DNA of 64,000 bases from Aromatoleum anaerobium. Its GTDB lineage: Bacteria > Pseudomonadota > Gammaproteobacteria > Burkholderiales > Rhodocyclaceae. The notes beneath the pieces are model-generated. The model saw nothing but the letters and a program-made list of their open reading frames with translations, was not told the DNA's origin and ran no database searches. This document shows, piece by piece, positions 1 through 64,000 of this stretch. Made by a program: the position numbers and the translations under genes. Each line of letters begins with the position of its first letter. Within the stretch, counting starts at the first letter, position 1. The DNA lies in assembly GCF_012910705.2 (NCBI RefSeq), contig NZ_WTVG02000038.1, positions 310,001-374,000 of the forward strand. The letters run 5' to 3'.

Positions 1-457
1 CATTTGCATGCCATTGCGTTCCCCGAGGAAGCCAATGGTTGCAATTGGCCGAAGCCGTGTAAAAACTCGCCGGTGCGCCGAGAATCAGACATCCCCAGCG
101 GCAAGCCAATGAATTTGAACGCGACAAATCAGTTCAACTGAGCTTCACCAAAAGGGGTCGAGTCCTCAATGACCGGTCGGGCCGACGAGCCGCAGCACAG
201 TGCTCGTCGGCAGACGGCGACTCTCCCCAGAAAGCTGCCGTAGAACCCGCGAGCGGTCGATCGTCCGGAGTGGGTCGTCTGACACATCCGGGCAGTCCCC
301 CTCCAGCGATCATCACCTTTGCACAGCCTGATCGCATCGAATGCCAGTGACTGACCAGTAGCAATGCAAAATGGTGATCACGTGCCGCGCAATTTCGCGG
401 CATGACGATACTGTTCCGCTAAACTCGCGCGTCGCCCACCACTACAAGTCCCGGGTA
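1..457. other. Upstream stretch without a recognised gene
   Basis: I see no convincing protein or RNA gene here. A minus-strand reading frame covers about 134-403, but its translation is Arg/Ala/Pro-rich with no recognisable domain and looks like chance. The only clear structure is a 10-bp perfect inverted repeat at 181-211. The promoter of the downstream antiporter must lie in this stretch, but I cannot place it. Confidence 0.5.
181..211. repeat. 10-bp perfect inverted repeat (hairpin)
   Basis: GCCGACGAGC at 181-190 pairs perfectly with GCTCGTCGGC at 202-211 across an 11-nt loop. There is no T-run on either side, so it is not a standard intrinsic terminator. It could be a repeat element, a protein-binding site or the terminator-like end of an upstream transcript outside the window. 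Confidence 0.5.
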
Positions 458-2197
458 ATGGACGCCCACGCCGCTCCCGCCTTCCTGCGCGAAATCATCC
501 TGTTCCTCGTCCTGGCCGGAGTACTGATCCCGCTGCTGCAGCGCAGCCGCATCAATCCGGTGCTCGGCTTCCTCGCCGTCGGCATGGTCGTCGGGCCGTT
601 CGGCCTCGGGCGGTTCACCGCGGCGACGCCGTGGCTCGGGTACCTGACGTTCGGGCGCACCGAGGACGTCGAGGTCTTCGCCGAGTTCGGCGTGATCTTC
701 CTGATGTTCATGATCGGGCTCGAGATGTCGGTCGACCGGCTGTGGGCGATGCGGCGGCTCGTGTTCGGGCTCGGCAGCCTGCAGGTCGGCATCACTGCGC
801 TTGTCATCGGCGCCACCGCGTACGCGTTCGGCAACGGCCTGGAAGCGTCGGTCGTGCTCGGCGGCGTGCTCGGCTTCTCGTCGACCGCGGTCGTCATGCA
901 GTTGCTGTCGCAGCGGCGCGAACTGGGCACGCCTCTGGGCCAGGCGACGTTCTCGGTGCTGCTGCTGCAGGATCTCGCGGTCGTGCCGCTGCTGGTGCTG
1001 GTGACGATTCTCGCGCAGGACGCGGGCGGCAACTTCGCCGGGCTGCTCGGCCTCGCCGCGGCGAAAGGGGCCGCGACGATCGCGCTGATCTATGTCGTCG
1101 GCCGGCGCGTCGTGCGCCCGCTGTTCCACCAGATCGCCGCAAACCGACAGGCGGAATCCTTCATGGCGCTGACGCTGCTGACGACGCTCGGCGTCGCGCT
1201 GCTGACCCGCGCGGCGGGGCTGTCGATGGAACTCGGCGCGCTGCTCGCCGGCCTCCTGATCGCCGAGACCGAGTTCCGCCACGAAGTCGAAGTCACGATC
1301 GAGCCGTTCAAGGGCCTGCTGATGGGGGTTTTTTTCATGTCGGTCGGCATGGGCATCGACGTCACGGCGATTCTCGCCGAACCGCTGCTGCTGCCGCTCT
1401 CGGTCGTCGGCCTGATGGCGCTGAAGGCCCTGATCGTGCTCGCCCTGTTCAGGATCTTCGGCCTGACGTGGGGACGGGCGGCCGAAGGCGGCATCATGCT
1501 GTGCCAGGGCGGGGAATTCGCGTTCATCGTCATCGGCATGGCCCTGGGGCTGGGGATCATCGCGCACCCGATCGGCCACTTCATGCTGCTGGTCGTCAGC
1601 CTGTCGATGCTCGTCACCCCGCCGCTGTCGCTGCTCGGGCGCAAGCTCGGCGACGCGATCGATGCACGGCTCGGCAGGAACTCGACGATCGCCGCGGAGA
1701 ACCTCGTCGAACTCAGCGGCCATGTCGTCATCGCCGGCTACGGCCGGGTCGGACAGATGATCGGCGAACTGCTCGACGAACAGGGCATCCCGCACGTCGC
1801 GATCGAAACCGATGCCAGGCTCGTCGCCCGCCAGCGCGCGAAAGGCGCACCGGTGTATTTCGGCGACGCGAGCCGGCCCGAGCTGCTGCGCAAGTTCCAC
1901 CTCGAACGCGCCGTCGCGGTGGTGCTGACGATGGACCACACGGCGGCGGCCGTGCATGCGGTCAAGGGCATACGGGCGACGTCGCCGAACATCCGCATCG
2001 CCGCGCGTGCCCGCGACGAGGCGCACGCCGCGACCTTGCGCGACGCCGGCGCTTCGGTCGTGATCCCGGAGACGCTCGAATCCGGGCTGCAGCTCGCCGG
2101 CTCGGTGTTCGAGACGCTCGGCGTGCCGGGCGACGTCGCGACGCGCCTGCTCGACCAGGAGCGCAAGCGGCGCATCGAATCGTTTCTTCCGGCCTGA
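458..2197 (+). CDS. CPA2-family K+/H+ (cation/proton) antiporter with TrkA-N domain
   Basis: A 579-residue membrane protein of the KefB/KefC/YbaL type. The first ~390 residues form a string of hydrophobic segments typical of the Na+/H+ exchanger fold. Residues ~425-540 form a TrkA-N/RCK nucleotide-binding domain with the Rossmann motif GYGRVG after HVVIAG. The family exchanges K+ or Na+ for protons at the inner membrane, gated by NAD(H) or thiols. I chose ATG 458 (MDAHAAPAFL) because family similarity begins there; the frame is open back to ATG 371 but the extra residues look non-coding. It stands alone and converges on cysB. Confidence 0.88.
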   Translation: MDAHAAPAFLREIILFLVLAGVLIPLLQRSRINPVLGFLAVGMVVGPFGLGRFTAATPWLGYLTFGRTEDVEVFAEFGVIFLMFMIGLEMSVDRLWAMRRLVFGLGSLQVGITALVIGATAYAFGNGLEASVVLGGVLGFSSTAVVMQLLSQRRELGTPLGQATFSVLLLQDLAVVPLLVLVTILAQDAGGNFAGLLGLAAAKGAATIALIYVVGRRVVRPLFHQIAANRQAESFMALTLLTTLGVALLTRAAGLSMELGALLAGLLIAETEFRHEVEVTIEPFKGLLMGVFFMSVGMGIDVTAILAEPLLLPLSVVGLMALKALIVLALFRIFGLTWGRAAEGGIMLCQGGEFAFIVIGMALGLGIIAHPIGHFMLLVVSLSMLVTPPLSLLGRKLGDAIDARLGRNSTIAAENLVELSGHVVIAGYGRVGQMIGELLDEQGIPHVAIETDARLVARQRAKGAPVYFGDASRPELLRKFHLERAVAVVLTMDHTAAAVHAVKGIRATSPNIRIAARARDEAHAATLRDAGASVVIPETLESGLQLAGSVFETLGVPGDVATRLLDQERKRRIESFLPA

Positions 2198-2223
2198 AGC
2201 CGGCCTCGTCACCGGCCGCCTTG

Positions 2224-3165
2224 TCACATGCCGTAATCCTCGCCGCCGCCGGCGAGCGCGACGTCGATCATGCGGCGTGTCAGGTGCGGCGCGAACAGCT
2301 CGATGAACGCGTACACATAGCCGCGCAGATACGCATTGCGGCGCAGGCCGACACGCGTCGTGCTCGACTCGAACAGGTGCGCCGCATCGCTCATGCCGAG
2401 AGTCTTGTCGGCTGCGGCATCGAACGCCATGCGCGCGAGGATGCCGATGCCGAGGTCCATCGACACATAAGTCTTGATGACGTCCGAATCGAGCGCGGTG
2501 AGCACGACGTTCGGGCGCAGGCCGCGGCCGAGGAAAGCCTTGTTGATCAGGCTGCGGCCGGTGAAGGCGTCGTCGTAGGTGATGAGCGGGTAGCGCGCGA
2601 TGGCCTCGAGGGTCAGCGGATGCTCCTTGAGGATCGGGTGGCGCGGCGTCGCGACGATACAGCGGTTCCACTGGTAGCAGGGCAGCATCACCAGGTCGTC
2701 GTAGTCGGCGATCGCCTCGGTCGCGATCGCGAGATCGGCTTCGCCGGACATCACCATGTCGCACACCTGGCGCGGACTGCCTTGGTGCAGCGACAGCTTG
2801 ACTTGCGGAAAGCGCTGCATGAAATCGCGGATGATGCGCGGCAGCACGTAGCGAGCCTGGGTGTGCGTCGTCGCAATCGAAAGACTCCCGGCCGACTCAT
2901 TGGTAAACTCGTCGCCCACCTGGCGCAGGCTGTCGATGTCGCGCAGCACCCGTTCGGCGAGCGCGAGAACCTGGCGGCCGGGATCGGTGACCGCGACGAG
3001 GCGCTTGCCGTGGCGTACGAACACGTCGACGCCGAGCTCCGTCTCGAACAGCCGGATCTGCTTGGATACGCCGGGCTGGGACGTGAACAGCGCCTCGGCG
3101 GCCTCCGACACATTCAGCCCGCGCCGGGCGACTTCGTAGATGTAACGCAATTGCTGGAGGTTCAT
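2224..3165 (-). CDS. cysB: LysR-type transcriptional regulator CysB
   Basis: 313 residues beginning MNLQQLRYIYEV, the hallmark CysB/Cbl N-terminus. The winged HTH occupies residues ~1-60 (SEAAEALFTSQPGVSKQI) and the rest is the LysR substrate-binding domain, containing the TTHTQARYVLP stretch seen in CysB for sulfate/O-acetylserine or N-acetylserine sensing. CysB activates cysteine biosynthesis genes under sulfur limitation. It is divergent from the sulfur assimilation cluster starting at 3272, which fits control across the shared 106-bp gap. Cbl is an alternative, but the adjacent cys genes favour CysB. Confidence 0.93.
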   Translation of the reverse strand: MNLQQLRYIYEVARRGLNVSEAAEALFTSQPGVSKQIRLFETELGVDVFVRHGKRLVAVTDPGRQVLALAERVLRDIDSLRQVGDEFTNESAGSLSIATTHTQARYVLPRIIRDFMQRFPQVKLSLHQGSPRQVCDMVMSGEADLAIATEAIADYDDLVMLPCYQWNRCIVATPRHPILKEHPLTLEAIARYPLITYDDAFTGRSLINKAFLGRGLRPNVVLTALDSDVIKTYVSMDLGIGILARMAFDAAADKTLGMSDAAHLFESSTTRVGLRRNAYLRGYVYAFIELFAPHLTRRMIDVALAGGGEDYGM

Positions 3166-3271
3166 CCAGGGACCCTTATAACCAATTCTTCTTAGAGTCT
3201 AACGCCAACTGGCTTTTTGCATCTAGTAATCCGTTTTACGATGCGCCGCACCATACAAGAAGACGCATCTC
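3166..3271. promoter_or_regulatory. Divergent cysB / sulfur-cluster control region
   Basis: This 106-bp gap lies between the divergent starts of cysB and the TSUP gene. It is clearly more A/T-rich than the flanking genes and includes TTATAACC near 3177 and TTCTTCTTAGAG just after it. LysR regulators commonly bind such divergent gaps. I infer a CysB site here, but the CysB consensus is degenerate and I cannot fix its exact bases. Confidence 0.4.
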
Positions 3272-4051
3272 ATGGACTTTGCCTACACCGTTGCCGGATT
3301 TGCTGTTGGCGCTGTCGTCGGACTCACCGGCGTCGGTGGCGGCTCCCTGATGACGCCCCTGCTGGTGCTGATGTTCGGCATCCACCCTTCGGTCGCGGTC
3401 GGCACCGACCTGCTGTACGCGGCGATCACGAAGACCGGCGGCACCCTCGCCCACGGACTGAAGGGAACGGTCGACTGGCGGGTCACGCGGCAGCTCGCCA
3501 GCGGCAGCCTTCCCGCGGCGGTGATCACGCTGTTGCTCATAGGCACGTTCGCGCCCGGCGGCATGGAAGGCGCGACGAGCCTGATCAAGGTCGCGCTGGG
3601 CGTCGCCCTCGTGCTGACGGCGGTGGCGCTGATCTTGCGCAAGCAGATCCAGGCGTATGCGCTGGCGCGCTTCGGCAACACGTCGAATCCGGTGCGCACC
3701 GCGCGGCTGACGGTGCTGGTCGGCGCGGTGCTCGGCGTGCTGGTGTCGATTTCATCGGTCGGGGCCGGGGCGCTCGGCGTGACCGCGCTGTTCTTCCTGT
3801 ATCCGGCGATGCCGGCGCTGCGCATCGTCGGCTCCGACATCGCGCACGCGGTGCCGCTGACGCTGGTCGCCGGCCTCGGCCACTGGATGCTCGGCAGCGT
3901 GGATTGGTTCCTGCTCGGCAGCCTGATCGTCGGCTCGCTCCCCGGCATCTGGCTCGGCAGCCATGTTTCGACGAAAGTCCCGGACCGGGTGCTGCGCCCG
4001 ATCCTGGCAACGATGCTGGTGCTGGTCGGCGCCAAGCTGATCAGCCACTGA
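3272..4051 (+). CDS. TSUP (TauE/SafE, DUF81) family membrane transporter
   Basis: 259 residues with about eight hydrophobic helices, starting MDFAYTVAGFAVGAVVGLTGVGGGSLMTP. The glycine-rich GLTGVGGG motif of the first half and SISSVGAGALGV of the second mark the two repeats of the TSUP fold. Members move sulfite, sulfate, thiosulfate or organosulfonates across the inner membrane. It sits 38 bp upstream of cysI and divergent from cysB, so sulfate or sulfite transport for assimilation is the likely role. The direction of transport cannot be told from sequence. Confidence 0.85.
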   Translation: MDFAYTVAGFAVGAVVGLTGVGGGSLMTPLLVLMFGIHPSVAVGTDLLYAAITKTGGTLAHGLKGTVDWRVTRQLASGSLPAAVITLLLIGTFAPGGMEGATSLIKVALGVALVLTAVALILRKQIQAYALARFGNTSNPVRTARLTVLVGAVLGVLVSISSVGAGALGVTALFFLYPAMPALRIVGSDIAHAVPLTLVAGLGHWMLGSVDWFLLGSLIVGSLPGIWLGSHVSTKVPDRVLRPILATMLVLVGAKLISH

Positions 4052-4089
4052 GCTGCAACAGGTAACAGGTATTCAACGAGAGAGACGCG

Positions 4090-5775
4090 ATGTACCGATA
4101 CGACGACTATGACCAGCAGCTTCTCGACGAACGCGTCGTGCAGTTTCGCGACCAGATGCGCCGCCATCTTGCCGGCGAACTCTCCGACGACGAGTTCCGT
4201 CCGCTGCGGCTGCAGAACGGCCTGTACATCCAGCGCCACGCCCCGATGTTCCGCATCTCGGTGCCGTACGGCCACCTCGCGAGCCGCCAGCTGCGCAAGC
4301 TCGCGCACCTCGCGCGCACCTACGACCGCGGCTACGCGCATTTCACGACGCGCACGAACGTGCAGTTCAACTGGTCGCCGCTGGAAGCCATCCCCGACAT
4401 GCTCGGCGAACTGGCGACCGTGCAGATGCACGCGAACCAGACTTCGGGCAACGACATCCGCAACATCACCGCCGATGCGTTCGCCGGCGTCGCCGCCGAT
4501 GAAATCGTCGATCCGCGCCCGTGGGCCGAGATCCTGCGCCAGTGGGCGACCTACAATCCGGAGTTCGCCTACCTGCCGCGCAAGTTCAAAATCGCGCTGA
4601 ACGGCGCGACCGAAGACCGCGTCGTGGTGCGGATCTACGACATCGGCCTCGACCTCAAGCGCGACGCCGACGGCAACATCGGTTTTCGCGTGCTGGTCGG
4701 CGGCGGCCTCGGCCGCACGCCGATCCTCGGCGAGGAGATCGCGAGCTTCGTGCCGTGGCAGCACCTGATCACCTACTGCGAGTCGATCCTGCGCGTCTAT
4801 AACCGCTACGGCCGACGCGACAACGTGTGGAAGGCGCGCATCAAGATCCTCGTCAAGGCGCTCGGCGCCGAGGAGTTCGCGCGCCAGGTCGAAGAGGAAT
4901 GGGCGCACGTCAAGGACGGTCCGAACACGCTGACCGAAGCCGAAGTGCAGCGCGTCGCGGCGCACTTCGTCGACCCGGACTACGAGACGCTGCCCGGGCG
5001 CAATGCGCTCTACGAGGCGCAGCTCGCCGACAGCAAGCCGTTCGCCGCGTGGGTCAAGCGCAACGTGCGCGCGCACAAGGTGCCCGGCTACGCGTCGGTG
5101 ACACTGTCGCTGAAGAAGACCGGCGTGGCGCCAGGCGACATCAGCGCCGAACAGATGGACCTCGTCGCCGACTGGGCCGACCGCTTCAGCTTCGGCGAAG
5201 CGCGCATGACGCACGAGCAGAACGTCGTCCTCGCCGACGTCAAGCTGTCGGACCTGCACACGCTGTGGGAGCTCGCGCGCGACGCCGGCCTCGCGACGCC
5301 CAACATCGGCCTCTTGACCGACATCATCTGCTGTCCGGGCGGCGACTTCTGCAGCCTCGCGAACGCGAAGTCGATCCCGATCGCGCAGGCGATCCAGCAG
5401 CGCTTCGATGACCTCGACTATCTCTACGACATCGGCGACATCGACATCAACATCTCGGGCTGCATGAACGCCTGCGGCCACCACCACGTCGGCAACATCG
5501 GCATCCTCGGCGTCGACAAGAACGGCGAGGAGTGGTACCAGGTGACGATCGGCGGCGAGCAGGGCAACGCGACCGCGCTCGGCAAGGTCATCGGCCCGTC
5601 GTTCGCGCGCGCCGACATGGCCGACGTCGTCGAGAAACTCATCGAAACGTACATCGAATACCGCCACGCGGACGAGCGCTTCGTCGACACGGTGCATCGT
5701 CTCGGCATCGAGCCGTTCAAGCAACGGGTCTACGGCAGCGCAGTCCAGACGCAAAGGAAGGTGGCTCATGCCTAA
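4090..5775 (+). CDS. cysI: Sulfite reductase hemoprotein subunit (nitrite/sulfite reductase family)
   Basis: 561 residues. Two ferredoxin-like half-domains and two nitrite/sulfite reductase 4Fe-4S domains fit the family length. HFTTRTNVQFNW near residue 80 is the siroheme/substrate signature. The cluster ligands are visible as CCPGGDFC (about residues 415-422) and CMNAC (about 458-462) within NISGCMNACGHHH. It reduces sulfite to sulfide in the cytoplasm. The end overlaps the DUF934 gene by 8 bp. No flavoprotein CysJ is nearby, so electrons probably come from ferredoxin or another reductase. Nitrite reductase is excluded only by the cys context. Confidence 0.9.
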   Translation: MYRYDDYDQQLLDERVVQFRDQMRRHLAGELSDDEFRPLRLQNGLYIQRHAPMFRISVPYGHLASRQLRKLAHLARTYDRGYAHFTTRTNVQFNWSPLEAIPDMLGELATVQMHANQTSGNDIRNITADAFAGVAADEIVDPRPWAEILRQWATYNPEFAYLPRKFKIALNGATEDRVVVRIYDIGLDLKRDADGNIGFRVLVGGGLGRTPILGEEIASFVPWQHLITYCESILRVYNRYGRRDNVWKARIKILVKALGAEEFARQVEEEWAHVKDGPNTLTEAEVQRVAAHFVDPDYETLPGRNALYEAQLADSKPFAAWVKRNVRAHKVPGYASVTLSLKKTGVAPGDISAEQMDLVADWADRFSFGEARMTHEQNVVLADVKLSDLHTLWELARDAGLATPNIGLLTDIICCPGGDFCSLANAKSIPIAQAIQQRFDDLDYLYDIGDIDINISGCMNACGHHHVGNIGILGVDKNGEEWYQVTIGGEQGNATALGKVIGPSFARADMADVVEKLIETYIEYRHADERFVDTVHRLGIEPFKQRVYGSAVQTQRKVAHA

Positions 5776-6319
5776 GTTGATCAAGAACGGCCGGGTCGTT
5801 GCCGACGACTGGCAGATCGTCACGCTCGCCGAAGGCGAAACCGCGCCCGGTGCCGCCGTGCCCGCCGGACGCGTGCTCGTCCCGCTCGCGGTGTGGCAGG
5901 CGCGTCGCGAAGAGCTTGCCGGCCGCGCCGACAGCGGCGAACTGGGCGTATGGCTCAACAGCAGCGAGGGGCCGGAGGCGCTCGCGGACGACGCCGCGCG
6001 CTTTGCGGTCATCGGCATCGACTTCCCGAAGTTCACCGACGGGCGCGGCTACTCGACCGCGACGCTGCTGCGCACCCGCTACGGCTACAGCGGCGAATTG
6101 CGCGCGATCGGCGACGTGCTGCGCGACCAGTTCAACTACCTCACGCGCTGCGGCTTCGACGCGCTGCAGCCGCGCGCCGGCCGGTACACCGACGAGCAGC
6201 TCGAAGCGGCGACCGCGAGCCTCGCCGATTTCACCGCGCCTTACCAGGCATCGGTCACGCATCCGCAGCCGCTGTTCCGCCGCGTCGCCCGCGGCATCCC
6301 GCCGCAGGTGAAATCGTGA
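5768..6319 (+). CDS. DUF934 protein of the sulfite reductase operon
   Basis: 183 residues, soluble, starting MPKLIKNGRVVADDWQ. This is the DUF934 family, known mainly from its constant position after cysI-type genes in proteobacteria, and its biochemical role is unproven. The core IDFPKFTDGRGYSTATLLR and later DVLRDQFNYLTRCGFDA are the conserved stretches I recognise. It overlaps cysI by 8 bp and cysH by 4 bp, so the three are translationally coupled. An accessory role in sulfite reduction, such as electron delivery or assembly, is inference from context only. Confidence 0.85.
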   Translation: MPKLIKNGRVVADDWQIVTLAEGETAPGAAVPAGRVLVPLAVWQARREELAGRADSGELGVWLNSSEGPEALADDAARFAVIGIDFPKFTDGRGYSTATLLRTRYGYSGELRAIGDVLRDQFNYLTRCGFDALQPRAGRYTDEQLEAATASLADFTAPYQASVTHPQPLFRRVARGIPPQVKS

Positions 6320-7086
6320 CCGGCGCCGTGACGCTGTTGCGCCCGGCAGCGGCGAACCCGGCGACCCGCCCGGAACTGAGCGACGCGTTGCGCGCGAGCG
6401 TTGCAACGAAGTCCGCCGCGGCGCTCGAGTTCCTGCGCGCCGCGGCCGCCGAGTTCGGTTCGGCCGGCGAGCTGACGTTCGCGAACAGCTTCGGCGCCGA
6501 AGACATGGTGCTGACCGACCTGATCCTGCGCGAACGGCTCCCGATCGAGATCTTCTCGCTCGACACCGGCCGTCTGCCGGCCGAGACCTACACCCTGATC
6601 GGCGAAGTGGAACAGCGTTACGGCGCGAAGCTGAAGATCTTCTTCCCCGACGCGACGGCGGTCGAAAACCACGTCCGCACGCACGGCATCAACGCGTTCT
6701 ACGACTCGGTCGAGTTGCGCAAGGCGTGCTGCGGCGTGCGCAAGATGGAACCGCTGCGCCGCGCGCTGGCCGGGAAAAAGGCGTGGATCACCGGCCTGCG
6801 CGCCGCCCAGTCGGTCACTCGCAGCGGCCTGCCGCTGCGCGAGTTCGATGCCGGCAACGGGCTCGAGAAGCTCAACCCGCTGTCGGACTGGTCCGAGGCC
6901 GAAGTGTGGGCCTACATCCGCATCCACGAAGTGCCGTACAACGCGCTGCACGACCAGTTCTACCCGAGCATCGGCTGCGCGCCCTGCACGCGCGCAATTG
7001 CGCTCGGCGAGGACGTCCGCGCCGGGCGCTGGTGGTGGGAAGATCCCGCGTCGAAGGAATGCGGGCTGCACGTCAAGAAGGGCTGA
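6316..7086 (+). CDS. cysH: Assimilatory adenylyl-sulfate (APS) reductase, 4Fe-4S type
   Basis: About 256 residues of the PAPS-reductase family. Reduces activated sulfate to sulfite with thioredoxin. LDTGRLPAETY is the nucleotide-loop motif. The paired cysteines CCGVRKMEPL (about residue 137) and CAPC (about residue 222) are the iron-sulfur ligands found in enzymes that use APS directly and absent from E. coli-type PAPS reductase. The lack of cysC in the cluster agrees with an APS route. The start is GTG 6316, overlapping the DUF934 stop; GTG 6328 is an alternative. Confidence 0.9.
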   Translation: MTGAVTLLRPAAANPATRPELSDALRASVATKSAAALEFLRAAAAEFGSAGELTFANSFGAEDMVLTDLILRERLPIEIFSLDTGRLPAETYTLIGEVEQRYGAKLKIFFPDATAVENHVRTHGINAFYDSVELRKACCGVRKMEPLRRALAGKKAWITGLRAAQSVTRSGLPLREFDAGNGLEKLNPLSDWSEAEVWAYIRIHEVPYNALHDQFYPSIGCAPCTRAIALGEDVRAGRWWWEDPASKECGLHVKKG

Positions 7087-7089
7087 GCC

Positions 7090-7236
7090 ATGAATCGCTG
7101 CCTCGACGACGCCACTGCGCACCTCTCGGCTGCCGCCCCGTACTCGCGTCCCGGCCTGCGCCGCCGCCTCTCGGCGCTGCGTGCCGGGCTGAAAGCCGCA
7201 TTGCGCGCGCTGCGCGCCTCGAACATCAAACGTTAA
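7090..7236 (+). CDS. Small basic ORF between cysH and cysD (48 aa)
   Basis: An ATG-initiated frame of 49 codons fills the gap between cysH (ends 7086) and cysD (starts 7246), leaving only 3 bp before it and 9 bp after it. The product starts MNRCLDDATAHL and becomes Arg/Leu/Ala-rich, an amphipathic helix-like segment with RRRLSALRAGLK. I do not recognise a family. Tight operon packing supports translation, possibly for coupling to cysD, but the composition could also be chance in GC-rich DNA. Confidence 0.4.
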   Translation: MNRCLDDATAHLSAAAPYSRPGLRRRLSALRAGLKAALRALRASNIKR

Positions 7237-7245
7237 GAAACCACC

Positions 7246-8160
7246 ATGTCCACGCTGACCAGACAAACCCTGACCCATCTCGACTGGCTCGAAGCCGAGG
7301 CGATCCACATCCTGCGCGAAGTCGCCGGCCAGTGCTCGAATCCGGTGCTGCTGTTTTCCGGCGGCAAGGACTCGATCTGCATGCTGCGGCTCGCCGAAAA
7401 GGCTTTCCGTCCGGGCCGCTTCCCGTTCCCGCTGATGCACATCGACACCGGCCACAACTATAAGGAAGTGACCGACTTCCGCGACAAGCGCGCCGCCGAG
7501 CTCGGCGAGCGGCTGATCGTGCGCTCGGTCGAGGATTCGATGGCGCGCGGCACGGTGGTGCTGAAGACGCCGGACGAGTCGCGCAACAAGCATCAGTCGG
7601 TGACGCTGCTCGAGGCGATCGAGGAATTCGGTTTCAACGCCTGCATCGGCGGCGCGCGGCGCGACGAGGAAAAGGCGCGCGCGAAGGAGCGGATCATGAG
7701 TTTCCGCGACGAGTTCGGCCAGTGGGACCCGAAGAACCAGCGCCCCGAGCTGTGGAATCTCTTCAACGCGCGCAGCCACAAGGGCGAGAACATCCGCGCG
7801 TTCCCGATCAGCAACTGGACCGAGCTCGACGTGTGGCAGTACATCGAGCGCGAGCAGCTCGAACTGCCGTCGATCTACTTCGCGCACGTCCGCCCGGTCG
7901 TGCGCAAGAACGGCCTGCTGCAGCCGGTCACCGACGTCACCCCGGCGAAGCCCGGCGACGTGGTGGAAAACGTCCAGGTGCGCTTTCGCACCGTCGGCGA
8001 CATCACCTGCACGGCCCCGGTCGAATCCGATGCCGACACCGTCGCGAAGATTCTCCTCGAGACCGCGACGACGACGATCACCGAACGCGGCGCGACGCGG
8101 ATGGACGACCAGACTTCGGACGCCTCGATGGAGCAGCGGAAGAAGGAAGGGTATTTCTGA
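7246..8160 (+). CDS. cysD: Sulfate adenylyltransferase subunit 2
   Basis: 304 residues, the usual CysD length. It belongs to the PP-loop ATP pyrophosphatase superfamily; the PP-loop is FSGGKDSICMLRL near residue 38. Further CysD signatures are HIDTGHNYKEV, GGARRDEEKARAKER and the C-terminal MEQRKKEGYF. With CysN it forms ATP sulfurylase, making APS from ATP and sulfate, with GTP hydrolysis driving the reaction. It lies between cysH and cysN in the same direction. Confidence 0.96.
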   Translation: MSTLTRQTLTHLDWLEAEAIHILREVAGQCSNPVLLFSGGKDSICMLRLAEKAFRPGRFPFPLMHIDTGHNYKEVTDFRDKRAAELGERLIVRSVEDSMARGTVVLKTPDESRNKHQSVTLLEAIEEFGFNACIGGARRDEEKARAKERIMSFRDEFGQWDPKNQRPELWNLFNARSHKGENIRAFPISNWTELDVWQYIEREQLELPSIYFAHVRPVVRKNGLLQPVTDVTPAKPGDVVENVQVRFRTVGDITCTAPVESDADTVAKILLETATTTITERGATRMDDQTSDASMEQRKKEGYF

Positions 8161-8198
8161 CGCGCCGTCCCGCATCGCCACCGAATACTGAAGGAACC

Positions 8199-9485
8199 AT
8201 GACCATGTCCGCCCTTGAAAACCTGCCCGACACCGACCACGGCCTGCTGCGCTTCCTGACCTGCGGCAGCGTCGACGACGGCAAGAGCACCCTGATCGGC
8301 CGCCTGCTGTTCGACACCAAGACGATCCTCGCCGACACGCTCCACGCAATCGAAAAGACCTCGGCCAAGCGCGGCATGACCGCCGTCGATCTGTCGCTGC
8401 TCACCGACGGCCTGCAGGCCGAGCGCGAACAGGGCATCACGATCGACGTCGCCTACCGCTACTTCTCGACCGGCACCCGCAAGTACATCATCGCCGACGC
8501 GCCCGGCCACGAGCAGTACACGCGCAACATGGTGACTGCCGCCTCGACCGCGAACCTCGCGATCATCCTCGTCGATGCCAGGAAGGGCGTGCTGACGCAG
8601 ACGCGCCGCCACTCCTACCTCGCCAGCCTCGTCGGCATCCCGCACCTGGTCGTCGCCGTCAACAAGATGGACCTCGTCGACTACGACGAGGCCGTGTTCG
8701 AGCGCATCAAGGCGGACTACCTCGCCTTTGGGGCCAAGCTCGGCATCAAGGACGTGCGCTTCATCCCGCTGTCGGCGCTCAACGGCGACATGATCGTCGA
8801 CCGCGGCGAGCGGCTGTCGTGGTACGACGGCCCGACGCTGCTCGAAATCCTCGAGACGGTGCCCGCCGCGCACACCGAGCAGGCCGAGAACTTCCGCTTC
8901 CCGGTGCAGTTCGTCTGCCGCCCGCACGATTCGGCGAACCCGGAGCTGCACGACTACCGCGGCTTCATGGGGCGGGTCGAGTCCGGCGAGATTGCCATCG
9001 GCGACGCCGTCACCGTGCTGCCGTCGGGGCGCATCAGTTCTGTCCGCGACATCCAGATCGGCGGCGTGAGCCAGTTGCGCGCGATCCACGAACAGTCGGT
9101 CACGCTGCTGCTGGCCGACGAAATCGACATCTCGCGCGGCGACATGATCGTCAAGAGCGCCGAGCAGCCGCAGGCGCTGAAGGAGATCGACGCCACCATG
9201 TGCTGGCTGTCCGAAACCCCGATGTCACCGGCACGTACTTACCTGCTGCGCCACACGACGCGCGAAGTGAAGGCGAAGATCGCGAAGATCGACTACCGGC
9301 TCGACGTCAACACGCTGGAACATGAACCCGTGACGACGCTCGCGATGAACGATATCGCGAACCTGACACTCAAACTCGCCCAGCCGGTTTTCGCCGACCC
9401 TTACACCGACAATCGCGCAACCGGCGCTTTCATCGTCATCGATGAAAGCACGAACAACACCGTCGGTGCCGGAATGATCCGCTGA
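8199..9485 (+). CDS. cysN: Sulfate adenylyltransferase subunit 1 (GTPase)
   Basis: 428 residues, an EF-Tu-like GTPase. The P-loop is GSVDDGKST (about residue 24), followed by DAPGHEQY (G3) and NKMD (G4), then beta-barrel domains. It drives APS synthesis with CysD. There is no C-terminal APS kinase (CysC) domain: the protein ends VGAGMIR at the normal end of a stand-alone CysN. ATG 8199 was chosen after the GAAGGAACC ribosome-binding region; ATG 8205 is also possible. A GC-rich hairpin follows at 9519. Confidence 0.95.
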   Translation: MTMSALENLPDTDHGLLRFLTCGSVDDGKSTLIGRLLFDTKTILADTLHAIEKTSAKRGMTAVDLSLLTDGLQAEREQGITIDVAYRYFSTGTRKYIIADAPGHEQYTRNMVTAASTANLAIILVDARKGVLTQTRRHSYLASLVGIPHLVVAVNKMDLVDYDEAVFERIKADYLAFGAKLGIKDVRFIPLSALNGDMIVDRGERLSWYDGPTLLEILETVPAAHTEQAENFRFPVQFVCRPHDSANPELHDYRGFMGRVESGEIAIGDAVTVLPSGRISSVRDIQIGGVSQLRAIHEQSVTLLLADEIDISRGDMIVKSAEQPQALKEIDATMCWLSETPMSPARTYLLRHTTREVKAKIAKIDYRLDVNTLEHEPVTTLAMNDIANLTLKLAQPVFADPYTDNRATGAFIVIDESTNNTVGAGMIR

Positions 9486-9518
9486 ACCTGCCCTGCCTGA
9501 ACACCTGCATCCCCTGCC

Positions 9519-9547
9519 GCCCCCGGCGCCCTCACGGCGCCGGGGGC
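9519..9547 (+). terminator. GC-rich hairpin after cysN
   Basis: A 12-bp perfect stem (GCCCCCGGCGCC with GGCGCCGGGGGC) and 5-nt loop CTCAC lie 34 bp after the cysN stop. No T-run follows, so it may stall polymerase or protect the mRNA end rather than act as a full intrinsic terminator. Confidence 0.55.
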
Positions 9548-9641
9548 GCAACGCCTTCCCCGTCGACCCCCGGCGTGTGGGAAAATGGCGGCTTGCCCGA
9601 TTTCCAGCTGCAGGGCACAGCGAGCAACATAGAAGACGAAC

Positions 9642-10898
9642 ATGAAATCTGTCGATGACTTTCGCCTGCGGTTCGGCAGCAGGGAATATGTGCCGATCAT
9701 GATTGGCGGGATGGGCGTCGACATCTCGACGTCGGACCTGTCGCTCGAAGCCGCGCGACTCGGCGGCATCGGGCATATCTCGGACGCGATGGTCCCGACT
9801 GTCAGCGACCGCCGCTACGACACGAAGTACGTGCGCGACAAGCTCAAGTTCTACAAGTACAACGTCGCGAACGCCGACAAGTCCGAAGTGCAGTTCGACC
9901 TCGGCCTGCTCGCCGAAGCGACGGAAACGCATGTGCGCCGGACGATGGAGCGCAAGCGCGGCGACGGCCTGATCTTCATCAACTGCATGGAAAAGCTGAC
10001 GATGAACGGGCCCAAGGACACGCTGCGTGTGCGCCTGCGCTCGGCTCTGGACGCCGGCATCGACGGCATCACGCTCGCCGCCGGCCTGCACCTGGGTTCG
10101 TTCGCGCTGATCGAGGATCACCCGCGCTTTCGCGACGTCAAGCTCGGCATCATCGTGTCGTCGCTGCGCGCGCTGCTGCTGTTCCTGCGCAAGTCGGCGC
10201 GCACCAACCGCCTGCCCGACTACGTCGTCGTCGAAGGCCCGCTCGCCGGCGGCCATCTCGGCTTCGGCATGGACTGGGCGCAGTACGACCTGCACGCGAT
10301 CGTCGCCGAAATCCAGGAGTACCTGAAGGCCGAAAAACTCGACATCCCGCTGATCCCGGCCGGCGGTATCTTCACCGGCAGCGACGCGGTGTCCTTCCTC
10401 GATGCCGGCGCCGCCGCGGTGCAGGTCGCGACGCGCTTCACCGTGTCGCACGAATGCGGGCTGCCGCCGGCAGTGCAGCAGCACTACTTCGGCGCGCATG
10501 AAGAAGACATCGAGGTCAACAACACCTCGCCCACCGGCTACCCGATGCGCATGCTCAAGAGCAGCCCCTCGATCGGCGCCGGCATCCGCCCGAACTGCGA
10601 GGCCTACGGCTACCTGCTCGACGCGAACGGCAACTGCGCGTACATCACCGTCTACAACCGCGAGCTCGCCGCGCACCCGGACGCGCGCCGCCTGCGCGTG
10701 ATGGACAAGACCTGCCTGTGCACGCACATGCGCAACTTCGACTGCTGGACTTGCGGCCACTACACGTACCGGCTCAAGGACACGACGCACCGGCGGCCGG
10801 ACGGCACGTACCAGATCCTCAGCGCGGAACACATCTTCCACGACTACCAGTACAGCAAGGACAACCGCATCGCGCTGCCTCCGCCCGAACAGGCCTGA
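9642..10898 (+). CDS. Nitronate monooxygenase family flavoprotein (2-nitropropane dioxygenase-like)
   Basis: 418 residues. The TIM-barrel flavin fold is indicated by PIMIGGMGVDIST near the N-terminus, VVVEGPLAGGHLGFG in the middle and IPLIPAGGIFTGSDAV with GAAAVQVATRF for phosphate binding. These enzymes use FMN to oxidise alkyl nitronates or related compounds. The C-terminal ~80 residues carry the Cys-rich segment TCLCTHMRNFDCWTCGHYTY, an extension beyond the basic barrel that could bind metal. It appears monocistronic, with a strong terminator directly after it. The physiological substrate is unknown. Confidence 0.8.
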   Translation: MKSVDDFRLRFGSREYVPIMIGGMGVDISTSDLSLEAARLGGIGHISDAMVPTVSDRRYDTKYVRDKLKFYKYNVANADKSEVQFDLGLLAEATETHVRRTMERKRGDGLIFINCMEKLTMNGPKDTLRVRLRSALDAGIDGITLAAGLHLGSFALIEDHPRFRDVKLGIIVSSLRALLLFLRKSARTNRLPDYVVVEGPLAGGHLGFGMDWAQYDLHAIVAEIQEYLKAEKLDIPLIPAGGIFTGSDAVSFLDAGAAAVQVATRFTVSHECGLPPAVQQHYFGAHEEDIEVNNTSPTGYPMRMLKSSPSIGAGIRPNCEAYGYLLDANGNCAYITVYNRELAAHPDARRLRVMDKTCLCTHMRNFDCWTCGHYTYRLKDTTHRRPDGTYQILSAEHIFHDYQYSKDNRIALPPPEQA

Positions 10899-10919
10899 AG
10901 CCGCCCGGACCGCCTGAAA

Positions 10920-10956
10920 GGAGCGCCCGCCCCCCCACGGCGGGCGCTCCCTTTTT
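10920..10956 (+). terminator. Intrinsic terminator
   Basis: GGAGCGCCCGCC and GGCGGGCGCTCC form a perfect 12-bp stem with a 7-nt C-rich loop, followed by CTTTTT. It starts 22 bp after the nitronate monooxygenase stop. This is a textbook rho-independent terminator. Confidence 0.9.
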
Positions 10957-11088
10957 CGCTTCCCGGCGGGCGCGCAGCCCGTCGTCCGCCCCTGTCAGCG
11001 GGAACGCTTCCCCCGCGCTACACTCAGACGAGCGGATGCACGGCGCATTGCCCCTCGCACGCGTGCATCGGCGTCCGAAGGAACCCGC

Positions 11089-12531
11089 ATGCACGCTGCG
11101 CTGCGACGACTGTGCACCCTGCTTTTTCTGCTGCTCGGCCTCGGCCTGCCTGCCGACGGGCGAGCGGCTGAAGCGCCGCCGGCGGCGGCAAAGGTGGTTG
11201 CGCTGCGCCTGGACGGCGTCATCGGCCCGGCAACCTCCGACTTCGTCAGCCGCGGCTTGGCACGCGCGCGCTCCGAGAACGCCCGGCTCGTCGTCATCGA
11301 GATGGACACTCCCGGCGGGCTCGACGCCTCGATGCGCGTCATCATCCGCGAAATCCTCGCGTCCCCGATACCGATCGCGACTTACGTCAGCCCGGGCGGC
11401 GCGCGCGCCGCCAGCGCGGGCACCTACATCCTTTATGCGAGCCACATCGCCGCGATGGCACCGGCGACGAATCTGGGCGCCGCGACGCCGGTCGCGATCG
11501 GTGCCCCCGGAAGCGGAAAGCCGCCTGCCGAAGACGATGACCCGGCGACCACGCAGCCCGGCAAGGATGGCGACAGTGCCGGCAAGGCCGCCGCGCCAAA
11601 ACCACGGCGTGGCGACGCGATGATGGCCAAGATCGAGAACGACGCCGCCGCCTATCTGCGCAGCCTCGCCCAGCTTCGCGGCCGCGACGCAGACTTCGCC
11701 GAACGCGCGGTGCGGGAGGCGGCCAGCCTGTCGGCCGACGAAGCGCTCAAGGGGGGCGTCATCGATGTGGTCGCGAGCGACCTGAAAGATCTGCTGGCGC
11801 GGATTGACGGCCGCACCGTGAAGCTCGACAGCGGCAACGTGGTGCAGCTGGCCACCGCGGGCGCCGAGGTCGAACGGATCGTGCCCGACTGGCGCAACCG
11901 CGTCCTGTCGATCCTCTCGAATCCGCAACTCGCGCTGGTGCTGATGATGATCGGCATCTACGGTCTGTTCTTCGAATTCACCAGCCCGGGCTTCGGCGTC
12001 CCCGGGGTCGCCGGGCTGATCTGCCTGCTGGTCGCGCTGTATGCGTTCCAGTTGCTGCCGGTCAACTGGGCAGGTGTCGCGCTGATCGCGATCGGCGCGA
12101 CGCTGATGCTCGCCGAAGCCTTCCTGCCGAGCTTCGGCGCGCTCGGCGTCGGCGGCATCGTCGCCTTCGTCGTCGGCGGCCTGTTCCTGATGGACACCGA
12201 GGCGCCCGGCTTCGGCATCCCCCTGCCATTCATCATCGGCCTCGCGCTCGTCAGCGCCGCGCTGATCCTCGGCGTAGGCAGCCTTGCCGCGCGAACCCGC
12301 AAGCGGGTCGTCGTCAGCGGCCGCGAAGCGCTGGTGGGCAGCCTCGGCACGGTCACGGTCGTGTCCGGCGACGGCAGCTGGGCGCAGGTGCAGGGCGAAT
12401 CGTGGCGCGTCACGGCACCGGACCCCCTCGCTCCGGGCGACCGGGTGCGCGTCGTCGGCATCAGCGGCCTGACGCTGCACGTCGAACGACTCGCACCCAC
12501 CCATTCTGCGATCGAAAGGAGTTCCCGATGA
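11089..12531 (+). CDS. NfeD-family membrane-bound ClpP-class serine protease
   Basis: 480 residues. A signal peptide or anchor covers residues ~1-27 ([16 protein letters not shown]). The ClpP/SppA-like domain follows with [11 protein letters not shown] and the [15 protein letters not shown] motif holding the likely catalytic Ser (ARAASAG). A charged Pro/Asp/Gly insertion lies near residues 140-175. Four or five TM helices occupy ~270-410 and an NfeD OB-fold ~415-480. Long NfeD proteins act with slipins in membrane quality control. The stop overlaps the start of the slipin gene by 4 bp, so the pair is coupled. Confidence 0.9.
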
Positions 12532-13319
12532 TGTACGACTTCAACCTCGGCTTGGGCACCGTCCTGCTGATCCTGATCGCGCTCGTCGTCAGTGCGATCA
12601 GGATCCTGCGGGAATATGAGCGCGGCGTGATCTTCATGCTCGGACGCTTCTGGAAGGTCAAGGGTCCGGGTCTCGTCCTGGTGATTCCGGGCGTGCAGCA
12701 GATGGTCAAGGTCGATCTGCGCGTCGTGACGATGGACGTGCCGAGCCAGGACGTGATCTCGCGCGACAACGTCTCGGTGAAGGTCAACGCGATCGTGTTC
12801 TTCCGCGTCGTCGACCCGCAGAAGGCGATCATCCAGGTCGAGAACTTCATCGTCGCGACCAGCCAGCTTGCGCAGACGACGCTGCGCGCGGTGCTCGGCA
12901 AGCACGAACTCGACGAGATGCTGGCCGAACGCGAACGGCTGAATATCGACGTGCAGCAGATCCTCGACGCGCAGACCGACGCGTGGGGCATCAAGGTGAC
13001 GATCGTCGAGATCAAGCACATCGACCTCAACGAAAGCATGATCCGGGCGATCGCCCGCCAGGCCGAGGCCGAGCGCGAGCGGCGCGCGAAGGTCATCCAC
13101 GCCGAAGGCGAGAAGCAGGCGGCCGAAAGCCTGATGGCCGCCGCCGAGATCCTGTCGCGCCAGCCCGCGGCGATGCAGCTGCGCTATCTGCAGACGCTGA
13201 CGCAGGTCGCCGGCGACAAGTCCTCGACGATCGTCTTCCCGGTGCCGGTCGATCTTCTCAAGGGATTCCTCGAAGCCGGCGCCCAGCGCGCCGTGTCGCC
13301 CCATCCGCCGCAGGCCTGA
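12528..13319 (+). CDS. Slipin / stomatin-like SPFH protein
   Basis: 263 residues. An N-terminal membrane anchor ([19 protein letters not shown]) is followed by an SPFH/band-7 domain beginning [13 protein letters not shown]. The prohibitin-like core ([19 protein letters not shown]) precedes a Glu/Arg/Ala-rich coiled coil near residues 170-205 ([21 protein letters not shown]). Slipins form large membrane-associated oligomers and are cleaved by, or scaffold, NfeD proteases. The gene overlaps nfeD by 4 bp, the standard arrangement. Confidence 0.92.
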
Positions 13320-13368
13320 ACCTGGCCGGGACCGACCTGCCGAGGCCGGGCGTATTGCCCGCAAAACA

Positions 13369-13393
13369 ATACCCGAGTATTTTAATCAACATT
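13369..13393 (+). promoter_or_regulatory. Putative IscR type 1-like operator upstream of fpr
   Basis: By eye this 25-nt site matches 21 of 25 positions of the E. coli type 1 IscR consensus ATASYYGACTRWWWYAGTCRRSTAT. It begins ATACCCGAGTA and its second half contains AATCAAC. It lies 23 bp before the fpr start, where bound protein would affect transcription. Fe-S status control of a ferredoxin reductase is plausible. The match is hand-made and the right arm is weaker than the left. Confidence 0.4.
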
Positions 13394-13416
13394 AGCCACT
13401 CCCGACGGAGCTGCCG

Positions 13417-14193
13417 ATGTCCTTGCCAGCCGACCGCTTCACCGCCGAGCGCATCACCGCGATCCGGCGCTGGACGCCGCATTTGTTCAGCTTCCGCACC
13501 ACGCGCGACCCGGCGTTCCGCTTCGTGCCGGGGCAGTTCGCCCGCCTCGGGCTGCGAAAGGAGGATGGCTTGATCGTCTGGCGCGCGTATTCGATGGTCT
13601 CCGCGCCGTACGACGAACACCTCGAGTTTTATTCGATCGTCGTGCAGGACGGAGAATTCACGAGCCGCCTCGCCCGGCTCGCCGAAGGGAACGAGATTTT
13701 CGTCGAGAAGATGAACTACGGCTTCCTGACGACGGACCGTTTCGAAAGCGGGCGCGACCTGTGGCTGCTCGCGACCGGCACCGGGCTCGCGCCGTTCATC
13801 TCGATTCTGCATGACCGCAGCACCTGGACCGACTATGAGCGGATCGTCTTGGTGCACAGCGTGCGCACCGCCGCCGAACTTGCCTACCGCGACGAGATCG
13901 CGCGCCTTGTGGACCATCCGCTGATCGGCGACGTGGTGCACAAGCTGCACTACGTGCCGGTCGTCACGCGGGAGCGCGTCGCCGGGGCTCTGAGCGCGCG
14001 CATCACGACGCTGATCGAGAGCGGCGAACTCGAACGCGCGGTCGGCTTCCCGCTCGATCACGAACGCAGCCGCATCATGCTGTGCGGCAATCCGCAGATG
14101 GTCGATGACGGGCGCAAACTGCTCAATCGCCTCGGCTACAAGCTGTCGCGCCGCGCGGCACCGGCGCAGCTCGTCGTCGAGAACATGTGGTGA
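13417..14193 (+). CDS. fpr: Ferredoxin--NADP+ reductase
   Basis: 258 residues, the bacterial subclass I Fpr length. The FAD-binding motif is RAYSMVSAPYDEHLEF (RxYS), the NADP-binding segment is LATGTGLAPFISIL, and the C-terminal portion has MLCGNPQMVDDG. It transfers electrons between NADPH and ferredoxin or flavodoxin. It might supply the ferredoxin-dependent sulfite reductase upstream, though that is inference. A possible IscR-type site precedes it. It converges on the AEC transporter gene with only 6 bp between stop codons. Confidence 0.93.
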   Translation: MSLPADRFTAERITAIRRWTPHLFSFRTTRDPAFRFVPGQFARLGLRKEDGLIVWRAYSMVSAPYDEHLEFYSIVVQDGEFTSRLARLAEGNEIFVEKMNYGFLTTDRFESGRDLWLLATGTGLAPFISILHDRSTWTDYERIVLVHSVRTAAELAYRDEIARLVDHPLIGDVVHKLHYVPVVTRERVAGALSARITTLIESGELERAVGFPLDHERSRIMLCGNPQMVDDGRKLLNRLGYKLSRRAAPAQLVVENMW

Positions 14194-14199
14194 GAAGGC

Positions 14200-15075
14200 T
14201 CAGGGCAGCACGATCGCCAGCGCGATCGGCAGGAAAACCACCGCTGCGACGTTGCCGATCAGCACCATCGACGCCACCGCCTGCGGTTCCTGGTGATAGC
14301 GCTCGGCGAAGATGTAGTTGAGCACCGCCGGCGGCAGGGCGCCGAACACCAGCAGCAGGGCTTCCTGTTGCGGCGGCAGGTCGATGAACAGCATCACCGC
14401 GTACGCGAGCATCATGCCGACGAGCGGACGCGCGGCAGCGCCGTAAAACCCCAGCCCGATCGACGAGATATTCGAATCGGTGAGGCGCACCCCGAGCGCG
14501 AACAGCATCAGCGGGATCGACACGTCGCCGAGCATCTTGATCGCGAGCATCAGCGGCGGCCACACCGCGATGCCGGCGATGCCGACTGCGAGCCCGGCGA
14601 AAGTCGCCAGCACCGACGGCACTTTCCATACTGTCCACACCTCGATGCGATGATCGAGCAGCCACGCGCCGAACGAGAAATGCAGCAGGTTCGACACCAT
14701 GAACATCACCACCGCGGGCGCCAGCGCCGGTTCGCCGAACGCCAGCACGGCGAGCGGCAGCCCGAGGTTGCCGCAGTTGTTGAACATGATCGGCGGCACG
14801 AAAGTCTTCGGCGCGATCCGCGATGAACGTGCGAGCGCCCAGCCGATCAGGCCCGAGCCGATGACGATCACCAGCGTCGCGACGACGAGCGGCACGAACT
14901 CGACGATGCGGAAATCCTTGTTCGCCAGCGCCGCGAACACCAGCGCCGGGATGAAGACGTCCATGTTCAGCTTGTTCGCGTGCGACAGGTCGGGCTTCAT
15001 CCGCCTGCCGACGAAATAGCCCAGCGCGGTGATCGCGAACAGCGGAAAAAGGATCGAGACGATGCGCACGAGCAT
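14200..15075 (-). CDS. AEC (auxin efflux carrier) family transporter
   Basis: 291 residues, about ten TM helices, starting MLVRIVSILFPLFAITALGYFVGRR, typical of the AEC family. The second half begins after a polar region near residue 140. AEC members move malonate, malate or other organic anions, and the substrate cannot be predicted. The frame is open further upstream, but those residues are Arg/Ser-rich and out of character, so I use ATG 15075. It lies downstream of hslVU on the same strand after a 135-bp gap with a weak hairpin. Confidence 0.85.
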   Translation of the reverse strand: MLVRIVSILFPLFAITALGYFVGRRMKPDLSHANKLNMDVFIPALVFAALANKDFRIVEFVPLVVATLVIVIGSGLIGWALARSSRIAPKTFVPPIMFNNCGNLGLPLAVLAFGEPALAPAVVMFMVSNLLHFSFGAWLLDHRIEVWTVWKVPSVLATFAGLAVGIAGIAVWPPLMLAIKMLGDVSIPLMLFALGVRLTDSNISSIGLGFYGAAARPLVGMMLAYAVMLFIDLPPQQEALLLVFGALPPAVLNYIFAERYHQEPQAVASMVLIGNVAAVVFLPIALAIVLP

Positions 15076-15178
15076 GGCAAGGAGAATTCCGGCGCTCGCC
15101 GGCCGCGCAGGCCGGGCAAGCGGATGGGGAGCCGCGGCACGCCGGGAGCGTTCCCGCCGCGAGGTCCGCGAACGACGA

Positions 15179-15199
15179 ACGGCGGCGCGCAACCGCCGT
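15179..15199 (-). terminator. Weak hairpin after hslU
   Basis: ACGGCGG and CCGCCGT form a 7-bp stem with a 7-nt loop, 12 bp beyond the hslU stop on the minus strand. Following bases are mixed rather than a T-run, so termination would be partial and read-through into the AEC gene is possible. Confidence 0.35.
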
Positions 15200-15210
15200 C
15201 TTGCGCCGGG

Positions 15211-16539
15211 TTAGAGCACGTAGCGCGCGAGATCCTCACGCTGCGCGAGAATCTCGAGCCGCGCGTCGACGTACGCGGCATCGACGAGAAGCTTGTCCAG
15301 GCCGATCTTGCCGGCCTCGAACGAGACTTCCTCGAGCAGCTTTTCCATCACCGTATAGAGGCGGCGCGCGCCGATGTTCTCGGTCTTCTCATTGACCTGG
15401 TACGCGATCTCGGCGAGACGGCGGATGCCGTCGTCGGTGAACTCCAGCGCCACGCCGTCGGTCGCGAGCAGCGCCTGGTACTGGCGCACGAGGCACGCGT
15501 CGGTCTGCGTCAGGATGCACTGGAAATCCTCGACCGACAGGCTCTCGAGCTCGACGCGGATCGGCAGGCGCCCCTGCAGTTCGGGGATCAGGTCGCTCGG
15601 CTTGGCGAGGTGGAACGCGCCGCTGGCGATGAACAGGATGTGATCGGTCTTGATCATCCCGTACTTCGTTGAGATGGTCGTCCCTTCGACGAGCGGCAGC
15701 AGGTCGCGCTGCACGCCCTGGCGCGACACGTCCGCGCCCTGCCCTTCCGAGCGCGACGCGACCTTGTCGATCTCGTCGAGGAACACGATGCCGTTCTGCT
15801 CCACTGCACGGACGGCCTCGGCCTTGACTTCCTCGTCGTTGATGAGCCGCGCCGCCTCCTCGTCGGTCAGCGCCTTCAGCGCCTCGCCGATCTTCATCTT
15901 GCGCAGCTTCTTCTTGCCGCCGCCCAGATTCTGGAACATCCCCTGGATCTGCTGCGTGAGCTCTTCCATTCCCGGCGGGGCGAAGATCTCGGCGGTCATC
16001 CCCTGCGCGGCGACTTCGATCTCGATCTCCTTGTCGTCGAGTTCGCCTTCGCGCAGGCGCTTGCGGAATTTCTGCCGGGTGCTCGAATCCGCGGGTTCCG
16101 GCTCGTTGAGGCCGACCGGGCGGGCCGGCGGCAACAGCGCGTCCAGCACGCGGTCCTCGGCGGCGTCGAGCGCGCGGTCGCGCACCGTGCGCATCGCGCG
16201 TTCGCGTCCGTCCTTGACGGCGATCTCGGCGAGGTCGCGGATGATCGTGTCGACGTCGCGGCCGACATAGCCGACTTCGGTGAACTTCGTCGCCTCGATC
16301 TTGATGAAGGGCGCGTTCGCGAGCCGTGCGAGCCGGCGCGCGATCTCGGTCTTGCCGACGCCGGTCGGGCCGATCATCAGGATGTTCTTCGGCGTGATCT
16401 CGCTCCTGAGCGGCTCCTCGACCTGCGCGCGGCGCCAGCGGTTGCGCAGCGCGATCGCGACGGCCTTCTTGGCCTTGCCCTGGCCGACAATGTGCTTGTC
16501 GAGTTCGGAGACGATCTCCGGGGGGGTCATCTGGGTCAT
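15211..16539 (-). CDS. hslU: ATP-dependent protease ATPase subunit HslU
   Basis: 442 residues, matching the HslU (ClpY) length. The Walker A is GPTGVGKTE (about residue 56), [12 protein letters not shown] is the conserved pore/I-domain lead, Walker B is [10 protein letters not shown] (about residue 250), and the C-terminus ends ARYVL, which inserts into HslV to activate it. The I-domain occupies ~110-235. HslU unfolds substrates for the HslV peptidase in the cytosol. ATG 16539 overlaps the hslV stop by 4 bp. Confidence 0.97.
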
Positions 16540-17075
16540 CCCTCGAGTACCTCGATTACGTGGCTCTGGTTCGTATAGATGCACAGATCGCCGGCGATCT
16601 GCAGCGACTTCTTCACGATGTCTTCCGGCGGCAGTTCGGTGTTCTCGAGCAACGCGCGGGCCGCCGACTGTGCATACGCGCCGCCGCTGCCGATCGCGAC
16701 GATGCCCTGCTCCGGCTCGAGCACGTCGCCGTTGCCGGTGATGACGAGGGAGTTGTCCGGATCGGCGACCGCGAGCATCGCCTCGAGCCGACGCAGCATG
16801 CGGTCGGTGCGCCAGTCCTTCGCCAGCTCCACTGCGCTGCGCAGCACGTTGCCCTGGTGCTTCTCGAGCTTCGCCTCGAAGCGCTCGAACAGCGTGAACG
16901 CGTCGGCCGTGCCGCCGGCAAACCCGGCGAGTATCCTGCCCTGGTAGATCGGACGCACCTTGCGCGCGGTCGCCTTGATGACGATGTTGCCGAGCGTGAC
17001 CTGCCCGTCTCCGCCGAGCGCTACGCGCCGGCCGCGGCGCACCGAAAGGATAGTGGTGCCGTGATACTGTTCCAT
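16536..17075 (-). CDS. hslV: ATP-dependent protease peptidase subunit HslV
   Basis: 179 residues. The N-terminus [15 protein letters not shown] contains a short propeptide before the catalytic Thr (first T of TTILSV), as in many non-enteric HslV proteins. GGDGQVTLG and [16 protein letters not shown] are further family signatures. It forms the double-hexamer peptidase with HslU. It follows the STAS-domain gene after 37 bp on the same strand, with an AAGGAAAAATATC ribosome-binding region, and is coupled to hslU. Confidence 0.97.
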
Positions 17076-17112
17076 TGATATTTTTCCTTCGCAGCGCGGC
17101 AAGAACTCCGCC

Positions 17113-18276
17113 TCAAACGCGGAGCGTCACCTGCGCGACCTGATCGACGCTCATGACGCGCAGAAGTGCGGCGACCATGGCATTCACGTTTCTCAAAATC
17201 ACCTGCGTACCCTGCGCCTGCAGGGTTGCGAGGACGTTGAACAGCGTGCCGGCGCTGACGAAGTCGAGCCGCCGCAGCTGCGCGCAATCGACCTCGAAGC
17301 GCTGGCGGCCCGCCGCGAAAGCGGCCAGCCGGCGAATGCTCTCGGTCATGGCGCTCGTCAGTTCGCCATCGAGGCTGAAGCCTTCGGCGGCGGCGACGGC
17401 CGCTTCGATCGCGGCGGTGGAGATCGCCTCGCGCTCCATCTTCGGTTCCCACGACGGCGGGGATTCCTCGAATGTTATCGCGTAATCGACCGCGATCTGT
17501 TCGAAGCGATCCTGCTCGCCGGTGTGCTGCAGCATCTCGAGCAGCAACAGCCAGCCGTCCCGTCCCTCCGGCCGGCCGACGTGCACCTGCCCCGCCAGCA
17601 TGTCAGAAAGCTGCCCGCACTTGAGCAGCGACACCTTGACGCGCTCGGCGGCAAGTTCGCGCAACAGCTTGCGGAACAGCGTGCATCCGGCTTCATCCAC
17701 CGAGCGCAAGCGGCTCAGCTCGACGCGGATCGCGCCGCTCTTCTTGCCGATGGTCCCGATCTGCTCGAACTGCGTCGTCGATTGCCCCGACAGGGTGCCG
17801 GAGAGGCTCAGCAACGGCACGGCCTTCGACCGACCTTGCCCGGGCGCGCTCGACAGGTCCTGCCAGGGAGGGGGGGAACGCTCGAAACGGGTCGCGTAAT
17901 CGACCACCCGCGACTCGAAGCGCTGGCGCTGGCCGGTGAGGCGATAGAGATCGAGGAGCATCATCCACACCCCCTCGCCAGCCTGATGCGACGCGCTGTC
18001 GAGCACCGCACCGAGCACCGATTCGGCAGCGTCGGCACTGCCATTGGCATAGAGCACCGCGGCCTCCTCGTACGCCGCACCGAGACCGGCCCCGACCTCC
18101 GTCACCTCCATGAGCCCGGCGTACTGCGTGAGTGCGTGGTTCGCATCACCGGTGAAATCCAGTGTCGACAATTCCGCGGCGTGCTCGACCCGTGCAGACG
18201 AGGCCGGGTGCGTGCGGGCATCGCTGCCAGCCGGGGGGCCGGAGACGGACTTCTTGCCGAAAAATGGAAGGACCAC
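17113..18276 (-). CDS. STAS-domain protein with tandem halves
   Basis: About 387 residues, soluble. The C-terminal ~90 residues are a STAS domain ([39 protein letters not shown]), as in anti-sigma-factor antagonists and ABC Mla/toluene-tolerance B proteins. A second STAS-like segment lies near residues 165-240 ([22 protein letters not shown]). The stretches [36 protein letters not shown] and [35 protein letters not shown] are clear internal repeats. I chose GTG 18276; the frame is open to ATG 18363. It precedes hslVU by 37 bp. Function unknown. Confidence 0.75.
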
Positions 18277-18493
18277 GTCGCAGCCTGTCCAGGGAATATG
18301 GTTAGGTGAATCGTACCAAGCGGCAAAGAATAGCACTTCGGAAACGAAACGGGCATTGCGCAACTCGGGCCACTCCCCGGCGCATCGGGTCGATTTGCCC
18401 CTTCGCGCGGCGTCCCGGCAACGCCTTGCATTTTGAAAAAATGTGCCCGGAAACGGATTCGCAGCGCCGGTGCGAGTCGGCTAGAATGCTGCG

Positions 18494-18940
18494 ATGCACA
18501 CCGCTTGCCACCCTGCGATCGCAGCGGAAAAGACCGTTTTTTCGCTGCCGCTGAGGGTCTATTACGAAGACACCGATGCCGCCGGCGTCGTCTATTACGC
18601 CAACTACCTGCGCTTTTGCGAGCGCGCGCGCACCGAAACCCTCAGGGAAATCGGCTTCGAGCAGCAGGCACTGCTCACCGAACAACGGATCGCCTTCGTC
18701 GTGCGCTCGGTAAAGGCCGACTATCTGTCACCCGGATTCCTCGATGATGCGTTACACGTCGTGTCGAACATCGACACGGTCGGCGGCGCGAGCCTGGTTT
18801 TTGCGCAACGCGTGCTGCGCGACACCGAACTCCTGTTCGATGGCCGCTTCGTGATCGCCTGCGTCCATCTCGACAAAAAACGCCCCACCCCCTTCCCTGC
18901 CGAAATACGTTCCAGACTGGAAAAACTCGTTCAAGCATGA
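18494..18940 (+). CDS. ybgC: Tol-Pal-associated acyl-CoA thioesterase YbgC
   Basis: 148 residues with the 4-hydroxybenzoyl-CoA thioesterase hot-dog fold. VYYEDTDAAGVVYYANYLRFCERARTE contains the catalytic Asp and the family signature. The enzyme hydrolyses short-chain acyl-CoA or acts on acyl carrier protein/phospholipid intermediates in the cytoplasm. It is the first gene of the tol-pal operon, overlapping tolQ by 4 bp. Confidence 0.95.
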   Translation: MHTACHPAIAAEKTVFSLPLRVYYEDTDAAGVVYYANYLRFCERARTETLREIGFEQQALLTEQRIAFVVRSVKADYLSPGFLDDALHVVSNIDTVGGASLVFAQRVLRDTELLFDGRFVIACVHLDKKRPTPFPAEIRSRLEKLVQA

Positions 18941-19611
18941 CCCTCACCGAAAACCTCTCCATCATCAGCCTGGTCAGCCAGGCCAGCGTCCTCGTGCAGC
19001 TGGTGATGGCACTGCTCGCCGGCCTCTCCCTCGTTTCCTGGTACTGGATTTTCCGCAAGTCGTTCCAGATCCGCTCGGCACGCAACAAGACCAACGGCTT
19101 CGAGCGCGACTTCTGGAGCGGCGGCGACCTCAACGGACTGTTCCAGTCGGCCGCCGCGGCGCGCCATCAGACGGGCGGCATGGAGCGCATCTTCGAATCG
19201 GGCTATCGCGAATTCACCAAGCTGCGCGCGAAAAGCCACGACCACGCGGCGACGATCGATGGCGCCCGCCGCGCGATGCGCGCAACCTACCAGCGCGAAA
19301 TGGACGACCTCGAAGCCCACCTCGCGTTTCTCGCCTCGGTCGGTTCGGTCTCGCCGTATATCGGTCTGCTCGGTACGGTGTGGGGAATCATGAACGCGTT
19401 CCGCGGCCTGTCCAACGTCAGCTCGGCGACGCTCGCCCAGGTCGCGCCCGGCATCGCCGAAGCCCTCGTCGCCACCGCTATTGGCCTGTTCGCCGCGATT
19501 CCGGCGGTCGTCGCGTATAACCGCTTCGCCCACGACATCGACCGGATCGGCATCCGCTTCGAAAGCTTCATGGAAGAGTTCTCGAACATCCTGCAGCGCC
19601 AGCTGCGCTGA
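18937..19611 (+). CDS. tolQ: Tol-Pal system proton channel subunit TolQ
   Basis: 224 residues of the MotA/TolQ/ExbB family. One TM helix lies near residues 15-38, the cytoplasmic loop holds RREMDDLEAHLAFLASVGSVSPYIGLLGTVWGIM, and the last two helices fall near ~130-160 and ~170-195 (APGIAEALVATAIGLFAAIPAVVAYN). With TolR it converts the proton gradient into force for outer-membrane constriction at division. It overlaps ybgC by 4 bp. Confidence 0.96.
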   Translation: MTLTENLSIISLVSQASVLVQLVMALLAGLSLVSWYWIFRKSFQIRSARNKTNGFERDFWSGGDLNGLFQSAAAARHQTGGMERIFESGYREFTKLRAKSHDHAATIDGARRAMRATYQREMDDLEAHLAFLASVGSVSPYIGLLGTVWGIMNAFRGLSNVSSATLAQVAPGIAEALVATAIGLFAAIPAVVAYNRFAHDIDRIGIRFESFMEEFSNILQRQLR

Positions 19612-19628
19612 GCGCCGGAGGTTTTGCG

Positions 19629-20042
19629 ATGCGCCAGCGCCGCCTGATGAACCAGATCAACGTCGTGCCGTACATCGACGTCATGCTGGTCCTCCTCGTC
19701 ATATTCATGGTCACCGCGCCGATGATCCAGACCGGCAGCGTCGACCTGCCGACCGTCGACCAAGTGCCCCAGACCCCGCTCGAGGCGATGCTCGTCGTCG
19801 TCAAGCGCGACGGTTCGCTCGCCCTCAAGGCGACCGGCGGCTCGACAGAGCAGGCGATGAGCAATAACGAACTGCTGCGCGAACTGCGCCGGGCGATCGA
19901 GCGCAACCCACTCCAGCCGGTCGTCATTGCCGCCGACCGGAAGGTCAGCTACGAGAAAGTCATGGATACGCTGAATGGCCTGCGCCAGGCGGGGATCCAG
20001 AAGGTCGGCCTGCAGACGCAGGCGGGCAGCAGCGGGCGATGA
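19629..20042 (+). CDS. tolR: Tol-Pal system protein TolR
   Basis: 137 residues of the ExbD/TolR family. A single TM helix (VVPYIDVMLVLLVIFMVTAPM) contains the essential Asp of YIDVMLVL. A periplasmic domain follows, with VVIAADRKVSYEKVMDTLNGLRQAG near the C-terminus. It partners with TolQ in the inner membrane. It lies 17 bp after tolQ and overlaps tolA by 4 bp. Confidence 0.96.
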   Translation: MRQRRLMNQINVVPYIDVMLVLLVIFMVTAPMIQTGSVDLPTVDQVPQTPLEAMLVVVKRDGSLALKATGGSTEQAMSNNELLRELRRAIERNPLQPVVIAADRKVSYEKVMDTLNGLRQAGIQKVGLQTQAGSSGR

Positions 20043-20971
20043 ACGACGCAGTCCCGAATTCCCACCGCGACGAGCCGGGAAAATGGGCATCGCTCGCGCT
20101 GACGATTGCCGTCCATCTCGGCCTCATTGCGTTTCTCGTGCTGGGCGTGCGCTGGCAAAGCGCTCCGCCCGCGGCGCTGGAAGTCGACCTGGTGGCCGCA
20201 GTCCCGGCGCACCCCGCACCGCCAAAGCCAGAACCGGCGCCCGAACCGAAGCAGGAACCGAAGCCGATCCCCAAGCCGGAGCCGAAGCCGATTCCCAAGC
20301 CCGAGCCGAAGCCGATTCCCAAGCCCGAGCCCGAGCCGCCAAAGCCGGCCCCGAAACCCGAGCCGCCGAAAGCGCAGGCAAAGCCCGACATCGCCATGAA
20401 GGCGCCCGAGGCGAAGAAACCGGTCAAACCGGAACCCAAGCCCGAACCCCCGAAGCCGGAGCCGAAAAAACCGGAACCGAAGAAGCCGGAACCGAAACCG
20501 GAGCCCAAACTCCCGGAGCCGAAGAAACCCGAGCCGGAACCGGCGAAACCGCAGACCAGGAAACCCGAACCGGTCGTGCCGCCGAAAGATGACTACATGG
20601 CGCAGCGCCTGGCGCAGGAAACCGAACGCACACAACTCGAACGAATGATGCGCGACGACGTCGCCCATGCGGCGGCGGCCCGCAACCGTGCCGCCGGCGA
20701 CGCCTACGAGAATGCCCTGCGGACCAAGGTGCGCGGCAATCTGCTGCGCCCCCCCGGCCTGAGCGGCAATCCGGAAGCCGTTTTCGAGGTGGACCAGCTA
20801 CCGAGCGGCGAAGTGATTGCGATCCGTCTCAAGCGCTCGTCCGGCATCCCCGCGCTCGACGAGGCCATCGAACGCGCCATCCGCCGCTCGAGCCCACTGC
20901 CGCTGCCCGAAGCGAAGGAACTTTTCCAGCGCACGCTCGAACTGAAGTTCAAGCCTCTCGACGAGGACTAA
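20039..20971 (+). CDS. tolA: Tol-Pal system protein TolA
   Basis: 310 residues. One TM helix lies near residues 20-42 (LALTIAVHLGLIAFLVLGV). Residues ~60-185 form a rigid Pro/Lys/Glu-rich linker of PEPK/PKPE repeats instead of the Ala-rich helix of E. coli TolA. The C-terminal ~100 residues form the TonB-like domain that contacts TolB/Pal and colicins (GDAYENALRTKVRGNLLRPPG through FQRTLELKFKPLDED). The linker's DNA includes an in-frame tandem 24-bp repeat at 20264-20335. It overlaps tolR by 4 bp. Confidence 0.92.
   Translation: MNDAVPNSHRDEPGKWASLALTIAVHLGLIAFLVLGVRWQSAPPAALEVDLVAAVPAHPAPPKPEPAPEPKQEPKPIPKPEPKPIPKPEPKPIPKPEPEPPKPAPKPEPPKAQAKPDIAMKAPEAKKPVKPEPKPEPPKPEPKKPEPKKPEPKPEPKLPEPKKPEPEPAKPQTRKPEPVVPPKDDYMAQRLAQETERTQLERMMRDDVAHAAAARNRAAGDAYENALRTKVRGNLLRPPGLSGNPEAVFEVDQLPSGEVIAIRLKRSSGIPALDEAIERAIRRSSPLPLPEAKELFQRTLELKFKPLDED
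20264..20335 (+). repeat. Three tandem 24-bp units inside tolA
   Basis: Units at 20264-20287, 20288-20311 and 20312-20335 each encode PIPKPEPK or PIPKPEPE and differ at only a few bases. Being a multiple of three bases, unit gain or loss would change the periplasmic linker length without breaking the frame. Confidence 0.85.
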
Positions 20972-21049
20972 GAGGTGCGTGTCATCTTCCCTGCGCCTGT
21001 TGTTCGGATTCGTTCGTTATAATTGCCAATTGACGGCCACCGCCACGCC

Positions 21050-22330
21050 ATGAATATCCTCCTCTCCCGTTTCCGCCTGCTGCTCGCTGCCACCCTTGCG
21101 ACCCTCTCGTGGGCCGCTCATGCGCAGCTCTCGATCGAAATCACGGGCGCGGGTGCAACGCGGTTTCCGGTCGCCATTCCGCTCTTCGAGAACGAAGGAT
21201 CCCTGCCGCGGGGCATCACGGATGTGGTCCGCGCGGACCTGGAGCGCAGCGGCCTGTTCAGCCTCATCGACATGGGTCTCGTCGCGATGCCCGCAACGGC
21301 GGTGCCCGATCTCGCCGGCGTGCGCGCTCGCGGCGCCGACGCAGTGCTTGCGGGGAGCCTCTACCCGCAAGCCGACGGGCGCTACGACGTGCGCTTCCGG
21401 TTGTTCGACACCCAGAAGCAGACCGAACTCGGCGGACTGTCGCTGCGCATGACCCCGGCGCAGAACCGCGCGACGGCGCATCGCATTGCCGACTTTGTGT
21501 ACGAAAAGCTCACCGGCCAGCCGGGCTACTTCGCGACCCGCATCGCCTATGTCGTGAAGAGCGGCCCGCGCTACGAACTGCAGATCGCCGACGCCGACGG
21601 AATGAACGCGCAGACCGCGCTCGCGTCGCGCGAACCGATCATCTCGCCGGCCTGGGCGCCGGACGGCCAGCGGCTCGCCTACGTGTCGTTCGAGGCCAAG
21701 AAGCCCGTCGTGTATGTGCATACGCTGGCAACGGGCCAGCGCCAGGTCGTCGCGAATTTCAAGGGCTCGAACTCGGCGCCGACGTGGGCCCCCGACGGTC
21801 AGCGGCTCGCAGTCGTGCTGACGAAGGACGGCCAGTCCCAGCTGTACGTCCTCAACGCGGACGGCTCCGGCCTGCGCCGGATGGCGACCTCATCGGGAAT
21901 CGACACCGAACCGGCTTGGTCGCCCGACGGAGAATGGATCTATTTCAGTTCCGATCGCGGCGGCAGCGCCCAGATCTACCGGATTCCGGCAACGGGCGGC
22001 AGTGCCCAGCGGGTGACTTTCGAAGGCAATTACAACGTGACGCCGCGCCTCTCCCCGGACGGCCGCAGCCTCGCCTTCATCACCCGCAACAACGGACGCT
22101 TTCAGGTCGCGGTGATGGACCTCGCGACCCGACAGACCACGATCCTCACCGACTCGTCACGCGACGAGTCACCCAGCTTCGCTCCCAACGGCCGCATGAT
22201 CCTGTACGCCTCAGAAAGTGGCGGACGCGGAGTCCTCGCGGCAGTGTCGTCCGACGGCCGGGTGAAACAGCGTCTTTCGGTGCAGGCCGCCGACGTGCGC
22301 GAACCCTCATGGGGACCGCTCACAAGGTAA
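21050..22330 (+). CDS. tolB: Tol-Pal system beta-propeller protein TolB
   Basis: 426 residues. A signal peptide is seen at the start ([23 protein letters not shown], cleavage after AHA). The N-terminal alpha/beta domain is followed by a six-bladed propeller with repeated [31 protein letters not shown] and [13 protein letters not shown] units. It is periplasmic and binds Pal and TolA. ATG 21050 is chosen because the signal peptide starts there; the frame is open to 21023. Confidence 0.96.
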
Positions 22331-22366
22331 CAACCACTGCTGTTCGTCTCATTACAAGGAAAATTC

Positions 22367-22894
22367 ATGAAGAAATTCGTTCTGCCCGCACTGCTCGTCG
22401 CATTGCTGGCCGGTTGCAGCAGCACCGGGACTTTCGACCAGGCAGGCGGCACCGCTGTCGAAGACCGCTCGACGGGCGCCCCCGGCGTGGCCACGGTCAC
22501 CGCACCGAGCATGGCGGGTTCGGGCATCGCCGCCCTGACCGACCCGAACAATATCCTGTCGAAACGCAGCGTGTTCTTCGACTTCGACCAGTTCGTCATC
22601 AAGCCCGAAGCTCGTCCGCTGATCGAGGCCCATGCACGTTTCCTCGTGCAGAACCCGCAGATGAAGATGCTGATCCAGGGCAACACCGACGAACTCGGCA
22701 GCCGTGAATACAACCTCGCGCTGGGCCAGAAGCGGGCCGACGCGGTGCGCCAGGCGCTGACGCTGCTGGGCGCGAAGGAATCGCAGATCGAGTCGGTCAG
22801 CCTCGGCGAAGAAAAACCGCGTTGCGGCGAAAGCAATGAATCGTGCTTCGCGCAGAACCGCCGCGGCGACATGCTGTATTCGGGCGAGTTCTGA
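22367..22894 (+). CDS. pal: Peptidoglycan-associated lipoprotein Pal
   Basis: 175 residues. A lipoprotein signal with lipobox LLAGC puts the acylated Cys near residue 18. An OmpA-like peptidoglycan-binding domain follows, with FFDFDQFVIKPEARPLIEAHARFL and IQGNTDELGSREYNLALGQKRADAV, containing the diaminopimelate-binding Asp and Arg. It links the outer membrane to the cell wall and to TolB. The TGA stop overlaps the next gene's ATG by one base. Confidence 0.97.
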   Translation: MKKFVLPALLVALLAGCSSTGTFDQAGGTAVEDRSTGAPGVATVTAPSMAGSGIAALTDPNNILSKRSVFFDFDQFVIKPEARPLIEAHARFLVQNPQMKMLIQGNTDELGSREYNLALGQKRADAVRQALTLLGAKESQIESVSLGEEKPRCGESNESCFAQNRRGDMLYSGEF

Positions 22895-23637
22895 TGAAAC
22901 GCCTCCTGCCGCTGGCAATGCTTGCCGCATTGTCGTCGATGGGGCCCGCGCAGGCGGGTCTTTTCACCGACGACGGGGCGCGGCGCGCGATATCCGACAT
23001 GCGGATGGAATTGAACGGCCGCCTCGAGCGGCTGGAGGCGAGCAGCCGCGGGCAGCTCGAACTGGCGAGCCAGAACGAGCTGCTGAAGGCCGAGATTTCC
23101 CGGTTGCACGGTCAACTCGAAGTCCTGCTGCACGAAGTCGAATCACTCAAGCAGCGCCAGCGCGATTTCTATGTCGACCTCGACACTCGCGTGCGCCAGA
23201 TCGAAAGCAGCCGCACCGCGTCCGCCACCACCACGGCGCCGAACGCCCCCCCGCCCGATCCTGCAGCCGAATCGGCGCAGTACGAGGCCGCGCTGAATCT
23301 CCTCAAGGAGGGCCGGTACAAGGACGCACTGACCGGTTTCGAGCAGTTCATCAGGGAGCACCCGCAAAGCACCTTCCTCCCCGGCGCGCACTTCTGGGCC
23401 GGTAACGCCGCGCTACAGGCCAAGGAAGTCGCCGCGGCAAGCACCTACTTCAACACCGTCCTCAAAACCTGGCCGCAGGACGCCGCCGCGCCGGACGCGA
23501 TGCTCGGCCTAGCAAACAGCCAGCAAGCACTGGGCGATGCGAAGACCTCGCAGGAAACACTGAAAAAACTTGTCGAGCGGTTTCCCGACAGTTCCGCCGC
23601 GCAGGCGGCCCGTCAGCGGCTCGGCGTAAAGCGTTAA
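22894..23637 (+). CDS. cpoB: Cell division coordinator CpoB (YbgF)
   Basis: 247 residues. A signal peptide (LPLAMLAALSSMGPAQA) leads into a coiled coil at ~35-100, the trimerising YbgF_N region. A Thr/Ala/Pro linker follows, and the C-terminal ~120 residues carry three TPR-like repeats (EAALNLLKEGRYKDALTGFEQFI, GAHFWAGNAALQAKEVAAASTYF, DAMLGLANSQQALGDAKTSQETL). It is periplasmic and coordinates PBP1B with Tol during constriction. It closes the tol-pal operon. Confidence 0.94.
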   Translation: MKRLLPLAMLAALSSMGPAQAGLFTDDGARRAISDMRMELNGRLERLEASSRGQLELASQNELLKAEISRLHGQLEVLLHEVESLKQRQRDFYVDLDTRVRQIESSRTASATTTAPNAPPPDPAAESAQYEAALNLLKEGRYKDALTGFEQFIREHPQSTFLPGAHFWAGNAALQAKEVAAASTYFNTVLKTWPQDAAAPDAMLGLANSQQALGDAKTSQETLKKLVERFPDSSAAQAARQRLGVKR

Positions 23638-23648
23638 ACGGTTCCACG

Positions 23649-24314
23649 ATGCAGCAGGCAAGCGACAGCCACGACGTGAAGGTGCGGATCACCGAGATCT
23701 TCGCGTCACTCCAGGGAGAATCGACGCGAGTCGGCCTGCCCACCGTTTTCGTGCGGCTGACCGGATGTCCGCTGCGCTGTGTGTGGTGCGATACCGAGTA
23801 CGCGTTCCAGGGCGGCGAGAGCCGCAGCATCGCACCGATCGTCGAAGAGGTCCTCGGGCACGGCGTCGAACACGTCTGCGTCACCGGAGGCGAACCGCTC
23901 GCGCAGAAAGGCTGCCTCGCACTACTGGCCGCGTTGTGCGATGCCGGTCTTTCGGTGTCACTCGAAACGAGCGGCGCGCTGGACATCGCCGCCGTCGACC
24001 CGCGCGTGTCGCGTGTCATGGACCTGAAAGCACCCGGCTCCGGCGAGGTCGCGCGCAATCGCTGGGACAACCTCGCGCACCTGAACGAGCGCGACGAAGT
24101 GAAGATCGTCCTCGCCGACCTACGCGACTACGAGTGGGCCATCCAATGCCTCGCCGAACATCAGCTGGCGCGGCGCTGCACGGTCCTGCTTTCGCCCGTA
24201 CAGGGGAAACTCGATCCCGCGCAGCTCGCCGAATGGATCGTGCGCGACCGCCTCCCCGTGCGCTTCCAGCTTCAGCTGCACAAGATTCTCTGGAACGACG
24301 CCCGCGGGCGATAG
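23649..24314 (+). CDS. queE: 7-carboxy-7-deazaguanine synthase
   Basis: 221 residues, a radical SAM enzyme. The cluster motif is CPLRCVWCDTEY (C-x3-C-x2-C, about residue 39), preceded by IFASLQGESTRVGLPTVFVRLTGC. VTGGEPLAQK is the GGE motif. It converts carboxytetrahydropterin to 7-carboxy-7-deazaguanine for queuosine. It lies 11 bp after cpoB and upstream of queC, a common order in betaproteobacteria. Confidence 0.95.
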   Translation: MQQASDSHDVKVRITEIFASLQGESTRVGLPTVFVRLTGCPLRCVWCDTEYAFQGGESRSIAPIVEEVLGHGVEHVCVTGGEPLAQKGCLALLAALCDAGLSVSLETSGALDIAAVDPRVSRVMDLKAPGSGEVARNRWDNLAHLNERDEVKIVLADLRDYEWAIQCLAEHQLARRCTVLLSPVQGKLDPAQLAEWIVRDRLPVRFQLQLHKILWNDARGR

Positions 24315-24417
24315 CGCGGACGCCGGCTGATGGGTCGCAGCCTCCTGTGCTGTGGGTGGGGCGATCCACGGTCCGGCGCGCCGCATTCCTCCCAACCGCT
24401 CGATGAGAACCTTCATC

Positions 24418-25098
24418 ATGACTGAACCGAAACGCGCCATCGTGCTGCTCTCCGGTGGCCTGGACTCCGCAACCTGCCTCGCGATCGCCCGCGAGGCGGG
24501 CTTCGATTGCTACGCGCTGTCGATCGCATACGGGCAGCGCCACACCGCCGAACTGGCCGCGGCACGGCGCGTCGCGCAGAGCCTCGGCGCCCGCGAGCAC
24601 CGGCTCGCTCACGTCAGCCTCGGCGAATTCGGCGGCTCGGCCCTGACGGATTCGTCAATTCCGGTGCCGATCGAAGGCGCGGTCGGCGGCATCCCCGTCA
24701 CCTACGTGCCGGCACGCAACACCGTGATGCTGTCGATCGCGCTCGCGTGGGCGGAAGTCCTCGGCGCCCAGGACATCTACGTCGGCGTCAACGCCGTCGA
24801 TTACTCCGGCTACCCGGACTGCCGCCCGGAATTCATAGCGGCCTTCGAGGCAATGGCCAACCTCGCCACCAAGGCGGGCACCGAGGGCGCGCACATCACG
24901 ATCCACGCACCGCTGATCCAGCTGTCCAAAGCCGGCATCATCCAGCGGGGAACCGCTCTCGGCGTCGACTACGCCCAGACCGTCTCATGCTACCAGGCCG
25001 ATGACGCCGGCCGCGCCTGCGGCCTGTGCGACGCCTGCCGCCTGCGCAAAGCCGGATTCGAAGCTGCGGGCATCCCCGATCCGACTCCCTATCAGTAA
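24418..25098 (+). CDS. queC: 7-cyano-7-deazaguanine synthase
   Basis: 226 residues. The PP-loop motif [15 protein letters not shown] lies near residue 11, and the zinc site cysteines are in [25 protein letters not shown] near the C-terminus. It makes preQ0 from 7-carboxy-7-deazaguanine with ATP and ammonia. I chose ATG 24418 ([11 protein letters not shown]); ATG 24403 in frame is possible. No strong ribosome-binding site is visible before either. Confidence 0.95.
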
Positions 25099-25253
25099 AC
25101 CTGCCTGCGTCACCGGCCTCCGGATTCCGGCCCTTTCTGCCGCACCCAGCCCGCGCCCGAGCGCGGTTGATCGGCAGGGGCGTCCTTTCCCCGCGCTACA
25201 GCAAGCTATCGGATCGTGAAAATGCCATTGAGAAACCCGTTTATCACGATAAC

Positions 25254-25282
25254 TTGACGTGCCCGGCAGCATTCCCTAGAAT
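25254..25282 (+). promoter_or_regulatory. Sigma-70 promoter of the tRNA-Lys operon
   Basis: TTGACG (25254-25259) and TAGAAT (25277-25282) are separated by exactly 17 bp. The predicted start of transcription is about 12 bp before the first tRNA. This is the strongest vegetative promoter I can identify by eye in the window. Confidence 0.85.
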
Positions 25283-25300
25283 CGCAATCCTTCTAGGTTT

Positions 25301-25376
25301 GGGTCGTTAGCTCAGCTGGTAGAGCAGCGGACTTTTAATCCGTTGGTCGCAGGTTCGAATCCCGCACGGCCTACCA
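25301..25376 (+). tRNA. tRNA-Lys (anticodon TTT)
   Basis: 76 nt including encoded CCA. The D-arm GCTCAGCTGGTAGAGC, anticodon loop CTTTTAA and T-loop TTCGAAT are all present. Two oddities stand out: the acceptor stem has a G1-U72 wobble and a U4-G69 wobble (GGGTCGT against ACGGCCT), and the T-stem has an A-C mismatch at its third pair (GCAGG against CCCGC). The rest folds normally. Confidence 0.93.
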
Positions 25377-25390
25377 AAAAACACAGAACC

Positions 25391-25466
25391 GGGGGTATAG
25401 CTCAGTTGGTAGAGCAGCTGACTCTTAATCAGTAGGTCGTAGGTTCGAATCCTACTGCCCCCACCA
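25391..25466 (+). tRNA. tRNA-Lys (anticodon CTT)
   Basis: 76 nt with encoded CCA, 14 bp after the first tRNA. The acceptor stem GGGGGTA/TGCCCCC, D-arm and T-arm all pair well. The anticodon loop is CTCTTAA, giving CUU, which reads AAG. It is co-transcribed with the UUU tRNA and followed by a terminator. Confidence 0.95.
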
Positions 25467-25482
25467 GCAGATTCAAGCACTT

Positions 25483-25510
25483 AGGCCAGTTCTCGCGAGC
25501 TGGCCTTTTT
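25483..25510 (+). terminator. Intrinsic terminator of the tRNA-Lys operon
   Basis: AGGCCAG and CTGGCCT form a 7-bp stem around a 10-nt loop, followed directly by a run of T. It begins 17 bp after the second tRNA. Confidence 0.9.
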
Positions 25511-25522
25511 GCTTTCTGGAGA

Positions 25523-25783
25523 TCAGGTAGAGATAGAACCAGCGCCCCTGCACCTGCGTGCAAACGAAAGCAACTGCTCGTGACAGCGGCGAAAAAGCTT
25601 CAGTCGCGGCCCGAACTCGGGGACTGAGATTGCCACCCCCTTACGGGCCGCAATAGCCCATTCGTTTGGACTCCACTTTGAAACCTTGTCAGGATCAATT
25701 CCAAGGGACAGGGTAATCGCCTCATGCGCCGACAGTCTCGGCATATGTCGCCAAATAGCCCAGTTCGGTTCAGGCTTGCTCAT
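25523..25783 (-). CDS. Hypothetical protein of mobile-element type, probably truncated (86 aa)
   Basis: 86 residues starting MSKPEPNWAIWRHMPRLSAHEAITLSLGIDPDKV. The WxxWRxMPxLxxxEAxxLSLGIxPD pattern resembles N-termini of hypothetical proteins I associate with integrated elements of betaproteobacteria; those are usually longer. Here the frame stops soon after FGPRLKLFRRCHEQLL with a low-complexity end, suggesting a 3' truncation near the tRNA-Lys end. Function unknown. Together with its neighbours it marks a small accessory patch beside the tRNAs. Confidence 0.5.
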   Translation of the reverse strand: MSKPEPNWAIWRHMPRLSAHEAITLSLGIDPDKVSKWSPNEWAIAARKGVAISVPEFGPRLKLFRRCHEQLLSFARRCRGAGSIST

Positions 25784-25882
25784 CGTTCGCGCCCCTTCGT
25801 GCGCCCCTCAGGTAGGTGCCGCGCCAGCCGGGTGAAGGTGTCCCGGTTTTCCCTCCGTCGAGGTAGGCGCGGCGTTGCTCGG

Positions 25883-26170
25883 TCACGCGCTCAACGCCTC
25901 GATGACGGCGGCCGGGTTGCGCTCGATGACGTTCAGCAGCACGAGTGCGGGGCCGTGTGGCGTGCGGTCGCCTCGCTCCCAATGGCGAAGCGTGGCAGTC
26001 GAGAAGCCGAAGCGGGCGGCGAACTGCTCCTGTGTCATGCCCACCTTGGCGCGCAACGCTTTTACATCCACCGGGCGCGGCCGGTGGATGCGAGTTGCCG
26101 GGGCGCGGCCTTCGGCGTGCTCGATGGCCTCCATCAAACCGCGCTTGATGCTTTCGAATGCGGTGCTCAT
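25883..26170 (-). CDS. XRE-family antitoxin, HigA2/NadS-like
   Basis: 95 residues starting MSTAFESIKRGLMEAIEHAEGR. The HTH lies in the second half (VDVKALRAKVGMTQEQFAARFGFSTATLRHWERGDRTPHGPAL), and the protein ends NPAAVIEALSA, typical of this antitoxin class. It would neutralise the RelE-like toxin and repress the operon. Its ATG at 26170 overlaps the TGA at 26167-26169 of the interrupted toxin frame. The toxin body is now 1.8 kb upstream, beyond an IS605-type element, so its native promoter is separated from it. Confidence 0.82.
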   Translation of the reverse strand: MSTAFESIKRGLMEAIEHAEGRAPATRIHRPRPVDVKALRAKVGMTQEQFAARFGFSTATLRHWERGDRTPHGPALVLLNVIERNPAAVIEALSA

Positions 26171-26203
26171 GTTCGTTTCCCTCTCCATGCTTTGACCAGC
26201 AGC
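26167..26203 (-). pseudogene. 3' remnant of the interrupted toxin gene
   Basis: Joining base 27978 to 26203 on the minus strand regenerates an open toxin frame ending LLVKAWRGKRT and stopping in the TGA that overlaps the antitoxin ATG. The joined gene would encode 112 residues, the usual size for this toxin family. This 37-bp remnant is now read as the end of tnpB. Confidence 0.7.
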
Positions 26204-27471
26204 GTCTTGACATCCTCCCCGGCCTGAAGGCCGGAGATTCCTGCTGCGCTCAGGCGCGGGCATTGAGCCGCCCCTGAGTCGCTTCGGTGGGTTCCTGCTG
26301 CTGACGGCATGACCGCACCGTTCACTTCACAGGCTAACCGGGCGTGTCCCGCCCTTAGCACATTGATCGCGCCAACCACGTCGGCGTTTTCCTCGAAGCC
26401 GCATTCCACGCACTCGAACCGGGCTTGCGTCTGGCGGTTGGCCGACGACACGTGGCCGCAGCATGGACAGGTTCGACTCGTGTTGCGCGGCGGCACGGCG
26501 ATGAGGTGTCCGCCGTTCCACGCCAGCTTGTAGTCCAGTTGTCGTCGGAACTCGGCCCAGCCTTGATCGAGGATGGCTTTGTTCAGGCCCGACTTGGCCC
26601 GAACCTGTTTCCCCGGTTGCTCGCTACTGCCTGCCGCCGACCTCGACATGTTCCGCACCTGCAAGTCCTCGATGCACACCATCGCGTGGTTTTGGCTGAT
26701 CGTGGTTGAGGTCTTGTGCAGGTAGTCGCGGCGGGCGTTACCGATGCGGGAATGGATCTTCTGGACCTTGGCCCTAGCTTTCTTCCAGTTGTTGCTGAAC
26801 TTCGTTTTGCGGCTCATGGCCTGTTGCGCGCGGCGCAAAGCGGTCTGATGCCGTTTGAAGCTGTTGAGCGGAGCGTAAAACGTGCCGTCCGAAAGCGTGG
26901 CGAAGCGCGCCACGCCCATGTCGATGCCAACCGCACCGCCGTTGGGGAGGGGTTGCTCGACCTCGCGCTCCGTCTGAACGCTCACATACCACTTGCCGCA
27001 CGACTGGCTAACCGTGACGTTCTTCACCGTGCCCAGCACGTCCCGGCTGTTGCGATAACGCAACCAGCCGAGCTTTGGCAGAAACAGGCGGCTGTTCGCC
27101 TGCTCAAGTTTGATCTGCTTCGGGTCGGGATAGCGGAAGCTGTCGGCCTGGCCTTTCTTCTTGAAGCGCGGGAAATCGGCCCGCTTCAAGAAGAAGTTGG
27201 CGTAAGCCCGCTCCAGATCCTTGAGCGTCTGCTGCAGAGGGTGAACGGGGGCGCCGGACAGCCAGCCCGTATCCGGGCTGTTGCGCCACTCGGTGAGCCG
27301 CTTGCACAGCCCGGCATAACCGAGCTTCTTCTCGCCTTGCTCGTAGCGTTCTTTCTGCAGCGCCAGCGCCTTGTTGAACACGAACCGGCACGAGCCAGCG
27401 AAGCGGCGCATCTGCCGCTCCTGCTGGCCGTCCGGGCTGAGTTCGAATTTGAAGGCTTGAAGTCGTTGCAT
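26167..27471 (-). CDS. tnpB: TnpB RNA-guided nuclease of an IS200/IS605 element
   Basis: 434 residues. The N-terminal HTH (OrfB_IS605-like) starts MQRLQAFKFEL. The RuvC-like core keeps its acidic residues in GIDMGVARFA, MVCIEDLQVRNM and NADVVGAINVL. The zinc-binding segment CPCCGH...CVECG lies between the last two. TnpB proteins use a right-end-derived RNA to cut DNA next to the element's target motif and help retain the element. The last ~11 residues (LLVKAWRGKRT) come from flanking DNA, because the frame runs past the predicted element end at 26204. It is divergent from tnpA. Confidence 0.9.
   Translation of the reverse strand: MQRLQAFKFELSPDGQQERQMRRFAGSCRFVFNKALALQKERYEQGEKKLGYAGLCKRLTEWRNSPDTGWLSGAPVHPLQQTLKDLERAYANFFLKRADFPRFKKKGQADSFRYPDPKQIKLEQANSRLFLPKLGWLRYRNSRDVLGTVKNVTVSQSCGKWYVSVQTEREVEQPLPNGGAVGIDMGVARFATLSDGTFYAPLNSFKRHQTALRRAQQAMSRKTKFSNNWKKARAKVQKIHSRIGNARRDYLHKTSTTISQNHAMVCIEDLQVRNMSRSAAGSSEQPGKQVRAKSGLNKAILDQGWAEFRRQLDYKLAWNGGHLIAVPPRNTSRTCPCCGHVSSANRQTQARFECVECGFEENADVVGAINVLRAGHARLACEVNGAVMPSAAGTHRSDSGAAQCPRLSAAGISGLQAGEDVKTLLVKAWRGKRT
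26216..26237. repeat. Right-end sub-terminal hairpin of the IS605-type element
   Basis: CCGGCC-TGAA-GGCCGG at 26219-26234, extended outward by two pairs after one C-A mismatch. This is the same core as the left-end hairpin. In this family such hairpins are bound by TnpA and, at this end, fall within the TnpB guide RNA scaffold. Confidence 0.75.
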
Positions 27472-27493
27472 GGCTCAATCATACTCTTGGTCT

Positions 27494-27907
27494 ATGAGCG
27501 ATGACAACGATATTCGACATGGACGGCACTGCGTTTTTAAGATGCACGCCCACTTGGTCTTTGTGGCGAAATACCGCCGCAGAGTGTTCGATGGCGACGC
27601 CATCAATCGGCTGCGCACGATCTTCGCCAAGGTCTGCGCTGACTTCGAGGTGCAACTGATCGAGATGGATGGCGAGGACGATCATGTTCACCTGTTGGTG
27701 GAATATCCGCCGAAGGTGGCCGTCTCCCACCTCGTCAACAGCCTCAAGGGCGTGTCCAGCCGCTTGCTGCGCAAGGAGCGGCCCGACATCGAGAAACGCT
27801 ACTGGAAAGGCGTGCTGTGGTCGCCTTCCTACTTCGCCTCGTCCTGCGGCGGGGCGCCGATTTCCATCGTGCGCCAGTACATCGAACAACAGCAGAGCCC
27901 ACACTGA
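27494..27907 (+). CDS. tnpA: TnpA, HUH/Y1 single-strand transposase of the IS605-type element
   Basis: 137 residues from ATG 27494 (MSDDNDIRHGRHCVFKMH), the usual size. The HUH motif is DDHVHLLVEYPP (HVH). The C-terminal helix ISIVRQYIEQQ supplies the expected catalytic Tyr. The family cuts and rejoins single strands at the hairpin ends. It is divergent from tnpB, whose start lies 23 bp away, so the two share a very short control region. Confidence 0.92.
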   Translation: MSDDNDIRHGRHCVFKMHAHLVFVAKYRRRVFDGDAINRLRTIFAKVCADFEVQLIEMDGEDDHVHLLVEYPPKVAVSHLVNSLKGVSSRLLRKERPDIEKRYWKGVLWSPSYFASSCGGAPISIVRQYIEQQQSPH

Positions 27908-27934
27908 AACCCAGGGACGGCTACGCCGCCCGCG

Positions 27935-28279
27935 CTATCCTTCCCCGGCCTGAAGGCCGGGGTTTGCCGCGCACCGGGTCAATCCCGCCAGTTCGTTGCG
28001 CTCCGCCTTGCTCAGGTTGGCGCGGTCGCCCTTGGCGAACAGCGTCAGCAGGTACAGCGGCATGGCGTCGTCGTGGAAGTAGTAGATGACGCGAACTCCC
28101 CCGCTCTTGCCTTGCCCACCGCGCCGCCAGCGCAATTTGCGCACGCCTCCCGTGCCTTCCATCAGATCGCCGTCCTTCGGGTGCTCGGCCAGATAGCGGA
28201 TGATGTCTTGCCGCTCTTCGGCGCTCAGCAATTTGTCGGCGGTGCGGATGTACTCGGGCAACTCGGCAACGGTTTGCAT
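27935..28279 (-). pseudogene. RelE/HigB2-like toxin gene interrupted by the IS605-type element
   Basis: From ATG 28279 the frame encodes MQTVAELPEYIRTADKLLSAEERQDIIRYLAEHP, then GTGGVRKLRWRRGGQGKSGGVRVIYYF and MPLYLLTLFAKGDRANLSKAERNELAGLT, the RelE-superfamily ribosome-dependent mRNase pattern of HigB2-type toxins. From base 27977 it enters the insertion element and ends in a foreign 13-residue tail (RCAANPGLQAGEG). The native tail lies at 26167-26203. The chimera is 114 residues, close to native length, so residual activity cannot be excluded. Confidence 0.8.
27943..27962. repeat. Left-end sub-terminal hairpin of the IS605-type element
   Basis: A perfect 8-bp stem CCCCGGCC/GGCCGGGG with TGAA loop (plus strand), 16 bp inside the predicted left end at 27977. 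It matches the right-end hairpin core in sequence and orientation. Confidence 0.8.
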
Positions 28280-28525
28280 GGGTTGGAGTGTAATCCATTG
28301 GAACAGTTCAGGCGCTGGGCAAGGCAACCACGTTGCCGGCCGGCTGCCGGATCTCACTCTCCGCTACAGCATCAAGAGATACGCCCGGGAACGAAAAACG
28401 CTTGCCTCGTCCTCGGGGGGACTACATCAGTCGCGGCGTGGTGGTGCCTGAGAGCGCGGTCAGGTAGCCGACGTACGGTTTCCTGGAGTATCCGGACATA
28501 CTCCGGGCTCAACCCGCGAGCCGGT
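28280..28525. other. Gap between toxin and rtcB without a recognised gene
   Basis: About 245 bp. It must carry the promoter of the toxin operon next to 28280. Short open frames on both strands show no recognisable family. I see no convincing hairpin or RNA gene. Confidence 0.5.
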
Positions 28526-29720
28526 CTAGCCTTTGACGCACACCACCTGCTTCAGCGTATGCAGCACATCCGTGAGGTCGCTCTGGTTGGCCATTACCGC
28601 GTCGATGTCCTTGTAGGCGCCGGGAATTTCGTCGATGACGCCCTTGTCCTTGCGGCAGACCACGCCGGCCGTCTGCCGCACGAGATCCGCCTCGGTGAAT
28701 TGCTTCTCTGCCGCGGTGCGGCTCATCCGGCGCCCGGCGCCGGGCGCTCGAACAGAAGCTTTCCGCGTTGCCCTTGCCGCGCACGATGTAGCTGCGCGCA
28801 CCCATGCTGCCCGGAACGATGCCCAGGTCGCCCTCGCGCGCGCGAATCGCCCCCTTGCGCGTCACCCAGACGTTCGCCCCGAAGTGATGCTCCTGCGCGA
28901 CGTAGTTGTGGTGGCAATTGACCACCTCGCTGGTCACCACGAACGGCGGCCAATGCCGGGCCAGCGCGGAGAGCACCAGATCCAGCATGCACTGGCGGTT
29001 CTGTCGCGCATAGTCCTGCGCCCACTGCACTGCCTCGACGTAATCGTCGAAGTGCTCGCTGCCTTCGGGGAAGTACGCCAGATCGCGATCCGGAAGCTGG
29101 ATCATCCAGCGTTCCATGTCCTTGCGCGCGAGCTGGATGAAGTAGTCGGCCATGGCATTGCCGATACCCCGGCTGCCGGAATGGAGCATGACCCAAACGC
29201 GATCCGCCTCGTCGAGACATATCTCTATGAAGTGATTGCCGCCGCCCAGCGTCCCCATCTGGTGTGTCCATTTCGAGACTTTGCCGAATGCCTTGAGAAG
29301 CTGCGGATGGCGTTCGGTGAGCGCCTTGAGCCGCGCCTCGAAAGGCCGCACCGCCTCCGCCCGCACGGTATCGTCGCAGTGTTGCGCGCGGCCGACCGGA
29401 ACGTCATGACTGATCTGCTCGAAAACGGCCCTGAGCGACCTGTCGTCAATATCGTTGGCGGTCAGCGAAAGCCTTGCGGCGACCATGCCGCAGCCGATAT
29501 CGACACCGACCGCAGCAGGGATGATCGCCTTGTGGGTGGCGATGACCGAACCGATGGTCGCACCGATTCCGACGTGGGCATCGGGCATCGCGGCGACATG
29601 ATGATGAATGAAGGGCATCTGCGCGAGGTTCGCGAGTTGGGCCTTCGACTTCTCGTCGACGTCATCGGTCCAGATCTTCACGGGAACACGCTGGCCGGTC
29701 AGCACTTGTTTGATCGGCAT
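28526..29720 (-). pseudogene. rtcB: RtcB-type RNA ligase with a frameshift at the catalytic His motif
   Basis: From ATG 29720 (after AGGAGGGTGTC) the frame encodes MPIKQVLTGQRVPVKIW, the metal-site AAVGVDIGCGM, LGGGNHFIEI, HSGSRGIGN and NCHHNYV, all RtcB signatures. It then reaches GNAESFCS and shifts. Continuing requires another frame, GAGRRMSRTAAEKQFTEADLV, ending VLHTLKQVVCVKG at 28526. The family motif SCSHGAGR, whose His is guanylylated during GTP-dependent ligation, is lost at the break. The net change fits 2 missing bases, inside a perfect 18-nt palindrome (28730-28747). Either inactivated or a sequencing artefact. Confidence 0.85.
28730..28747. repeat. Perfect 18-nt palindrome at the rtcB frameshift
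   Basis: GCGCCCGGCGCCGGGCGC is its own reverse complement. It covers the exact place where the RtcB catalytic His codon should be. Such a palindrome can template mutation and can also compress in sequencing reactions. Confidence 0.9.
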
Positions 29721-29856
29721 GACACCCTCCTGTCGAATCCTGCTCAGGCGCGCTCCACCGTGCGGCGCACAGGCCGGCTCCGCCAGCTGCCGCACCCGCG
29801 GCACGTCCCCGGAGAGAACCCGCATGCCCGCCGCGCCCGATGCGCCACGAACTCGC

Positions 29857-30057
29857 TCACGGGAACGTGCCGCGGTGCTTCTTCTCCATGTCTTCGGTCT
29901 TGTGCTCGGGTGTCACGCCCATGCGCTGCTGATTTTCGCGCTGCTTTTCCTTGTCGCTCCGGGCATCCTCACCCTGCGTGCCGGGCTTGGGAGGGTTCGC
30001 CGCGGAGGACTGGGGATTGTCGGCTGTGTCCGACTTGCGCGTGTGAGGTTCGGCCAT
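29857..30057 (-). CDS. Small hydrophilic conserved-looking protein (66 aa)
   Basis: 66 residues from ATG 30057, which has a good ribosome-binding region (GGAGGAAGCAGAC). Very polar and probably disordered: MAEPHTRKSDTADNPQ through QRENQQRMGVTPEHKTEDMEKKHRGTFP. I have a general impression of similar small proteins ending with this KTEDMEKKHRGTFP-like tail elsewhere in proteobacteria, but know no function. It lies 16 bp after the zinc-knuckle gene and 136 bp before rtcB on the same strand, so a shared transcript is likely. Confidence 0.65.
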   Translation of the reverse strand: MAEPHTRKSDTADNPQSSAANPPKPGTQGEDARSDKEKQRENQQRMGVTPEHKTEDMEKKHRGTFP

Positions 30058-30073
30058 GTCTGCTTCCTCCTGT

Positions 30074-30250
30074 CTATGCTCCCCCGATTCCTTCAATGAC
30101 TACGCCGGTGCCGCCACACTCGACGCAGGGTTTGCCGTCGACAACTCCTGTTCCCTTGCAGGCGCGGCAGGTGTTCTCGCCGGTTCCGGGAGTTCCGGGA
30201 GGTGCCTGGTCGCCGGGATGAGTCTCAGGTCGAGCCGGTTCGGTGTCCAT
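30074..30250 (-). CDS. Small zinc-finger protein with DnaJ-type CxxCxGxG repeats (58 aa)
   Basis: 58 residues from ATG 30250. After a Pro/Gly/Glu-rich N-terminus (MDTEPARPETHPGDQ) come two half-motifs, CRACKGTGVV and CVECGGTGVV, matching the CxxCxGxG zinc-binding repeats of DnaJ. Two half-sites can hold one zinc ion. There is no J-domain or other region. It lies 16 bp upstream of the 66-residue gene and in the same direction as rtcB, so a role near RNA repair or chaperoning is possible but unproven. Confidence 0.75.
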   Translation of the reverse strand: MDTEPARPETHPGDQAPPGTPGTGENTCRACKGTGVVDGKPCVECGGTGVVIEGIGGA

Positions 30251-30378
30251 CGCGAACTCCTTGCTGGGATCAGTCCGAATTCGACGGGACGCAAAGAGGC
30301 GGGTTCCGGCGCGTACATGTCGTTACACGCGCCCACGGGCGGTAAACGCGACGCGGCCAGGCGCACGGCCGGCGGTGT

Positions 30379-31098
30379 TTACAGCCACTCCACGTTCGCC
30401 GAGAACAGGTAACCGGCGCCGTACACGGTCTTGATCAGCCTGGGATGAAGCGGGTTTTCTTCGAGTCGCTTGCGCAGCCGCGAGATGCGCAGGTCGATGC
30501 TGCGGTCGAGCGCCGCGACGTCGCGCCCGCCGAGGAGCTGCTCGCGAGTGAGGATCTGGTTGGGACGCTGGAGCAACGCGCCCAGCAGCCGGGCTTCGGC
30601 CATGCTCAGCGTCTCGGTTTCGCCATCGGGAGAAGTGAGGGCGTTGTTGCCGGGTTCGAAGCGCCAGCCGGCGAATTCGGCGATGCGCACGCCCTTCGCT
30701 GGCGCGTCAGCCGCGGCCGGTTCGCGATAGCGCCGCAGGATGCTGCGCACCCGGGCGATGAATTCGCGCGGCTCGAACGGCTTGACCATGTAGTCGTCGG
30801 CCCCCAGTTCCAGCCCCGTCACGCGGTCATGAGTGTCGCCGCGGCCGGTGACGATCAGCAGGCCGAAGCCATGGCGGGAGCGGACGTGGCTGAGGATGTC
30901 GAGGCCGTCCATGTCGGGCAGGCCGAGATCGAGAACGCACAGGCGCGGAGGGTCGGAATCCAGCCGCCGCAGGAAATCCGCGCCGGTCGCGAAAAATTGC
31001 GCCTCGAAGCCGAATTTCTCGAGCGTCTGGGCCATCAGCCGGGCGACCGCAGGGTCGTCCTCGACGACGTGGATCGTTTCCTTCGGCTTGTTCGGCAC
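30379..31098 (-). CDS. OmpR-family response regulator
   Basis: 239 residues from GTG 31098, chosen because GGAG lies 7 bp upstream and the receiver domain starts right after (TIHVVEDDPAVARLM). The phosphorylated Asp is in LCVLDLGLPDMDGLDIL (about residue 55), the switch Thr in IVTGRGD and the Lys in MVKPFEPREF. The C-terminal ~100 residues are a winged-helix domain (EARLLGALLQRPNQILTREQLL, RSIDLRISRLRKRLE). It starts 20 bp after the histidine kinase stop and should be its partner. Confidence 0.92.
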   Translation of the reverse strand: MPNKPKETIHVVEDDPAVARLMAQTLEKFGFEAQFFATGADFLRRLDSDPPRLCVLDLGLPDMDGLDILSHVRSRHGFGLLIVTGRGDTHDRVTGLELGADDYMVKPFEPREFIARVRSILRRYREPAAADAPAKGVRIAEFAGWRFEPGNNALTSPDGETETLSMAEARLLGALLQRPNQILTREQLLGGRDVAALDRSIDLRISRLRKRLEENPLHPRLIKTVYGAGYLFSANVEWL

Positions 31099-31118
31099 GG
31101 CACGACTCCGCAATTCGG

Positions 31119-32663
31119 TCAGCGACAGATTGCGTCCAGCATAGCCGACAGTCTCTCCTTGCTGAAAGGCTTGGCGAGCAGCGGGACGCCGAGATCCTGG
31201 GTGATCGCATCGGCCTGGTCGACGTAGCCGCTCATCAGGATCACCGGGAGGCCGGGACGAAAGCGGCGAATGAAGCGCGTCAGCCCGCACCCGTCGAGTC
31301 CGCCGGGCATCACGACGTCCGACAGCACGAGCGAGATCGCCGCGACGTTCTCGACGATGTCGGCCGCTTCCTGGCCGTTTTCGGCTTCCAGCACCGAGCA
31401 GCCGAGCGCGGCGAGCTGCTTGCGCACGACGGTGCGTACCTCCGGGTCGTCCTCGACGAGCAGCACCAGCTGCCCCGCAAGATGCGTCGCGGGCGCCGCG
31501 GCGCGGCCCGCTTCGCCGGCTGCGGCAGGACTCGCGACGGTGCGCGGCAGCAACAGCGCGACCATGGTGCCGCAGGCCTGGCGGCTGCGGATGCGTACCG
31601 CCCCGCCCGACTGGCGGGCGAAGCCATACACCATCGGCAGGCCCAGCCCGCTGCCCATGCCGAAACGCTTGGTCGTGAAGAAAGGTTCGAACACGTGCGC
31701 GAGCGTCGTCGCATCCATCCCGGTGCCGCTATCGCGGACCGTCACCTGCACGTAGTCGCCCGGGGGAATATCGAGCTCCGCCGCGGCAGCCGCATCGAGC
31801 GTCTCGACGGCGGACTCGATGCGCAGCTCCCCGCCTTCGGGCATCGCGTCGCGGGCGTTGAGGGCAAGGTTGAGCAGCGCGCTCTCGAGCTGGTGCGCGT
31901 CGGTCATCGCGACCAGTTCGGCATTGCGGCTCGCCGTGTGCAGCGCGATGGTTTCGGGCAGCGAGCGCCGGATCAGCTTCGCCATGCCCAGGATCAGCTC
32001 GTTGACTTCGACCGGCCGCGGCGCGAGCGGCTGCTGGCGCGAGAAGGCCAGCAGCCGCTCGATCAACTGCGCGCCGCCCTGCGCGGCCTGCATCGCCGGG
32101 GCGACGAATTCCTCGATCGCGGCGTCGTCCGGGTGCGCTTCCCGCAGGCCCGCGAGATTGCCCATGACGACGGTCAGCATGTTGTTGAAATCGTGCGCGA
32201 GCCCGCCGCTGAGCTGGCCGATCGCCTCCATTTTCTGCGCTTGCGCGAGCGCGTGCTGCGTCCGGCGCTGCTCGGTGATGTCGACCGCGTGCACGTAGCA
32301 GCCGAGCACTTCGCCGGCGGCGCCGATGTCGGGCACCAGTGTGCTGCGCGCGTATAGCGTGCGCCCTGCCGCGTCGCTCATCGTGTATTCATAGGTGAGC
32401 CGCTCGCCGCCCAGCGCCCGGCCGAGCGGCTCGCGCACCGCGTCGAAAACCTCCGCGGGCACGACATCCACGATGCGGTGCCCGACCACTTGGTCGCTTT
32501 CCCGTCCGAACCACGCCGCGTACGCCTTGTTCGCGTAGCGATACGTCCAGCTGTCGTCGAAATAGGCGATATGCGCCGGAATTGCATCCATGATGTCGCG
32601 CAGGCGCCGGTTCTCGCCAGTCGGGTCCCCGGTCTGCGCCGAAGGCCTGTCGTCGATGTCCAT
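31119..32663 (-). CDS. PAS-domain hybrid histidine kinase with C-terminal receiver
   Basis: 514 residues from ATG 32663. A PAS domain covers ~20-140 (LRDIMDAIPAHIAYFDDSWTYRYANKAYAAWFG). The HisKA box follows with AIGQLSGGLAHDFNNMLTVVMGNL (phospho-His in LAHDFNN), then the ATPase domain with LNLALNARDAM, DSGTGMD and GMGSGLGLPMVYG. A receiver domain at ~390-514 (LVLLVEDDPEVRTVV, VLSDVVMPGG) makes it hybrid. No TM helix is visible, so it senses in the cytoplasm. It is divergent from an acyl-CoA synthetase gene. Signal unknown. Confidence 0.92.
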   Translation of the reverse strand: MDIDDRPSAQTGDPTGENRRLRDIMDAIPAHIAYFDDSWTYRYANKAYAAWFGRESDQVVGHRIVDVVPAEVFDAVREPLGRALGGERLTYEYTMSDAAGRTLYARSTLVPDIGAAGEVLGCYVHAVDITEQRRTQHALAQAQKMEAIGQLSGGLAHDFNNMLTVVMGNLAGLREAHPDDAAIEEFVAPAMQAAQGGAQLIERLLAFSRQQPLAPRPVEVNELILGMAKLIRRSLPETIALHTASRNAELVAMTDAHQLESALLNLALNARDAMPEGGELRIESAVETLDAAAAAELDIPPGDYVQVTVRDSGTGMDATTLAHVFEPFFTTKRFGMGSGLGLPMVYGFARQSGGAVRIRSRQACGTMVALLLPRTVASPAAAGEAGRAAAPATHLAGQLVLLVEDDPEVRTVVRKQLAALGCSVLEAENGQEAADIVENVAAISLVLSDVVMPGGLDGCGLTRFIRRFRPGLPVILMSGYVDQADAITQDLGVPLLAKPFSKERLSAMLDAICR

Positions 32664-32783
32664 ACTTTTTCCCGTTGCGCACCGCCGCTTGCCGCGCAGC
32701 GCTTCATGGCTGTTCGGCCCGATTCTAGCGCCCGTCCCGGCGCCGCCGGAGCGACGACAAGATTGAGTACATTTGCGCGCAAT

Positions 32784-32804
32784 TTGCGACAAGGTTTGTT
32801 GCGA
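32784..32804. promoter_or_regulatory. Imperfect dyad in the kinase / acyl-CoA synthetase divergent gap
   Basis: TTGCGACAA and TTGTTGCGA form an imperfect inverted repeat (7 of 9 pairs) around GGT, just after TTGCGCGCAA. It lies between the divergent starts at 32663 and 32875. It could be an operator, but the evidence is symmetry only. Confidence 0.25.
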
Positions 32805-32874
32805 TGCTTGATCGTGCACGCTCACGTTCGCCGCTCGCGTGGGCCCGTCGGAACGATCGCCCCAGGAGAAAGAA

Positions 32875-34515
32875 TTGTCGAATAGCCCGTATGCCCAAGG
32901 TCTGGCAAAGAACGCCGCGAACTACGTCCCGCTGTCGCCGCTGAGCTTCATCGAACGCTCGGCCCAGGTGTACCCGCAGCGCACCGCGGTAATCCACGGC
33001 GCCCGCCGCTTCACGTGGCAGGAAACCTATGCGCGCTGCCGCCGTCTCGCGAGCGCGCTGGTGCAGCACGGCATCGGCCGCGGCGATACGGTCGCGGTGA
33101 TGCTGCCGAACGTCCCGGCGATGTTCGAAGCGCACTTCGGCGTGCCGATGATCGGCGCCGTGCTCAACACCCTCAACACCCGCCTCGACCCGGAAGCCAT
33201 CGCCTTCATGCTCGCGCACGGCGAAGCGAAAGTGCTGATCACCGACCCCGAGTTCGCGTCACTCGTCGGGCCCGCGCTGGAGCGGCTCGACGGGCCGAAG
33301 CCGCTCGTCATCGATGCGCTCGACGCCGAATACCCGGGCACCGACCGCCTCGGCGCGATCGAGTACGAAGAATTCCTCGCCGCCGGCGACGCCGAGTTCG
33401 CGTGGAGCCTGCCGCCCGACGAATGGGATGCGATCGCGCTGAACTACACGTCCGGCACCACCGGCAACCCGAAAGGCGTCGTCTATCACCATCGCGGCGC
33501 GTACCTCAACGCGGCGTCGAACATCATCAGCTGGGGCATGCCGCAGCACGCGGTGTATCTGTGGACGCTGCCGATGTTCCACTGCAACGGCTGGTGCTTC
33601 CCGTGGACGATGGCCGCCAACGCCGGCATCAACGTGTGCCTGCGCAAAATCGATGTCGCGCTGATCTACGAGCTGATCCGCACGCACAAGGTGAGCCATT
33701 TCTGCGGCGCGCCGATCGTGCACGGCATGCTGATCAACGCGCCGGCGGGCATGCGCGACGGCATCACGCACACGGTGTCGGCACTGATCGCCGGCGCTGC
33801 GCCGCCGGCCGCGATCATCGAGGGCATGGAGCGCATCGGTTTCGACATCACGCACGTCTACGGGCTGACCGAAACCTATGGCCCGGCGTCGGTATGCGCC
33901 AAGCACCCGTCGTGGGACGAACTGCCGATCGACCGCCGCGCCGAGCGCAACGGCCGCCAGGGCGTGCGTTACCACATGCAGGAAGCGATCGCCGTGCTCG
34001 ACCCCGAAACGATGGAGCCGGTGCCGGCCGACGGCGAGACGATGGGCGAGATCATGTTCCGCGGCAACCTCGTCATGAAAGGCTACCTGAAGAACGAGAA
34101 GGCGAGCGACGAAGCCTTCGCCGGAGGCTGGTTCCACACCGGCGACCTCGCGGTGATGCACCCGGACGGCTACGTCAAGATCAAGGACCGCTCCAAGGAC
34201 GTCATCATCTCGGGCGGCGAGAACATCTCGTCCCTCGAAGTCGAGGAAGCGCTGTACCGCCATCCCGCCGTGATGACGGCCGCGGTCGTCGCGAAACCCG
34301 ACGAGAAATGGGGCGAAGTGCCCGCGGCATACATCGAAGTCAAGGACGGCGCGGCGGTCACCGTCGACGACATCATCGCCCACTGCCGCGAGCACCTCGC
34401 GCGCTACAAGGTGCCCAAGCATATCGAGTTCTGCGTGCTGCCGAAGACCTCGACCGGCAAGATCCAGAAATTCGTGCTGCGCGAGCAGGCCAGATCGGCC
34501 TCGGCGATCGACTGA
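32875..34515 (+). CDS. AMP-forming acyl-CoA synthetase
   Basis: 546 residues of the ANL superfamily. YTSGTTGNPKGVVYHHRGAY (about residue 198) is the AMP-binding P-loop, VYGLTETYGP the A5 motif, GWFHTGDLAVMHPDGYVKIKDRSKDVIISGGENIS the hinge region, and PKTSTGKIQKF holds the catalytic Lys. It activates a carboxylic acid with ATP and CoA. Length and pattern suit medium-chain or aromatic/alicyclic acids. I chose TTG 32875 because AGGAGAAAGAA sits immediately upstream. A Liv-type transporter follows after 312 bp, so a shared substrate is plausible. Confidence 0.9.
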   Translation: MSNSPYAQGLAKNAANYVPLSPLSFIERSAQVYPQRTAVIHGARRFTWQETYARCRRLASALVQHGIGRGDTVAVMLPNVPAMFEAHFGVPMIGAVLNTLNTRLDPEAIAFMLAHGEAKVLITDPEFASLVGPALERLDGPKPLVIDALDAEYPGTDRLGAIEYEEFLAAGDAEFAWSLPPDEWDAIALNYTSGTTGNPKGVVYHHRGAYLNAASNIISWGMPQHAVYLWTLPMFHCNGWCFPWTMAANAGINVCLRKIDVALIYELIRTHKVSHFCGAPIVHGMLINAPAGMRDGITHTVSALIAGAAPPAAIIEGMERIGFDITHVYGLTETYGPASVCAKHPSWDELPIDRRAERNGRQGVRYHMQEAIAVLDPETMEPVPADGETMGEIMFRGNLVMKGYLKNEKASDEAFAGGWFHTGDLAVMHPDGYVKIKDRSKDVIISGGENISSLEVEEALYRHPAVMTAAVVAKPDEKWGEVPAAYIEVKDGAAVTVDDIIAHCREHLARYKVPKHIEFCVLPKTSTGKIQKFVLREQARSASAID

Positions 34516-34827
34516 TCGCAGCTTGCGGAGAAACCGGGCCGGGAACCCTTTCCGCGGGCCCGGGGCGGGATAGCTGCCCGGCGCATTTCGTTGGCATGGC
34601 GCTTTTCCGCCCGGCGATGCGGGTTCACCCCTATCCTCGTCGCGTTGACGCCCCCCCACCCCGGTGTTAGCTTAGTCCCGCCCGAATTGAATTCCCATAT
34701 ACCTTGAGCATCAAGATTCATCGTCGGCGGACCTTTCGTCCTGCCTGCGATGAGGCGGTTTGGCGTCGGCGCGGGCTCGCCGGCACAGTTCAGCTTCCCA
34801 CCAGTGAGGCAGGATCTGTCAGACGCG
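34516..34827. other. 312-bp gap between acyl-CoA synthetase and livG
   Basis: No gene is seen. The first 80 bp contain GC-rich inverted segments (CCGGGCC with GGCCCGG) that may terminate transcription. The middle holds a candidate sigma-70 promoter at 34645-34673. The last part is a leader of about 150 nt before livG with no recognisable riboswitch. Confidence 0.5.
34645..34673 (+). promoter_or_regulatory. Candidate promoter of the liv operon
   Basis: TTGACG (34645-34650) and TAGCTT (34668-34673) with a 17-bp C-rich spacer. The -10 is a weak match. Position upstream of livG and the A/T-rich shift just after it support the call. Confidence 0.4.
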
Positions 34828-35583
34828 ATGAGCACGGACTTCATTCTTCAAACACGTGACCTGACGAAGGAATTCAAGGGTTTCGTCGCCGTCGACAAGG
34901 TCAATCTCCAGGTGCGGCGCGGCTCGATCCACGCATTGATCGGGCCGAACGGAGCGGGCAAGACGACCGTCTTCAACCTCCTGACGAAGTTCCTCACGCC
35001 GACCCGCGGCACGATCCACTACAACGGGCAGGACATCACGCACGAAAAATCGGCGCAGATCGCGCGGCGCGGGATCGTGCGATCGTTCCAGATCTCGGCG
35101 GTGTTCCCGCACCTGAGTGTGCGCGACAACGTGCGCGTCGCGCTGCAGCGCAAGCTCGGCACGACGTTCCATTTCTGGCGCTCGGAGAAAAGCCTCGACG
35201 TCCTGAACGGGCGCGCAATGGAACTGCTCGAAGCGGTCGACCTGCAGTCGTTTGCCGACGCCACCACTGTCGAACTGCCTTACGGGCGCAAGCGCGCGCT
35301 TGAAATCGCGACCACGCTCGCGCTCGAACCCGAGATGATGCTGCTCGACGAACCGACGCAGGGCATGGGCCACGAGGATGTCGGTCGCGTCGCGGACCTC
35401 ATCAAGCGCGTGTCGGCGAACCGCACCGTGCTGATGGTCGAACACAACCTCAGCGTCGTCTCGCACATCTGCGACACGATCACGGTGCTGCAGCGGGGCG
35501 CAGTGCTCGCCGAAGGACCGTACGAGCAGGTGTCGCGGGACCCGCGCGTGCTCGAAGCCTACATGGGGTCCGAACATGCCTGA
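34828..35583 (+). CDS. livG: Branched-chain-type ABC transporter ATP-binding protein LivG
   Basis: 251 residues. Walker [16 protein letters not shown] lies near residue 38, a long LivG-type insertion follows, the signature segment is ELPYGRKRALEIATTLA, and Walker B is MMLLDEPTQGMG. It powers uptake through LivH/LivM in the inner membrane. ATG 34828 starts MSTDFILQTRDL, where family similarity begins. It overlaps livF by 8 bp. The substrate need not be an amino acid; aromatic or alicyclic acids are common for such systems in this bacterial group. Confidence 0.92.
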   Translation: MSTDFILQTRDLTKEFKGFVAVDKVNLQVRRGSIHALIGPNGAGKTTVFNLLTKFLTPTRGTIHYNGQDITHEKSAQIARRGIVRSFQISAVFPHLSVRDNVRVALQRKLGTTFHFWRSEKSLDVLNGRAMELLEAVDLQSFADATTVELPYGRKRALEIATTLALEPEMMLLDEPTQGMGHEDVGRVADLIKRVSANRTVLMVEHNLSVVSHICDTITVLQRGAVLAEGPYEQVSRDPRVLEAYMGSEHA

Positions 35584-36307
35584 CGCCAGCGCCCGCCACA
35601 ACCCCGACGTCGAGATGCTGCGGGTCAGCGACCTGCATGCGTTCTACGGCGAATCGCACATCCTGCACGGCATCGATTTCAGCGTGAACCGCGGCGAACT
35701 CGTGACGCTGCTCGGGCGCAACGGAGCGGGGCGCACGACGACGCTGAAAGCCATCCTCGGGCTGACCGGCCGGCGCAGCGGCTCGATCATGATCAACGGC
35801 CGTCAGGTTATCGACCTGCCGACCCACCGCATCGCCCACCTCGGCGTCGGCTATTGCCCCGAGGAGCGCGGCATCTACGCGAGCCTGTCCGCCGAGGAGA
35901 ACCTGCTGCTGCCGCCCGCGGTGAACAGCAGCGGCATGTCGCTCGACGAGATCTACGAGATGTTCCCGAACCTGCGCGAGCGCCGTCACAGCCCGGGCAG
36001 CAGGCTCTCGGGCGGCGAACAGCAGATGCTGGCGATGGCGCGCATCCTGCGCACCGGTGCGCGGCTGCTGCTGCTCGACGAGATCACCGAAGGCCTCGCG
36101 CCGGTGATCGTGCAGACGCTCGGCCGCGTCATCACGAGCCTGAAAGAAAAGGGGCTCACGATCATCCTGGTCGAGCAGAATTTCCGCTTCGCCGCGCCGC
36201 TCGCCGACCGGCATTACGTCATCGAACACGGCCGCATCGTCGCGACGGTGACAAAGGATGAACTCGATTCGAAGATGCAGCTGCTACAAAAACTGCTGGG
36301 CGTGTGA
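35576..36307 (+). CDS. livF: Branched-chain-type ABC transporter ATP-binding protein LivF
   Basis: 243 residues. ABC signature LSGGEQQMLAMARIL and Walker B LLLLDEITEGLAP are standard, with the LivF-type Q-loop/insert GYCPEERGIYASL. The Walker A reads GRNGAGRTTT: the invariant Lys is Arg (residue 53, codon CGC at 35732-35734). That Lys normally contacts the ATP phosphates, so hydrolysis at this site may be weak and the LivG site may do most of the work. It overlaps livG by 8 bp. Confidence 0.92.
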   Translation: MPDASARHNPDVEMLRVSDLHAFYGESHILHGIDFSVNRGELVTLLGRNGAGRTTTLKAILGLTGRRSGSIMINGRQVIDLPTHRIAHLGVGYCPEERGIYASLSAEENLLLPPAVNSSGMSLDEIYEMFPNLRERRHSPGSRLSGGEQQMLAMARILRTGARLLLLDEITEGLAPVIVQTLGRVITSLKEKGLTIILVEQNFRFAAPLADRHYVIEHGRIVATVTKDELDSKMQLLQKLLGV

Positions 36308-36335
36308 GCACGGTGGACCAACAAGGAGGAGAACA

Positions 36336-37553
36336 ATGAAACCCAGGATTCTGGCATCAGCGATCGCCGCGGCAGCGCTGGCCGCGCACCCGATGCTCGC
36401 GCAGTCGGCGACGATCAGCGACGGCGTCGTCAAGCTCGGCGTGCTGACCGACATGTCCGGCACGTATTCCGACCTCGCCGGCCCCGGTGCGGTCGAGGCG
36501 ACGCGGATGGCGATCGAGGACTTCATCGCGAACGAGAAACCGGACTTCAAGGTCGAGATGGTCTCCGCCGACCACCAGAACAAGGCCGACATCTCGGCGA
36601 ACAAGGCGCGCGAGTGGATCGACACCGCGCAGGTCGACGCGATCGTCGACCTCGTCACGACCTCGACGGCGCTCGCCGTAATGAAGGTCGCGAACGAGAA
36701 GAACCGCATCTCGCTCGTGACCGGCGCGGGCTCGACGCCGATCACCAACGAGCAGTGCAACGACACCACCGTGCATTGGGCGTACGACACCTATTCGCTG
36801 CCGGTCGGCACCGCGAAGGCGGTCGTGCAGCAAGGCGGCAAGACCTGGTACTTCATCACCGCCGACTACGCGTTCGGCCACTCGCTCGAAAAGAACACCG
36901 CCGACGTCGTGAAGAAGAGCGGCGGCAAGGTGCTCGGCAGCGTGCGTCACCCCTTCCCCGGCAGCGATTTCTCGTCCTTCCTCCTGAGCGCGCAGGCTTC
37001 CGGCGCGCAGGTCATCGGCCTGGCCAACGCCGGCAACGACACGATCAATTCGATCAAGCAGGCGCGCGAGTTCGGCATCACGCCGAAGCAGTCGCTCGCC
37101 GGACTGCTGATGTTCATATCGGACGTGCATAGCCTCGGGCTCGACGCGACCGCCGGGATGTACCTGACGACCGGCTTCTACTGGGACCGCAACGACGAGA
37201 CGCGCGCCTGGTCGAAACGCTACTTCGACAAGATGAAGCGCATGCCGACGATGGTGCAGGCGGGCGACTATTCGGCCGTCTATCACTACCTGAAGGCGGT
37301 CAAGAGCGCGGGCACCGACGAGGCGAAAGCGGTGATGGCGAAGATGCGCGCGACGCCGGTCAATGACTTCTTCGCGAAGAACGGCCAGGTCCGTGCCGAC
37401 GGCCGCATGGTCCATGACATGTACCTGGCGCAGGTGAAGAAGCCGTCGGAGTCGAAGTATCCGTGGGACTATTACCACATCCGCCAGGTCATCCCGGGCG
37501 CCGAGGCGTACATCCCGGCCGCGGAAAGCACCTGCCCGCTGATGAAGAAATAG
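36336..37553 (+). CDS. Liv-type ABC transporter periplasmic substrate-binding protein
   Basis: 405 residues, preceded by a strong AAGGAGGAGAA site. The signal peptide is MKPRILASAIAAAALAAHPMLAQS. The mature part has the periplasmic-binding fold of the LivJ/LivK class (VKLGVLTDMSGTYSDLAGPGAVEATRMAIEDF, then GKTWYFITADYAFGHSLEK). It delivers the substrate to LivH/LivM. The ligand cannot be deduced; the adjacent acyl-CoA synthetase suggests an organic acid. Confidence 0.9.
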   Translation: MKPRILASAIAAAALAAHPMLAQSATISDGVVKLGVLTDMSGTYSDLAGPGAVEATRMAIEDFIANEKPDFKVEMVSADHQNKADISANKAREWIDTAQVDAIVDLVTTSTALAVMKVANEKNRISLVTGAGSTPITNEQCNDTTVHWAYDTYSLPVGTAKAVVQQGGKTWYFITADYAFGHSLEKNTADVVKKSGGKVLGSVRHPFPGSDFSSFLLSAQASGAQVIGLANAGNDTINSIKQAREFGITPKQSLAGLLMFISDVHSLGLDATAGMYLTTGFYWDRNDETRAWSKRYFDKMKRMPTMVQAGDYSAVYHYLKAVKSAGTDEAKAVMAKMRATPVNDFFAKNGQVRADGRMVHDMYLAQVKKPSESKYPWDYYHIRQVIPGAEAYIPAAESTCPLMKK

Positions 37554-37644
37554 CCTTCCGACCCGGCTTCCGGCGTCCAGCCTGCGGCGCGCATCGCGCG
37601 CCCGTCAGGGCCGGACGCGCGGCGCCGCAACCAGGCCGCCCGCT

Positions 37645-38529
37645 ATGGACATTTTCGGCATTCCGATCCAGGCCCTGATGGGGCAACTGCTGATCGGGCT
37701 CATCAACGGCTCGTTCTACGCGATCCTGAGCCTCGGGCTGGCGATCATTTTCGGTCTGCTCAACATCATCAATTTCTCGCACGGCGCGCTGTACATGATG
37801 GGCGCGTTCGTCGCGTGGATCGGCCTGACCTACCTCGGCATCAACTACTGGGTCGCGCTCGTCGCGGTGCCGGTGGTCGTCGGCCTCTTCGGCATGATCA
37901 TCGAGCGCACGATGCTCAAGCATCTGTACCGGCTCGACCACCTGTACGGGCTGCTGCTGACCTTCGGCCTCGCGCTGATCATCGAAGGCCTTTTCCGCTA
38001 CCGCTTCGGCATTTCCGGCGAAAGCTATCCGGTGCCCGAACTGCTGTCCGGCGGCTTCAACCTCGGCTTCATGTTCCTGCCGAAATACCGCGCGTGGGTC
38101 ATCGCGGTGTCGCTCGTCGTGTGCTTCGGCAGCTGGTACATCATCGAGCGCACCAAGCTCGGCTCGTACCTGCGTGCCGGCACCGAGAACCCCCAGCTGC
38201 TGCAGGCCTTCGGCATCAACGTGCCGCTGATGATCACGCTGACCTACGGCTTCGGCGTCGCGCTCGCGGCGTTTGCCGGCGTGCTCGCGGCGCCGGTGTT
38301 CCAGGTGAACCCGGTGATGGGCTCGAACCTGATCATCGTCGTGTTCGCCGTCGTCGTCATCGGCGGCATGGGCTCGATCATGGGCTCGATCGTCACCGGC
38401 CTCGGCCTCGGGCTCATCGAAGGCCTGACGCGCGTGTTTTACCCGGAAGCTTCCGCGGTCGTGATCTTCGTCATCATGGGAATCGTGCTGCTGCTACGTC
38501 CGGCCGGCCTGTTCGGGCGCGAGCGTTAG
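37645..38529 (+). CDS. livH: Liv-type ABC transporter permease LivH
   Basis: 294 residues, about eight TM helices. LINGSFYAILSLGLAIIFGLLNIINFSHGALYMMGAFVAW is the LivH signature, and VVVIGGMGSIMGSIVTGLGLGLIEGL contains the conserved EAA-like coupling region. It forms the membrane channel with LivM. It starts 91 bp after the binding protein gene. Confidence 0.94.
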   Translation: MDIFGIPIQALMGQLLIGLINGSFYAILSLGLAIIFGLLNIINFSHGALYMMGAFVAWIGLTYLGINYWVALVAVPVVVGLFGMIIERTMLKHLYRLDHLYGLLLTFGLALIIEGLFRYRFGISGESYPVPELLSGGFNLGFMFLPKYRAWVIAVSLVVCFGSWYIIERTKLGSYLRAGTENPQLLQAFGINVPLMITLTYGFGVALAAFAGVLAAPVFQVNPVMGSNLIIVVFAVVVIGGMGSIMGSIVTGLGLGLIEGLTRVFYPEASAVVIFVIMGIVLLLRPAGLFGRER

Positions 38530-38592
38530 GCCGCAGGCGCACGGCCCTTTGTCGTCCCCCGTCATTCCATCATCCAGACCAGGATCGGCGCA

Positions 38593-39522
38593 ATGAAAGG
38601 CAAACACATCGGCTGGATCGTCCTGATCGTTCTCGGGCTCGTCGCGCCGTTCCTCGTCTACCCGGTGCTGGTGATGAAGATCCTGTGCTTCGCGCTGTTC
38701 GCCTGCGCGTTCAACCTGCTGCTCGGCTACACCGGGCTGCTGTCGTTCGGCCACGCCGCGTTCCTCGGCTGGGCAGGCTACACCTGCGGTTACGCGATGA
38801 AGGAACTCGGGCTGTCGCCCGAACTCGGCCTGCTCGCCGGGACCGCAACGGCCGCGGTGCTCGGCTTTGTCTTCGGCAGCCTCGCGATCCGCCGCTCCGG
38901 CATCTATTTCGCGATGGTGACGCTCGCGCTCGCGCAGCTGGTGTATTTCCTCGCGCTGCAGTTCCCCTTCACCGGCGGCGAGGACGGCCTGCAGGGCGTG
39001 CCGCGCGGGCGCCTGTTCGGGCTCGTCGATCTCGCGGACACGATGAACATGTATTACTTCGTGCTCGCGGTGTTCCTCGGCGGGTTCTGGGTCATCGACC
39101 GCGCGATCCACTCGCCGTTCGGCCAAGTGCTGAAGGCGATCCGCGAGAACGAGCCGCGCGCGATCTCGCTCGGCTATGACGTCGACCGCTACAAGCTGCT
39201 CGCCTTCGTGCTGTCCGCGGCGCTGTCGGGCCTTGCCGGCGCGACCAAGACGCTGGTGTTCCAGCTCGCCTCGCTGACCGACGTGCATTGGCACATGTCG
39301 GGCGAGATCGTGCTGATGACCCTGCTCGGCGGCATGGGCACCGTGTTCGGCCCGATCGTCGGCGCGACGGTCGTCGTCGGTCTGCAAAACTACGGTGCCG
39401 AACTGGGACAGTGGGTCAGCGTGCTGACCGGCGTGATCTTCGTCATCTGCGTGCTCGCGTTCCGCCGCGGCATCGTCGGCGAGCTGGCGGTGCTGATCAG
39501 GCGCTCGGGGATCCGGATGTAG
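38593..39522 (+). CDS. livM: Liv-type ABC transporter permease LivM
   Basis: 309 residues, about nine TM helices. The signatures are FNLLLGYTGLLSFGHAAFLGWAGYT and VLKAIRENEPRAISLGYDVDRYKLLAFVLSAALSGLAGA, followed by LGGMGTVFGPIVGA. It pairs with LivH and receives energy from LivG/LivF. It is the last gene of the transporter set. Confidence 0.94.
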   Translation: MKGKHIGWIVLIVLGLVAPFLVYPVLVMKILCFALFACAFNLLLGYTGLLSFGHAAFLGWAGYTCGYAMKELGLSPELGLLAGTATAAVLGFVFGSLAIRRSGIYFAMVTLALAQLVYFLALQFPFTGGEDGLQGVPRGRLFGLVDLADTMNMYYFVLAVFLGGFWVIDRAIHSPFGQVLKAIRENEPRAISLGYDVDRYKLLAFVLSAALSGLAGATKTLVFQLASLTDVHWHMSGEIVLMTLLGGMGTVFGPIVGATVVVGLQNYGAELGQWVSVLTGVIFVICVLAFRRGIVGELAVLIRRSGIRM

Positions 39523-39629
39523 CGAGCAGCGCGGCGAACGGTCGCCCGCGCTGGCGGCGGACGAGGTTTTCGCCACGCAGATGTTGTATTGACCGCACCC
39601 GGCGTCCGCTGTCATAGAAGTGCCCGATA

Positions 39630-42600
39630 ATGCGCGCATTACAACAATCGGGCGGAAACGTGTCCGAAACGATCCCGAAGAAAGCGCTCCGGCGCCCGTG
39701 GCTGAAAATCGCTGCGCGCCTGTTTCTCGTCCTCCTGCTCCTCGCGCTGATCGCGTCAGCGGCCTTCCTGGTCTTCGAAGTGCGCAGTTCCTGGTTCCAG
39801 GCGCGCGAAATCTCGCACTACGCCGAGAACCTCCGGTACCACGTCGAAGCCGGGCCCAGCGACTCGGTCCGCTTTCCCGCGCACGGCCCGTTCGACCTTC
39901 GCCTCGGCTACGCGAAGCTGCCCCGGTTCATCGAGCGGCTGCAGGCGCGCGACATGACGATCGTGAGCCAGGCGCGGTTCTCGCCGGAGCTGGTGGATTT
40001 CACCGAACGCGGCTATTTCCCGCCGTATCGCGAGAAAACCCGCGCCGGCCTCGAGATCGAAGGCGCGCACGGCGGATCCGTATACCGTTCGTCATACCCC
40101 GTGCGCAGCTATCCCGCGTTTGAGCAGATACCCGTCCGCGTCGTGCAAAGCCTGCTTTTCATCGAGAACCGCAATCTGCTCGACCCGACACGTCCCTACC
40201 TGAACCCGGCCATAGACTGGGTGCGCTTTGGCCGCGCCGCCATGGCGCAGCTCATGAAAATCATCGATGAAGACCTGAACACTCCGGGCGGCAGCACGCT
40301 TGCGACGCAGATCGAAAAATACCGTCACTCGCCCGACGGCATCACGCATTCACCGCAGGAAAAGCTGCGCCAGATGGTATCGGCGACGGTGCGTGCCTAC
40401 CGTGAAGGGTGCGAAACCCTCCCCGTGCGGCGCGACCTCGTGCTCCACTACCTGAACACCGTGCCGCTGTCCGCCGCGCCGCTGTACGGCGAAGTCCACG
40501 GGCTCGGCGACGGGCTGTGGGTCTGGTTCGGCGCCGACTTCGCGCACACCAACCGGCTTCTCGCCGCGGCCGAGGCCGAAGGCGCGGTCCTCGAGGAACA
40601 AGGGCTCGCGCTGCGCCAGGTGCTCGCGCTGATGATCGCCCACCGCCGCCCGTCACACTACCTCGGGCTCGGCCGCGACGACCTCGCGCGACTCACCGAC
40701 GCCCACCTGCGCATCCTCGCCGAGGCGCGCGTCATCGGCCCCGGGCTGCGCGACGCCGCGCTCGCCGCCCGGCTCGCGTTCCGCGATCCGCACCGCGCCC
40801 GGGCGCGCGCCCCGGTCGAGGCGGACAAGGGCGCGACCCTGATCCGTACGCGCCTTGCCGGGATGCTCGACGTATCACTCTACGACCTCGACCGGATCGA
40901 CCTCAAGGCTTCTGCCACCCTCGACCAGAAGCTCCAGCAAGAAGTCAGCGACTACCTCGAGCTGCTGCGCGACGTCGACTTCGCGCGCCAGACGGGCCTG
41001 ATCGGCGAGCGCCTGCTCACGCCCGGCCAGGTGCCGACGGTGAACTACAGCTTCACGCTGTTCGAGCGCACCCCGGACGGCAACCGCGTGCGAGTGCAGA
41101 CGGACACCACCGACCAGCCGCTCGACATCAACGAGGGCAGCAAGCTCGAACTCGGCTCGACGGCCAAGCTGCGCGTGCTCGCGACCTATCTCGAGCTCGT
41201 TGCCGAACTGCACCAGCGCTACGCCAACCAGCCGGTGCAGGTATTGCGCGAGACGACGGTCGACCGGCACGACACGCTCACGCGCTGGGCGCTCGACTAT
41301 CTGATCGAGGCCGGGAACCGCGACCTGCCGACGATGCTGCAGGCGGCTCTCGAGCGCCGCTATTCGGCCAGCCCCGGCGAATCGTTTTTCACCGGCGGCG
41401 GGCTGCACACCTTCAACAACTTCCGCCGCGAGGACAACGGCCGCACGGTGACGGTTCGCGAGGCGCTGCAGGCATCGATCAACCTGCCCTTCGTGCGCCT
41501 GATGCGCGACATCGTTCGTCACACGATGTACCAGGTGCCCGGCAGCACCGCCAAGCTGCTCGAAGACGACAGCGACCCGCGCCGCGGCGAATATCTGTCG
41601 CGCTTCGCCGACCGCGAGGGCCAGGTATTCCTGCGCCGCTTCTGGCGCAAATACCAGGGCCAGGACGCGGACGAGATCCAGGCGATGCTGCTCGATGGGC
41701 TGCGCCCCACCGCCGACCGCCTCGCCGCGGCGTTCCGCTATCTGAACCCCGACGCGGATGCCAAGCGCTTCGCCGCGTTCATGCGCGGTCGCCTGCCCAA
41801 TTCCGAGCTCGGCGACGCACGCCTCGCAAGCCTTTACAGGCGTTACGCCCCGGGCACCTTCGACCTGCCCGACCAGGGCTACATCGCCCGCGTGCACCCG
41901 CTCGAATTGTGGCTCGCCAGCTACCTGATGGCGCATCCCGAAGCGGGCTTCAGCGACGCCGTCGAAGCGAGCAGCGAAGAACGCCAGGCCGTGTACCGCT
42001 GGCTGTTCCGTACCCGGGCGAAAAGCGCACAGGACCAGCGGATCTACACGATCCTCGAAGTCGAGGCCTTCCTCGAGATCCACCGCCGCTGGGCGCTCCT
42101 CGGCTACCCGTTCAATCACCTCGTGCCGTCGCTGGCGACCGCCCTGGGCAGCGCCGGCGACCGTCCGGCGGCGCTCGCCGAGCTGATGGGGATCATCGTC
42201 AATGACGGCGTTCGCCAGCGCACCGCGCGCGTCGAGCGGCTGCACTTCGCCGCCGGAACTCCGTATGAAACGGTCCTCGTGCTGCGCCCCGCCGAAGGCG
42301 AACGCGTGATGGCGCCGGAGGTCGCGGCGGCGCTGCGCAGCGCGCTGTCGGAAGTCGTCGAAGGCGGCACGGCGCGGCGGCTGGCAGGCGCGTTCGCGCT
42401 GCCGGACGGCACGCTGCTCGCGGTCGGCGGCAAGACCGGCACCGGCGACAACCGCATCGTTACCTCCCGCGGGCGCGGCGGGATCGCGCTGAACCGCACC
42501 GCGACCTTCGTCTTCCATCTCGGCCCGCGGCATTTCGGCACGCTGACCGCCTATGTCATGGGTCCCGACGCTGCGGCGTACCGCTTCACGTCGGGGCTGC

Positions 42601-42710
42601 CAGTGCAGATCCTGAAGTCGATGGCGCCGATCCTGCTGCCGTACCTGCACGGAGCGCGCCCCGTGGAGACGATGCAGAGCGGCGCGCCGCCCACCTCGCC
42701 GGCGCCATGA
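39630..42710 (+). CDS. Divergent class A penicillin-binding protein (GT51 plus transpeptidase)
   Basis: 1,026 residues from ATG 39630, or 1,016 from GTG 39660. One TM helix lies near residues 30-50. The GT51 region has the catalytic Glu in LFIENRN (E179; the usual EDR is ENR) and GGSTLATQIEKYR in place of GGSTITQQ. The transpeptidase has STAK (S510, K513), the SIN triad and KTGTGDN (K935). Class A PBPs polymerise and cross-link cell wall. It is long and divergent, with a large insert between the SIN and KTG motifs (~615-920), so it may be specialised. No operon partner is evident. Confidence 0.82.
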   Translation: MRALQQSGGNVSETIPKKALRRPWLKIAARLFLVLLLLALIASAAFLVFEVRSSWFQAREISHYAENLRYHVEAGPSDSVRFPAHGPFDLRLGYAKLPRFIERLQARDMTIVSQARFSPELVDFTERGYFPPYREKTRAGLEIEGAHGGSVYRSSYPVRSYPAFEQIPVRVVQSLLFIENRNLLDPTRPYLNPAIDWVRFGRAAMAQLMKIIDEDLNTPGGSTLATQIEKYRHSPDGITHSPQEKLRQMVSATVRAYREGCETLPVRRDLVLHYLNTVPLSAAPLYGEVHGLGDGLWVWFGADFAHTNRLLAAAEAEGAVLEEQGLALRQVLALMIAHRRPSHYLGLGRDDLARLTDAHLRILAEARVIGPGLRDAALAARLAFRDPHRARARAPVEADKGATLIRTRLAGMLDVSLYDLDRIDLKASATLDQKLQQEVSDYLELLRDVDFARQTGLIGERLLTPGQVPTVNYSFTLFERTPDGNRVRVQTDTTDQPLDINEGSKLELGSTAKLRVLATYLELVAELHQRYANQPVQVLRETTVDRHDTLTRWALDYLIEAGNRDLPTMLQAALERRYSASPGESFFTGGGLHTFNNFRREDNGRTVTVREALQASINLPFVRLMRDIVRHTMYQVPGSTAKLLEDDSDPRRGEYLSRFADREGQVFLRRFWRKYQGQDADEIQAMLLDGLRPTADRLAAAFRYLNPDADAKRFAAFMRGRLPNSELGDARLASLYRRYAPGTFDLPDQGYIARVHPLELWLASYLMAHPEAGFSDAVEASSEERQAVYRWLFRTRAKSAQDQRIYTILEVEAFLEIHRRWALLGYPFNHLVPSLATALGSAGDRPAALAELMGIIVNDGVRQRTARVERLHFAAGTPYETVLVLRPAEGERVMAPEVAAALRSALSEVVEGGTARRLAGAFALPDGTLLAVGGKTGTGDNRIVTSRGRGGIALNRTATFVFHLGPRHFGTLTAYVMGPDAAAYRFTSGLPVQILKSMAPILLPYLHGARPVETMQSGAPPTSPAP

Positions 42711-42779
42711 ATCGGACGCGTCGCAGCCGCCCCGGATGTTCCAGCCCGGCTCATCCGGGGAACGCCGCGTGAAGGTGTT

Positions 42780-43448
42780 TCAGGCGGCCGGCCCCGGTCG
42801 GGCTCTTCTTGTGCGGAGGCCCGCCGCCAGGCCGGCGAGGCCGATTCCGAGCAGCGCCAGCACACCCGGCTCCGGTACCGCGTTCGGCTCCACTTGCGAG
42901 GGATCCTCCGGCAGGGCGTCCGCGGCGGAAGCCTCGAACAGGAACAGGTGATAGGTCGCCCGGAAGATTCCCCGCGTCACGCTGTCCACCCAACTCGCGC
43001 GATCCTCGGCATCCTCCGCGAGCGCAAGGGCGTTCGCGACGTCGCCGATCGACGGCCCGGTGAGGTCCAGGTCGCCGGGATCCACGTCGACCGGGTCGAG
43101 CCCGAGGTTGAAGATGTGCACTCCGAAACTCGACGGCGCGCTCGTTGCGAGCATCGCCCCGAAATCGACTGCAAAGAATGGCCCCCCGGAGACCGCCGCG
43201 AGCGGATAGGCGTGAGCAGCGCCGCCTCCCGTCCAGCCCATCGCAAAGGTCGTATTCCCGCTCGTGGCGCCGGCCGTGCCCGGGTGGGTCGCCGGTGCGG
43301 TGGGCCCGCTGCGGCTGATCGTGACGGTGGCCAGGCCGGCGTAGCTGCCGAGGCTTTCCAGGTCGGTCAGCACCAGCGCATTGGCCACGGAAGGCACGAT
43401 CGCCGCCAGGGCGATTCCGGAAATCCTGATGTACGTTCGCATTGTCAT
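42780..43448 (-). CDS. PEP-CTERM sorting-domain exported protein
   Basis: 222 residues. ATG 43448 follows AGGAAAATAACA. The signal peptide is YIRISGIALAAIVPSVANA. The mature part is Gly/Ala/Thr-rich with few charges. The C-terminus is VPEPGVLALLGIGLAGLAAGLRTRRARPG: the PEP motif, a TM helix and a basic tail, recognised by exosortase (EpsH/XrtA systems) linked to exopolysaccharide and floc formation. No exosortase gene lies in the window. It is divergent from the FecR-domain gene. Confidence 0.88.
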   Translation of the reverse strand: MTMRTYIRISGIALAAIVPSVANALVLTDLESLGSYAGLATVTISRSGPTAPATHPGTAGATSGNTTFAMGWTGGGAAHAYPLAAVSGGPFFAVDFGAMLATSAPSSFGVHIFNLGLDPVDVDPGDLDLTGPSIGDVANALALAEDAEDRASWVDSVTRGIFRATYHLFLFEASAADALPEDPSQVEPNAVPEPGVLALLGIGLAGLAAGLRTRRARPGPAA

Positions 43449-43820
43449 TGTTATTTTCCTTGCATTTTTCGGATGGAATATATGCAGGCCTCCCTGCCGG
43501 ATTTCCAAAGCACTTTCCGCACCTGAATCTGGTTTGCCTTTCTTGACAAATATTTACAATTCAGCCTCTAAGCGCCGGAAAGAAAAGTGTAAATATTTTC
43601 GACAAATCGTAACCATGGTTTCGCGTATTCGTGAATCACGCCCGGCCGGCGATCCTTCCACTGAATTGCAAACAATTCTGCGCATCGTCATCGCCCGCCC
43701 CGCCCATACGTTGAATCCGGTACGAGGCCCGGCACGTCACGCCCGTCGGCAGTGATCGCGGCCTCGTCGACCGACCTGCCACTCACCCCCTTCCAGGGGT
43801 TTTCCGGGAGACACAACCAG
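43449..43820. other. 372-bp divergent gap between PEP-CTERM and FecR genes
   Basis: A/T-rich compared with all surrounding DNA, most so at 43540-43620. It holds a TTGACA hexamer at 43543 and a perfect 11-bp inverted repeat (43548-43558 and 43588-43598). Closer to 43752-43820 the frame of the FecR gene is open but not coding-like. I see no RNA gene. Confidence 0.55.
43548..43598. promoter_or_regulatory. Long-spaced perfect dyad in the divergent promoter region
   Basis: AAATATTTACA (43548-43558) and TGTAAATATTT (43588-43598) are exact reverse complements separated by 29 nt. TTGACA overlaps the left arm and TCGACAA flanks the right arm, extending the partial symmetry. The shape suits two binding sites for a dimeric or looping regulator, or a cruciform. 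Confidence 0.5.
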
Positions 43821-46187
43821 ATGTTCCGCGCTCTTCGCTTCCTCTTCGCGCTGCCGCTGGTCCTGCTTCTGGCGGGTAGCGCGTGGGCCGACCCGCCCGG
43901 CCGGGTCGGGCGCCTGGCGCTGATCGACGGCGAAGTCTCACTGCGCCCGGCCGACAGCCGGCGGTGGGAAAGCGCCAGCGTGAACTGGCCGCTGACTTCG
44001 GGCGATGCGCTCAGCACTGAAGCGGGCAGCCGCGCCGAAGTCCGCATCGGGTCGAGCGTGCTGCGCCTCGACGGCTCGACGTCCATCGACATTCGCCAGC
44101 TTGATGACGAGCGTATCCGCATCGAGCTCGAACGCGGCAGCGTCGCGATCCGGATTCGCAGCCGCGAAGCGGCGTCGGCGGTCGAGATCGAGACCCGCGA
44201 CGGCCTCGTCGTCGCCGACAAGCCGGGTCAATACCGCGTCGATTACGAGGACGCCGCGACAGTCCTGACGAACTACCGCGGCGGCGAGCTCGATTTCCGC
44301 TCGGAGGACAGCGACGTCGTCGTGACCGAAGGGCGGCGCGCGCGCGTGCTGTTTTCCGACCGCACCGAAGTGCGCTGGAGCGACCCGGAGCGGGACGATT
44401 TCTCCGACTGGACACTGGCCCGCGACGAGCGCGACGACCGGCTCGGCGAGCCGCGCCACGTGTCGCCCGAGATGACCGGCGCCGAGGACCTGTATGAATA
44501 CGGCGACTGGCGAACAGTCGACGATTACGGACCGGTGTGGTACCCGCGCAGCGTGCCGTCCGGTTGGGCCCCTTATCGTTCGGGGCGCTGGGTGCTGGTC
44601 CAGCCGTGGGGCTGGACCTGGGTCGACGAGGCGCCGTGGGGCTTCGCCCCGTTCCATTACGGTCGCTGGGTGATGATCGGCGGAACATGGGGCTGGGTGC
44701 CGGGCGCCTACGTTCCGCGGCCCGTGTACGCGCCTGCGCTCGTCGTGTGGATGGGCCTGCCGGGCGTGAGCATCAGCCTCTCATCCGGCTCGCTGCCGCA
44801 TATCGGCTGGTTCCCCCTCGGGCCGCGCGAAGTCTACGTTCCGAGCTACCGCCACAGCACGACCTACGTGCGCCGGATCAACATCACCCATGTCACCAAC
44901 GTCGTCCATATCGATCGGGCGACGCGGGAACCGCGGCACGCCCACTATGTGCATCGCGACCGGCGCGAAGCGGTGACGCTCGTGCCCGGCGAAGTCGTCA
45001 GGCATTCCCGCCCGGTCTTTCGTCATGCGCTGCGCGACGACGAGCGCAAAGGGCGCCCACCGCGCGCGGCAACTCCCGTCCCGCCGCTCGACCCGCGTCT
45101 TGTCGTCGAGCATGATCGGGTCGAACGCGCGACGCGGCCGCGGGACGAGGAGCGGCTGCGCGACGAGCAGGCGCGGCGCAGCGCCCGCCTGCGCGAAGCG
45201 GTCGAAGAGCGCCGGCAGCGGGAGCGCGCGTGGGGCCCGGAAGAACGGCGATTGCGCGACATGCCCGACGACGGACGCGGCCGCGAAGCGCCCCCCGGGC
45301 GCCGCATCGACGGCAGGGAACAGGAACCCGCCGGAACGGACGACGGGCAGCGGGTCGAGCGCGAACGGGAACGGGAACGCGAGCGTCGGCTCCCTTCCGC
45401 CCCGGAAGCACGGCCCCGTGACCCGATCCCGGCCATGCCGCAACGCGCGCCACAGCAGAACGCACGGGAGCTGCAACAGCGCCAGCAGGAACAGGAACAG
45501 CAGCGCCAGCAGCGGATGCAGCAGCAACGGGACGAGGAACAGCAGCAACAGGAACGCGCGCGCGAACAGTCGCAGCACCAGCGCGCGCTGGAGCAGCAGG
45601 AACAGCAGCGCCGTCAGACAATGGAGCGCCAGGCGGAACTCCGGCAGCGCCAGTCGCAGCAGCGCGAGCAGCAGGAACAGCTCCAGCGGCAGCAGCAGGA
45701 GCAGGAGCGGATGCAACGGCAGCAACGGGAACTGGATCAGCAGCGCCAACAGGGGATACAACAGCAACAGGAACAGCAGCGTCGTCAGGCCATGACGCGG
45801 CAGGAGGAACTCCGACAGCGCCAATCGCAGGAGCTCCAGCAGCAGCAGGAGCGCATGCAACAGCAGCAACAGCAGCAACGGGAACTGGAACAGCAACGCC
45901 AGCAGCGGATGCAGCAGCAACGGAACCAGGAACAGCAGCGCAGCCAGGCCATGGAGCGGCAGGAGGAACTGCGGCAGCGCCAGTCACAAGAGCGCGAGCG
46001 CCAGCTGCGCCAGCAACAGGACCCGTTGCAGCGACAGCAGCGGCAACTGGAACGACAGCGCGAGATGCAGGAGCGGCAGCAGAGCGAGCAGCGCAGGCAG
46101 ATGGAACGACGGGCGACGGGGAATGAAGGCGACGCGCCGCGCGGCGAGCGGCGACACCCGGGCGACGAGGGCAGGCCCGGCAATTGA
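43821..46187 (+). CDS. FecR-domain / DUF6600 protein with a long Gln/Arg-rich tail
   Basis: 788 residues from ATG 43821. The signal peptide is LRFLFALPLVLLLAGSAWA. A FecR domain covers ~30-140 (GRVGRLALIDGEVSLRPADSRRW). Trp/Tyr-rich repeats at ~225-310 (YPRSVPSGWAPYRSGRWVLVQPWGWTWVDEAPWGFAPFHYGRW) are the DUF6600 pattern. Residues ~430-788 are Arg/Glu, then mostly Gln/Arg/Glu with long QQQ runs, predicted disordered or coiled coil and highly basic. It is exported, so the tail would be periplasmic or external and could bind anionic polymers. Its stop overlaps the next possible start. Confidence 0.8.
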   Translation: MFRALRFLFALPLVLLLAGSAWADPPGRVGRLALIDGEVSLRPADSRRWESASVNWPLTSGDALSTEAGSRAEVRIGSSVLRLDGSTSIDIRQLDDERIRIELERGSVAIRIRSREAASAVEIETRDGLVVADKPGQYRVDYEDAATVLTNYRGGELDFRSEDSDVVVTEGRRARVLFSDRTEVRWSDPERDDFSDWTLARDERDDRLGEPRHVSPEMTGAEDLYEYGDWRTVDDYGPVWYPRSVPSGWAPYRSGRWVLVQPWGWTWVDEAPWGFAPFHYGRWVMIGGTWGWVPGAYVPRPVYAPALVVWMGLPGVSISLSSGSLPHIGWFPLGPREVYVPSYRHSTTYVRRINITHVTNVVHIDRATREPRHAHYVHRDRREAVTLVPGEVVRHSRPVFRHALRDDERKGRPPRAATPVPPLDPRLVVEHDRVERATRPRDEERLRDEQARRSARLREAVEERRQRERAWGPEERRLRDMPDDGRGREAPPGRRIDGREQEPAGTDDGQRVERERERERERRLPSAPEARPRDPIPAMPQRAPQQNARELQQRQQEQEQQRQQRMQQQRDEEQQQQERAREQSQHQRALEQQEQQRRQTMERQAELRQRQSQQREQQEQLQRQQQEQERMQRQQRELDQQRQQGIQQQQEQQRRQAMTRQEELRQRQSQELQQQQERMQQQQQQQRELEQQRQQRMQQQRNQEQQRSQAMERQEELRQRQSQERERQLRQQQDPLQRQQRQLERQREMQERQQSEQRRQMERRATGNEGDAPRGERRHPGDEGRPGN
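45430..46085 (+). repeat. CAG/CAA-rich degenerate repeat tract
   Basis: About 650 bp of nearly uninterrupted CAG, CAA, CGC, GAA and GAG codons, with near-repeats such as the two QQRRQxMxRQxELRQRQSQ blocks. The tract is degenerate rather than an exact microsatellite. It encodes the Gln/Arg tail of the FecR-domain protein. Confidence 0.85.
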
Positions 46188-46243
46188 TGGACCTGCCCCG
46201 TTGCGCTCGCTGCGGCAAGGCTCTATCTTTGCCGGCTCCACGA

Positions 46244-46738
46244 ATGTCGTCGCCCATGTCACCTCACCCCGCCGGACTCCGACCTCCGCTGCGCTCCGTC
46301 CGCGACCGGATCCGCCAAGTCGTGCTGTTCGAGTTGGGCGGGCTGGCGCTGGTCACTCCGCCTTTCGCCTGGGCGAGCGGCGTGCCGCTGTCCGATTCGA
46401 TCGGCCTGCTGGCGCTGATCGCGCTGCTCGCGGCGGCGTGGAATGCCGCGTACAACACCTGCTTTGACGGCATCGAGGCGAAGCTCGCCGGACGGACGGC
46501 CGATCGCCGGCCGCTCCCGCTGCGCATCGCGCATGCGATCGGCTTCGAAGGCGGACTGCTGCTGATGAGCCTGCCGATCATCACGGCCTGGACTGGCATG
46601 GGCTGGATCGAGGCGCTGGTCGCGGACCTCGGGCTCGCGACCGCCTACGTGCTGTACGCCTTCGCGTTCAACCTCGGGTACGACCGCGCGTTCCCGATCG
46701 AACCGCAGCGCTGCGGATCGCTTTCCAGTGCCCGGTAA
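46244..46738 (+). CDS. PACE-family (chlorhexidine-type) efflux transporter
   Basis: About 164 residues from ATG 46244, with alternatives at 46187 and 46256. Two tandem bacterial transmembrane pair domains give four helices: [50 protein letters not shown], then [28 protein letters not shown] and the last helix ending [13 protein letters not shown]. The E in VLFE and EGG positions and the WNxxYN motif are typical of PACE proteins, which export biguanides or polyamines by proton exchange. The last bases overlap murB by 11 bp. Confidence 0.85.
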
Positions 46739-47774
46739 CCGCGGCGCTGTGCCGCTGCCGGCGCTCGAAACCCACGCCGACCTGCAGGCTCTCAACACTT
46801 TCGGGCTCCCGGCGCGCGCCGAGCGCCTCGCGCTCATCGAGCATCCGGCGCAACTCGCCGCGCTGCTCGCGCAACCCGACTGGGCAGAGGCGCCGCGGCT
46901 CGTGCTCGGCGGCGGCAGCAACCTGGTATTGAGCGGCGATTTCCACGGGCTCGTACTGAAAGTCGCGATCGGCGGACGCCGGCTCGTCGGCGACGACGAC
47001 GACGCGTGGTACGTCGAGGCCGGCGCCGGAGAAAACTGGCACGACTTCGTGCGCTGGACGCTCGCGCAAGGCTGGCCGGGGCTGGAGAACCTGTCGCTCA
47101 TTCCCGGCACCGTCGGCGCGGCCCCGATCCAGAACATCGGCGCGTACGGGCTCGAAATCGCCGAACGCTTCGCGTCGCTCGCCGCCGTGTCGCTCGAAAC
47201 CGGCGCGAGCTTCCGGCTGAATGCCGCCGACTGCCGCTTCGGTTATCGCGACAGCATTTTCAAGCACGACCTGGCGGGCCGCGCGCTCGTCACGTCGGTC
47301 ACTTTCCGCCTGCCCAAGCGCTGGCTGCCGGTCACCCGCTACGCGGACGTCGCGGACGAACTCGCCGCGCGCGGGAGCGTCGCGCCGCGTCCGCTCGACA
47401 TTTCCGACGCCGTGATCGCGATCCGCCGGCGCAAGCTGCCCGACCCGGCAGCGCTCGGCAATGCCGGCAGCTTCTTCAAGAACCCGGTCGTCGACGCGGC
47501 GACGCTCGAACGTCTCGTCGCCCGCCACCCCGGGCTGCCGCACTACCTGCAGCCCGACGGCAGCGTGAAGCTCGCCGCCGGCTGGCTGATCGACCGCTGC
47601 GGCTGGAAGGGGCGCGACCTGGGCCCGGTCGGCGTGTATGAAAGGCAGGCACTGGTGCTCGTCAACCGCGGCGGGGCGACCGGCGCGGACGTCCGGCGCA
47701 TTGCGCAGGCGATCCAGGACGACGTTTCGCGGCGCTTCGGCGTGGATCTCGAACCCGAGCCCGTCTTCGTCTGA
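46728..47774 (+). CDS. murB: UDP-N-acetylenolpyruvoylglucosamine reductase
   Basis: 348 residues, type I (E. coli-like) MurB. FAD-binding [11 protein letters not shown] lies near residue 60, [24 protein letters not shown] contains the substrate/FAD loop, [10 protein letters not shown] includes the catalytic Ser, and EPEPVFV is at the end. It makes UDP-MurNAc with NADPH. The start is GTG 46728, overlapping the PACE gene by 11 bp; GTG 46747 is out of frame and not an alternative. Confidence 0.94.
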
Positions 47775-47862
47775 AACACGGCGTTCCCGGCAAGCCGGGA
47801 TTGAGTATCCGAATGTAATGGGCTCTTGAATGTAACCGAGTCTCTTCCATACTCTGCGCCCT

Positions 47863-48531
47863 ATGGATACGCTCCAATGCTCATTCTGTAGCCACGAGAA
47901 CCCGGCGACCGCGAAGTTCTGCAATGCCTGCGGTTCCCTGCTGAACCTGCAGTTGTGCAAGCATTGCGGCGCCATCGATCACGCTTCGGCGACCGCCTGC
48001 TACAAGTGCGGGGCTTCATTCGCGACCGGCGACGAGGCGAGCATGCGGCCCGGGGCGACCGGCGACGAAACCGCCGATACCGCGATGAACCCGGGTTTCC
48101 CGCACCAACCTGCCCGGCCGCAAGCGTCGCGCAGCATGAAGCCGGCCGACGATCCCGGCGAACGCCTGTCCAGCCCCTGGACGAGAGCGCTGGCGGTGGT
48201 CATTTTCGTCATCGGCGCCGCGATTCTTTACCGCATCTACTCGACCGGCGGCGAGTCGACGAGCGTGGCACCGGACGCCGCCTTGCCTTCCACCGCCCCG
48301 GTCGACGCCACGCTCCGGGCCGTCCCGCCCTCTTCCGCGCCGGCCGACGCCGGCGCGGTGTCGATCGCGCCTCCCCCGCTCGCGCCGGGATCAGCGACGA
48401 ACGAGGAAGCGCTCGCGGCAGAGCCGGCGCCGCCCGCGGCCAGGACAGAACCTTCGGCACCCGCCGACAACGCCCGAGCGCCGCCCTATCCCTGCACTCC
48501 TGCAGTCGCCGCACTCGGACTATGCAACTGA
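47863..48531 (+). CDS. Double zinc-ribbon membrane protein with C-terminal LGLC tag
   Basis: 222 residues. Two N-terminal zinc ribbons use C6-C9/C20-C23 and C32-C35/C46-C49. One TM helix lies at ~108-126 (ALAVVIFVIGAAILYRIY). The following ~95 residues are Ala/Pro/Ser-rich. The protein ends PCTPAVAALGLCN, with Cys 211 and Cys 221. Topology should place the zinc ribbons in the cytoplasm and the tag in the periplasm. Function unknown. Before the IS1182-type element arrived, the next gene would have been the TAXI protein at 50090, which has the same C-terminal pattern. Confidence 0.75.
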   Translation: MDTLQCSFCSHENPATAKFCNACGSLLNLQLCKHCGAIDHASATACYKCGASFATGDEASMRPGATGDETADTAMNPGFPHQPARPQASRSMKPADDPGERLSSPWTRALAVVIFVIGAAILYRIYSTGGESTSVAPDAALPSTAPVDATLRAVPPSSAPADAGAVSIAPPPLAPGSATNEEALAAEPAPPAARTEPSAPADNARAPPYPCTPAVAALGLCN

Positions 48532-48542
48532 GTGCAACTGAG
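48523..48542. repeat. Tandem 10-bp duplication at the IS1182 left junction
   Basis: TGCAACTGAG occurs twice in direct succession, covering the stop codon of the zinc-ribbon gene and running into the first base of the insertion element. Confidence 0.7.
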
Positions 48543-50060
48543 AGGCTGTGAAAAATCCCCGGCCAGTTATATGCCTTTGGTATAATTAGGTCTTGCTACG
48601 AGGTCTGGATTTGCGCCGATGACGAAGACGCGAGCACGGGTGCTGCTGCCCAACCGGGGGCAGATGGAGTTTCGGGCGAGTGACCTGGAGTCACTGCTGC
48701 CGGAGGGGCATCGGGCGCGCCTGGTGTGGGCGTACGTCGAGCGGCAAGACCTGTCACGGTTCTACGCCGGGATTCGTGCGGTCGATGGCGGGGTGGGCCG
48801 CTCGGCAATCGCGCCGGAGATTTTGCTGGCGCTGTGGTTGTACGCCACGCTCGACGGGGTGGGCAGCGCGCGGGCGGTGTCACGGCTGATCGAATCGCAT
48901 GACGCCTACCGCTGGTTGTGCGGCGGGGTTCAGGTCAATCACCACACCCTTTCGGACTTTCGCAAGGATCAGGGCGAAGGGCTGGACGAGTTGTTGAGTG
49001 TGAGCATCGCCAGCCTGATGGCGGCCGGGGTAGTCAAGCTCAAACAGGTGGCGCAGGACGGGATGCGTGTGCGCGCCAGCGCCGGGGCGGGCTCGTTTCG
49101 CCGCAAGGAGAAGCTCGAAGGCTACCTGGAGGCGGCGCGTGCCGAAGTCGCGCGGCTCAAAGCCGAGGTGGAGGCGGACCCGGGAGAGGCCGAACGGGCG
49201 CGGGAAGCGGCCCGGCTACGGGCGGCGAAAGAGCGTGAAGCGCGTCTTGAGAAGGCGCTGGCGCGGCTGCCCGAGATCGAAGCGATCAAGCAGCGGCAAG
49301 GCAAAAACCCCGACCAGGCGCGCGCGTCGATGACCGATGCCGAAGCGACGGTGATGAAGATGGGCGACGGCGGCTTTCGGCCGGCGTACAACCCGCAACT
49401 GGCGAGCGACGCCGACTCGCTGGTGATCGTGGGGGTCGAGGTGGCCACCGTCGGCAGCGACCAAGGGCAGATGGTGCCGATGATCGAGCAGGTCACCGCG
49501 CGCTGCGGTCGGCTGCCCGAAGCCTGGCTGGTCGATGGCGGCTACGTCGGACACGAGCAGATCGAGCAGGCGAGCCAAAGCACCGTCGTCTATGGGCCGG
49601 TGCCGCAACCCAAGAACAAGGCGGTCGATCCTCACCAGGCGAAGGCCGGCGACAGCGAAGCGGTGGCGGCCTGGCGGCAACGGATGGGCACGGACGAGGC
49701 GAAGGTCATTTACAAGCGGCGAGCGGCAACGGCCGAATGCGTCAATGCGCACAGCCGCAACCGCGGCCTGCAGCAGTTCCGGGTGCGGGGTCTGGCGAAG
49801 GTCAAGTGTGTGATGCTGATCTTTGCTTTGGCGCACAACCTGATGCGCATGGTCAGCCTCGCACCGGAATTGCTCGGGGTAGGGATAGGTGCGTCTGCCG
49901 TTCCCGGAATCGGGGTTTAAGGGGCGAAAAATGGGGAAAAACGTCAAATGAACCGTCGATAGCAGCACAAACGGTGCAAAAACCCTATCGCGCCCAGCAA
50001 AACGGCGTTAACCCCGCTCGCGCGTCTAATCGGTCCTGCGAACGAAAGATTCACAAACTC
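48542..50060 (+). mobile_element. IS1182-family insertion element
   Basis: About 1,519 bp. The imperfect terminal inverted repeats start GAGGCTGTGAA on the left and GAGTTTGTGAA (reverse complement of the right end), sharing 9 of 11 bases. TGA is present directly outside both ends and may be the target duplication, though the family often makes a longer one. It contains one intact transposase gene at 48619-49920 and a 140-bp non-coding right part. The boundaries are by eye. Confidence 0.75.
48619..49920 (+). CDS. IS1182-family DDE transposase
   Basis: 433 residues, apparently intact. The N-terminal DUF772-type DNA-binding domain holds LLPEGHRARLVWAYVERQDLSRFY and YRWLCGGVQVNHHTLSDFRK. The catalytic acids are likely in AQDGMRVRA, LVDGGYVG and AATAECVNAHSRNRG. 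A charged coiled coil lies at ~155-230 (EARLEKALARLPEIEAIKQRQ), as in this family. It is in the same direction as its neighbours, so outward transcription could reach the TAXI gene. Confidence 0.93.
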   Translation: MTKTRARVLLPNRGQMEFRASDLESLLPEGHRARLVWAYVERQDLSRFYAGIRAVDGGVGRSAIAPEILLALWLYATLDGVGSARAVSRLIESHDAYRWLCGGVQVNHHTLSDFRKDQGEGLDELLSVSIASLMAAGVVKLKQVAQDGMRVRASAGAGSFRRKEKLEGYLEAARAEVARLKAEVEADPGEAERAREAARLRAAKEREARLEKALARLPEIEAIKQRQGKNPDQARASMTDAEATVMKMGDGGFRPAYNPQLASDADSLVIVGVEVATVGSDQGQMVPMIEQVTARCGRLPEAWLVDGGYVGHEQIEQASQSTVVYGPVPQPKNKAVDPHQAKAGDSEAVAAWRQRMGTDEAKVIYKRRAATAECVNAHSRNRGLQQFRVRGLAKVKCVMLIFALAHNLMRMVSLAPELLGVGIGASAVPGIGV

Positions 50061-50089
50061 TGAGCATTCAGGCAAAAAGGGGAACCAAA

Positions 50090-51139
50090 ATGCGGGTATC
50101 GGCGATCGGCATCGTGGCATGCACCTTCCTGGCCCTCCAGCCTCCGGCAGCATCGGCGGCGGCGGAGTTCAAGATCGTGACCGCCTCGGAGCGCGGCACC
50201 TACATCCAGATCGGCCGCGACATCGCGAAGTTCGTCGCGCCGGAAGCGAACATCGCGCTCGAGGTGCTGCCGTCGGCCGGCTCGGCCGAAAACGTGCGAC
50301 GCCTGCGCTACGAGCCCGGCGTGAAGTTCGCGATGGTGCAGTCGGACGTCTATCAGGCGTTCCTCGATCAGGCGCAGGAGGGCAACGTCGCCGCGGCCCG
50401 CATGCTGCATCCGCTGCGCGTGATCATGCCGCTGTACAACGAGGAGATCTACTTCATCACGCGGGCCGACACCCCGGCCGAATTCATCCACGAAATAAAG
50501 GACGCGAAAATCAACGTCGGCCCGGTAGGCAGCGGCACCGCGCTGTCGGCGACGACGCTGTACCGGCTGATGTTCGGCAAACCGATCGCCGAGGAAAACA
50601 CCAGCTACCTTTCGAACGAGGACGCGCTCGTCAAGCTGTTGACCGAAAAAACGCTCGATGTCGTCGTCGTCGTCGCCGGGCAGCCGGCGAAGCTCCTGAC
50701 CGACATGAAACCCGAGGCGCGGCAGTTCATCAAGCTGCTCAAGCTCGATCCCAACCACAGCACGGCCCGGGCCGCGCTGCGCACGTATTTCCCGGCGACC
50801 GTACGCGCCGCGAACTATCCCAACGTGCTGACCGAGGACGTCCCCGGCCTCGCCGTCAAGGCGTTCCTCGTGACCTACGATTACAATCGCCCCGAGACGA
50901 TCCGTTACCTGACCAAATTCGCCGAATCGCTGTGCCACAATTTCCCGCGGCTGCGCACCGAAGGCCATCCGAAGTGGAATGAAGTCGAGCTTTCGCTGCC
51001 GGCGCTGGGCAAGGGCTGGTCCTACTTTCCGCCGATGGAGCGACACCTGCGCGCATGCCCGGCGATGACGGCGGCGTCGCAGGCCGTGAAGCGGAGGCAG
51101 TGCTCGCAGCAGGAAAAGATTCTGGGCCTGTGCGAGTGA
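50090..51139 (+). CDS. TAXI-family TRAP solute-binding protein with C-terminal LGLC tag
   Basis: 349 residues. The signal peptide is VSAIGIVACTFLALQPPAASA. The TAXI fold is shown by FKIVTASERGTYIQIGRDIAKFV, VLPSAGSAENVRRLRY, VQSDVYQAF and INVGPVGSGTALSATTLYRLMFG. Family members bind glutamate or other acids for TRAP permeases, but no permease gene is nearby, so it may sense or scavenge. The extra C-terminus holds CSQQEKILGLCE (Cys 338 and 348), matching the zinc-ribbon protein across the IS1182-type element. The start is 30 bp after the element. Confidence 0.85.
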   Translation: MRVSAIGIVACTFLALQPPAASAAAEFKIVTASERGTYIQIGRDIAKFVAPEANIALEVLPSAGSAENVRRLRYEPGVKFAMVQSDVYQAFLDQAQEGNVAAARMLHPLRVIMPLYNEEIYFITRADTPAEFIHEIKDAKINVGPVGSGTALSATTLYRLMFGKPIAEENTSYLSNEDALVKLLTEKTLDVVVVVAGQPAKLLTDMKPEARQFIKLLKLDPNHSTARAALRTYFPATVRAANYPNVLTEDVPGLAVKAFLVTYDYNRPETIRYLTKFAESLCHNFPRLRTEGHPKWNEVELSLPALGKGWSYFPPMERHLRACPAMTAASQAVKRRQCSQQEKILGLCE

Positions 51140-51269
51140 GCGACGGCCCGCGGTGGAGAACTCGCGGAGGAAATCCCGGAGCCGCGGAAAATAGTTCAGG
51201 CAGCCAGGGGCGGCCGGGTTAAGCTTTTCGACCGATGAGTCGCTCCTGTCCTGCCTGCGCCGTACCGCG

Positions 51270-52229
51270 ATGCCTTCCGAATTCGACCTGATCCGCCGCC
51301 ACTTCACCCGCCCCGCCCGTCACACTGAGCTCGCCGTCGGCGATGACGCGGCGCTGTTCACGCCGCGGCCGGGCATGCAGCTCGCGACCTCGACCGACAT
51401 GCTGGTCGCCGGCACGCATTTCTTCGCCGACGCGGACCCCGAGGCGCTGGGCTGGAAAGCGCTGGCCGTCAACATCTCGGATCTCGCGGCGATGGGAGCC
51501 GAACCGCGCTGGGCGCTGCTCGCGCTCGCCCTGCCAGCCGCCGACGAAGCGTGGATCGAGGCGTTCGCGCGGGGCCTGTTCGCGTGCGCCGGGCGCTTCG
51601 GCGTCGACCTCGCGGGCGGCGACACGACGCGCGGCCCGCTGAACCTGTGTGTGACGATCATCGGTGAAGTGCCAACAGGCACGGCGATCACGCGCGCCGG
51701 CGCCCGCCCGGGCGACGACATCTGGATCACCGGCGAACCCGGCCGCGGTGCGCTCGGCCTCGCTTTCCTGCGCGGCGAGACGGCCCTCGATGCCGACGCC
51801 GTCGCGCCATGCATCGACGCGCTGCATCGCCCCCAACCGCGCGTCGCGGCCGGCCTCGCGCTGCACGGTGTCGCCCACGCGATGCTGGACGTCTCCGACG
51901 GGCTGGTCGGCGATCTCGCGCACATCCTCGAGGCTTCCGGCACCGGCGCGGTCCTCGACCTCGCCGCGCTGCCGCTCGGCGCGCTGCTCGCGGTCGGCGC
52001 CGACGTCGAATTCGCGCAGCGCTGCGTGCTCGGCGGCGGCGACGACTACGAGCTGCTATTCACCGCCGCCGCGGCGCAGCGCGAGCACCTCGGCGCGCTC
52101 GCCCGGCGGCTGGATCTGCCGTTCACACGCATCGGCACAATCACCGGCGACACCGGCCGCTTGCTGCTGCGGCACGCCGACGGCAGCGAACGCCCGCCGG
52201 CGTGCCGCAGCTACGATCATTTCGCCTGA
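51270..52229 (+). CDS. thiL: Thiamine-monophosphate kinase
   Basis: 319 residues, AIR-synthase fold. Signatures are FDLIRRHF at the start, VGDDAALFTPRPGMQLATSTDMLVAGTHFF (metal and ATP binding), AVNISDLAAMGAEPRWALLALALP, DLAGGDTTRGP and LDVSDGLVGDLAHIL. It phosphorylates thiamine monophosphate to the cofactor TPP. It is followed closely by pgpA, as in many betaproteobacteria. Confidence 0.95.
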   Translation: MPSEFDLIRRHFTRPARHTELAVGDDAALFTPRPGMQLATSTDMLVAGTHFFADADPEALGWKALAVNISDLAAMGAEPRWALLALALPAADEAWIEAFARGLFACAGRFGVDLAGGDTTRGPLNLCVTIIGEVPTGTAITRAGARPGDDIWITGEPGRGALGLAFLRGETALDADAVAPCIDALHRPQPRVAAGLALHGVAHAMLDVSDGLVGDLAHILEASGTGAVLDLAALPLGALLAVGADVEFAQRCVLGGGDDYELLFTAAAAQREHLGALARRLDLPFTRIGTITGDTGRLLLRHADGSERPPACRSYDHFA

Positions 52230-52283
52230 TTTTCATTGACGCTCCCGATGCTGTCACCTTCCCCTGCGCGACAAGGGCCCACG

Positions 52284-52766
52284 ATGATGCCCCCCTCGTA
52301 CCGCCTGCTCCTGAGCCATCCGGCCCATTTCATCTCCCTGGGCTTCGGCGCGGGGCTCGCGCCGCGCGCTCCCGGCACTGCCGGCACGCTCGTCGCCTGG
52401 CTGCTGTACCCGCTGCTGCGGGCACCGATCTCTGACTTCGTGTTCCTCGCGCTGCTGGCGAGTTTCTTCGTCGCCGGCCTGATCGCCGCTGACCGCACCG
52501 GCCGGGCCCTCGGCGTGCCCGACCACGGGGCGATCGTCTGGGACGAGATCGTCGCTTTCTGGCTGGTACTATTCTTCACCCCGGCGAGCCTGCTCTGGCA
52601 GAGCCTCGCGTTCGTGCTGTTCCGCTTTTTCGATATCGTCAAGCCGCAACCAATCCGGTGGGTGGACAGTCGCATCAAGGGTGGCTTGGGCGTGATGCTC
52701 GACGACGTGATCGCGGCCGGCTACGCCATTCTCGCGCTGGCTCTGCTGGTGCGTTTTTTTGGATGA
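52284..52766 (+). CDS. pgpA: Phosphatidylglycerophosphatase A
   Basis: 160 residues from ATG 52284, chosen by family length and AAGG upstream; TTG 52236 and ATG 52248 are in frame. The core is GFGAGLAPRAPGTAGTLVAWLLYPLL, then DHGAIVWDEIVAFWLVLFF and FRFFDIVKPQPIRWVD, with conserved acids. It removes phosphate from phosphatidylglycerol phosphate in the inner membrane. Three or four TM helices. It sits just before pncC. Confidence 0.92.
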   Translation: MMPPSYRLLLSHPAHFISLGFGAGLAPRAPGTAGTLVAWLLYPLLRAPISDFVFLALLASFFVAGLIAADRTGRALGVPDHGAIVWDEIVAFWLVLFFTPASLLWQSLAFVLFRFFDIVKPQPIRWVDSRIKGGLGVMLDDVIAAGYAILALALLVRFFG

Positions 52767-52767
52767 G

Positions 52768-53268
52768 ATGATGGACAGGGAACTGGCTGCACTGTCGGCG
52801 GAAACCGGCACGTGGCTCGGTGCACGGGGCATGCGCCTTGCAAGTGCCGAATCGTGCACCGGCGGCTGGATCGCCGAAGTGGTCACGGCAACTGCCGGCA
52901 GTTCGACGTGGTTCGACTGCGGCTTCGTGACGTACTCCAACGAGGCCAAGCAGGATCTCCTCGGGGTGAGGGCGGCGACGCTGGCGGACTTCGGCGCGGT
53001 CAGCGAGGAAACCGTGCGCGAGATGGTTGCCGGTACGCTTGCACGCAGCCGCGCCGATCTCGCGCTGGCGGTGTCCGGCGTCGCCGGCCCGGGCGGCGGC
53101 ACCGCGGCCAAGCCGGTCGGCATGGTGTGTTTCGCGTGGGGTCGGCGCGAGGCCGGGATCAGCAGCGAAACGCGGCATTTTTCCGGCGACCGCGAGGCGG
53201 TGCGGCGCCAAGCGGTGATCCGGGCACTGCGCGGGATAATGACATATGATTTACCGGTGGGCCGCTGA
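52768..53268 (+). CDS. pncC: Nicotinamide-nucleotide amidohydrolase (CinA C-terminal domain family)
   Basis: 166 residues, stand-alone CinA C-terminal domain. Signatures are [39 protein letters not shown] (catalytic Ser/Thr region) and [19 protein letters not shown]. It hydrolyses NMN in pyridine nucleotide recycling. It lies directly before recA, an order shared with E. coli. ATG 52768 or 52771 is likely; it starts 1 bp after the pgpA stop. Confidence 0.93.
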
Positions 53269-53330
53269 AGCAGCGCCCTGCGTACCAGCAATCTCTGTGC
53301 CATAATTCGCAAAGTTTGAAAGGACAGGAC

Positions 53331-54371
53331 ATGGACGACAACAAGGCCAAGGCCCTCGCCGCCGCGCTCTCGCAGATCGAGAAGCAATTCGGCAAAGGCT
53401 CGATCATGCGGATGGGCGACGGCACCATCGAACGTGACATCCAGACGGTGTCGACCGGCTCGCTCGGCCTCGACATCGCGCTCGGTCTGGGCGGCCTGCC
53501 GCGCGGCCGGGTGGTCGAGATCTACGGCCCGGAATCCTCCGGCAAGACGACGCTGACGCTGCAAGTCATCGCCGAAATGCAGAAGCTCGGCGGCACCGCG
53601 GCCTTCATCGACGCCGAGCATGCGCTCGACGTCGGCTACGCAGAAAAGCTTGGCGTGAACATTACCGACCTGCTGATCTCGCAGCCGGACACCGGCGAGC
53701 AGGCGCTCGAGATTGCCGACATGCTGGTGCGCTCGGGCGGCGTCGACATCGTCGTCATCGACTCAGTCGCGGCGCTGACGCCGAAGGCCGAGATCGAAGG
53801 CGAGATGGGCGACCAGCTGCCCGGCCTGCAGGCCCGCCTGATGAGCCAGGCGCTCAGGAAGCTCACCGCCAACATCAAACGCACCAACACGCTGGTGATC
53901 TTCATCAACCAGATCCGCATGAAGATCGGCGTGATGTTCGGCAGCCCGGAGACCACGACCGGCGGCAACGCGCTGAAGTTCTACGCCTCGGTGCGGCTCG
54001 ACATCCGCCGCACCGGCGCGATCAAGAAAGGCGACGAAGTGGTCGGCTCGGAGACGCGCTGCAAGGTCGTCAAGAACAAGGTCGCGCCGCCGTTCAAGGA
54101 AGCGCATTTCGACATCCTCTATGGCGAAGGCATTTCGCGCGAAGGCGAGATCATCGACCTCGGCGTGCAGCACAAGATCGTCGACAAGTCCGGCGCGTGG
54201 TATGCGTACAAGGGCGAGAAGATCGGCCAGGGCAAGGACAATTCGCGCGAATTCCTGCGCGCGAACCCGGCCCTCGCGCGCGAGATCGAAAACAAGGTCC
54301 GCGCGCTGGTCGGCCTGAACGCGATGGCAGTCGAGGGTGCACCGGCCGGGGTTGCCCCCGTCGAGCCCTGA
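53331..54371 (+). CDS. recA: Recombinase RecA
   Basis: 346 residues. Walker A is [10 protein letters not shown] (about residue 66), [18 protein letters not shown] and [20 protein letters not shown] follow, and [31 protein letters not shown] holds the L2 loop. It drives homologous recombination and the SOS response. ATG 53331 follows GAAAGGACAGGAC. CATAAT at 53301 may be the -10, and I do not see a convincing LexA box in the 62-bp gap. Confidence 0.98.
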
Positions 54372-54381
54372 GCGGCGCACG

Positions 54382-54831
54382 ATGGCTGAAATCAGCTTGC
54401 GGGAACGGGCGGTGCGCCATCTGGCGCGGCGCGACCATTCCCGCGCCGAACTCGCCCGCAAGCTGGCGCCTTACGGCACCGCCGAGGAAATCGACGACGT
54501 CCTGAACCGCATGCACGAACTGGAACTGCTCTCCGACCGGCGCTTCGCCGAAGCCTGGGTGCGCGGCAAGGCCGCCCGCTTCGGCACCGCCCGCCTGCGC
54601 CACGACCTGGCGCAGCGCGGGGTCGCGCGCGACACTGTCGATGCGGCGCTGGCGGCCGAAGGCGGCGACGACGAGCTCGGCCGCGCCCGCCAGGTCTGGA
54701 CGGGCAAGTTCGGCATCGCCCCGGCCGATGCCCGTGAATGGGCGAAGCAGGCGCGCTTCCTGCAGAGCCGGGGGTTCGGCGGCGACGTGATCCGCAAGGT
54801 ACTGAACGAGACGCCCGATGAGTCTGCTTAA
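54382..54831 (+). CDS. recX: Regulatory protein RecX
   Basis: 149 residues with the RecX three-helix repeats: [76 protein letters not shown] and [19 protein letters not shown]. It inhibits RecA filament growth. It lies 10 bp after recA and overlaps lptB by 14 bp. Confidence 0.95.
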
Positions 54832-55540
54832 GGTTGCCGGGCTGCAGAAGCGCTACAAGGCGCGCACGGTCGTCCACGACGTCGGCTTCGAAGTCGGCAG
54901 CGGCGAAGTCGTCGGACTGCTCGGGCCGAACGGCGCCGGCAAGACCACCTGTTTCTACATGATCGTCGGGCTGGTGCGGGCGGACGGCGGCGACATCACG
55001 CTCGACGAGGCGCTTCTCACGCACCTGCCGATCCACGCTCGCGCGCGTCTCGGGCTGTCCTACCTGCCGCAGGAAATGAGCGTCTTCCGCAAGCTCACCG
55101 TCGCCGAGAACATCCGCGCGGTGCTCGAACTGCAGGCGCTCACCGAAGAAAAGATCACCGCGCGACTCGAACAACTGCTCGACGAGCTCGGCATCGCGCA
55201 CCTGCGCGACAACACCGCGATCTCGCTGTCCGGCGGCGAGCGGCGGCGTTGCGAAATCGCCCGCGCGCTCGCCACCGACCCGCGCCTGATCCTGCTCGAC
55301 GAGCCGTTCGCCGGCGTCGACCCGATTGCGGTGCTCGACATCCAGAAGATCATCCGTTTTCTCAAGGACCGCGGCATCGGGGTGCTGATCACCGACCACA
55401 ACGTGCGCGAGACGCTCGGCATCTGCGATCGCGCCTACATCATCAGCGAAGGCCGCGTGCTCGCCAGCGGGCGGCCCGGCGAAATCGTCGCCAACGAAAA
55501 AGTCCGCCAGGTCTATCTCGGCGAACATTTCCGCCTCTGA
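54818..55540 (+). CDS. lptB: LPS export ABC transporter ATP-binding protein LptB
   Basis: 240 residues. Walker [19 protein letters not shown], the LptB-specific [18 protein letters not shown], signature [16 protein letters not shown] and Walker [17 protein letters not shown], ending VYLGEHFRL. It powers LPS extraction from the inner membrane with LptFG. LptA and LptC, its usual upstream neighbours, are absent; instead it overlaps recX by 14 bp and precedes rpoN. Confidence 0.96.
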
Positions 55541-55561
55541 GCCAGATCGAGCCGCCTCACG

Positions 55562-56995
55562 ATGAAGCCGACCCTCCAGCTCAAACTCTCCCAGCACCTC
55601 ACGCTGACGCCGCAGCTGCAGCAGTCGATCAAGCTGCTGCAGCTATCGACGCTCGAACTGAACCAGGAACTCGAACGCTTCCTGCTCGAGAACCCGATGC
55701 TCGAACGCGAGGACGGCGACGGCAGCGATTTTGCCCCTCCGCCCGCCACCGCGGCAGCAGCCGGCGGCGAGAGCGAAAATCCTCCCGCCGCGAACGAACA
55801 GCACGCCGAAGCGGGACCGGCGAACCTCGACGAAGCCGGTGAATGGTCGAGCGCCGGAAGCGGCTCGTCGAACCGCGACGACGAGGACGACAGCGACTAC
55901 CAGGAGTTCCAGGCCGCCGAGACCAGCCTGCGCGATCACCTCGACCAGCAGGTCAGCCTGTCGCCGCTGTCCGATCGCGACCGCGCGCTGGTGCGCTTCA
56001 TCATCGAGGCGCTCGATGACGACGGTTATCTGAACCAGTCGCTCGAAGAGCTGCTGCCGCTGCTGCCGCCGGAACTCGAATACGACCTCGACGATCTGTC
56101 GATCGCGCTGCACCATGTGCAGAACCTCGACCCCGCAGGCGTCGCGGCGCGCACGCCGCAGGAATGTCTCAGCCTGCAGCTGCGCGCGATGCGGCCGAGC
56201 CCGACGCGCGAGCTCGCGCTGAAGATCGTCGATCATCACCTCGAACTGCTCGCCGAACGCAATTTCGTCCGCCTCAAACGCCTGCTCGGCTGCGACGACG
56301 ATGCGCTGCGCTGCGCGCACCTGCTGATCTGCAGTCTCGACCCGCACCCGGGCTCGCAGCATTCGGTGCAGGAAACGCGCTACATCATGCCCGACGTCGT
56401 CGTGCGCAAGCAGCGCGGGCGCTGGGTCGTCACGCTGAACCCCGAAGCGATGCCGAAACTGCGCATCAACTCGCTGTACGCCAGCATCCTGCAGCAGAAC
56501 CGCGGTTCGGGCGGGGCCTTGACGAGCCAGTTGCAGGAAGCGCGCTGGCTGATCAAGAACGTGCAGCAGCGTTTCGACACGATCCTGCGCGTCTCCCAGG
56601 CGATCGTTGACCAGCAGCGGCAGTTCTTCGATTATGGCGAGGTCGCGATGCGCCCGCTGACACTGCGGGAAATCGCGGACCAGCTGGAACTGCACGAATC
56701 CACCGTGTCGCGGGTCACGACACAGAAATTCATGGCGACCCCACGGGGCGTGTTCGAACTCAAGTATTTTTTCGGCAGTCACGTCGCCACCGATACCGGT
56801 GGAGCGGCATCCTCAACGGCGATTCGCGCGCTGATCCGCCAGTTGGTCGAGGCCGAAGACAGAAAGAAACCTTTGTCCGACGCAAAGATTGCCGAATTGT
56901 TGGGCCAGCAGGGTATCGTGGTGGCGCGGCGCACCATTGCAAAATACCGCGAATCACTCAATATCCCGCCGGTCAGCCTGCGCAAGACGATCTGA
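55562..56995 (+). CDS. rpoN: RNA polymerase sigma-54 factor RpoN
   Basis: 477 residues. The N-terminal activator region is LKLSQHLTLTPQLQQSIKLLQLSTLELNQEL. An acidic/Gly linker lies at ~50-120. The core-binding and HTH regions follow (LTLREIADQLELHESTVSRVTTQKFMATPRGVFELKYFF), and the RpoN box is VARRTIAKYRESL near the C-terminus. It directs enhancer-dependent promoters. It lies 21 bp after lptB and upstream of hpf. Confidence 0.97.
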   Translation: MKPTLQLKLSQHLTLTPQLQQSIKLLQLSTLELNQELERFLLENPMLEREDGDGSDFAPPPATAAAAGGESENPPAANEQHAEAGPANLDEAGEWSSAGSGSSNRDDEDDSDYQEFQAAETSLRDHLDQQVSLSPLSDRDRALVRFIIEALDDDGYLNQSLEELLPLLPPELEYDLDDLSIALHHVQNLDPAGVAARTPQECLSLQLRAMRPSPTRELALKIVDHHLELLAERNFVRLKRLLGCDDDALRCAHLLICSLDPHPGSQHSVQETRYIMPDVVVRKQRGRWVVTLNPEAMPKLRINSLYASILQQNRGSGGALTSQLQEARWLIKNVQQRFDTILRVSQAIVDQQRQFFDYGEVAMRPLTLREIADQLELHESTVSRVTTQKFMATPRGVFELKYFFGSHVATDTGGAASSTAIRALIRQLVEAEDRKKPLSDAKIAELLGQQGIVVARRTIAKYRESLNIPPVSLRKTI

Positions 56996-57009
56996 AAAGA
57001 GGAATGATC

Positions 57010-57333
57010 ATGAATCTCAACATCACCGGACATCACGTCGAAGTCAGCCCCGCGATCCGCGAATATGTCTCGAACAAGCTCGACCGCGTGATCCGCCATT
57101 TCGACAACGTGACGAGCGTCGGCGTGATTCTGTCGGTGGAGAAGCTCAAGCAGAAGGCGGAAGTGACCCTGCACGTGCGCGGCAAGGACATCTACGTCGA
57201 AAGCGACGACGTCGACCTGTATGCGGCGATCGACGCGATGATCGACAAGCTCGACCGGCAGGTCATGAAGTACAAGCAGAAAGCGTTTGACCACAACCAC
57301 GACGCGCTGAAGCATCAAAGCACGGAACTCTGA
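57010..57333 (+). CDS. hpf: Ribosome hibernation promoting factor (short form)
   Basis: 107 residues from ATG 57010, spaced 6 bp from AGAGGA; ATG 57004 is possible. NITGHHVEVSPAIREYVSNKLDRVIRHFDNV and DVDLYAAIDAMIDKLDRQVMKYKQK are the HPF/YfiA fold. It binds the 30S subunit and promotes inactive 100S dimers with RMF in stationary phase. Its place after rpoN is conserved in proteobacteria. Confidence 0.95.
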   Translation: MNLNITGHHVEVSPAIREYVSNKLDRVIRHFDNVTSVGVILSVEKLKQKAEVTLHVRGKDIYVESDDVDLYAAIDAMIDKLDRQVMKYKQKAFDHNHDALKHQSTEL

Positions 57334-57455
57334 TCGAGTCCCTCTCTCTTCCCGCTCCAGGGTGTGTCTATAATTCGTGGGCATCCGTCCCACGCCTGCG
57401 ACACCCCCCACGACTTTTCCCGCGCGCGCGGCACCCCTGGGGCGCCGCGCGCGTC

Positions 57456-57950
57456 ATGAGCAGCATGAGCCTCATTGCCGAACTCCTGCCACCTTCAAAC
57501 GTGGTCATCGACCTCGACGCGAGCAGCAAGAAGCGCGTCTTTGAACAGGCTGGCCTGCTGTTCGAGAACAACCACGGCATCGCCCGCAGCGTGGTATTCG
57601 ACAGCCTGTTTTCACGCGAACGCCTCGGTTCCACCGGGCTCGGCCAGGGGATCGCGATTCCCCACGGCCGCATCAAGGGCCTGAAGGATGCGGCGGGGGC
57701 GTTTCTGCGTCTCGCAACGCCGGTGCAGTTCGATGCGCCGGACGGGCGGCCAGTCAATATGCTGTTCGTGCTGCTGGTGCCGGAGCAGGCGAACGAGCGC
57801 CACCTGCAGTTGCTCTCCGAACTCGCGCAGATGTTCAGCGACCGCGACTTCCGCGAGCGCCTGCTCAATGCGCCCGATGCCGCCACGATCCATTCCCTGT
57901 TCGCCTCCTGGGGGCCCCATGCGACAGACGAACGTCGCGCTGCTGTATGA
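57456..57950 (+). CDS. ptsN: Nitrogen-PTS EIIA protein PtsN
   Basis: 164 residues. The phosphorylated His is in LGQGIAIPHGRIKGL (about residue 67), with SSKKRVFEQAGLLF before it and NMLFVLLVPEQANERHLQLLSELAQMFSD after it. It regulates K+ transport and nitrogen/carbon balance through its phosphorylation state. It overlaps hprK by 32 bp. ATG 57456 or 57465. Confidence 0.95.
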   Translation: MSSMSLIAELLPPSNVVIDLDASSKKRVFEQAGLLFENNHGIARSVVFDSLFSRERLGSTGLGQGIAIPHGRIKGLKDAAGAFLRLATPVQFDAPDGRPVNMLFVLLVPEQANERHLQLLSELAQMFSDRDFRERLLNAPDAATIHSLFASWGPHATDERRAAV

Positions 57951-58860
57951 AGCCCAGCGCGAGAGGCTGGCGCTGACGCACGTCAGCGGACAGCTCGACC
58001 GCACGATCTCGGTCACCGAAGACCGCATCTGGCCGGCAGACCTGATCGGGCACCTGAACCTGATCCACCCCGCCCGGCTGCAGGTCCTCGGGGCCGCGGA
58101 GCTGGCCTGGGCGCAGCGTCAGTCGCGCGAAAAAGTCGGCCATCATGTCACCGAGATCATCAACGCACGCCCGCCGGCGATCATCGTTGCCGACAAATGT
58201 GAAATCCCCCCGATCCTGCGCACGATCTGCGAGAACGCCGACATCGCGCTGTTCACCACGCCTCATCCGGCCGCCAGCGTCATCGATCAGCTCCGTTTGT
58301 ACCTGTCGCGCGAGCTCGCCGAAAAGACCTCGCTGCACGGCGTGTTCATGGACGTGCTCGGACTGGGCGTGTTCATCACCGGCAATTCCGGCGCCGGGAA
58401 GTCCGAACTCGCGCTGGAGCTGATCTCGCGCGGGCACGGCCTGGTCGCCGACGACATCGTCGAGTTCTCGCGCATCGCGCCGACCGTGCTCGAAGGCCGC
58501 TGCCCCGAAATGCTGAAGGATTTCATCGAGGTGCGCGGTTTGGGCATCCTCAATATCCGCACCATCTTCGGCGAGACCGCGTGCCGCCGGAAAATGCGCC
58601 TGCGCCTCGTGGTCCATCTCGAGCGGCGCCTGCCCGGCCAGACCGATCCTTCCCGGCTGCCGATGCACCGCGAAACCCAGGAGGTGCTGGGCGTGCCGAT
58701 CATCCGCGCGATCCTGCCGGTTGCGGCCGGGCGCAACATCGCGGTGCTGCTCGAGGCGGCCGTGCGCTCGACGATCCTGCAACTGCGCGGGATCGATTCG
58801 ACGCAGGAGTTCATCGACCGGCAGCAACGCATGCTCGAAGGCGAGCCGGACCGGGACTGA
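57919..58860 (+). CDS. hprK: HPr kinase/phosphorylase
   Basis: 313 residues. Walker A GNSGAGKSELALELI lies near residue 156, followed by GHGLVADDIVEF and LEVRGLGILNI-like EVRGLGILNIRTIFG, the HprK signature. It phosphorylates and dephosphorylates HPr at Ser. In bacteria lacking sugar PTS it works in regulatory PTS circuits with PtsN. It overlaps ptsN by 32 bp. Confidence 0.95.
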   Translation: MRQTNVALLYEAQRERLALTHVSGQLDRTISVTEDRIWPADLIGHLNLIHPARLQVLGAAELAWAQRQSREKVGHHVTEIINARPPAIIVADKCEIPPILRTICENADIALFTTPHPAASVIDQLRLYLSRELAEKTSLHGVFMDVLGLGVFITGNSGAGKSELALELISRGHGLVADDIVEFSRIAPTVLEGRCPEMLKDFIEVRGLGILNIRTIFGETACRRKMRLRLVVHLERRLPGQTDPSRLPMHRETQEVLGVPIIRAILPVAAGRNIAVLLEAAVRSTILQLRGIDSTQEFIDRQQRMLEGEPDRD

Positions 58861-58944
58861 TCCTGCCGGACTGATCCCGCTTGCCGCCGTGCCGCACCGG
58901 CTGCTACGCTCGTTGCCTTTGCTTCTCCCGCTCAGGGACCGTCG

Positions 58945-60465
58945 ATGACTGCCGCAATACCGGACTATCTGGAAAGAATCCTCAACGCCCGCGTCTATGA
59001 CGTCGCGGAGGAAACCCCGCTCGATCTCGCCCCGAACCTGTCCGCACGCATCCACAACCGCATCTACCTCAAGCGCGAGGACATGCAGCCGGTGTTCAGC
59101 TTCAAGCTGCGCGGCGCCTACAACAAAATGGCGCACCTGCCGCCGCAGGCACTCAAGCGGGGAGTGATCTGCGCCTCGGCCGGCAATCACGCGCAAGGCG
59201 TCGCGCTGTCGGCGCAGAAGCTCGGCGTGCGCGCCGTGATCGTGATGCCGACCTCGACCCCGCAGATCAAGGTCGACGCGGTCAGGGCGCGGGGCGGCGA
59301 AGTGGTGCTCGCCGGCGATTCCTACTCCGACGCCTACGCCCACTCGCTGGAACTGGAAAAGGCGGACAAGCTCACTTTCGTCCATCCCTATGACGACCCG
59401 GACGTCATCGCCGGGCAGGGCACGATCGGCATGGAGATCCTGCGCGCGCACCCCGATCCGATCCACGCGGTCTTCTGCGCCGTCGGCGGCGGCGGGCTGA
59501 TCGCCGGCGTTGCGGCTTACGTGAAGCGGCTGCGGCCCGAAATCCGGATCGTCGGCGTCGAGACGGTGGACGCCGACGCGATGACACGCTCGCTTGCCGC
59601 GGGCGAACGGGTCGTGCTCGACCAGGTCGGCCTGTTCGCCGACGGCACTGCGGTCAAGCAGGTCGGCGAGGAGACTTTCCGCCTGTGCCGGCAGTATGTG
59701 GACGAGATGATCCTGGTCGACAACGACGCGATCTGCGCCGCGCTGAAAGACGTCTTCGAGGACACGCGCTCGATCCTCGAACCGTCCGGGGCGCTCGCGA
59801 TCGCCGGCGCCAAGGAATACGCGAAGCGCCACAACCTGCACGGCAAGTGCCTGGTGGCGGTGGCATCCGGCGCGAACATGAACTTCGACCGCTTGCGTTT
59901 CGTCGCCGAACGCGCCGAAGTCGGCGAGCAACGCGAAGCGGTGTTCGCGGTGACGATCCCGGAACGCCCCGGCTCGTTCCGCAAATTCTGCAGCCTGGTC
60001 GGCGACCGCCACATCACCGAGTTCAACTATCGCTACGCCGACCCGGAGCAGGCGCACATCTTCGTCGGCGTGTCGGTGCACAACCGCGCCGAGGCTTCCC
60101 GCCTCATCGAGATGCTCGGGCGCCACGAGCTGCCGGCCGTCGACCTCAGCGACGACGAAATGGCGAAGAGCCACATCCGCTACATGGTCGGCGGCCGCGC
60201 GCCGCACGTCGATCACGAGCTCGTGTACCGCTTCGAATTCCCGGAGCGCCCCGGCGCGCTGATGAATTTCCTCACCAACCTGCACTCGGACTGGAACATC
60301 AGCCTGTTCCACTACCGCAACCACGGCTCGGATTTCGGCCGCGTGCTGGTCGGCATGCAGGTGCCTCCCGGCGACAAGACGGCCTTCGGCGCGTTCCTCG
60401 ACCGGCTCGGCTATGAATACGCCGACGAGTCCGGGAACCCCGCGTACCGCATGTTCCTCGGCTGA
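58945..60465 (+). CDS. ilvA: Threonine ammonia-lyase, biosynthetic
   Basis: 506 residues, the long biosynthetic form. PLP-binding Lys is in FSFKLRGAYNKM (about residue 55), GNHAQGVALSAQ is the substrate loop, and AVGGGGLIAGVAAYVK the phosphate-binding loop. Two ACT-like regulatory domains occupy ~330-506 (EAVFAVTIPERPGSFRKFC, HELVYRFEFPERPGALMNFL), which give isoleucine feedback control. It makes 2-oxobutanoate for isoleucine. Confidence 0.96.
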   Translation: MTAAIPDYLERILNARVYDVAEETPLDLAPNLSARIHNRIYLKREDMQPVFSFKLRGAYNKMAHLPPQALKRGVICASAGNHAQGVALSAQKLGVRAVIVMPTSTPQIKVDAVRARGGEVVLAGDSYSDAYAHSLELEKADKLTFVHPYDDPDVIAGQGTIGMEILRAHPDPIHAVFCAVGGGGLIAGVAAYVKRLRPEIRIVGVETVDADAMTRSLAAGERVVLDQVGLFADGTAVKQVGEETFRLCRQYVDEMILVDNDAICAALKDVFEDTRSILEPSGALAIAGAKEYAKRHNLHGKCLVAVASGANMNFDRLRFVAERAEVGEQREAVFAVTIPERPGSFRKFCSLVGDRHITEFNYRYADPEQAHIFVGVSVHNRAEASRLIEMLGRHELPAVDLSDDEMAKSHIRYMVGGRAPHVDHELVYRFEFPERPGALMNFLTNLHSDWNISLFHYRNHGSDFGRVLVGMQVPPGDKTAFGAFLDRLGYEYADESGNPAYRMFLG

Positions 60466-60474
60466 AGCCTCGCG

Positions 60475-61086
60475 TCAGGCGGCAGGCGGCCGCGCCGGGA
60501 AAGCCCCGGCTTCGGTCACGATCCACTGCATCGGGCGGTCATGACGCTGGGGATACACTGTTTGCGCACGCCCCAGCTCGAAGCCGACACCGACCGCGAC
60601 CACGACCGGGCCGAGCAGCGCCAGCGTGCGATCGAAATAGCCGCCGCCGTAGCCGAGCCGGTAGCCGGCGGCGTCGAACGCGTTGCACGGCACCAGCACC
60701 GCGTCCGGCACGATCGCCTCGCCGTCGGGCGGATGCGGAATGCCGTGGCGGTCGAAGACCATTTCCATGCCCGGCGTCCACCTGCGGAACACCATCGGCG
60801 TTGCCTTTGCCAGCACCACCGGCAGCGCCGCGACGCGCGAGGGTCCGCCGGCGAGCCAGCGGCACATCCATGCCCGCAGGTCGGGTTCGGCGCGATATGG
60901 CCAGCAGAACGCCAGCGCGTGCGGGGCGAGCCGCGCGAGCAAGCTGTCCAGATGCGCTTCGAGCTGCTCCGTGAGCGTCGCACGGCGCTCGTCCGGCAGC
61001 GCCAGGCGCTCGGCGCACGCGCGCTCGCGCAGCACCCGTCGGATGCGGCCCGCGTCGTCGTCGGCAGGGGAAACGGGGGTCGTCAC
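60475..61086 (-). CDS. 5-formyltetrahydrofolate cyclo-ligase
   Basis: 203 residues from GTG 61086. The C-terminal motif YRLGYGGGYFDRTLALLG is the ATP/folate-binding signature, and IPHPPDGEAIVPDAVLVPCNAFD precedes it. It converts 5-formyl-THF to 5,10-methenyl-THF. The start is uncertain because the frame is open upstream and no clear ribosome-binding site is seen. It is divergent from slt with 40 bp between the starts. Confidence 0.88.
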   Translation of the reverse strand: MTTPVSPADDDAGRIRRVLRERACAERLALPDERRATLTEQLEAHLDSLLARLAPHALAFCWPYRAEPDLRAWMCRWLAGGPSRVAALPVVLAKATPMVFRRWTPGMEMVFDRHGIPHPPDGEAIVPDAVLVPCNAFDAAGYRLGYGGGYFDRTLALLGPVVVAVGVGFELGRAQTVYPQRHDRPMQWIVTEAGAFPARPPAA

Positions 61087-61126
61087 TGTGCTAAGGTGAA
61101 TCGAATCAAAAACAGGATGGTAAGGG

Positions 61127-63061
61127 ATGATCAAGGGATTGTGGGCGGGCGTGGCCCTGGCGTTGGCGACCCTGAGCGCGGTGGTGCACGGCGACCCGGG
61201 GGATGAACGGATCCTGGCGGCGCGGGAGGCGCTGCGCACCGGCGACCGGGGCGCGCTGGAGCAGCTCGATGCGCAACGCGCGTCGCACCCGCTCGATCCG
61301 TACATCAGGTACTGGTTGCTGTCGAACAAGCTCGCGCGCCCCGACCCGGCGCCGATCATCGAGCTGACCGAGTTCCTGCTGCAGGACCCCGACAGCCTGC
61401 TTGCCGAACGCCTGCGCGCCGACTGGCTGCGCCGGACGGTGCGCGACGAGGACTGGTCAGGATTCCTGCGCCTTTACGCCGACCTGCGCGAACCGGACGC
61501 CGAGCTGCGCTGCCATTACCGCACTGCCCGGCTCAACCTCGGCGACACCGCAGTGCTGGCCGAGACTCGCGCACAGTGGATGGAATTGACCGACAGCCAC
61601 GGCGCCTGCGAGCCGGTCCTGCGCGCGCTCGCGACCGGCGGAGCGGTCGGCGCGGACGAGCTGTGGTGGCGATTCCGCCGGCAGATCGAGACACGCAGCT
61701 TCGCCGCGGCGCGCAGCACGCTCGCCTGGCTGCCCGCGCGCGAAATGCCCAGGCTCGCCAGTCTCGACCACGCGGTGAAGTCCCCCGAAGCGTACCTCGA
61801 CCGCCTGCCCGCGAACTTCGCCGCGACCCGGCCCGGCCGCGAGCTGGCCTTGACGGCGCTGGTCAACCTCGCCCGCCAGGACGACCCGCGCGCCGCCCAA
61901 GTCCGCTTCCAGCGCATCAGCGACCGGCTCGATCACGAAGAACGGGCCTACGTCCACGCGATCCTCGGCCATTACGGCGCGCTCGCGCGCCTGCCGCAGG
62001 CCTCCGAGTGGTACCGCGCGGCCGGCGACGTGGCGATGAGCAGCGAGCAGCGCGCGTGGCGGGTGCGCGCGGCGCTGCGCGTCGAGGACTGGCACATGGT
62101 GGAATCCTCGATCGAGGCGCTGCCGGCAACCGAGCAGGCCCGCCCGGAGTGGATCTACTGGCTGGGCCGCGCACGGGCTGCCCTCGGCCGCGCGGACGAG
62201 GCTGCGGCGCTGTACCGGCGCATCGCCGGCGAACCGCATTTTTACGGCCTGCTCGCGGCGGAAGAAGGCGGCGAGCTTTTTTCCGCGCCCCCCGGCAACG
62301 GGGCGGTGACGGCGAACGACACTGCACGGGCCGCAGCCGATCCCGGCCTGCAGCGCGCCCTCGCGCTGTATCGGCTCGACCTGCGCACCGAAGCGGCGCG
62401 CGAATGGAACTGGGCGCTGCGCGGCCAGGATGAAGGTTTCCTCGTCGCCGCCGCGCGCCTCGCGCTGAATCACGAGCTCTTCGACCGCGCCATCAACACT
62501 GCCGAACGCACCGATGCACGCGCCAATTTCGACCTGCGCTACATCACGCCGTATCGTCCGCTCATCGAGCCGCAGGTGCGCGAGCGGGGGCTCGACATCG
62601 GCTGGGTATACGGGCTGATGCGCCAGGAAAGCCGCTTCATCGCGCCGGCGCGCTCGAGTTCCGGCGCGCAGGGTCTGATGCAGGTGATGCCCGCGACCGG
62701 CAAATGGGTCGCCGGCAAGATCGGCCTGCCCGGCTACCACGCCAGCATGCTCACCGACCCCAACACCAACGTCCTGCTGGGCACAAGCTACATGCGCCTG
62801 ATCCTCGACGGACTCGACAATCATCCGGTGCTCGCCTCGGCCGGCTACAATGCAGGGCCGAGCCGGGCCCGGCGCTGGCGCGACCAGCGTTCGCTCGAAG
62901 GCGCGATCTATGCCGAAACGATTCCTTTCGACGAGACGCGCGACTATGTCAAGAAGGTGATGTCCAACGCGGTCATCTATGCGGCGATGCTCGAAGGCCG
63001 GCCCCAGTCGCTGAAGCAGCGGCTCGGCACGATCGCTCCCCGCCCCGCCGAGGACCAGTGA
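61127..63061 (+). CDS. slt: Soluble lytic murein transglycosylase
   Basis: 644 residues. The signal peptide is GLWAGVALALATLSAVVHG. A long alpha-helical superhelix (U/L domains) covers ~30-450. The C-terminal SLT domain has the catalytic Glu in GLMRQESRF, followed by SSSGAQGLMQVMPATG and NVLLGTSYMRLILDGLDNHPVLASAGYNAGPSRARRW. It cleaves glycan strands to 1,6-anhydro-MurNAc products in the periplasm. ATG 61127 follows GGTAAGGG. Confidence 0.95.
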   Translation: MIKGLWAGVALALATLSAVVHGDPGDERILAAREALRTGDRGALEQLDAQRASHPLDPYIRYWLLSNKLARPDPAPIIELTEFLLQDPDSLLAERLRADWLRRTVRDEDWSGFLRLYADLREPDAELRCHYRTARLNLGDTAVLAETRAQWMELTDSHGACEPVLRALATGGAVGADELWWRFRRQIETRSFAAARSTLAWLPAREMPRLASLDHAVKSPEAYLDRLPANFAATRPGRELALTALVNLARQDDPRAAQVRFQRISDRLDHEERAYVHAILGHYGALARLPQASEWYRAAGDVAMSSEQRAWRVRAALRVEDWHMVESSIEALPATEQARPEWIYWLGRARAALGRADEAAALYRRIAGEPHFYGLLAAEEGGELFSAPPGNGAVTANDTARAAADPGLQRALALYRLDLRTEAAREWNWALRGQDEGFLVAAARLALNHELFDRAINTAERTDARANFDLRYITPYRPLIEPQVRERGLDIGWVYGLMRQESRFIAPARSSSGAQGLMQVMPATGKWVAGKIGLPGYHASMLTDPNTNVLLGTSYMRLILDGLDNHPVLASAGYNAGPSRARRWRDQRSLEGAIYAETIPFDETRDYVKKVMSNAVIYAAMLEGRPQSLKQRLGTIAPRPAEDQ

Positions 63062-63094
63062 CCATCGCATCATTGCCTGCACGGGAGCCTCAAC

Positions 63095-64000
63095 ATGAAA
63101 ATCGAACGCGTCGTGCTCATCGGCGGCTCCGGCTTCGTCGGCAGCGCCGTGGCCAACCGGCTTGCCGAAGCCGCCGTCGAGGTCGTCGTTCCGACTCGCC
63201 ACGAGAGCCGCGCGCGTCATCTGCTGCTGCTGCCGACCGTCGAGGTCGTCGAGGCGGATGTGCATGACCCGGCGACGCTCGCGCGGCTGGTCGCCGGCGC
63301 CGATGCGGTCATCAACCTCGTCGGGATCCTGCATTCCCGGTCAGGCTCCCCGTACGGCCGGGATTTCGCGCGCGCGCATGTCGAATTGCCGCAAAAGATC
63401 GTCGCCGCGTGCCACGCTGCGCAAGTTCCCCATCTCGTGCATGTGAGCGCGCTCGGCGCCTCGCCCGACGGTCCGTCGGAATACCTGCGCTCGAAAGCCG
63501 CCGGCGAAGCGGCGGTACGCGCCGGCGGCGACGCCCCGGCCTGGACGGTGCTGCGTCCTGCGATGATGTTCGGCCGCGGCGACCACTTCACGAACCTCTT
63601 CGCCAGGCTGGCGAGGCGATTTCCGGTTTTGCCGCTGGGCGGCGCACGCGCGCGATTCCAGCCCGTGTACGTCGAAGACGTCGCTGCGGTTATCTGCCAC
63701 TGCCTGCGCGATCCGGCCGCCACCGGCGAGACGTTCGAACTCGCGGGGCCGCGCGTCTATACGCTGCGCGAGCTGGTCGAATACATCAGCGACCTGGCCG
63801 GTGCGCCACGTCCGATCATCCCGCTGCCCGAGGGGCTCGCGATGATGCAGGCGGCACTGATGGAATGGTTGCCGAACCCGCTGATGAGCCGCGACAACCT
63901 GCGCTCGATGCGCGTCGACAACGTCGCGAGCGGCGCGCCCCTGCCGTTCGGCATGACCCCGACGCCGCTGGAGGCCGTCGTGCCGGCATATATCGGCGAC
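63095..64000 (+). CDS. Atypical SDR, complex I NDUFA9-like NAD(P)-binding protein (3' end outside window)
   Basis: At least 302 residues, open to the window end. The N-terminus MKIERVVLIGGSGFVGSAVANRLAEA holds the GGSGFVG dinucleotide motif. INLVGILH, HLVHVSALGASPDGPSEYLRSKAAGE, WTVLRPAMMFGRGDHFTNLFARLAR and FQPVYVEDVAAVI follow the NDUFA9/atypical SDR subgroup. Members bind NAD(P) and some support quinone-linked complexes. It lies 33 bp after slt and is probably co-transcribed. Confidence 0.85.
   Translation, partial: MKIERVVLIGGSGFVGSAVANRLAEAAVEVVVPTRHESRARHLLLLPTVEVVEADVHDPATLARLVAGADAVINLVGILHSRSGSPYGRDFARAHVELPQKIVAACHAAQVPHLVHVSALGASPDGPSEYLRSKAAGEAAVRAGGDAPAWTVLRPAMMFGRGDHFTNLFARLARRFPVLPLGGARARFQPVYVEDVAAVICHCLRDPAATGETFELAGPRVYTLRELVEYISDLAGAPRPIIPLPEGLAMMQAALMEWLPNPLMSRDNLRSMRVDNVASGAPLPFGMTPTPLEAVVPAYIGD

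Follow-up and report, generated by a model that had tools for sequence, protein, structure and literature searches.

The window, a 64,000-nucleotide stretch of the Aromatoleum anaerobium genome, contains a frameshifted copy of rtcB on its minus strand. The product of rtcB is a GTP-dependent RNA ligase that acts in RNA repair. The gene, its pieces and its neighbours are as follows:

28526..29720, minus strand: rtcB pseudogene of the 398-codon type, with its start codon at 29720, its original stop at 28526 and a frameshift at codon 327
28509..29720, minus strand: present reading frame of 403 aa, made of 326 native and 77 foreign residues
28526..28744, minus strand: C-terminal rtcB piece, out of frame and still conserved according to its profile match and substitution counts
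28730..28747, no strand: 18-bp perfect palindrome GCGCCCGGCGCCGGGCGC, apparently made by the 2-bp loss described below
25301-25376 and 25391-25466, plus strand: tandem tRNA-Lys genes at the border of the variable region that holds rtcB
26207..27977, no strand: IS200/IS605-type element, absent from the related genome G002, where its flanks abut
27470-27907, plus strand: TnpA (Y1 transposase) of this element, by domain match
26167-27471, minus strand: TnpB (Cas12f1-like OrfB) of this element, by domain match

A profile search of the genome for RtcB (PF01139) returned two abutting pieces in different open frames (profile positions 1-347 and 348-426, with scores of 335.9 and 79.4 bits, where the cut-off is 27) and no second match elsewhere. 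The window copy resembles RtcB in that the two pieces jointly cover the whole Pfam profile (positions 1-426) and its close orthologues are intact with HGAGR; it differs in that the catalytic His is missing and the C-terminal 72 residues are out of frame. Whereas a functional RtcB has a single open frame over the whole domain and the guanylylated His in HGAGR, here the frame changes beyond profile position 347, 2 bp are missing from codon 327, and the last 72 native residues, from His327 onward, are lost from the product. No Rfam RNA family was found within 27000-31500, and a plasmid similarity search gave two records (77.0% and 73.1% identity) and no close copy.

The gene lies in a variable stretch (25301-29760) between the two tRNA-Lys genes and a response regulator gene. 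Three related genomes were compared with the window, to which they show 95% (G002), 94% (G003) and 92% (G009) identity at a conserved gene. G002 is collinear on both sides and has a phage-type integrase in place of the window rtcB, while G003 and G009 carry rtcB together with ∼20 kb of extra DNA upstream of it, between rtcB and the response regulator gene. The variability of this region, the integrase in G002 and the extra DNA in G003 and G009 suggest that rtcB here behaves as an accessory gene in an integration hotspot. The IS200/IS605-type element adjoins the rtcB pseudogene and cuts a RelE-type toxin gene (27935-28357; PF06296, E 1.3e-7) near its 3' end; residues 36-161 of 173 align in the comparison of this toxin with the matching G002 ORF. 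Elsewhere in the window, ∼3.2 kb (47932-51166) is also absent from G002, with both flanks collinear, and holds most of an ORF on the minus strand (50051-51307).

The nearest intact orthologue is L014 in G003 (93.3% identity over the gene), followed by L013 in G009 (89.4% identity over 1396 bp). Both have 398 codons and share the motif sequence SSAHGAGRRMSR. A three-way alignment of the window gene with these two contains one indel in 1197 bp, namely 2 bp of the His327 codon, a position that falls on the HGAGR motif when aligned to RtcB proteins of solved structure. The guanylylated His, which takes GMP, is reported as His404 in P. horikoshii and His337 in E. coli (PMC8668186). The codons around the catalytic His in the intact gene make up a quasi-palindrome, GCGCCC-AC-GGC/GCCGGGCGC, with a 2-base bulge, and this imperfect inverted repeat is present in both nearest intact orthologues. 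Since L013 and L014 match the window site except for 2 bp, the ancestor probably already held the quasi-palindrome with its 2-base bulge, and the 2-bp loss would have made the repeat perfect.

This comparison agrees with much of the earlier note, made from the window sequence, which had described a frameshift that removes the guanylylated His, a net deletion of 2 bp, a site that is a perfect palindrome and a gene otherwise well conserved (no further indel; dN/dS of 0.157 on the window branch). The note had also asked for a comparison with close relatives; these proved intact and differ at the site by the 2 bp. Two of its details need revision: (i) the motif that it took as ancestral, SCSHGAGR, is SSAHGAGR in this lineage; and (ii) the left arm was not newly created by copying of the right arm, because both intact orthologues already have it, their only difference from the window at this site being the 2 bp. 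A template switch would formally re-copy the left arm, yet its trace is the 2-bp loss alone.

The lost bases lie at about 28741-28744 inside the His codon, their exact placement being ambiguous. The longest palindrome is 12 bp in the intact L014 gene and 18 bp after the 2-bp loss. Taken alone, a palindrome of 18 bp is nothing special in such GC-rich DNA: 454 kb contain 12 of at least this length, and five first-order Markov simulations gave 8.8 on average. A search with a general repeat finder listed no inverted repeats for this stretch. The unusual feature is that a frameshift and a palindrome occur at the same spot. When all 912 distinct 2-bp deletions are made in the intact L014 gene, a single one yields a palindrome of at least 18 bp (0/927, 0/897 and 0/908 for deletions of 1, 4 and 5 bp), although such chance figures, here and in the genome alignment, carry ascertainment bias and are not a formal probability, because the finding was picked by a reader scanning windows for oddities. 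The alignment with G003 spans 51,627 columns, in which a single 2-bp deletion would create a palindrome of at least 18 bp at 14 sites and a single 1-bp deletion at seven; the only frameshift judged to lie within a real gene in this alignment coincides with one of these near-palindrome sites. Two palindromes of at least 18 bp are present on the A. anaerobium side of the alignment, of which one is unchanged in G003 and the other is the rtcB site.

We then assessed the age of the loss from substitutions counted by parsimony on the three sequences, with two ambiguous codons and the gapped codon dropped. The window branch carries 14 nonsynonymous and 27 synonymous changes (the dN/dS given above), compared with 11 and 22 on the L014 branch (dN/dS 0.151) and 16 and 27 on the L013 branch (dN/dS 0.179). 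Downstream (3') of the frameshift, the window branch has three nonsynonymous and 11 synonymous changes. At most about 14% of this branch was unconstrained (one-sided 95% bound with a neutral ratio of 3.31), a bound that rises to 19-26% with assumed neutral ratios of 2.5 and 2.0. The loss is therefore very recent or not real, because a longer freedom from constraint predicts more nonsynonymous changes. Neither the three-way alignment nor dN/dS shows decay beyond the 2-bp loss, and a recent mutation and a sequencing error account for this equally well. We also asked whether constraint had already been relaxed before the frameshift; the window branch gives no clear sign of it. Its substitutions are slightly less conservative (mean BLOSUM62 of −0.07 versus 0.36 and 0.19 on the other branches) and include L257W in a column that is invariant in 43 relatives; 13 of its 14 derived residues are also found in relatives, versus 7/11 and 11/16 on the other branches.

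On balance we lean towards a very young rtcB pseudogene that arose by a real 2-bp loss through quasi-palindrome template switching. On this reading, an accessory gene was most likely truly lost, very recently and by a mechanism already known. The 2-bp loss is known from one assembly of the strain, and both its reality and template switching as its cause are what we infer from the sequences as most likely. During replication, the nascent strand would fold back on itself at the quasi-palindrome hairpin, one arm would be copied from the other and the 2-base bulge would be skipped; the outcome would be a perfect palindrome, with the His codon gone and the frame shifted. In E. coli, template switching on the nascent strand is reported to make imperfect inverted repeats perfect or more perfect, with reporters whose 18-bp repeat carries 4 extra bases (PMC7202029), and DNA-protein crosslinks and some replication mutants are reported to raise the frequency of quasi-palindrome events (PMC6357072). 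Template switching is the best fit because the rtcB site shares this quasi-palindrome architecture, with 2 extra bases. As described for the E. coli lacZ QP5/QP6 reporters and the thyA hotspot (Ripley model), the repeat is imperfect, ∼18 bp long and has a few extra bases in one arm, and as in the QP reporters the mutation deletes the extra bases and the repeat becomes perfect (PMC7202029). Unlike in those reporters, the change in rtcB is natural and gene-inactivating, involves 2 rather than 4 extra bases, and has a mechanism that we read from the product only.

The strongest alternative, which we nevertheless consider somewhat unlikely, is a sequencing or assembly artefact in which the true gene is intact and its strong GC hairpin was read wrongly or collapsed. 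Such an artefact predicts the same product and the same absence of other decay, and many pseudogenes in public assemblies have been reported to be assembly errors (PMC11017572). Against it stands a hairpin control on non-overlapping 39-base stretches of the G003 alignment, with the cut set at the stability of the rtcB hairpin (−12.8 kcal/mol in G003). Among the 111 stretches that are equally or more stable, rtcB alone has an indel whose length is not divisible by three, and none of the remaining 110 has a frameshifting indel relative to G003, as judged from the assembly alone. With laxer cuts, such indels occur in 5/171 hairpins at −12 kcal/mol and in 12/355 at −10 kcal/mol; several of the additional indel-bearing hairpins are intergenic. 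The other 18-bp GC palindrome (window coordinate 67766, past the window end), which is unchanged in G003, also speaks against an artefact, as does the result that rtcB was judged the only real gene split between frames in four ORF comparisons. In these, 48/52 and 28/31 window ORFs were covered in one frame by G002 and G003, respectively, and conversely 48/50 ORFs of G002 and 31/34 of G003 were covered by the window. The remaining ORFs were judged to be the insertion element, stretch ends, DNA absent from the other genome, antisense ORFs and two frame-split ORFs. The second frame-split ORF is the start of an acyl-CoA ligase, whose N-terminal extension in G003 appears to be non-coding and whose window ORF starts at 32839; a 105-aa ORF of G003 at ∼67.2-67.5 kb (past the window end), a putative gene, is also frame-split. 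The surrounding assembly looks sound, and it is not ridden with frameshifts, because nearly all compared ORFs are covered in one frame. The earlier note had left a choice between a recent change and a sequencing error; both options stand, and the hairpin and ORF controls have weakened the second.

An ordinary 2-bp deletion by slippage or end joining, in which the inverted repeat is not involved and the palindrome is coincidental, is considerably less probable. It gives a product identical to that of a template switch, and the 1-base direct repeat (C) that flanks the deleted pair is enough for a slip. However, it would have to hit by chance the single 2-bp deletion among 912 that produces an 18-bp palindrome in this gene, and just 14 such sites exist in the whole G003 alignment.

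We also compared rtcB across related genomes. A PF01139 match is present in 14 of the 17 genus genomes and in 69 of the 150 family genomes (61 genomes without a match are left unlisted in the family table), so that RtcB appears to be patchy in this group, dispensable and easily lost. Another genome of the genus, G008, carries a longer RtcB type that lacks profile positions 104-349, i.e. the catalytic core including the His; this internal deletion is in-frame and leaves one open frame of 259 aa (L015 1501-1821, L018 1501-1731). The two losses thus differ in kind, a large in-frame deletion in G008 and a frameshift at the His in the window. A recurrent frameshift hotspot common to other species was considered and rejected: the palindrome, searched as an exact string with one genome per species, occurs in 1 of 249 family genomes, its own, and in none of the viral contigs. 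In the PF01139 table of the 150 family genomes, the window genome is the sole case, as read, with abutting pieces in different frames; in the remaining genomes, split matches are spread over different contigs, sit at contig edges or share one open frame.

Avoidance of quasi-palindromes by codon choice was likewise considered, and 92 intact loci, all numbered below L100 and all with the motif, give no sign of it. Observed versus expected inverted repeats in these loci number 3 versus 0.74 at ≥18 bp, 5 versus 2.3 at ≥16 bp and 13 versus 9.25 at ≥14 bp, an excess that is not evidence for enrichment because L013 and L014, which make up two-thirds of the cases of at least 18 bp, are related. A longer-type rtcB of the same genus, L004, has a quasi-palindrome at the His codon (motif from 2526 onward) that would reach 18 bp after a 4-bp deletion. 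That GC-rich rtcB His codons form a quasi-palindrome hotspot, at which repeated and perhaps reversible switching off would make rtcB a contingency-like locus of RNA repair, seems to us very doubtful. Titles and abstract openings of the literature on rtcB frameshifts and pseudogenes do not report this case. We regard it as a further example of a type of mutation that is already known.

What remains of the protein is most likely, judging from its sequence, without ligase activity. In silico frame correction by +1 gives SSAGAGR and by −2 gives SSAPGAGR, and neither restores the His. The least probable reading of all is that the frameshifted product keeps a non-ligation function or that recoding corrects the frame: a catalysis-independent regulatory role of RtcB through RtcR has been reported (PMC9650030) and purifying selection still covers the upstream part when the whole branch is considered, but the branch dN/dS mostly reflects the time before the event, the His is absent after either correction, the conserved C-terminus is no longer in frame and a profile search found no RtcA (PF01137) in the A. 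anaerobium genome.

If the loss is real, the window rtcB would be a clean natural quasi-palindrome mutation that deletes a catalytic residue, with the ancestral sequence kept in two relatives, and assays of template switching at high GC content could use it as a natural substrate. For the organism, our results suggest that, barring a sequence error, this strain of A. anaerobium is probably without RtcB-type RNA ligation.
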